Source of the DNA: an uncultured euryarchaeote
GTDB lineage: Archaea; Thermoplasmatota; Poseidoniia; Poseidoniales; Poseidoniaceae
Assembly (NCBI GenBank): GCA_937897365.1
Contig: CALCOP010000144.1
Coordinates: 1 to 32,575, forward strand
Reading direction: 5' to 3'
DNA length: 32,575 bases
This document shows, one piece after another, positions 1 through 32,575 of the stretch. The translations under genes and the position numbers were made by a program. The stretch's first letter is position 1. Each line of letters begins with the position of its first letter. The notes beneath the pieces were generated by a model. That model searched no databases. It was not told the DNA's origin and worked only from the letters and a program-made list of their open reading frames with translations.

Positions 1-2
1 GA

Positions 3-506
<504 letters not shown>

Positions 507-520
507 GGTGCAGCCAGAAC

Positions 521-1129
521 ATGGCTCAAGACCCGATTCTCTATTCGTTTCGTCGGTGCCCGTATGCGATGCGAGCTCGAATGTCGATTATTCGTGTAAA
601 TTTTCTCGTAGAACTTCGAGAGGTCGTCTTACGAGACCGTCCCGCACACATGATGGAAGTATCACCGAAAGGAACTGTTCCGGTTTTGCTCCTTGATGAT
701 GGTACACTGATCGAGGAAAGTCTCGAAATTATGCAACACGTCCTGGGCTGGACTCTCTCTGAAGAAGAACAACATTGGATTACCAGAAATGATGATGAGT
801 TCAAGTATCATCTTGACCGCTACAAATACCCTAATCGATACCAAGATGTTGATGAAATTGAACAACGCAAAGCAGCCTCTTCCTATCTCAAAGATTTGGA
901 TGCCCGTCTCGCATCACAACCTCCAATCAGTGAGGCATTGAGTGATGCTCTTTTTCCATTTGTGCGACAATTTGCGAATCACGACCGAACTTGGTTCGAT
1001 GCACAAGTTTGGAGTCACGTTCTTTCATGGCTCAACGATAACCTTGAGAGTGAACCTTTCAAGAAGTGTATGGAGAAATACAAACAATGGAATCAAGGCG
1101 ACAAATGCGTATTTTTCCCGCAGGTTTGA
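521..1129 (+). CDS. Glutathione S-transferase-like protein (thioredoxin-fold N-terminal domain)
   Basis: MAQDPILYSFRRCPYAMRARMSI...SPKGTVPVLLLDDGTLIEESLEIMQHV is GST_N-like with a CPYAMRAR active-site region. GAGGTG (505-510) precedes the ATG at 521, which favours it over the GTG at 503. Confidence 0.82.
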   Translation: MAQDPILYSFRRCPYAMRARMSIIRVNFLVELREVVLRDRPAHMMEVSPKGTVPVLLLDDGTLIEESLEIMQHVLGWTLSEEEQHWITRNDDEFKYHLDRYKYPNRYQDVDEIEQRKAASSYLKDLDARLASQPPISEALSDALFPFVRQFANHDRTWFDAQVWSHVLSWLNDNLESEPFKKCMEKYKQWNQGDKCVFFPQV

Positions 1130-1149
1130 AACTTCTACCACGGAATAAA

Positions 1150-2061
1150 TCACTCACTTCGGCGAAGAATTGCGGCTATGAGTGTTACAATGATTCCACT
1201 GAGAGCGCCAGGTGCTGGAAGGTTTTTATTCACCGCCAATCCTTCTTCTTCCACCTCAATTTCCATTTCGGCCACATTCACTTTCACACTGTCCGAATAC
1301 GATTGCGAATCATCCGGCCATGTGAACAGTACTTCCACGACTACGTTGCATGCATTGGTAGTTTGACCCTCTGTAACTTCAACCGAAATTTCAGAAACAA
1401 GAGTGACGCCAATAGCCATAATTTGGTCTGCGATTTTAGGAGATTTTTCTGTAAAGGTGAGGAGAGGGCAGTTGCTTGATATCGTGACCCTTGAGGCTTG
1501 CTCATTGACATTTCCATAATTTGAAACACTCACTTCAAGCGTCGAACTTTGACCGGCTTGAATTGTATTTTCAGGTCCTTTCAAGTCAACGATGGGGTTG
1601 TGAATTAAAGGAATCTCGATATCAATGGTTGTAGAATCGCTATCACCTGGTACGCTTACGGGAAGCCCTTGGCGAGAAGTCACAGTACCAACGGCTTCAA
1701 ACTCTCCGGTTGAACCTGCGGTGTGTTCAAACGGGTTTACGTTACTGAGCATGACTATGATCTCTTGGCTTGAGCTTCCCTGAATTGTCGCACTCTGCGG
1801 ACCAGAGACTGTAGCATCAAACGGGGCAGTAAATTCGAACTCGATGGTGATGCTGATGAGATTTTCATTGACGATGAAAAGAGGTATATTCAGTCGCCCA
1901 TTGTTATCAACGGCAAGTACCTCAGTCTCTCCTTCAGCGTCTCCAGCCTCTATTGACCAGCGACTGTGAGTTGGGGAGTGGTCCGCAAGTGCTATTGGGG
2001 AACCGATTAAGACGAGTAACGTGACCACAATTACGTAGGCAGGAACTACTCTCATACACAT
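1150..2061 (-). CDS. Secreted/surface protein with signal peptide and C-terminal PGF-CTERM-like anchor
   Basis: N-terminal hydrophobic signal (VVPAYVIVVTLLVLIGSPIALADHS), beta-rich CARDB-like ectodomain, and a C-terminus LPAPGALSGIIVTLIAAILRRSE (Pro-Gly, hydrophobic helix, Arg cluster). Confidence 0.7.
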   Translation of the reverse strand: MCMRVVPAYVIVVTLLVLIGSPIALADHSPTHSRWSIEAGDAEGETEVLAVDNNGRLNIPLFIVNENLISITIEFEFTAPFDATVSGPQSATIQGSSSQEIIVMLSNVNPFEHTAGSTGEFEAVGTVTSRQGLPVSVPGDSDSTTIDIEIPLIHNPIVDLKGPENTIQAGQSSTLEVSVSNYGNVNEQASRVTISSNCPLLTFTEKSPKIADQIMAIGVTLVSEISVEVTEGQTTNACNVVVEVLFTWPDDSQSYSDSVKVNVAEMEIEVEEEGLAVNKNLPAPGALSGIIVTLIAAILRRSE

Positions 2062-2213
2062 ACCAGTCGGTCGCGATGTTTAGAAGCATCGGCGAATATT
2101 TCAAACAGAACAATCAGTGGGCGGCCTAATTGAGCAGTGATGGATGTAACCTTTGTGTGGCGGACTGTAAAATGACAAGTTAGTGAAATTTTTACTCGCG
2201 TGTAGCCGATTAG

Positions 2214-3638
2214 ATGATAGAGTACAGTTCGCTACAAACTATCGTGACCGAAGTTGGATCACTAATTTCGTATTATTGGCGTTTATTTACGAATATTGAT
2301 TTTTTGGCTGGACAACCTTTCGGCTTCTGGACGATGGTTTCCTTTTTTGCAATCTTAAGTGGGTTCGGACTACTTTTCCTCACCTTTTTGATTTACAGAG
2401 CAGACTCGAAGAATCCTAAAAATCGCTTTATTGCGATGATGCTCTTCACTGAATCAATTCGTTGCCTAACAGTTGCGATTTTCTGGGCTTACCCCTATGA
2501 ATTTGAACAGATACAATCCTTGTATTACATACGAGTGTTGTTCTATACGACTGGAATTATGTTATTTTTCCTATACCTCAGTGCTCCATTCTTCTATATC
2601 GAAAGCCGCTTTTCACAATGGGTTGTCAAATCATATAACTACCGTGCACAGATATGTATTCCTCTTCTTTCCTTTGTGTTACTTCTCATTGCCAGTATGT
2701 CAATGGGAGGATTCCATGATGCCTTAGGAGAGGTACTCTGGATTTACTGTGAAGGGCCTGGAGAAGGCATTGGGGGGGTTGCATCAGGTGACCCCCTCAC
2801 GTACGTTCCTTATTGTGATGAAAGCCTATCACCCCAATACCCTTTGATGTGGTCTACGAACCTGCTCGGACCATTGGCAACAATCATCTTCTTCATCCCA
2901 TTGATCGCTGCCATCATTACAACACTGATGATTACATTCACTACCAAAGAAGTTTTCAAATCTGGTTCGAAATCCCAAAAGAATGAAATTTGGGCAATTC
3001 GTTTAGGTTTTATTGGGAAAACAGTGTTTCAGTTCTTATCAATCATAGCTTTAGTCGCTTTCTTTTCATTACTTCCTGTAGCTTCTGGTCCCGAATTAAC
3101 ATGGTTTAACAACGACGTATACAGCTATGACAACATCCCTACTTGGGGCATACTCATCGGTATCATCATTCCACTTATTTCTATGAACCTCGTCTTGGCA
3201 GCATTGTTTGAAGGATTTGTGTTTTCGTATGCAGTAATGAAGCATGAAGTACTTGGTATTGATGAGAAACTGAGGAAGACATTCACAACTGCATTGTTTG
3301 CGGGTTTAGGTGCAGTTTTGTTCCTTTTCGCCACTGAATTGATGGAGAACGCAGCGGGAGTAGGGTGGCTTGGTGGTGTCATTATCGGTATCCCATTCAT
3401 CATTCTTCGAAAACCGATATTTGCTGCCTTCTCTAAAATTTCAATTTCAGTTTTGCCGGAAGCGCATACTACAACTGAGGAAGCTTATCTCGAATCTTTT
3501 TCCATCGCCATGGACGATGGAATTGTTACAGACGATGAGCGGAAAATGCTGAATATTCAAGCCAAAACATTGGGCTTAGACGAGTCGCGAATACTTCATC
3601 TTGAAACGTATTACTTGTCTCAAATGGAAGAGGAATGA
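2214..3638 (+). CDS. Multi-pass membrane protein with C-terminal TerB-like helical domain
   Basis: 474-aa ORF with many hydrophobic segments. The cytosolic C-terminus AMDDGIVTDDERKMLNIQAKTLGLDESRILHLETYYLS resembles TerB-type 'DG.i...E...l...a..lgl'. Confidence 0.75.
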   Translation: MIEYSSLQTIVTEVGSLISYYWRLFTNIDFLAGQPFGFWTMVSFFAILSGFGLLFLTFLIYRADSKNPKNRFIAMMLFTESIRCLTVAIFWAYPYEFEQIQSLYYIRVLFYTTGIMLFFLYLSAPFFYIESRFSQWVVKSYNYRAQICIPLLSFVLLLIASMSMGGFHDALGEVLWIYCEGPGEGIGGVASGDPLTYVPYCDESLSPQYPLMWSTNLLGPLATIIFFIPLIAAIITTLMITFTTKEVFKSGSKSQKNEIWAIRLGFIGKTVFQFLSIIALVAFFSLLPVASGPELTWFNNDVYSYDNIPTWGILIGIIIPLISMNLVLAALFEGFVFSYAVMKHEVLGIDEKLRKTFTTALFAGLGAVLFLFATELMENAAGVGWLGGVIIGIPFIILRKPIFAAFSKISISVLPEAHTTTEEAYLESFSIAMDDGIVTDDERKMLNIQAKTLGLDESRILHLETYYLSQMEEE

Positions 3639-3661
3639 CCCTTTCAAGCTGTGAAGATCAA

Positions 3662-4519
3662 TCATTCGGCCGATGGTGGGCCAAATCTTTGAGCCATTGC
3701 TCGAAGGAATGCAGATTCATCATCGATATATCCCATTGCAAGTCGGAATGCGATGTTTACACTTCGGTGTACAGACTTGAACGTGTGGTAGTTGTTTGCA
3801 TACCAGTTGTCTCGCTTCGCTACTTCCCAAACATTGAGGCCAGGGATATTATTTCCAGTTCCATCCCCGAAGTAGTTGTACTTCGTACAGGTCAATACTG
3901 GCTTTCCTTCAACCCACTTCATTTTTCCAGTGCGGTCAACATATTCCTTTTCATAGCACATTCCAGCGAGTTCACTCACAGACAAACTTTCGAGTCCGAA
4001 TTCTTGTAACATCCCTGGTAGAATCGCCACAGTACCGGTTGCGTCAGCTTCGGCATCGTGTGCTCCTTCAAGGTCAGTTCCGACCCAACGTTTGTGCGCA
4101 TCCACAAGTTTTCGACCTTCGGATTTATTCCAAATGACCATAGGATCAATGAATTGCTTCCCAGAAAGTATAGTCGGGTCTTCACCTATTCGAGCAAGTT
4201 CACGCTCTAATACAGTGAGATCAAAATCAACATTGTAACCAAGGACATAATCAGCAGCTTCTACATCATTTATGAACGACTCAAGCAGATCTAAACTGAG
4301 AGGAGGGTGGCCTGCAACGTCTGCCATCGAAAGATTATGCTCATCGTGCCATTCTGATTCCCATTTTATGGTAGGCATGCACTTGAAACTGTGTGATTCG
4401 GTTAAACCTCCACTACCGTCCCACCATCCCCAAGCAAGTTGGATGAGTTGATCGTTGTCTTCTAGCCCAGTCGTTTCTGTATCAAAAACGAGAATCTTTT
4501 CCCCTGAATCCGGTCCCAT
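3662..4519 (-). CDS. DEDDh 3'-5' exonuclease (DnaQ/ExoX-like)
   Basis: ExoI FDTETTGL, ExoII GYNVDFDLTVLE, ExoIII GAHDAEADATG. The C-terminal extension TGKMKWVEGKPVLTCTKYNYFG resembles the ExoX C-terminal region. Confidence 0.88.
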   Translation of the reverse strand: MGPDSGEKILVFDTETTGLEDNDQLIQLAWGWWDGSGGLTESHSFKCMPTIKWESEWHDEHNLSMADVAGHPPLSLDLLESFINDVEAADYVLGYNVDFDLTVLERELARIGEDPTILSGKQFIDPMVIWNKSEGRKLVDAHKRWVGTDLEGAHDAEADATGTVAILPGMLQEFGLESLSVSELAGMCYEKEYVDRTGKMKWVEGKPVLTCTKYNYFGDGTGNNIPGLNVWEVAKRDNWYANNYHTFKSVHRSVNIAFRLAMGYIDDESAFLRAMAQRFGPPSAE

Positions 4520-4569
4520 AGTATTTCACAAATGTAATCGTTTTACTCGTCCTTAATCAATGATGCGAT

Positions 4570-4587
4570 ACGGCTTTTCGAAGCCGT
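4570..4587. other. Perfect hairpin ACGGCTT-TTCG-AAGCCGT in divergent intergenic region
   Basis: 7-bp stem with TTCG tetraloop between the exonuclease gene (-) and the zinc-ribbon gene (+). Confidence 0.5.
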
Positions 4588-4663
4588 CACATAGTTTCTT
4601 GTATGGAATGAATGAATTGAATAAAAAACCAACATAAATAAACACAATCACAATGTTAATTTC

Positions 4664-4996
4664 ATGCGCCTTTGTCCTGCATGTTCTATCGCAGTCGAAG
4701 CATCCTGGGATATCTGTCCTAAATGCTCACAGGCGTTGAGCGCTCGGGCGATTGAACAGGCTGGAGGAGTGAAATCGAAGGACCCTAACTTTGCTACGAA
4801 TTTGGGATGGTACTACCACACCATTCCGTTCATCACTGCGATTACCGCTGCCATTGCAGGTGATGCTGCCGTGCAATCGAGTGGCGCACTGGTCAAAACG
4901 ATATTTCCACCCCTTTGCCTTGTTTTTGGAGGGTTTGTAGGATTGATAATTCTGAAAGAAATTTCTGAAATGGGACGCAACAAAGACTCTGATTAG
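4664..4996 (+). CDS. Small zinc-ribbon membrane protein
   Basis: CPAC...CPKC zinc ribbon at the N-terminus, followed by two hydrophobic segments; 110 aa. Confidence 0.7.
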   Translation: MRLCPACSIAVEASWDICPKCSQALSARAIEQAGGVKSKDPNFATNLGWYYHTIPFITAITAAIAGDAAVQSSGALVKTIFPPLCLVFGGFVGLIILKEISEMGRNKDSD

Positions 4997-5092
4997 TGCT
5001 GACGGGTTCTTCGCTAATAACGAACCTCTGCAAGACACACGACATTCACGCTTGAGTCGAGGAACAAGACTTCCACTGCGAGGAGGAAGGAA

Positions 5093-5593
5093 TTATTCTA
5101 TGCTCGCAGGCATCGATGAATGATGTAAGTTGATTCGCAACGCTCCGTTCGAATCAACGATATATCCAAATGAAAACTCAACTTTCACTTCTTCACCGCT
5201 TGGTGCAGTGAAAAAATAATTGCCCATGGATATTGCCGTATTTCCGTTGATGATGACATCCTCATTTTCAAACCGTACTTTTGTCCAACTCTTAATTGCA
5301 AATCCTTTGTCTTCTGAAAACTCGCTATTGCCTCCAACGAAATAGGAAAGTGCGCCTTCAAAAGTCGGTCGAAACTGCTTTTTTACAGCGAAGGTCGGTT
5401 TGAACAAAACCGGTCCAATGTCATAGGAATATAACGATTCAACGTGTGTTCGAGCTCTTTGGACGAAGTCTATTCCAGCATCATGTGCAGCGGCTATCTC
5501 TACGATTCCTTGTCCCCAAGCTTGTTGGGCTTTCTCAACATCCGCTCTTGTCAACATGGTGTCACCATCGTTGAGGGATGGTTCAATCGGCAC
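5093..5593 (-). CDS. SnoaL/NTF2-like (CaMKII association-domain-like) protein
   Basis: Sequence style AWGQGIVEIAAAH...LYSYDIGPVLFKPTFA...EGALSYFVGG..FSEDKGFAIKSW..V resembles that family. Start could be 5557 (MLTRADVEKAQQAW). Confidence 0.7.
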   Translation of the reverse strand: MPIEPSLNDGDTMLTRADVEKAQQAWGQGIVEIAAAHDAGIDFVQRARTHVESLYSYDIGPVLFKPTFAVKKQFRPTFEGALSYFVGGNSEFSEDKGFAIKSWTKVRFENEDVIINGNTAISMGNYFFTAPSGEEVKVEFSFGYIVDSNGALRINLHHSSMPASIE

Positions 5594-5635
5594 TTTATGA
5601 ACAAAAGGGTCCCGATTGAATGCTCAGGAAATTCC

Positions 5636-7417
5636 TCAATCGCAGCAACTTGGCTCGTCATCAACTTGAGCGCAGAAGCAGGTCACGCTTGGTACCATGT
5701 CTGCACGGGAGGAGCGCTCTTCGAATAAGGCGGTGACTTGAGCGAGTTCCTCAGGTGCATCGCCTCGGGCTTCAAGGCAGAGTTTGAGGCCCAAGAGACC
5801 CCACATGTTGTCCTTCCAGAGTTTGATGTCTTCACGGTAGACGGCTTCAGCTTCTTCGATTTCGCCTTGCTCAAAGAGCAGAGCACCGAGGATGTGACGA
5901 ACAGGTTGCATTTGGCCCCATGGTTCGTTGTAGGCAAGATTGAGTGAGAGGTCAACACCACGGCGGATGTGATCGAAGGCAGCAGTGAAGTCTGCAGCCT
6001 CTCCACGAGCCTTGGCTTGGAATTGCTTTCGGTATTCAATTTCACCTGCGAGAACAGCAGCATTAACCAAGAGGATACAAGGTCCTTCACTTGGATCTTG
6101 ATACATCAAATTGTTGTGCAACACACGGCCTGCGAGTGCAGGATTCTTGAGTGCTTCTTCAAACAGAACTTGTTCTGCTTCAGCCTCAGCGACCATTCCC
6201 TTTGATGCAAATGCAACACCACGAGCGTAGTGTTGTGTTGCTATGGTTGCAGGGAATACGTCTTTGTCCGAATACATAGGTTCAGCGATGATTTCATCCC
6301 ACTTTCCGAATCGAATCATGACGTGCCAAGGCATGGTGACGTAAGATTCAAGGAAAATAGCGCCCATTGGAATGATTCCGGCAAGCATGAATTGCACACC
6401 TGAATTCTCATCACCTGCAGGTAAGGTATCGACGGCTTTACGAGCATATTTGAGAGCAGTTTCGTATTGTCCCTCGAACATTGCACACCAAACGACGAAG
6501 TGGTGGTTGTGCATTCTGTAGAACTTGTAGAATTGCGATTCGTTACCTGTAATTTCGACATATCGGTCGTCAGCTTCGACAGCAGCGATGTTACAATCGA
6601 TTGCTTCTTTCCACTGTCCGACCCAAGCATCAATGTGGGAAGGCATGTGGACGAGGTGGCCTAATCCTGGCATGAGTGTGCGAAGCACATCAGCAGCAGG
6701 CAATGCTCTTTCTGGGAAAGGTGATAATTCGAGAGCGTGACAGTAGAGGTGGCAAAGTGCAGGGTGAACTTTCGCTTCTTCACTGCTTTCAAAAGCATCT
6801 TCCATAACTTTGACAAGCAACAATGTATTGTCGTCAGCGGGGGTTATTTCACCAGTTGTGGTGTTCTTATCCCAAAGTTGCCATGCTTTCAGATTCATGA
6901 GTGCTTCAACATAAACCGCTGTAACATCGAGATTACCGGCGTATTTTTCGTAAAGAGGCGCCATTGCCTCAGCAAATGCGACATTCAACTCAGGGCTGTT
7001 CCCCATGTTGAGGACAGACGGGTCAGCAGCGTCACGTGCTTCAGCGGAGTGCCGCTTTGAGAGTGCGTCGATGAGGTCTTTTTCAAGTTCAGTACAGCCT
7101 TCTTTGAGTGTTAATGCGGTCTGAATGTAGTCGTGACCAGATCCAAGTCCGGGACTCCAGTTGTAGTTTGAAGATACACAGTATGCGATTCCCCAGTATG
7201 CCATGGCGCAGGTCGGGTCGAGTTCAGCACATTGGCTGAAACAAGCGATTGCTTCTTCGTGGTTGTAGTTGAGCATGTGGCCAAAGGCTTTGACATACAT
7301 TTTTCGGGCATCTTCATTGGCGCAAGTAATGTTTGAGGCAAAAAAGTAATTCGACTCAACGCCGAAGTCATATTCAGTAGGTGCAAGGTTCATATTTGAC
7401 TCTGGAGGCTGTACCAT
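5636..7417 (-). CDS. Large TPR-repeat protein with HLVHMPSHI motif and Cys-rich C-terminus
   Basis: 593 aa with TPR-like repeats (AIACFSQCAELDPTCAMAYWGIAY), the conserved GLGHLVHMPSHIDAWVGQWKEAI motif and the C-terminus TCFCAQVDDEPSCCD. Confidence 0.82.
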   Translation of the reverse strand: MVQPPESNMNLAPTEYDFGVESNYFFASNITCANEDARKMYVKAFGHMLNYNHEEAIACFSQCAELDPTCAMAYWGIAYCVSSNYNWSPGLGSGHDYIQTALTLKEGCTELEKDLIDALSKRHSAEARDAADPSVLNMGNSPELNVAFAEAMAPLYEKYAGNLDVTAVYVEALMNLKAWQLWDKNTTTGEITPADDNTLLLVKVMEDAFESSEEAKVHPALCHLYCHALELSPFPERALPAADVLRTLMPGLGHLVHMPSHIDAWVGQWKEAIDCNIAAVEADDRYVEITGNESQFYKFYRMHNHHFVVWCAMFEGQYETALKYARKAVDTLPAGDENSGVQFMLAGIIPMGAIFLESYVTMPWHVMIRFGKWDEIIAEPMYSDKDVFPATIATQHYARGVAFASKGMVAEAEAEQVLFEEALKNPALAGRVLHNNLMYQDPSEGPCILLVNAAVLAGEIEYRKQFQAKARGEAADFTAAFDHIRRGVDLSLNLAYNEPWGQMQPVRHILGALLFEQGEIEEAEAVYREDIKLWKDNMWGLLGLKLCLEARGDAPEELAQVTALFEERSSRADMVPSVTCFCAQVDDEPSCCD

Positions 7418-7571
7418 TTAACTTCAACGGATTTACATTAAATAGGATGCATTTATTCAAATCTTTACCTTTTCAGTAAATTTGATTACAGAATCAAGTA
7501 TTTCCCCTCCCTCTTTCTTCGTGATGCAAAAAGGGATTCCCTTAGAAAGAAACGGCGAGGTGGGTTAACAC

Positions 7572-9788
7572 ATGTCGAGGAGGCTTTCTACACCACAAGA
7601 GCGCCTCCTTCGATGCTTAGGTAATTATTCCCAAACGTTAGAGAAGGCCTGGGATGTGACTCGTGAAATATCTCTACCAGGATTAAGTGAATCTCTTGGC
7701 GTTGTACGTTCCGCGTTAAATGCACCGTTGAACTCCTTGGAGGATGAGGGTTTGATTTTCAAACGAATGGCACATGTGATTGGTGGGGGTTCGCGTCGCA
7801 GAAATGTCTACCACCTCACCGAACAAGGGCGTCTTCTTCTTGATTCGTTGGGTGAAGATACATTGAAACCTCGAAAAAGCAATTCGAAAGGCCGTGTTTT
7901 CGGGGATATACCTCAAGCAACCAAAGTTTTCGGACGTTCCGCTTTGATCCAATCAGCGCTTGGATTGCTCACAGAGCATCATAATTTTATCTTGAGTGGT
8001 CTGCCGGGTATTGGTAAAACTACGGTTGGTGTCGCATTAGTCAATGAACTCGCTGCGGCGGGTAGAACCCTTCGCTGGGTAAGGGCGGATGAGTTTTCTG
8101 ACATTGAGTCTCTTTGCTCTGGGTTGGATTTCTCTGAAACTCTTCCATCAGATTTTGAAGCCATGAGCGAATACATCGCTCGTCATAGTGCAGATGAAAT
8201 TTTTGTTTTTGACGATGTTCATCTTATACCGCAACGCCACCTCTCGAGGTTCCATTTATTCTGTAAGCGGATGGAAGAATCTCATGGCCCAAAATTGATT
8301 TTTATTGGAAGAGAACCACTGATTTCCTTCGAACACGTCAATCGTCTCCCAATTCCTCCTCTTGAAATTACTGAGGCAGTAAAACTACTCGGGGAACTTC
8401 AGAGTGAAAAAGAACGGTTGCACATTGCTGAACGTCTTGGAGGTCACCCTTTAGCAATGCAATTGTATCAAAAAGAAACAATTTTGCCAGAGGCAAATGC
8501 CGATGTCCAAACATATGTTCAAGACGTTGTTTTGTCGACTTTAGATGATTCAACTCGAGCAGGTTTAGATCATCTCGTTTTGCTCCCCCGCCCGATTGAG
8601 GCCAGTAAAGCACACGATGACAAGGTTGTCGGGACACTCGATGATTCAGCCTTTTTACGATGGACTCCGGGGACCAGTAAAATGGAGTTGCAGCATTTAA
8701 TACGAAATGTTCGTCGCTCGACAATGACGAAACAAGAAAAACTGAAACTTCACAGTGAAGCTGTAACTCATTGGGAATCGTGCTCAACAACTCTTGAAGA
8801 TAGAATCATTCTTCTCTATCACAGAATCAGTGCTGAGTCTGACGACTTAGATATGCACTGCAATGCTGCTTTTGACGCACTTTCATTGCAGCATAGTCAC
8901 GTTCTTTCGGTACTTCTTGAACAAGCAATAGAAACATCTCACAACCCATCTCATCTCCATTATCTTGCAGCAAAAATCGCCATTGAAAGGGGTGAGCCAT
9001 CCCATGCACATACTCACCTTGAATCGATTGAAGACGCGGGTTCTTTCAATGAGATTGCAATGGGTCTCGCTTACATTGAGGGGCGAATTGATGACGCCAA
9101 ATCTGTCATGAAAAGTGGTTTAGAAATGGGTACTCAGAAGCAAAAGAATCAGCTGGCTATCGCAGCAGCATCCCGAATGTTAGATGACCGTAGAGGTCCC
9201 CACCTTGACAAAGATACAATTCGTGAAATCAAATTTTTCCTCAGTCATGTTGTCCTGCCTGAAGACTCTGGAGAACGAACTGCTACCGTCGTCGCACTTA
9301 CCATGGCTCAACACGCACTGGCACTAGCCCAAGCCGACTATCTCAAGGCGGAAACGTTCCGAGCCACTCTTGTTTCTATCGGAGGGGTCGATGATGCCTT
9401 AGTCTTGGGTCTCGAAGCCAGATCTGCACTCTCCATGGCTATACAGACCGGAAAAAACTTGTCTGAGGCAGTAAAAATCACCCGTAAAGCCATCGAACAG
9501 CAAACAAGTACAACCCACAGTGATTCGATTCGCTTGGCGCTTGTTGAAGCTTTGTTAGGGCATGATAATGTTCAAGCAAAGGCCGAATTTCATTTCGTAT
9601 CTCGGCCCGATGAATCTGTAAAGAGCATTCTTCATCATCGGCTTCACGCGCGTTGGTGGATGTGTACGTCTGAGCTGGAACCGAAGTTACGACAAATCGC
9701 CTTGAAGGAAGCGATTACGAAATATCGAGCAGCAGGTTGTCCTCGTACTGCGAACATGCTTGAATCACGCCTCCACTCTATACTGTAA
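7572..9788 (+). CDS. wHTH-STAND NTPase-type regulator (MalT/AfsR-like organisation)
   Basis: N-terminal winged helix (SLPGLSESLGVVRSALNAPLNSLEDEGLIFKR...YHLTEQGRLLL), Walker A GLPGIGKTT, Walker B IFVFDDVH, and a long helical-repeat C-terminal region. GAGGTG lies upstream of the ATG. Confidence 0.82.
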   Translation: MSRRLSTPQERLLRCLGNYSQTLEKAWDVTREISLPGLSESLGVVRSALNAPLNSLEDEGLIFKRMAHVIGGGSRRRNVYHLTEQGRLLLDSLGEDTLKPRKSNSKGRVFGDIPQATKVFGRSALIQSALGLLTEHHNFILSGLPGIGKTTVGVALVNELAAAGRTLRWVRADEFSDIESLCSGLDFSETLPSDFEAMSEYIARHSADEIFVFDDVHLIPQRHLSRFHLFCKRMEESHGPKLIFIGREPLISFEHVNRLPIPPLEITEAVKLLGELQSEKERLHIAERLGGHPLAMQLYQKETILPEANADVQTYVQDVVLSTLDDSTRAGLDHLVLLPRPIEASKAHDDKVVGTLDDSAFLRWTPGTSKMELQHLIRNVRRSTMTKQEKLKLHSEAVTHWESCSTTLEDRIILLYHRISAESDDLDMHCNAAFDALSLQHSHVLSVLLEQAIETSHNPSHLHYLAAKIAIERGEPSHAHTHLESIEDAGSFNEIAMGLAYIEGRIDDAKSVMKSGLEMGTQKQKNQLAIAAASRMLDDRRGPHLDKDTIREIKFFLSHVVLPEDSGERTATVVALTMAQHALALAQADYLKAETFRATLVSIGGVDDALVLGLEARSALSMAIQTGKNLSEAVKITRKAIEQQTSTTHSDSIRLALVEALLGHDNVQAKAEFHFVSRPDESVKSILHHRLHARWWMCTSELEPKLRQIALKEAITKYRAAGCPRTANMLESRLHSIL

Positions 9789-9836
9789 TCGTTTTCGAGG
9801 CTAATAAGTACGGCTTTTTGTTGTCGAGAGACTGTC

Positions 9837-12800
9837 ATGCGAATGAGACTGCTCCTCACATATCATAGAACCCTTCAAATGCTTTTTGATTTAGCAGAAG
9901 TTATGGACATTCCACCTCGTTCTTCATCTGGTGTTTGGGTTGTCCTGTTTTTACTCCTCGCTACGCCTTTTACCGGTGTTTTTTCTTCGATGTTTGACGC
10001 TGACGAAAAGGCATCTGATTTTGACGAATTAGCACTCCCAGATATGGTTCAAGCACGCGCCCAAACAACTTGGACAGGTTCGGTTACGGTAACGTCTTCA
10101 TACACCGTTTCGGTTTTTGATGAGTTGATTATTTCGCCGTGTACGGAAGTGGAAATGGGTTCTGGTGCTCGTATTTTTGTCGAGGGTCGGTTGACAATTG
10201 AGGGTACGGTTGCATGCCCTGTCACGCTTACCTCATTAACCGGTTCAGACCACGAGGGGATTCAGTTTAACAGCAGTTCAAACAATCGTGGTTCAATTCT
10301 CAACAACGTTTCCATTGAAAATTCCATTTATGGAATCACGATGTATGGGTCAAATCCAATCATTCACAACCTCACGATTCTCAATCCTGACCGAGTAGGT
10401 ATCGATATGTTTAGCAACTCTGCTCCACAAATCTTTGACCTCATCATTAATCAAGCCGGGAGAGTACTTCCATTCCAAGGAGATTGGCGATATGGATTAG
10501 GTTTGTCAATCGGTTCGGGTTCAACTCCAATCGTCGACGGTGCTGTGTTCACTGACCATCTTACTCGAGCAGTCAATATCTGGGGCGGCTCGGGAGGCGT
10601 TCTTCGAAATCTGGTGATGAGTAATATAAGTGGATCCAGTTGGGCAATTTCTGCAGGGGTTTGGATTGAAGATAGTCAACCCTTACTGATGAATTTGAGT
10701 GTAGACCGTTCCGACCATGGTATTGTAGTTCGCCATATCGACGATAGCGGATATACTCGCGCAGTTTTCCGAGATTGTACCGTCAGCAATTCGATGTATA
10801 GGGGCGTATATGTCGATAAAGAAAACCATTCAAATTACACGAATTATGAAACTGCAGATTTTACCAATTTGACGGTTACCGGAACGGGTGGAATTGGCGC
10901 AAAGACTGCCAATATTGCTTACGCAGCAATCGATGTTAACTCGACGGGTGCTTGGTTTGAGAATACACTCATTGAAGACTCGACATCGACAGGTGTGCGA
11001 TTGTATTATGCTGATGCATCAACGACGTTCAGGAATCTCACCATACGGGATTCCGGCGATCCCGGAGAAGGTCCTCACAAAGCCGGGCTTGCTATAACTT
11101 GGATTTTTACATCGGCTCCCGTTTTTGATGGGCTTGAGATATCGGGCTCAGTCGGCCCTGGAATACACTCATACAAGGCAGAATGGGAGGCAAATGACGT
11201 GTATTTGCACAACAATTCTGAGGATGGAATGTATCTGGATTATTCTTCTGTTCACATCACAAATTCAACGCTCGAGAATAACAGTTATTCGGGTCTTCAT
11301 TTACTTGATAATATCGACACATACCTTGACAACCTGACCGTTCAGTATAACGGTTACAGTGGAACGACTGACGGTCAAAAATCTGGGATACATTTTGACC
11401 GTTCCAAAACGGTAACTCATCCACAACTGGATGTCATCTGTTCGAGTTGCGAGGTAACTCATTCTGCGGGTTCAGGAATTCATATTCACGATTCGGCTGA
11501 CTTATGGTTAAACGACATCTATCTCGCCGATAACGGGGCGAATCATGCACCTCTCTTTGTAGATAATTCAGGTTTGAATCTTGGCCAGCAGGGTGGAATA
11601 ATCAGTATTTACGGTCTTGAAATACATACTGAAAGGGGAACTGGAACAGGCATACCAGCTGTTGAAATTCTACAAGCAGCAGCGGCAATTGATTCGCTTG
11701 CTATGTATGGTAACCATTCAGGAATCGATTGGAACGGCCAAAATCATAACAACTACCCTTCAATGATGAGTAACTCCACATTGAGCGGAACAGCATGCCT
11801 TCAACTCTCGAACCATCTTGATTTATCGGGAGTGGGAAATACAATTTCATCATCATGTACGGGGACCATTCAACTTGTAAACAGTCAGGTGAACTGGTCA
11901 GGATTTACTGACTTGGGATTAACGCCCACGATCCTTCAACTCGATTCAAATTCTAATTTACACCTCCATCAACCCGTCAACTTTGATTTCAATCAATCTT
12001 ATCCAACCATTGCCTCAGGAGCGACTATCGATGTCGCTTACGACATCGATGTCTGGGTTATTAACAACAACAGTAACGGTATTCCTGGTGCGAATGTTGG
12101 AGCCTCATTCTCTCAATTCGAATCTAATGTTCAGGATTCTACCGATGGATTTGGCTATCGCCCACTCCCTAATTTCATTGGCCAACGTTGGACCAATACT
12201 GGTGCCTCAAGTTTCACAACGGTCACTGTTTCTTGTGGCTATGACAGCGTTTCCAATTCGACGTCAGTTACGCTTGATCAAGACCGTTTTGTTCAATGTA
12301 TTCTGCCTCTTGAAAATCAACCACCCTTTTTGATCTGGTCAACACCGGAAAGCAGCTCGGTATATCCATCTCAAGGAGATGTTGTGTTCAACGCTTCAAC
12401 CTCATGGGATTTGGATGACGACCCATTGACATTCTCATGGAACAGCAGTTTGGATGGGGATATTCTCTCTTCATGCACAGGGACATGGCCATCTCCAAAC
12501 GGTCCTGAGAATGGATTTGCCTTTACGGCAAATGGTCAAGACGTCTATTCATGCTCATTGTCTGATGGTATTCATGACATCACGCTGGTCGTATGTGATG
12601 ACAAAGGAAACTGTGTATCTGAAACCCGTACCATTGAACTTGTAAATCAAGCACCAACAATTGTCTTTGATGTCACTCCCGCAATGACGCCATGGTCTGA
12701 GCTTGTTATCCCTCGAACCCAGCACGTCCAAATTAATCTATCAGGAACCTTTGATCCAGAAGGCGATACTCTGTCGTGTTGGATTACACGATCGTATCAA

Positions 12801-14768
12801 CAGGGTTTAGGTCAGACGAGCGGTTGTCCTACGGAGATTTGGATGAATCTTTCAATGACTGAAAATGTACCTTCTACTTTTGACTTGGTTATTCACGCCT
12901 CTGATGGACTTAATGCGCCGACAACGTACACGATTCCGGTTGAATTGTTCAATGAAGTTCCAGAACCTGTGTTCACATTAACCCGACTTGGAAATGCGAG
13001 TGAGGACGAAGTCACTCTCGACGGCTCAGCAACTGTTGACCCAGAGGGAGATACTCTGGAAGTTGAATACTGGTCGAGTCTCGATGGGCAACTCTCTTGG
13101 AATAATACCGAGGAAGGAAAGATTTGGACAGGTCACCTTTCACGAGGAGTTCACTCTATAGAAATGAGAGTTGTTGATGTTCGCCCAGAACATATCAATG
13201 CGACGAGAGTAACTTCTCTTCTTGTTAATGTTGAAAACTCCCTCCCTCGGTCTGTAATCAGCACGCCACTTTCCACTCAAACATACGATTCTTCAGAGTT
13301 GATTTGGTTCTCTGCAAACGGATCGGGTGATTTTGATTCTGCGTGCGCCACGTTCCCCATGGACGGCGATTGGCATTGTGCTCAAGCAGAACCGTTCAGT
13401 GGTTCAGAATATCTTGTCGTTGTTTGGAGCAGTGATTTAGATGGTCGACTCACTCCCGAGGGCCAAGATTGGTTGATCTTTGAAGAACGTTTGAGCGCTG
13501 GTAATCACACGATTACATTGAGTCTTGATGATGGAATTCACCAACCTGTTTACGTTACTCGAACTGTTGAAGTCCTTCCCTCAGCACCGCAACTCAATCT
13601 CTCGACTCCGGTCGATGGTGATGCGTATTCTTCCAGTTTCCCCATCCAATGGGATGCGCGGGAATCGGTAGATTATGATGGTGACAATTACACCATGTCG
13701 ATACGTAGTAATTTGCTTGACGAACCCCTCTTTACCGATGTATCACCTTCTCAAGTCTATACTTCATCACTTCCAGCAGGGGAACATACCATCAAAATCA
13801 CCCTTACGGATGTTAGCGGTATGGAGCAGATTTCCTTCTTGAGTCTTACAATCGGCCAGTCAGACCCCGTTGCTGTTCTCATCCAACCTCAGAACTTACT
13901 GTCTGTTGCTCCAGGAGAGTCAGTGATTCTTGAAGAACAATCAACAGATGCCGATGGGGACATGGAAGTTCGAGAATGGCGTCGTTGGCTCGTGACCGGT
14001 GGTTACGAAGTGATCTCAACATTGAGTACAGATTCCATTCAACTCAATCCTGGCCAACACCACATTTCTCTGTATGTCAAAGACAGCAGGGGTGCATTCA
14101 ATGAAGCCCATACCAACGTTACCGTTCAATCGAGTTTACCAGAACTTTCCAACCTCAGTTTCATGCCTGAATCATTGATTGCTCAAGAGAAGAACACTTT
14201 CACTGTCCGAGTAATGATGAACGACCCTGATGGAACGACTCAAAGTGTTCGAGCGACCGTTGTTTTTAACGTTCAGAATTGGGCATTCAATCTCACCGAT
14301 GAAGACGGTGATGGCTATTGGGAAGGCAGTGTTGAAATGAATCCTGATGCTGCTGGTCGCCCTAATTTGAAAGTTATTGCAACCGACGGATTAGGGGATG
14401 ATGCAATGGTTGACATCATCAGTATCACCCTGTATGTTGAGGAGGCAGAAGCCGATAATAGAGTTGCCATGTTCGTTGCGGCGACCTCGGGATTCGTTGG
14501 TTTCCTTGTCGTAATTGCAGTCATTGCCTTACGTCGACAGAAGAAGGCTGAACTGGCTATGATTGACACGTGGGATTCGTTCGGTAGTGTCTCATCTCCT
14601 GCCAGTGGTCAAGAAAAATCAGACAAGCTTGAGGGTGGCGCCACGGATGGGGCAAAAGAAGTTCTCGCTGAAGACGAGAATATCGAACAGCCCGAACAAT
14701 CTGTTTCGCAAATCGATGAAAAAACGAAACCTGTTGCAGGTATTGATTTGGATTGGGATGATGTCTGA
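9837..14768 (+). CDS. Giant surface protein: right-handed beta-helix, PKD/Ig-like repeats, C-terminal TM and acidic cytoplasmic tail
   Basis: N-terminal signal (alternative start 9903, MDIPPRSSSGVWVVLFLLLATPFTGVFSS). PbH1-like strands (NNVSIENSIYGITMYGSNPIIHNLTI). Repeated 'STVDPEGDTLEVEYWSSLDGQ'-type PKD/cadherin-like units. TM AMFVAATSGFVGFLVVIAVIALRRQKK. Confidence 0.88.
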   Translation: MRMRLLLTYHRTLQMLFDLAEVMDIPPRSSSGVWVVLFLLLATPFTGVFSSMFDADEKASDFDELALPDMVQARAQTTWTGSVTVTSSYTVSVFDELIISPCTEVEMGSGARIFVEGRLTIEGTVACPVTLTSLTGSDHEGIQFNSSSNNRGSILNNVSIENSIYGITMYGSNPIIHNLTILNPDRVGIDMFSNSAPQIFDLIINQAGRVLPFQGDWRYGLGLSIGSGSTPIVDGAVFTDHLTRAVNIWGGSGGVLRNLVMSNISGSSWAISAGVWIEDSQPLLMNLSVDRSDHGIVVRHIDDSGYTRAVFRDCTVSNSMYRGVYVDKENHSNYTNYETADFTNLTVTGTGGIGAKTANIAYAAIDVNSTGAWFENTLIEDSTSTGVRLYYADASTTFRNLTIRDSGDPGEGPHKAGLAITWIFTSAPVFDGLEISGSVGPGIHSYKAEWEANDVYLHNNSEDGMYLDYSSVHITNSTLENNSYSGLHLLDNIDTYLDNLTVQYNGYSGTTDGQKSGIHFDRSKTVTHPQLDVICSSCEVTHSAGSGIHIHDSADLWLNDIYLADNGANHAPLFVDNSGLNLGQQGGIISIYGLEIHTERGTGTGIPAVEILQAAAAIDSLAMYGNHSGIDWNGQNHNNYPSMMSNSTLSGTACLQLSNHLDLSGVGNTISSSCTGTIQLVNSQVNWSGFTDLGLTPTILQLDSNSNLHLHQPVNFDFNQSYPTIASGATIDVAYDIDVWVINNNSNGIPGANVGASFSQFESNVQDSTDGFGYRPLPNFIGQRWTNTGASSFTTVTVSCGYDSVSNSTSVTLDQDRFVQCILPLENQPPFLIWSTPESSSVYPSQGDVVFNASTSWDLDDDPLTFSWNSSLDGDILSSCTGTWPSPNGPENGFAFTANGQDVYSCSLSDGIHDITLVVCDDKGNCVSETRTIELVNQAPTIVFDVTPAMTPWSELVIPRTQHVQINLSGTFDPEGDTLSCWITRSYQQGLGQTSGCPTEIWMNLSMTENVPSTFDLVIHASDGLNAPTTYTIPVELFNEVPEPVFTLTRLGNASEDEVTLDGSATVDPEGDTLEVEYWSSLDGQLSWNNTEEGKIWTGHLSRGVHSIEMRVVDVRPEHINATRVTSLLVNVENSLPRSVISTPLSTQTYDSSELIWFSANGSGDFDSACATFPMDGDWHCAQAEPFSGSEYLVVVWSSDLDGRLTPEGQDWLIFEERLSAGNHTITLSLDDGIHQPVYVTRTVEVLPSAPQLNLSTPVDGDAYSSSFPIQWDARESVDYDGDNYTMSIRSNLLDEPLFTDVSPSQVYTSSLPAGEHTIKITLTDVSGMEQISFLSLTIGQSDPVAVLIQPQNLLSVAPGESVILEEQSTDADGDMEVREWRRWLVTGGYEVISTLSTDSIQLNPGQHHISLYVKDSRGAFNEAHTNVTVQSSLPELSNLSFMPESLIAQEKNTFTVRVMMNDPDGTTQSVRATVVFNVQNWAFNLTDEDGDGYWEGSVEMNPDAAGRPNLKVIATDGLGDDAMVDIISITLYVEEAEADNRVAMFVAATSGFVGFLVVIAVIALRRQKKAELAMIDTWDSFGSVSSPASGQEKSDKLEGGATDGAKEVLAEDENIEQPEQSVSQIDEKTKPVAGIDLDWDDV

Positions 14769-14816
14769 GTACATGTCGCTCAAAAATTCTTTAATCTACG
14801 TGAGAAACCACACATT

Positions 14817-15620
14817 ATGGACACGTCGTGTTTCAGGGTAACTCAGCCTGCTCAGTTCTCTTTGGAAGCAATGCCTACGGCAGCACCGGATGAGTTTGAT
14901 AAAGCAGTCTCGAAGAAGAAAGTTAAAACGCTCACAAAGCGAATTCAAGAACTGCAAGAATTGATGTGGGCGGAAGATAAACAACGGCTTCTGGTTGTTT
15001 TGCAAGCCATCGATACGGGTGGGAAAGACGGAACCATTCGATCCGTGTTTGGAAGAACCAATCCGCAAGGTGTCAAGGTTCAATCGTTTAAACGTCCCAC
15101 TGAGTTAGAATTATCCCACGATTATTTGTGGCGAGTTCACCCTCATGTACCTGGAAATGGCGAAATTGTGGTATTCAATCGTAGTCATTATGAAGATGTT
15201 TTGGTGGTGAAGGTTCACGGTTATGCTCCAACTGATGTCATTGAGAAGCGGTATCAACATATCCGTAATTTTGAACAAATGCTCTGCGATGAAGGCACGA
15301 CAATCATCAAAATCTTCCTTCACATCTCTAAGGATGAACAGAAAAGACGCCTTGAAGATCGATTAAATCAGCCCGAAAAGAATTGGAAGTTTGAGATGGG
15401 CGATATCAAAGAGCGTTCATTTTGGGAACAATACCAAGAGGTCTTTGAGACGATGATACAGGAAACCTCAACTGAAAATGCTCCATGGTATGTCATTCCT
15501 GCAAATAACAAGAAATATCGTAATGAAATAATTTCTTCGATCGTTGTCGAAGCACTTGAAGGACTCAACATGCAGTGGCCAGAGCCTGCCGAGGGTCTCG
15601 AACATATACGAATCGAGTGA
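14817..15620 (+). CDS. ppk2: Polyphosphate kinase 2 family protein
   Basis: LLVVLQAIDTGGKDGTIRSVFGRTNPQGVKVQSFKRPTELELSHDYLWRVHPHVPGNGEIVVFNRSHYEDVLVVKVHG is diagnostic of PPK2 (Walker A-like GGKDG; FNRSHYEDV). Confidence 0.94.
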   Translation: MDTSCFRVTQPAQFSLEAMPTAAPDEFDKAVSKKKVKTLTKRIQELQELMWAEDKQRLLVVLQAIDTGGKDGTIRSVFGRTNPQGVKVQSFKRPTELELSHDYLWRVHPHVPGNGEIVVFNRSHYEDVLVVKVHGYAPTDVIEKRYQHIRNFEQMLCDEGTTIIKIFLHISKDEQKRRLEDRLNQPEKNWKFEMGDIKERSFWEQYQEVFETMIQETSTENAPWYVIPANNKKYRNEIISSIVVEALEGLNMQWPEPAEGLEHIRIE

Positions 15621-15623
15621 GAA

Positions 15624-16400
15624 TCACTTCTTTTGCTCAGGTAAATCCTTGTTCAAAGAATCAGGGTTTGATTCACGTCCGCCCCATGGGGAAACGGTTC
15701 GATGCAGTCCGAGTCGTCGGGCGAAAAGGAATTTGAAATTTTTCCAACCATCGCCCCACGTGTGAATTTCAGCTTCGCCAACTCTCGGGCGGTAAGGGAC
15801 GGATATTTCGACAGCCTTTTTCTTGCCAAGAACTCGGCGTGCAAGGATTTTCATTTCTTCTGAGAGAGGCATGCCATCGTTGGTTGGCCGCATAGCGTCA
15901 TTATCAAAAATAGATTTTCGGAAGACCCACATTCCCGATTGAGAATCTTTTATTCCGTATCCGAACAACATTCGAGCAGTGAACGAAAGTGCCCAATTTC
16001 CAAAACCGTGGATTCCAGACATGGAACCATCTTCAGCTAAAGAAAGACGGTCACACGTGATGAAATCAAGGTCATCATCAAGTAAGCGCTTGACCAAGGT
16101 GGGAACCAATTCTGCAGGATAGGTGCAATCGGCGTCCATCGTGACAATAATATCATTTTTTGCGACATCAAAGCCAGTTCGATAGGCTCGCCCATATCCC
16201 TTCCTCGATTCAAGGTGGACTCGAATTTTCTTTTCCAAAGCGATTTCTCGAGTTCGATCGGTTGAGTTGCCATCAACAATCATAATTTCGAGGTCTTTGC
16301 ACCATCCGCGAGGAATTGCATCGATAGTAGGACCGAGTGCCTCTTCTTCATTTCGGGTCGGAAGAATCACGGTGACCGTTACAGGGAGTTTATCGCCCAT
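15624..16400 (-). CDS. Family 2 glycosyltransferase (dolichyl-phosphate mannose synthase-like, no TM)
   Basis: TVILPTRNEEEALGPTIDAIP...IMIVDGNSTDRT...RKGYGRAYRTGFDVAKNDIIVTMDADCTYPAELVP. Start at 16400 is supported by a GGGGGTGAGG SD-like stretch. The longer ORF to 16511 would overlap the divergent gene. Confidence 0.9.
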   Translation of the reverse strand: MGDKLPVTVTVILPTRNEEEALGPTIDAIPRGWCKDLEIMIVDGNSTDRTREIALEKKIRVHLESRKGYGRAYRTGFDVAKNDIIVTMDADCTYPAELVPTLVKRLLDDDLDFITCDRLSLAEDGSMSGIHGFGNWALSFTARMLFGYGIKDSQSGMWVFRKSIFDNDAMRPTNDGMPLSEEMKILARRVLGKKKAVEISVPYRPRVGEAEIHTWGDGWKNFKFLFARRLGLHRTVSPWGGRESNPDSLNKDLPEQKK

Positions 16401-16505
16401 GTAACCGCCACTTTCCTCACCCCCTTGAAGGCATTGGGTTGAAAAGTCGATATTTTTGATGTTGTTATCGGTGACATTGAAACCACCATAGCCTTTCCCG
16501 CAAAC

Positions 16506-17774
16506 ATGCACATTGCCATGGTATCCGGTGAATACCCTCCTCGTTGGGGCGGTATCGGTTCAGTGGTCTACCATTTAGCAGGTCACTTGGCAGACCGTGG
16601 CCATAGTGTAAGTGTGATTACTCGGACACACAAAGCTCGTACTCCGGCTCAACAAGGCGTCTCTGTCATCGAAGTGCCTTGGCTTAAGGCTCCGATGGCA
16701 TTTACCCGTTCTTACGGAAAGCACGCTCTGAGAGCACTTCAAACCCTCCATCGAAAGGAACCGATAGATGTTGTCCACACACTCCTACCTTTGGTGAGTT
16801 GGACGAAAAAAGAGTTTAGAATGGTTGAAGAAACCATCGCCCCAGTTGTTTCAGCGCTCAACGGTAGTTGGATTGGAGAGCGAGAAGGAATGCGGTTAGC
16901 AGCCAAACACCGCGAATCAGCTACATGGAAAAATCCCAATGACTTGGCCATTTTAATGACTGCGAAATGGTATGCGAGGTATGAGCAAGCAGGGGTATCG
17001 GAATCCTCGGCATGCGTCGCTATCAGTGAATCGACAAAACAAGAGTTTCAACGTTGGTATTCTCCTCCAGACCAATGGAATTGTGAGACGGTTCTGTATG
17101 GCGTGGACCATTTGGTTTTCCGACCGTTGAATACCGATAACGAAGAGGAACATCTTGAACATGAAGCACTTCGTAAAAAATACGATGCAGCAGATGAAGA
17201 TGCTTTGTGCGGACGTGCTTCGAAAAAGACTCCACTTTTACTTGCAGTTGGACGACTTGTTGCTCGTAAAGGTCATCGCACTTTACTCAGAGCCATGCCT
17301 GAAATTCTTCAGCGGTACCCCGGGGCGCGATTATGTATTATCGGCCGAGGTCATATGGGTAAAACTCTCTTAAAGCAAGCAAAGAAACTCGGTGTAGGCC
17401 ATGCAGTTTTCATTCGTTCAGGAATGTCTTTCGAAGCCTTAGCACAGCACTTCCGTAGTGCTGATCTCGTTGTCTACCCGTCATACTACGAAGGTCAGGG
17501 TTTGATTCCTTTGGAGGCATTAGCGAGTGGTACTCCGGTCGTGACGGTTGACCAACCACCTCTCACTGAAATGATTGATTCAACCGTTGGGGAATTATTT
17601 GAAACTGGCAACCCGTCAGATCTCGCAGATGCTGTTTGCCGTTCTCTTGATGACCCAGAAGGTCGTACTGCTCAAGCCTTGAGGGGTCGAGAACGGGTTC
17701 TCAACACCTATACCTATGAGCATAATGCTGAAGATTACGAAAAGATCTACCAAAATCTTGTATCGCCCTCTTGA
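16506..17774 (+). CDS. Family 4 glycosyltransferase
   Basis: N-terminal MVSGEYPPRWGGIGSVVYHLAGHLADRGHSVSVITR and C-terminal VGRLVARKGHRTLLRAMPEIL...VYPSYYEGQGLIPLEALASGTPVVTVD (GT4 signatures). Confidence 0.93.
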   Translation: MHIAMVSGEYPPRWGGIGSVVYHLAGHLADRGHSVSVITRTHKARTPAQQGVSVIEVPWLKAPMAFTRSYGKHALRALQTLHRKEPIDVVHTLLPLVSWTKKEFRMVEETIAPVVSALNGSWIGEREGMRLAAKHRESATWKNPNDLAILMTAKWYARYEQAGVSESSACVAISESTKQEFQRWYSPPDQWNCETVLYGVDHLVFRPLNTDNEEEHLEHEALRKKYDAADEDALCGRASKKTPLLLAVGRLVARKGHRTLLRAMPEILQRYPGARLCIIGRGHMGKTLLKQAKKLGVGHAVFIRSGMSFEALAQHFRSADLVVYPSYYEGQGLIPLEALASGTPVVTVDQPPLTEMIDSTVGELFETGNPSDLADAVCRSLDDPEGRTAQALRGRERVLNTYTYEHNAEDYEKIYQNLVSPS

Positions 17775-17828
17775 ATTTCAAAACTCAGTTGGCGGAACCT
17801 CCAAAGCACCCCGCTACTTCAACACACC

Positions 17829-19565
17829 ATGGCGAACAAAGTTCCAGAGGGAAAATTGCTCGCTGATGAGGCCACATCTCCTGATTCATCAGGCAAACGC
17901 GACCTCAATTTTGCAGCCGGTTCAACCATTGCTGTGGCGCTCATAACACTTCTCTTTGCTGCAATCTTGGGCCCCTCAGTTTCAAACGGCTTGAATCCAA
18001 ATGAGGTCCAAGAGTCTTACCAAGGTGACCAGGTGTACTTCACTTGGGATGAACCAGAATATATGCCTCGCCATGAGGAATGTATCGATCCTGATAATGG
18101 TCAAGATCCTGGCTATGAAGGCTACGGAATCGGCTATGAACCAAGCCTCTCAATCGACAGTCAAGGAAACCTATTCGTCACTGCGCACAAAGATCTGCGA
18201 TGGGGTGGAGAAGGGAATCCATTTGCTCCGATTATCGGTGGAAACCTCGATACATGGTATGCATGCCAAGACGGAGAAATGACCAGTTGGGATTACTGGG
18301 CTTCATGGTTTTGGATTTCAAACGACGGCGGCAAGACATGGGGTCACGGTGAAAATTTCAACCCCACTCCGGGAAATTTAGGAAATTCAGTTGTCGGTTC
18401 AGCAGCTGGAGCTGGCTCAGAGTGTTTGGGTGATGAAGGGGATATAGCCGTTGATGCGAACGACGTCGTCTATTATCTTGATACAACTCTCGAGGACAAT
18501 TGGTGGCACATGTTTGAAGACGGAGGAACCTCTTACATCTCGCCTTCGGTTTGCGAGCGAATGCAAACGATGGCTGCAGATGACCGACCGTGGGTAACTG
18601 CTCAGGGTGATGGCATTATTCATTATCTTGGAAATTCAGGTGCTTCGCCTCCTGAATGTTCTGGTGATGCAGGGCGTTACTGGTATTATCATTCAGAAAC
18701 TGGACGAGCGCCTTTCTCTCAATGCTACGCAATGCCGGGTGGCTGGTCTACCATCTCCGCTCAAAACCACGGCCCCTATGTTTTTGTTGCTCAAGAAGAT
18801 GCTGATTCGAACACCGGCGTTGTTCACGTTCGAATTAGCGATGAATATGGTCGAGGAACGGGTCCAAGCCCAAGTGATGGCACCTGGCAAGAACCTGTTG
18901 CTGTCGGTCCTCGAGAAGGTAATTGCCCTGAAGGCTACCCGGTAGTCAACAACAATGAGGGTGGTATGGTTGTGGTTGTATGGGCTGATTGTCCGAATGG
19001 AAACACCGGTGCTTGGGAAATGCGCATCGCAGTTTCTTACGATAACGGAAGCAGTTGGCAATCATGGAATGCAACTGCATTTGACCGAGGAATCAACATG
19101 TATCCCTTTGTTTCGATTACTGAAGACCAAGTTGTCAGTTTAGCTTTCTATGGTCTCGATTATGATCAGAAGAACAGCGAAGATGGATATGTTGCTGGTA
19201 AAGATTGGTATCTGTATGCAGGTGCATTACATCACCCGATCGAAGGCGATGAATGGGACTTTAGAATCGTCGATCCAACACCACTGCACACCGTGACCGA
19301 TTACGAGGAAAGCAGTGGTGATACCCATGCCCTCCATGATTTCTTTGAGACGGTGATGTCGCCTGATGGTTCTTGGATGGGAATCGCGTATCAGGAGAAT
19401 GTTGGACTGCATCCATTTGAAGAAAATGAAGAGCAGCGCTACATCAAATTCATTCGTGGCGACATCTCTTCAACTCACAGTGTCGTGACCTCCTCTGATT
19501 CATCTTCGCCAATGATGCCTATCTTTTCACTTGAAGAATTGATTCTCGCTGTTCGCTCTGAATAA
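17829..19565 (+). CDS. Secreted/N-terminally anchored protein with Asp-box (BNR/sialidase-like) repeats
   Basis: N-terminal TM (STIAVALITLLFAAILGPSVSNGL). Asp-box motifs SNDGGKTWG and SYDNGSSWQ. Beta-propeller-like pattern SIDSQGNLFVTAH, AVDANDVVYYLD. Confidence 0.78.
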   Translation: MANKVPEGKLLADEATSPDSSGKRDLNFAAGSTIAVALITLLFAAILGPSVSNGLNPNEVQESYQGDQVYFTWDEPEYMPRHEECIDPDNGQDPGYEGYGIGYEPSLSIDSQGNLFVTAHKDLRWGGEGNPFAPIIGGNLDTWYACQDGEMTSWDYWASWFWISNDGGKTWGHGENFNPTPGNLGNSVVGSAAGAGSECLGDEGDIAVDANDVVYYLDTTLEDNWWHMFEDGGTSYISPSVCERMQTMAADDRPWVTAQGDGIIHYLGNSGASPPECSGDAGRYWYYHSETGRAPFSQCYAMPGGWSTISAQNHGPYVFVAQEDADSNTGVVHVRISDEYGRGTGPSPSDGTWQEPVAVGPREGNCPEGYPVVNNNEGGMVVVVWADCPNGNTGAWEMRIAVSYDNGSSWQSWNATAFDRGINMYPFVSITEDQVVSLAFYGLDYDQKNSEDGYVAGKDWYLYAGALHHPIEGDEWDFRIVDPTPLHTVTDYEESSGDTHALHDFFETVMSPDGSWMGIAYQENVGLHPFEENEEQRYIKFIRGDISSTHSVVTSSDSSSPMMPIFSLEELILAVRSE

Positions 19566-19571
19566 TTTTCA

Positions 19572-19590
19572 TGACACCCTACGGGTGTCA
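19572..19590. promoter_or_regulatory. Perfect 8-3-8 inverted repeat TGACACCC-TAC-GGGTGTCA upstream of TSP3 protein gene
   Basis: Read directly. Lies 45 nt before the likely ATG at 19636 and 6 nt after the stop of the previous gene. Paired with the related hairpin at 25084-25102. Confidence 0.6.
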
Positions 19591-19635
19591 ACGATAAGGC
19601 GCGGTGTTCATAGGCACACTACCTATTGGATAACC

Positions 19636-22215
19636 ATGCTCGCGAAGCGGTTGATGTCCATCTGCCTCGCCGCGATGATGCTCTCAATGTTGCCCTCAGT
19701 CTCCGCTGACGACGATATTCAGAGCGCAAGCCCACTTACCGATGGTGTTACGTCCAACGGTTATGTTTGTGATCCGGATTGCGATGCCGGTCGAGACAAA
19801 GCCGATTTTTGGAAAATTGAAGCTCGTAAGGGCGATATCGTTCAAGTTTCTTTTTCCGGTTCTATGAACGGACCTGCCTGGTGGTGCCCTGGTGATGGAT
19901 GGACCGGACGATTTTCTCTACTTGATGCCCAAGGAAGCGTTATCGTTGACACAATGGCAGATGATAGTGCAGCATCCAAAGTTCTCTCCACAACTGTGAA
20001 TACTGCAAGTTATGTGTATGTCAAAGTCAAAGCCGACGATTCTTGGTGTAACGATGGTTTCGATTATACACTCACACCTTCAATCGATAAAGCAAATCGA
20101 GATTACGATGAAGACGGCTTCATCGATAACGATGATGACTGTGATGACCTTGTAGGAACCTCCACGAATGACCGAAAAGGTTGTACTGATTCAGATTCAG
20201 ATGGATGGTCTGACCCTGATTCAGGATGGGGCCCCCAAAATGGAGCTGATGCTTTCGTCAATGAAAATTCACAGTGGTTGGACAGCGATAACGATGGTTA
20301 TGGTGATAATCTCGAAGGGTTCGAAGGTGATCATTGTCCGTTCCGAAGAGGATATTCTGTTCTTGACCGCTACGGTTGTCTTGATTCTGATGGTGATGGC
20401 TATTCAAACGAAGACCCAGGTGGTTTAGATGGTGTAACTGCGTGGTATGCCCACCCGGTTGGGTTTGGGGATGCATTCCCGCTTGATGCAACTCAATGGA
20501 ACGATACCGATGCCGATGGCTACGGAGATAATTGGGAAGATGGCGATTGGAACATTACTCGAGAAGGATGGGGAATTGGTTCGTGGATGTTTAATGCTTC
20601 AACGCCCGATGCTTGCCCGTTCATTACCGGTACTTCAACCGGAGATAGGTATGGTTGCACCGATACGGATGGTGATGGATTTTCCGATGGTGATGTAAAC
20701 TGGACGAAGGCCAACGGTTCTGATGCATTCCCACTTGAACCAACACAATGGCAAGACCGTGATTTTGATGGTTGGGGTGACAACCAATCCGAAGGTGCTC
20801 TTCAAGTCGATGATTTCCCTGACAATCCAACCCAATGGGCTGATTCGGATGAAGATGGTTGGGGCGATAACCAATCATATGGCGCCACTCAAATTGATGA
20901 TTTCCCATTCATAGAATCTCAATATCGAGACACAGATGGAGATGGATATGGCGATAACCTTGGTGGTTTTGAGGGGGACGTTTGCGTATTCTCCTCTGCT
21001 GAAGAAGTCGAATCCGGCTGGATATCTCGTTACGATCGTCTTGGATGCCGTGACGTCGATTCAGACGGCTATTCAGATCCAAGCAGTGATTGGATTGCTC
21101 ATCCAAATGGTTTTGCGGACGCATTCCCGAATGACGAGAGTCAATGGTATGATACCGATGATGATGGTTATGGAGATAACCTCGAATATTTCGATGGCCA
21201 AACACTCCGAGTTGCTTATCGGGGTGATGGATGCAGAACCACAGAAGGTTCCTCCACTTTCGACCGTTGGGGATGTCCTGACAGTGATGAAGATGGATGG
21301 TCTGATCCTACAAGTTCATGGTTAGCAAGTCCTGGAGGAAAAGGCGATGCATGGCCTATGGACGTGACACAATGGCACGATATTGATGGTGACGGGCGCG
21401 GTGACAACCCTCTTGGGACAACTGCGGATGTTTGCCCAACCCAAGCAGGAACTTCCGTCGGACCTTCCTCAGGTGGCGACCGATGGGGTTGCCCAGATAC
21501 GGACGGCGACGGATGGTCAGATTTAGGTGATGCATTCATACATGAGCCCACTCAATACAGGGATACAGATGGTGATGGCTTTGGAGATTCTGTAGACGGT
21601 AATCAGGGTGATGCGTGCCCAGAAGTGCGTGGAACCTCACTTCTCGACCGTCTTGGCTGCCGTGATACCGATGGTGATGGTTGGTCAGACCCGACAGATT
21701 CCTGGCAAGCTCACCCTTATGGTTCTGCAGACTCTTTCCCTACTGAATCTCTTCAATGGCGTGATTCAGACGGTGATGGCTTTGGCGACGTCCCATTAGG
21801 TGCTCTTCGCGATGATTGTCCTGACGTTGCAGGAATTTCAATGCGCGATGCTCAAGGCTGCGTCGATTCCAATGGAGACGGTTGGTCCGATTCTTATGGA
21901 GAATTCGCCGCCGCAGTTGCAATTCTTGGAGAAGACCCAGCAGCGTCCTGGTTGACATACCTCGTGATTGGATTTGGATTCATTTTTGGAGCGACTTTAG
22001 CCCTGATTGTTCGTAAAAACAAGGATGGAGAAATGATACAAGACGAATTGTTTGAATCTAAAGAATCTGCTGAACTTGATGCCCTTACAATGGAATCTAT
22101 GCCTGCCCCTATGATTCCTCTTGAGGACCTCCCCCCTCTCCCCATACCGGAGGGAATGGAGATGCCTTTGCCTCCGCTACCTGAACCTGAACAAGGAGGT
22201 GAGGTCAATGAGTGA
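19636..22215 (+). CDS. TSP3-type calcium-binding-repeat surface protein with C-terminal TM and proline-rich cytoplasmic tail
   Basis: Signal peptide MLAKRLMSICLAAMMLSMLPSVSADD. About nine '(T/S)QW.D.D.DG(Y/W)GDN' units interleaved with 'C.D.DGDGWSDP' units. TM LTYLVIGFGFIFGATLALIVRKNK. Tail MPAPMIPLEDLPPLPIPEGMEMPLPPLPEPEQ. Confidence 0.9.
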   Translation: MLAKRLMSICLAAMMLSMLPSVSADDDIQSASPLTDGVTSNGYVCDPDCDAGRDKADFWKIEARKGDIVQVSFSGSMNGPAWWCPGDGWTGRFSLLDAQGSVIVDTMADDSAASKVLSTTVNTASYVYVKVKADDSWCNDGFDYTLTPSIDKANRDYDEDGFIDNDDDCDDLVGTSTNDRKGCTDSDSDGWSDPDSGWGPQNGADAFVNENSQWLDSDNDGYGDNLEGFEGDHCPFRRGYSVLDRYGCLDSDGDGYSNEDPGGLDGVTAWYAHPVGFGDAFPLDATQWNDTDADGYGDNWEDGDWNITREGWGIGSWMFNASTPDACPFITGTSTGDRYGCTDTDGDGFSDGDVNWTKANGSDAFPLEPTQWQDRDFDGWGDNQSEGALQVDDFPDNPTQWADSDEDGWGDNQSYGATQIDDFPFIESQYRDTDGDGYGDNLGGFEGDVCVFSSAEEVESGWISRYDRLGCRDVDSDGYSDPSSDWIAHPNGFADAFPNDESQWYDTDDDGYGDNLEYFDGQTLRVAYRGDGCRTTEGSSTFDRWGCPDSDEDGWSDPTSSWLASPGGKGDAWPMDVTQWHDIDGDGRGDNPLGTTADVCPTQAGTSVGPSSGGDRWGCPDTDGDGWSDLGDAFIHEPTQYRDTDGDGFGDSVDGNQGDACPEVRGTSLLDRLGCRDTDGDGWSDPTDSWQAHPYGSADSFPTESLQWRDSDGDGFGDVPLGALRDDCPDVAGISMRDAQGCVDSNGDGWSDSYGEFAAAVAILGEDPAASWLTYLVIGFGFIFGATLALIVRKNKDGEMIQDELFESKESAELDALTMESMPAPMIPLEDLPPLPIPEGMEMPLPPLPEPEQGGEVNE

Positions 22216-23530
22216 GTCGAAACTTCTTGTTCCGATACTTCTTGTCATGCTCTTCTTTGGTTGTATCGTCATGCCTTTGGGCATAGTGGAAGAGGTAGAA
22301 GCAGAAACTTCTGCTGTTGATGATGCTCTTTCTGGCGAAGGAATCACGTTAGTTGCATTGCGTAATGATACTATGGACATGAACCAGGATGGTGAACCTG
22401 ATGCCATACGAGTGGTTGTCATCCTCAACTCAAGTGCAGAATGGACTGAAATTGAATTGCGATTATATGGACTTCACAAGGACAAAGAAGTTCGTGAAGA
22501 TCAATATATGGCCTTCACCGGACAATCCAATGCAAGTTTGGTTTACGATGCTTGGTCACAAGGTGAACACTCTTTGCGCCTTGAATTTATCAACCAAGAT
22601 GGGAATAAAATTACCTCAATTCAATTGCCTACCTATGTCCTTACTCCTGCATTGAAAACTCCGCAAATCATGCTTGATTTGGATTCGCCAACTCGAATTG
22701 AGACGGGAGACTCGTGCTCAATCAATCGCATTTTTGCCGATGAAACCGGCCCTCGATATGACGCCTCTGGAACTCGAACGTTCTCTGGTGCGCCGTTCAC
22801 AGTTCTCGATAATCAAACCATTTTGGATTGCTCTCACTGGCCTGCGGGAGAATATGTGCTCAAAGAAGCCTATCGAAATGATTTAGGCCAAACTGCAGAA
22901 TACTGGCTCAATCTCACTATTCACAATCGCCCCGCACCTGCGTTTTCGCTGTCTGTGATTGGGAATGAAAATGTCACAGATAATCCTTGTGAAATCACAA
23001 TGGTGTCGAACATGCTCGGAGTTGATTTCTCTACCTTCGATAAAATTTGGACCGTTCAAGGTACGGAATTACCCGGTAATCGAAGTATCACTTACGACTG
23101 TACGGTGTTGCCTGCAGGTGTTCATCTGATTACTCTGGAAGTCATCAACAACGAAAAGATTCGAACCGTTCATGGTGTAAATCTTGTTCGACTCCCCGGA
23201 CTCAACCTGTCACAAGAAGAGGCAGCGACACTCCCGAGCCGTTCATTCGGTGACGAAACACCGACTGAATCTGTTGGCTGGTTTTCGATCGGAATTCTCG
23301 GATTAATTGTTTGTGTCGTTGTATTTGTGCTTCTTGTTCGAATGAAAGAAGATACAAGTGCTTCTTCTTTACGGAATCTTGGGCCTATGCCTATGATTCT
23401 GGCCGATGGTTCACCTGATGCTCAAGGTCTTCCAACAATGACAGATGCAGAAGGAGTCCTTTGGCGCCAACATCCAGACGGTACAACGGATTGGTGGGAT
23501 GACCAACTTCGAATTTGGCATAAATGGTGA
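22208..23530 (+). CDS. Single-pass membrane protein with WW/DUF2510-like Trp-rich C-terminal motif
   Basis: AGGAGGTGA SD precedes ATG 22208, which overlaps the previous stop (ATGAGTGA). Signal KLLVPILLVMLFFGCIVMPLGIV, beta-rich ectodomain, TM IGILGLIVCVVVFVLLVRMKE, C-terminus GVLWRQHPDGTTDWWDDQLRIWHKW. Confidence 0.85.
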   Translation: MSESKLLVPILLVMLFFGCIVMPLGIVEEVEAETSAVDDALSGEGITLVALRNDTMDMNQDGEPDAIRVVVILNSSAEWTEIELRLYGLHKDKEVREDQYMAFTGQSNASLVYDAWSQGEHSLRLEFINQDGNKITSIQLPTYVLTPALKTPQIMLDLDSPTRIETGDSCSINRIFADETGPRYDASGTRTFSGAPFTVLDNQTILDCSHWPAGEYVLKEAYRNDLGQTAEYWLNLTIHNRPAPAFSLSVIGNENVTDNPCEITMVSNMLGVDFSTFDKIWTVQGTELPGNRSITYDCTVLPAGVHLITLEVINNEKIRTVHGVNLVRLPGLNLSQEEAATLPSRSFGDETPTESVGWFSIGILGLIVCVVVFVLLVRMKEDTSASSLRNLGPMPMILADGSPDAQGLPTMTDAEGVLWRQHPDGTTDWWDDQLRIWHKW

Positions 23531-23541
23531 GGTGCTTACCA

Positions 23542-24396
23542 GTGTTAGACATTCTTCTCTTCACTCTTGCCTCATTTGTAATCTTCTGTGCACTAATTTG
23601 GCTGGTGAAAGTCCGTCCCCGAATACCACAAAATGAAGCTGAATGGAATTCTGATTGTGAATTTTTAACCACAACGACAATCGATGGTGACATGATTACT
23701 TTCCGAAACGTGCGTGATTTCTTCTGGCGCACAACCCGTGATCGTGACGAAGCATGGGTTGATGAGGTGATCGTCAATGTTGAAGAATTGAAAGATATTT
23801 GGTTTATGGTGGATCACTTTCATTCAATACATGGAATGGCACATACATACTTGACGTTTGAATTTAATGACGGAACTTGCCTTTCCTTTTCGTTCGAGGC
23901 CCGCCGAAGAGTGAAGCAACGATACCACCCTTGGGCCGGACTTTGGCGCAATTTTGAACTCTACCTTTTGGTTGGTTTTGAGCATGACCTCACCGGTCTG
24001 CGAACCAACGCGAGAGGAAATAAAGATTACATGTTCCGAGCCATTACTCCACCAGGTAAGGACAAAGATATGCTTCGCAGGCTTGCCAATAAAGCAAACC
24101 AGTTGGCTGAAAACCCCGAATGGTATCATTCCTTTCTTACGACTTGTAATACCTCGATTGTCCGGATGGTGAATCGAGTCACACCGGGGCGTGTGCCGTT
24201 CTTGTGGCGTAATTTTCTTCCAGGATATACGCCTAAGGCTGCGCTAAAACTCGGTTTGATTGAGGATTGGGGCGGTTTTGAGGTAACTCTTGAGAAAGCC
24301 CGAATCGATGAAGTCGCACGTGAATGGGACGGAAAGGGCAGTTACTCTGCAATGTTACGAGAGCATTTACCCCCTTCAACGATCCAAGAAAAGTAA
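23542..24396 (+). CDS. DUF4105-like membrane-anchored protein
   Basis: N-terminal TM LDILLFTLASFVIFCALIWLVKVRP, then NVRDFFWRTTRDRDEAWVDEVIVNVEELKDIWFMVDHF...MAHTYLTFEFNDGTCLSFSFEARR...YHSFLTTCNTS, which matches my recollection of DUF4105. GTG start at 23542 has GAGGTG 7 nt upstream; alternative ATG at 23524. Confidence 0.78.
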   Translation: MLDILLFTLASFVIFCALIWLVKVRPRIPQNEAEWNSDCEFLTTTTIDGDMITFRNVRDFFWRTTRDRDEAWVDEVIVNVEELKDIWFMVDHFHSIHGMAHTYLTFEFNDGTCLSFSFEARRRVKQRYHPWAGLWRNFELYLLVGFEHDLTGLRTNARGNKDYMFRAITPPGKDKDMLRRLANKANQLAENPEWYHSFLTTCNTSIVRMVNRVTPGRVPFLWRNFLPGYTPKAALKLGLIEDWGGFEVTLEKARIDEVAREWDGKGSYSAMLREHLPPSTIQEK

Positions 24397-25008
24397 CAGT
24401 TGGCCTGAATTATATTTGATCTCAAGACATTCTTCCTTAGTTTGGTTGTGTAGACCTTGCGTACCCGCCGTTAATGTTTCATCTTTCAAATTCCATCGAG
24501 CTCCAGATACCTGAATGCCTTCAACTTCACCAATAGCGAATAAGGAAAAGGACCCTCCAATTTCTATAGAACAGTTGCTATAGCCCTCTTTTGGTAGTAA
24601 TTCAATTGTGCACTGCGTTGTGTGTAATCGGGTGTTTGCTGGAACTTCGCACAAGGCTAAAATTGCAGCAAATTGATGTGAGAAATCTCCACCTTCAATT
24701 CCTATGATTTCGATGGAAGATGCGCCGTTTTCAACACTCCATCGGATGGCTTTGACCAAATCATTCTCATTTTGGCTTTCTTGTCGAACAACCTGAATTT
24801 TTGAATTACGGTGAATTTGATGCTGAGCATCTGATGAAAGGCTATCCATATCGCCGATTACGGTTTGCATTTCGACCTGATTTCTGAGGCATTGCTGTGC
24901 AGCTCCGTCACACGCTACAATATGGTTCGCATCCATAGCCAACTGTTGCCAGATATCTCGTTCAGGCCAAACTCCGTTCGCCGTGATCAGATAAGTCTGC
25001 TCCGCCAT
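24376..25008 (-). CDS. Thiamine pyrophosphokinase-like (TPK / 6-HMP-pyrophosphokinase fold) protein
   Basis: VACDGAAQQCL...VIGDMDSLS...VVRQESQNENDLVKAIRW...IIGIEGGDFSHQFAAILAL matches TPK catalytic motifs. Convergent 21-bp overlap with the DUF4105-like gene. Confidence 0.8.
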   Translation of the reverse strand: MAEQTYLITANGVWPERDIWQQLAMDANHIVACDGAAQQCLRNQVEMQTVIGDMDSLSSDAQHQIHRNSKIQVVRQESQNENDLVKAIRWSVENGASSIEIIGIEGGDFSHQFAAILALCEVPANTRLHTTQCTIELLPKEGYSNCSIEIGGSFSLFAIGEVEGIQVSGARWNLKDETLTAGTQGLHNQTKEECLEIKYNSGQLLLFLDR

Positions 25009-25083
25009 GTATTGCCCAAAGAGTCCATCTTGTCAAACCCATGCATAAGACGGTAAGTCAATTCGATTTGGTATTTCTGTGAC

Positions 25084-25102
25084 TGACCCCCTACGGGGGT
25101 CA
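25084..25102. promoter_or_regulatory. Perfect 8-3-8 inverted repeat TGACCCCC-TAC-GGGGGTCA upstream of giant TSP3/FG-GAP protein gene
   Basis: Read directly. Same TAC loop and TGAC/GTCA ends as 19572-19590, with one compensatory pair change. Confidence 0.6.
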
Positions 25103-25106
25103 ATGG

Positions 25107-28100
25107 ATGCAAACTTCAAGAAGCGTTTTCAATGAAGGCAACCGACAAGGGGGCATGGCGGCGTCGGGCAGCAGACCTTTTCCAACAATTTCTTTGCTGC
25201 TCACTCTGTTATTTGTCGCCCATCTTTTCTCGCCGTTCATGCAGAATCCCTCGGATTCCGAATCAGAACTAAATGAAATTTTGATTCACTCTTCAAGTGA
25301 ATATGTGCCTCTCAGTGACGCATACAGCCATGACTTCGCAGGTACGAGTCTCGCTTTTGATGGATTGGATGATGCCACGGTTCGTGAAGAATCTGCGCTC
25401 GATATTTGGATGTCTGAGATGTTGGCTGTCTTACCGAATGAAACGATGGGGGTTCCAGATATTCAACTTCGCCATGATGAAGGCTTTGATGTATGTTGGA
25501 CAACATTGGAAGGGAATGTGTATGTTGGTTCGCTTGAAGGAGGAAATTCTTCCTATTCATCGGTCCAATCAAGTTGGAGTATGCATCTTGTCGATTCAGT
25601 AACTCCTTCCAGCCAAAGCATGCCACTTGTTGATTGCGCTCTTGCTGTAAATGAGGACGGACGCCAGTACGTTCTGTATGCAGACGGTCACAACATCAAA
25701 TCAGCACACATCGCTTATCCCAACTCTGTATTTTCTGAACTTTCATGGCAGAAAATCACGATTCGATACGATGTTCAGCCTACGGATATACAGATGGTTT
25801 TGCTTCCGAATCAACTCGAATATGCAGTATTTCGAGATGTGAATGGCTCTCTTTGGCAACTCAATTACAGCGGTAACATATGGTATGACAATCTGCTCGA
25901 TGTTGGGCCAATTGGTCATTCGATTGAACTTGCAATGGATGACAATGGTGTCGCACATATTCTCTACACTGCTGGTGAAGAAGTTCGTTTGATTCGTTAT
26001 GATGGCTCCAGTTACGATCGACGTGTTCTCGTCCGAGACTCAAATCTTGGTGTTCATCTTGGAATGGGATTAGACTCGAATGCCGTTGAACAAATTGCTA
26101 CTACTTCTGTCACTGATGACGGTACCGGAAATATGAACACCAATATTCAACTCCTTCGCAGTCTTTCAGGGCAAGACGAAGGACGCATAGATCCTGTACC
26201 TACGCATTCTGATGTGAACAGAGACTCTGCACAACAAACCTCTTCCCTTGATTTGGAAGAGGGTGTTTCTGTTATGGCAGACATCAACGGTGACGGTTTT
26301 GATGACTTTATTTTTACAGAACCTGAGTATTCAAACGGCAACCAAGAAACCGGTCGCGTTTCTGTTTCTTTTGGGTCGGTCAACGGTCTCTCTGACCTTG
26401 GTTTGCTCTCTTCATGTAACGGCTCTCAAGCCGGTCAGCGCTACGGTTCTGGCCTTGCGGTTGCGGATTACAACGGTGATGGATTGCATGATATCGCTCT
26501 TGGTTCACCTGGATGGAATTCCACTTTGAGCGAGGGAAGTGGAGATAATGGCCGAATCGAAATTCTCCTTGGAAATTCAACGACTGGATTCAGTTGCTCA
26601 AATCCGTGGTGGAACGTGACTGGAAATCCTGGTGAAGCACTTGGTTGGAAAATTGAAGCAATTGATGGGATGAACGGAGATGGATTTGCAGACCTGGCTG
26701 CTGTGGCCGCGAATCATTCGGTTGTCGTTGCCACGATTCCCAACGAAATTGTTCACAAAGGTAAGATTGCCATATACAAAGGAACAGCCTCCTCTATGGA
26801 ACATGTTCGCAACATTACTCAAACCCAAGAATCGACTTTACTCGGTCGCTCATTGAGCGGATCAGGTGATCTGAACGGTGACGGATTTGATGATTTACTT
26901 GTTTCGAATGCTGCAAGTTTTGATTCATTCAGTGGCTTTCCTTCAATCGAAATATTCTTTGGCACTTCTTTTGGTTTCAACGGAACTGCAGACCAAAAAA
27001 TTCTCTCTACTGTTCAAGGCAAGATGTTCGGTCATACCATCGACTTCATCGGTGATATCAACTCTGATGGTTTTGACGATATGATGTTTTCAGAAGTGTA
27101 TAACGGAACCGGCGGCTATCAAGCCGGAAAGGTTTGGATGTATCATGGGTCCGCTTCTGGAATTCATTCTGCTGTCCCTAACTGGACAAAGCTGGGTGAT
27201 TCAAGCAATGCATTGCTTGGAAGGATGTTTATGGGTGCTGGAGACGTCAACGAAGACGGATACGACGATATTCTGCTCATGGAACAGGGCGCTACTCGTA
27301 ACGGTAAGGTCGATTTGATTCTTGGTTCTGCAAGCGGCCTAAGTACTGAATCGGAATTGCTCGCAACGGGTGCATCTCAACAATATCGAGGTTTAGCGAT
27401 GGCAACTCTTGGAGATGTTGATGGCGACGGATTAAACGAGATTTGCCTCAGCTCTCGGCAAACAGTTTCCAGCTCGTCATTCAGAGTTGTTTATGACTTC
27501 TATTCTGAACGGGATTGGGAATCAACCACGTTTACTTTCGATACGGATGAACTTGAATTCCTCGATGTTTCCACATCAAGTCGTGGTGAAGCAAGCATGC
27601 TCTTATCGTTCCAAAACTGGGAGTCACTCCATTTCGTTGAACATGTCGACGATGGAACTGCAACCGGTATTTGGGCAGATAATGTTCTTTCAAACGCTCT
27701 TCTTAATTCGACGAACTTCGCTTTCGCAGGAACCAGTTCCGGTCGGCCAATCGTTCTTTCAACGGATGGCGGTCACGCTCTCAAGATGCAGACGACTACG
27801 AGTTATACTGCGGTTGAGCAAAGCATCTTGACGTCCGGTACCATGGGCGCATTGCTTGGTTCTGCTCTTGATTCCGATGGTCATCAGCACCTTGCTCACG
27901 CCACCTCTGCAGTTGGTGGCTACCAAATATTTGCCTCCATAGAAGACGATTCAGGCTGGTCCACCTCTCAAGTCGCTACGAATCTTGATCTTGCAGACCC
28001 GCTGGTTGTTCTAACCGACCAAAGCGATGACACACATATTCTCTACCGTGACTCAACCGATAATCAACTGATAGTTTCGCATTATGATGGCAGTTGGACT

Positions 28101-31100
28101 GCTTCAATGATTGGTTCTCAAGGAGAAGTAGTTTCCAGTGATTTCCCAGCAATGCTTCTTCCGAGTGGTGAAATTATTACGGCCCTGATTTCAGATGACG
28201 GCACAAATCATAACCTCAGCGTTTGGATATACGATGGTACCAGTGTGGAATCAAGTACGGTTACTGGCCTTACTGACCTTTCTTCAAGCATTAAAATCGC
28301 TATGACGGATGATGATACTATTTTGCTTGCAACGCTGACATCAACCGGTGTATTGAATCTCTATGAACGCCAACTCAACCAATCTACTTGGGCTGAGAAC
28401 TCTGTGTGGAATGCGACCACTCTCACCCAACCAAACGGTGGAATCAATACCTTCAATCTCGATCTTACCGGTGGTTCTCATCCTGCCATGGCTGTTCGAG
28501 CTGATTCGACCAGCGATGTGCTTTATGTTCGTAACAGTTCGCTTGATTGGCATTCGTTTGGAACTCAACCTGCTTCGACCATTGATGGTGCATGGGACCT
28601 TTCTTCTGAAGACGGAACATACATCTTGATGACCAGTGTTGGCACAAACAACCTTCTAACTTGGAACAGTCTCAATACGCTCACAAGTTCCCCAACTCAA
28701 AGTTCTCCTGAGTATTTCTGGAGCACTCTTTCATTTGGAGATGTTACGGCTACTGGCTCAGTTGGTCTTTACACAGACTCAAACGAAACGCTCCATCTCG
28801 CTATACAGGACAGCGTTCTTTGGGACGTCGAAGTGTTGCGATTGTATCCTGATGCAGATAGAGACCTTGTTTTCGATCTTGTAGACGATTTGCCTCTGCT
28901 TGGAAATCAGTGGGCTGACAGCGATGGTGACGGCTATGGAGATAATGCCTTAGGGCCTTTGTACGACGCTTGTGAGACGACCAATGCAAATTCGTCATAC
29001 TACACATACGGATGTCTTGATTATGATAACGATGGATATGCGGATATTGATGATGCTTGTAATGACGACCCTGGAGAGTCTTGGATTGACCGTAAGGGAT
29101 GCGATGACTACGACCAGGACGGCTGGTCAAATAACAAATTCAATTACCTTGACGGTGATGTTTTCATCTTTAACTGGAAACTCGCCTTAGACAGTGACGG
29201 CGATGGATACGGGGATAATTCTGGTCGAGATTGCTGTATCACTGAATACGATTCAACTCAGCCGGATGGTGACTTGTTCCCGTTCAATCCATCGCAATAC
29301 AAAGATCAAGATGGCGATGGTTGGGGTGATAATTCTTCAGATCTGGTTCAAGGTGATAATTGTAAGTTTGATTGGGGTGCTTCTTGGCGAGACCGTAACG
29401 GTTGTCTTGATTCAGATTTAGATGGTTCTTCCGACCCTGGAAATTATGCAGGGATTCCATGGACGATTGAAGACGGAGCCGATGCTTGGCCGTTTGATAG
29501 TACACAGTGGGCTGATTCAGATGGCGACGGGTATGGCGATAACAGTTCACAAGGTGCGACCAATCCCGATAGTTATCCTGACAATATTGCTGCTGCTGAA
29601 GATAACGATTCAGATGGATATCCTGACCGATGGACGCAGTATTACAATCTTTCAGATAACATCACAAGTAACGATGGCGATGGTTTGATTCTTGATGCTT
29701 GCCCAGGTGTATTTGGCAATTCGACCAATCCTTATCCAGGATGTCCCGACACAGACGGCGATGGATGGATGAACTCTGAAGACGCATTCCCACTCGAAGC
29801 AACTCAATGGCTCGATTTCGATGAAGATGGATTTGGTGATAACCCAGCGGGATATCAAGCCGATGAATGTCCAACCGTTGCAGGTGTTCTCGAAGGAACT
29901 AGCCCTACCGAAGGTGGTACTGGAATTGGTTGCCGATTTATTGACGATTCAGACGATGATGGAGATTTTGTATCAAATGCCGAAGATACGTGTCCCAACA
30001 CTGATGCGGGTTTATCGGTAAACCAATTTGGTTGTGCTGACAACCAACTTGATGATGACAGCGATTTGGTTTACAATGACCTCGACCTTTGTCCACAAAC
30101 TCCGATGGGAGTTGTTGTTGATGCAAGTGGGTGCAGTGATGAACAACTTCTCACCGATGATGATTTTGATGGAGTGAGCGGTCCTTCAGACCTTTGCCCT
30201 GACACACTTTATGACCAGCGAAACGAAGTCGATGAGAATGGCTGTTCAGAATCACAGCGCGATACTGATGGTGATGGTGTAAAAGATGACGTGGATGTTT
30301 GCCCCGATACCCCTCAGGGTTATCCTGTTCTGGTCAACGGCTGCACTGATGATTCTGCCTTTGAACAAGATTTTGATGGAGACGGATATTCAGGTGAATA
30401 CACCTACACGCTCAATCAGACCAGTGGTTTGCGTGAAAACCAATCCGGTGATGCCTTCCCTACGAACAGTTCACAGTGGTTTGACCGAGATGGAGATGGC
30501 TATGGTGACAATTCAAACGGAACATTCTTTGATTTCTGTCCGAACGAATTTGGAACATCTTCTCTCGAGAATATCCTCGGATGTTTGGATGATGGTGACG
30601 GATATGCTGATTTTACAGAGCCTCCATATCTTGCAGGTGATGCAACGCAATGGTTTGATGATGACTACGATGGTTTTGGAGACAATCCAAACGGAACATC
30701 TCCAGACTTGTGTTTGGATACACCACCAAGTTTGGCATCTCAAGTTGATGAAAATGGTTGTATTCTTTCCCAACTGGATTCAGATGATGACGGAGTGATG
30801 GATAATCTCGACCAGTGCCCGAGTGAACCAAAAGGAGAAGATGGTTATGCTGACGGCTGCCCACTAAGAAATTCAAATTCCGATGACGGAGCATCTTCCG
30901 GATTGGGGACCTCGACAATTGTGATTTCAGTGATTGCAGGAATTATCGTTTTCCTTGCGATTGCAGTCATTTTGATACGACGACAAAACGATGATTTTGA
31001 TTATGATGACGATGATGAAGATGAAGATTGGGATGATGATGAAGATGAACCTCTTCCATTTAGAAGCAGTAGCAGTGCGCAAGCATCTCCACCATCCAGA

Positions 31101-31496
31101 GGACCTACAAGTGGTCCGAAGGGCGGACCTGGTCCTTCTCGAGGTGCTCCGAAAGGACCACAAGGGCGAGGGCCAAGTTCCTCACCGGCGCAAACGAAAC
31201 CACCTCGCAGTAAGGAATCTCCATCAAAACGTGCATCTACAAGACCTTCATTCGCTTTTGATCAACCATCGAAAGAGGAAGACGATGGAACAGCAAAGGT
31301 TCGAAAAGCGACGCTAAATATCGATTTATCAATCTTTGAAGATTGGCAGATAGAAGACCGCGAATCAGCTGCAGATTGGGTTCGAAGTTCCCTCGACGAT
31401 GGAGATGATGAGCGTTCTATTATGATGCAGTTGCAAGAAACAGGATGGACTGCGCCGCAATCTCGTGCTATATTCAATATGGGTCGGAGCCGTTAG
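25107..31496 (+). CDS. Giant surface protein: seven FG-GAP repeats, flanking beta-propeller-like repeats, TSP3 repeats, TM, disordered charged linker and C-terminal UBA-like helical motif
   Basis: Signal FPTISLLLTLLFVAHLFSP (possible start 25155). FG-GAP units (VMADINGDGFDDFIF, VADYNGDGLHDIALGSP, SGDLNGDGFDDLLVSN, etc.). TSP3 units (TQWADSDGDGYGDN). TM STIVISVIAGIIVFLAIAVILIRR. Tail ADWVRSSLDDGDDERSIMMQLQETGWTAPQSRAIF. Confidence 0.9.
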   Translation: MQTSRSVFNEGNRQGGMAASGSRPFPTISLLLTLLFVAHLFSPFMQNPSDSESELNEILIHSSSEYVPLSDAYSHDFAGTSLAFDGLDDATVREESALDIWMSEMLAVLPNETMGVPDIQLRHDEGFDVCWTTLEGNVYVGSLEGGNSSYSSVQSSWSMHLVDSVTPSSQSMPLVDCALAVNEDGRQYVLYADGHNIKSAHIAYPNSVFSELSWQKITIRYDVQPTDIQMVLLPNQLEYAVFRDVNGSLWQLNYSGNIWYDNLLDVGPIGHSIELAMDDNGVAHILYTAGEEVRLIRYDGSSYDRRVLVRDSNLGVHLGMGLDSNAVEQIATTSVTDDGTGNMNTNIQLLRSLSGQDEGRIDPVPTHSDVNRDSAQQTSSLDLEEGVSVMADINGDGFDDFIFTEPEYSNGNQETGRVSVSFGSVNGLSDLGLLSSCNGSQAGQRYGSGLAVADYNGDGLHDIALGSPGWNSTLSEGSGDNGRIEILLGNSTTGFSCSNPWWNVTGNPGEALGWKIEAIDGMNGDGFADLAAVAANHSVVVATIPNEIVHKGKIAIYKGTASSMEHVRNITQTQESTLLGRSLSGSGDLNGDGFDDLLVSNAASFDSFSGFPSIEIFFGTSFGFNGTADQKILSTVQGKMFGHTIDFIGDINSDGFDDMMFSEVYNGTGGYQAGKVWMYHGSASGIHSAVPNWTKLGDSSNALLGRMFMGAGDVNEDGYDDILLMEQGATRNGKVDLILGSASGLSTESELLATGASQQYRGLAMATLGDVDGDGLNEICLSSRQTVSSSSFRVVYDFYSERDWESTTFTFDTDELEFLDVSTSSRGEASMLLSFQNWESLHFVEHVDDGTATGIWADNVLSNALLNSTNFAFAGTSSGRPIVLSTDGGHALKMQTTTSYTAVEQSILTSGTMGALLGSALDSDGHQHLAHATSAVGGYQIFASIEDDSGWSTSQVATNLDLADPLVVLTDQSDDTHILYRDSTDNQLIVSHYDGSWTASMIGSQGEVVSSDFPAMLLPSGEIITALISDDGTNHNLSVWIYDGTSVESSTVTGLTDLSSSIKIAMTDDDTILLATLTSTGVLNLYERQLNQSTWAENSVWNATTLTQPNGGINTFNLDLTGGSHPAMAVRADSTSDVLYVRNSSLDWHSFGTQPASTIDGAWDLSSEDGTYILMTSVGTNNLLTWNSLNTLTSSPTQSSPEYFWSTLSFGDVTATGSVGLYTDSNETLHLAIQDSVLWDVEVLRLYPDADRDLVFDLVDDLPLLGNQWADSDGDGYGDNALGPLYDACETTNANSSYYTYGCLDYDNDGYADIDDACNDDPGESWIDRKGCDDYDQDGWSNNKFNYLDGDVFIFNWKLALDSDGDGYGDNSGRDCCITEYDSTQPDGDLFPFNPSQYKDQDGDGWGDNSSDLVQGDNCKFDWGASWRDRNGCLDSDLDGSSDPGNYAGIPWTIEDGADAWPFDSTQWADSDGDGYGDNSSQGATNPDSYPDNIAAAEDNDSDGYPDRWTQYYNLSDNITSNDGDGLILDACPGVFGNSTNPYPGCPDTDGDGWMNSEDAFPLEATQWLDFDEDGFGDNPAGYQADECPTVAGVLEGTSPTEGGTGIGCRFIDDSDDDGDFVSNAEDTCPNTDAGLSVNQFGCADNQLDDDSDLVYNDLDLCPQTPMGVVVDASGCSDEQLLTDDDFDGVSGPSDLCPDTLYDQRNEVDENGCSESQRDTDGDGVKDDVDVCPDTPQGYPVLVNGCTDDSAFEQDFDGDGYSGEYTYTLNQTSGLRENQSGDAFPTNSSQWFDRDGDGYGDNSNGTFFDFCPNEFGTSSLENILGCLDDGDGYADFTEPPYLAGDATQWFDDDYDGFGDNPNGTSPDLCLDTPPSLASQVDENGCILSQLDSDDDGVMDNLDQCPSEPKGEDGYADGCPLRNSNSDDGASSGLGTSTIVISVIAGIIVFLAIAVILIRRQNDDFDYDDDDEDEDWDDDEDEPLPFRSSSSAQASPPSRGPTSGPKGGPGPSRGAPKGPQGRGPSSSPAQTKPPRSKESPSKRASTRPSFAFDQPSKEEDDGTAKVRKATLNIDLSIFEDWQIEDRESAADWVRSSLDDGDDERSIMMQLQETGWTAPQSRAIFNMGRSR

Positions 31497-31585
31497 ACAA
31501 ACAATGCGTTAGATAGTACGGAGCGATTAGTTACATCATACTCAATAACGGGATTCAATTGGACATCTAAAAGGGGGGAGAAACT

Positions 31586-32575
<990 letters not shown>

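Follow-up and report, generated by a model that had tools for sequence, protein, structure and literature searches.

The window, the whole 32,575-nt stretch of contig CALCOP010000144.1 from an uncultured euryarchaeote, harbors two perfect inverted repeats, confirmed at the exact coordinates given in the preliminary description. The first, W1 (19572–19590, unstranded), reads TGACACCC-TAC-GGGTGTCA and lies at −64 to −46 from the ATG of a gene (19636–22215, + strand) encoding a TSP3-repeat protein of 859 aa with a signal peptide, for which a Pfam search returned no match. The second, W2 (25084–25102, unstranded), reads TGACCCCC-TAC-GGGGGTCA and is located between two divergent promoters, at −71 to −53 from the ATG of a giant FG-GAP/TSP3 surface-protein gene (25155–31496, + strand; 2113 aa, signal peptide, Pfam FG-GAP). 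Its divergent neighbor (24376–25008, − strand) encodes thiamin pyrophosphokinase (TPK; Pfam TPK_catalytic and TPK_B1_binding). Both palindromes have perfect 8-bp arms and a 3-nt TAC loop. As had been described, their flanks are unrelated and they differ at one base pair, A-T vs C-G, such that both arms changed. By chance, a shuffled window should contain 0.03 matches to a combined W1/W2 pattern with up to three mismatches, and only W1 and W2 match it in the window; the exact pattern has no further copy in the 1.85-Mb draft genome.

Gene starts were taken from longest open reading frames and conservation. Among those proposed originally, 19636 (with a conserved ATGCTCGCGAAG block) and 25155 are backed by conservation, whereas 25107 falls within the promoter spacer of the giant gene. 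The core-promoter model is built on a motif, TT[GC]A[AT], that was learned without reference to the palindromes and has modes at −29 and approximately −45 from the ATG; within this model, the two modes indicate predicted leaderless and short-leader transcripts, respectively. In the G056 stretches L089–L108, the −29 mode goes with leaderless genes and the −45 mode with a short leader carrying GGAG, with C at −1. The predicted leaderless core element of the TSP3 gene, TTCATA (19607–19612, + strand), sits at −29 and is identified by the promoter PWM as well as by a conserved GTGTTCATAGGCACAC block in relatives. The predicted element of TPK, TTTGACAA (25030–25037, − strand), is likewise at −29 and leaderless, and is assigned from its sequence, a conserved TTTGTCAA block, and the genome-wide motif position; it is outside the three best PWM hits for TPK, and position and conservation carry the assignment. 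The predicted core promoter of the giant gene (25115–25132, + strand) combines TTCAAG at −40 with the more widely conserved TTTTCAA at −29. W2 is therefore flanked by two opposed −29 core-promoter-like elements, those of TPK and the giant gene, so that neither predicted mRNA contains it.

A search of 100 relatives recovers the W2 arms TGACCCCC...GGGGGTCA in 56 of the 60 genomes of the genus, the window's own included. Three of the four genomes with no match are 57–74% complete, and the fourth (G005) is 86% complete. Among 57 entries (G002 has two copies), the loop is TAC/GTA in 43, TAT in 10, TAA in three, and TTT in one. Wherever flanks were checked, the site lies between divergent TPK and FG-GAP/TSP3 giant genes, after an Lnb_N gene, and the distance from W2 to the start codon stays near 52 nt. 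Identity over the N-terminal part of the giant drops to 29–35% for the most distant members and the spacers around W2 vary freely in sequence, while the arms are unchanged. Genera g1 and g13 have a single copy of the exact arms per genome, and the other genera sampled from the class have no copy even when one mismatch is allowed. The invariance of the arms within g1 and g13 suggests that the sequence may be read as well as the pairing. The W2 spacer is constant at 3 nt within g1 and measures 4 nt in two genomes of g13. The corresponding TPK|giant gap of sister genus g15 contains CGGCCCCC...GGGGGCCG, which differs from W2 by two compensatory pair changes and encloses loops of 3–5 nt (TAT, TTTA, TACAA, TATTA, and TAATA). 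No such palindrome is present in this gap in genus g14.

Orthologous copies of W1 occur at 12 related loci, with TGACACCC-like arms upstream of the conserved GTGTTCATAGGCACAC block and TAC, GTA, or TTA as the loop; G056 has no W1 copy. The distance from W1 to the promoter drifts among orthologues. Two of the copies (L086 and L087) harbor A.C mismatches on the gene strand, which become wobble pairs on the opposite strand only. The BNR-like gene upstream of W1 (window positions 17829–19565) is absent in L025 (G004), where a glycosyltransferase gene is found instead and W1 is retained.

W1 and W2 are members of a scattered family of promoter-side palindromes with approximately 12–25 copies per genome. 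The dispersed family suspected at the outset is supported, and the window's own genome has 10 more intergenic palindromes with a CCC-TAC/GTA-GGG core and other arms. The core is common to the family, while the outer arms are gene-specific and perfectly paired. CCC/GGG served as the search seed, such that its fixation across loci is partly a matter of ascertainment; the data from orthologous loci are free of that bias. The census combines pattern searches with 400 kb of G056 stretches and is based on sampling of metagenome-assembled genomes (MAGs). CCCTACGGG occurs 16 times in G000 (reversed control, 4), 20 times in the complete G056, and 41 times in G063. Overall counts exceed controls in some genomes only, G056 not being one of them, and the signal resides in the palindromes: 45 of 50 noncoding CCCTACGGG sites from three genomes extend to perfect arms of at least 6 bp, while none of 11 non-palindromic coding sites has 6-bp arms. 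Five more palindromes fell under coding sequence by a crude ORF tiling, at least one of which (L067) has an orthologue in a G000 gap. At the 50 noncoding sites, arm pairs 4–6 comprise 138 Watson–Crick pairs, one G.T, one A.C, and 10 others, and 26 different trinucleotides adjoin CCC, making the outer arms private to each gene. No other recurring GC-rich intergenic class with a 3-nt loop was seen in the 400 kb of G056, many stretches of which were chosen around known sites, so that the result bounds loop type and not frequency. In genus g5 (G063, G067, G079, G093, and G099), CCCTACGGG occurs approximately 40 times per genome, roughly 2–3 times the reversed control; the G063 sites are mostly palindromes, many of them ahead of housekeeping genes.

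The arms change in pairs at orthologous loci, in keeping with the conserved, covarying element that had been proposed. In approximately nine gene pairs orthologous between G000 and G056, core and stem are the same apart from an occasional outer pair. At the TGT|ABC-transporter ATPase locus of the sister family f2, GACTCCC/GGGAGTC is replaced by AACTCCC/GGGAGTT and by GACACCC/GGGTGTC, all compensatory, with loops of 2–5 nt. Loops flip between TAC and GTA, TAT and ATA, or TAA and TTA at orthologous sites, and these inversions show that loop orientation is neutral.

Family sites lie 5–100 nt ahead of genes in codirectional or divergent arrangement, and none of approximately 47 sites is in a convergent gap (P about 0.001 by gap count). 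They have no strand polarity; gene-strand TAC and GTA loops stand at approximately 10:7 by hand count at codirectional G063 sites. Relative to the computational promoter model, the palindrome is upstream of the TATA-like box at W1, W2, the subtilase gene, and several secreted-protein genes, and over the predicted start site at ThrRS, PAP2, and DUF835. At PurL, the thermosome, and the f2 ABC-ATPase, it begins at about the predicted start site, and in these three cases it could be transcribed.

The targets in G000 and G056 include the W1 and W2 genes, several other secreted giants, a subtilase, an RCC1-like protein, and an M14 peptidase, as well as SPP, PAP2, ThrRS, DHS, PurL, and DUF835. In G063 and its relatives, which belong to a sister family, the targets are S13, S15, the thermosome, GAPDH, FKBP, ferredoxin/flavodoxin, and a subtilase. 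Of the 14 listed G056 target genes, 13 encode at least 650 aa, compared with about 9–13% of ORFs. The link to surface proteins drawn in the preliminary description therefore holds in the window's own genus, where the palindromes are enriched near large secreted proteins, but not as specificity for TSP3 or surface-protein genes; it is an enrichment in one genus and no rule. Tabulated across relatives, placement is promoter-side and orthologous, but product class is not confined to surface proteins. A regulon of surface proteins only is ruled out by the presence of ThrRS, DHS, PurL, ribosomal proteins, the thermosome, and GAPDH.

W1 and W2 are interpreted, with a probability of roughly 0.55, as DNA-level inverted-repeat promoter elements situated upstream in leaderless archaeal promoters. 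This interpretation builds on what is directly observed, namely position, conservation, compensatory arm changes, tolerance of loop length, and absence of strand polarity. The element would consist of a CCC-TA-rich loop-GGG core and gene-specific paired arms, and W2 would serve the back-to-back promoter pair of TPK and the giant gene. It would be read in DNA, most likely as a hairpin or cruciform favored by negative supercoiling, or else as a dyad with which a DNA-bending or dimeric protein makes contact. Occupancy of the element could determine how strong the promoter is, either from upstream of the TATA-like box (W1, W2, and subtilase) or over the start site (ThrRS, PAP2, and DUF835). Both strands fold as 8-bp DNA hairpins (−8.0 and −7.3 kcal/mol), and perfect arms of at least 6 bp, a short spacer, and pairing kept by compensatory change, all properties of cruciform or hairpin DNA, are present here. 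Gyrase B is encoded in 23 of the 26 genomes searched, and its presence in most relatives makes negative supercoiling plausible. Cruciform extrusion of GC-rich arms of 6–8 bp is energetically demanding. A broader proposal is that a genome-wide, structure-read DNA element operates at a dozen or more promoters, with private paired stems around CCC-TA-GGG that are extruded or recognized as hairpins, coupling transcription to supercoiling; this proposal is tentative and, as it stands, rather doubtful.

A DNA-level stem-loop, or a protein reader of the inverted repeat with a flexible center, fits best because pairing is kept while the sequence differs by gene and loop length varies, and also because sites occur in either orientation, G.U pairs are very rare, and W1 and W2 are outside the predicted transcripts. 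The chief competitor, itself unlikely, holds that one or several dimeric transcription regulators use the palindromes as operators, with one subunit on each half-site, and that dyad recognition accounts for the symmetric change between W1 and W2. The lack of strand polarity agrees with this, activators and repressors occupy positions like those seen here (upstream of TATA or over the start site), and across 56 genomes of the genus W2 retains invariant arms around a 3-nt spacer. The arms also cluster weakly, with TGAC- at W1, W2, L069, and L072 and CAAC- at ThrRS and PAP2, the latter two palindromes lying at an equal distance of 15–16 nt from the TATA-like box. However, a single regulator needs no self-complementary arbitrary outer arms, let alone 26 trinucleotides beside CCC, and CCC/GGG, the search seed, is the only shared part of the half-sites. 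Half-site spacing is 3 nt in g1, 3–5 nt at W2 orthologues in g13 and g15, and 2–5 nt at the f2 ABC locus, and promoter distance drifts at W1 and DHS. A simple operator sits badly with this gene-specific sequence and variable loop length, and the classical single-regulator palindrome envisaged earlier is a poor fit. Less probable again is an RNA stem-loop in the 5′ leader that would influence stability, control translation, or act by attenuation. RNA stems typically show compensatory changes and loops of variable length, the f2 ABC-ATPase, PurL, and thermosome copies are placed after the predicted start site and before the ribosome-binding site, and one DHS copy (L234) has two T.G wobble pairs. 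These points are outweighed at W1 and W2, for which the leader element suggested previously is unlikely since both are upstream of predicted start sites, W2 being between two divergent promoters. Across the family, the near equality of gene-strand TAC and GTA loops, the scarcity of G.U pairs, and the gene-strand A.C mismatches in W1 copies run against an RNA, and an Rfam search of the window gave no RNA family match above the gathering score.

Two non-regulatory origins are far less credible. Arm homogenization and spacer inversion are a signature of polymerase template switching at inverted repeats (PMC8604942), and the repeated spacer inversions at orthologous sites match it. That the palindromes are a mutational signature only, with arms perfected and spacers inverted but no function, is nevertheless very improbable, given arms that stay unchanged where flanking spacer and proteins are highly diverged, the promoter-side bias, and the absence from convergent gaps; template switching probably explains the loop flips but not the maintenance of the arms. 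Also very improbable is a small mobile or REP-like dispersed repeat. Several copies per genome do share a core, but their positions are orthologous across genera, the nine or so G000/G056 gene pairs keep core and stem, and the arms are private to genes with no common flanks. Near-identical copies at non-orthologous places, the mark of such a repeat, are not what is seen. An intrinsic terminator, already thought unlikely for the second copy in the preliminary description, is rejected: W1 is followed by ACGATAAGG and W2 by ATGGATGC, neither with a T-run, both are absent from the terminator scan, W2 lies between divergent genes, and no convergent gap is represented among the approximately 47 sites.

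The DNA-level promoter elements proposed here have partial likenesses among known systems. A GC-rich hairpin, often just behind the upstream stop codon, is shared with intrinsic terminators; in contrast to these, W1 and W2 have no U-tract and the family occurs between divergent genes, none having been found between convergent ones. Archaeal dyad operators, e.g., Lrp/AsnC-type TGAAANNNTTTCA sites, are inverted repeats with a 3-bp spacer near BRE/TATA or the start site. W1 and W2 resemble them in dyad form, spacer, and location, but the palindromes here have no common arm consensus and their spacer measures 2–5 nt. Promoter-proximal inverted repeats with cruciform potential have been treated in a review (PMC9180970) and a genome survey (PMC13155455); perfect arms, a short A/T-containing spacer, and promoter location are held in common with them, whereas a family with a common CCC-TA-GGG core, gene-private arms conserved across a genus, and compensatory changes at orthologous loci sets the present elements apart. 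No description of this element came up when the literature was searched for CCCTACGGG palindromes and for promoter or operator motifs of marine group II.

Cis-regulation in these uncultured archaea is almost unknown. The analysis provides a promoter-linked element family that spans two families of the order, a computational core-promoter model, and concrete target lists (giant surface proteins, ThrRS, DHS, thermosome, ribosomal proteins, and gyrase B), and raises the question of regulation via DNA-level stem-loops instead of conventional operators or leader RNAs.

In ThrRS genes of the genus (L070 4740–6764, − strand; L109–L138), CAACCCC-GTA-GGGGTTG is directly ahead of the AAGGAG ribosome-binding site and is preceded by a conserved GGTTTGATGA promoter block; two distant ThrRS members have no palindrome. 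In L148 (4934–4962; G099), the same core and loop appear in a terminator-like setting, with CTTTTTT directly after GGGCCGGACCCCCTACGGGGGTCCGGCCC. Sister genus g5 has a version with 11-bp arms, TGAGGACCCCCTACGGGGGTCCTCA, just upstream of DNA gyrase B (L146 4975–4999; L147 4828–4852), the gene being identified by Pfam in L146; gyrase B is a target in G093 and, by its matching N-terminus, in G099.
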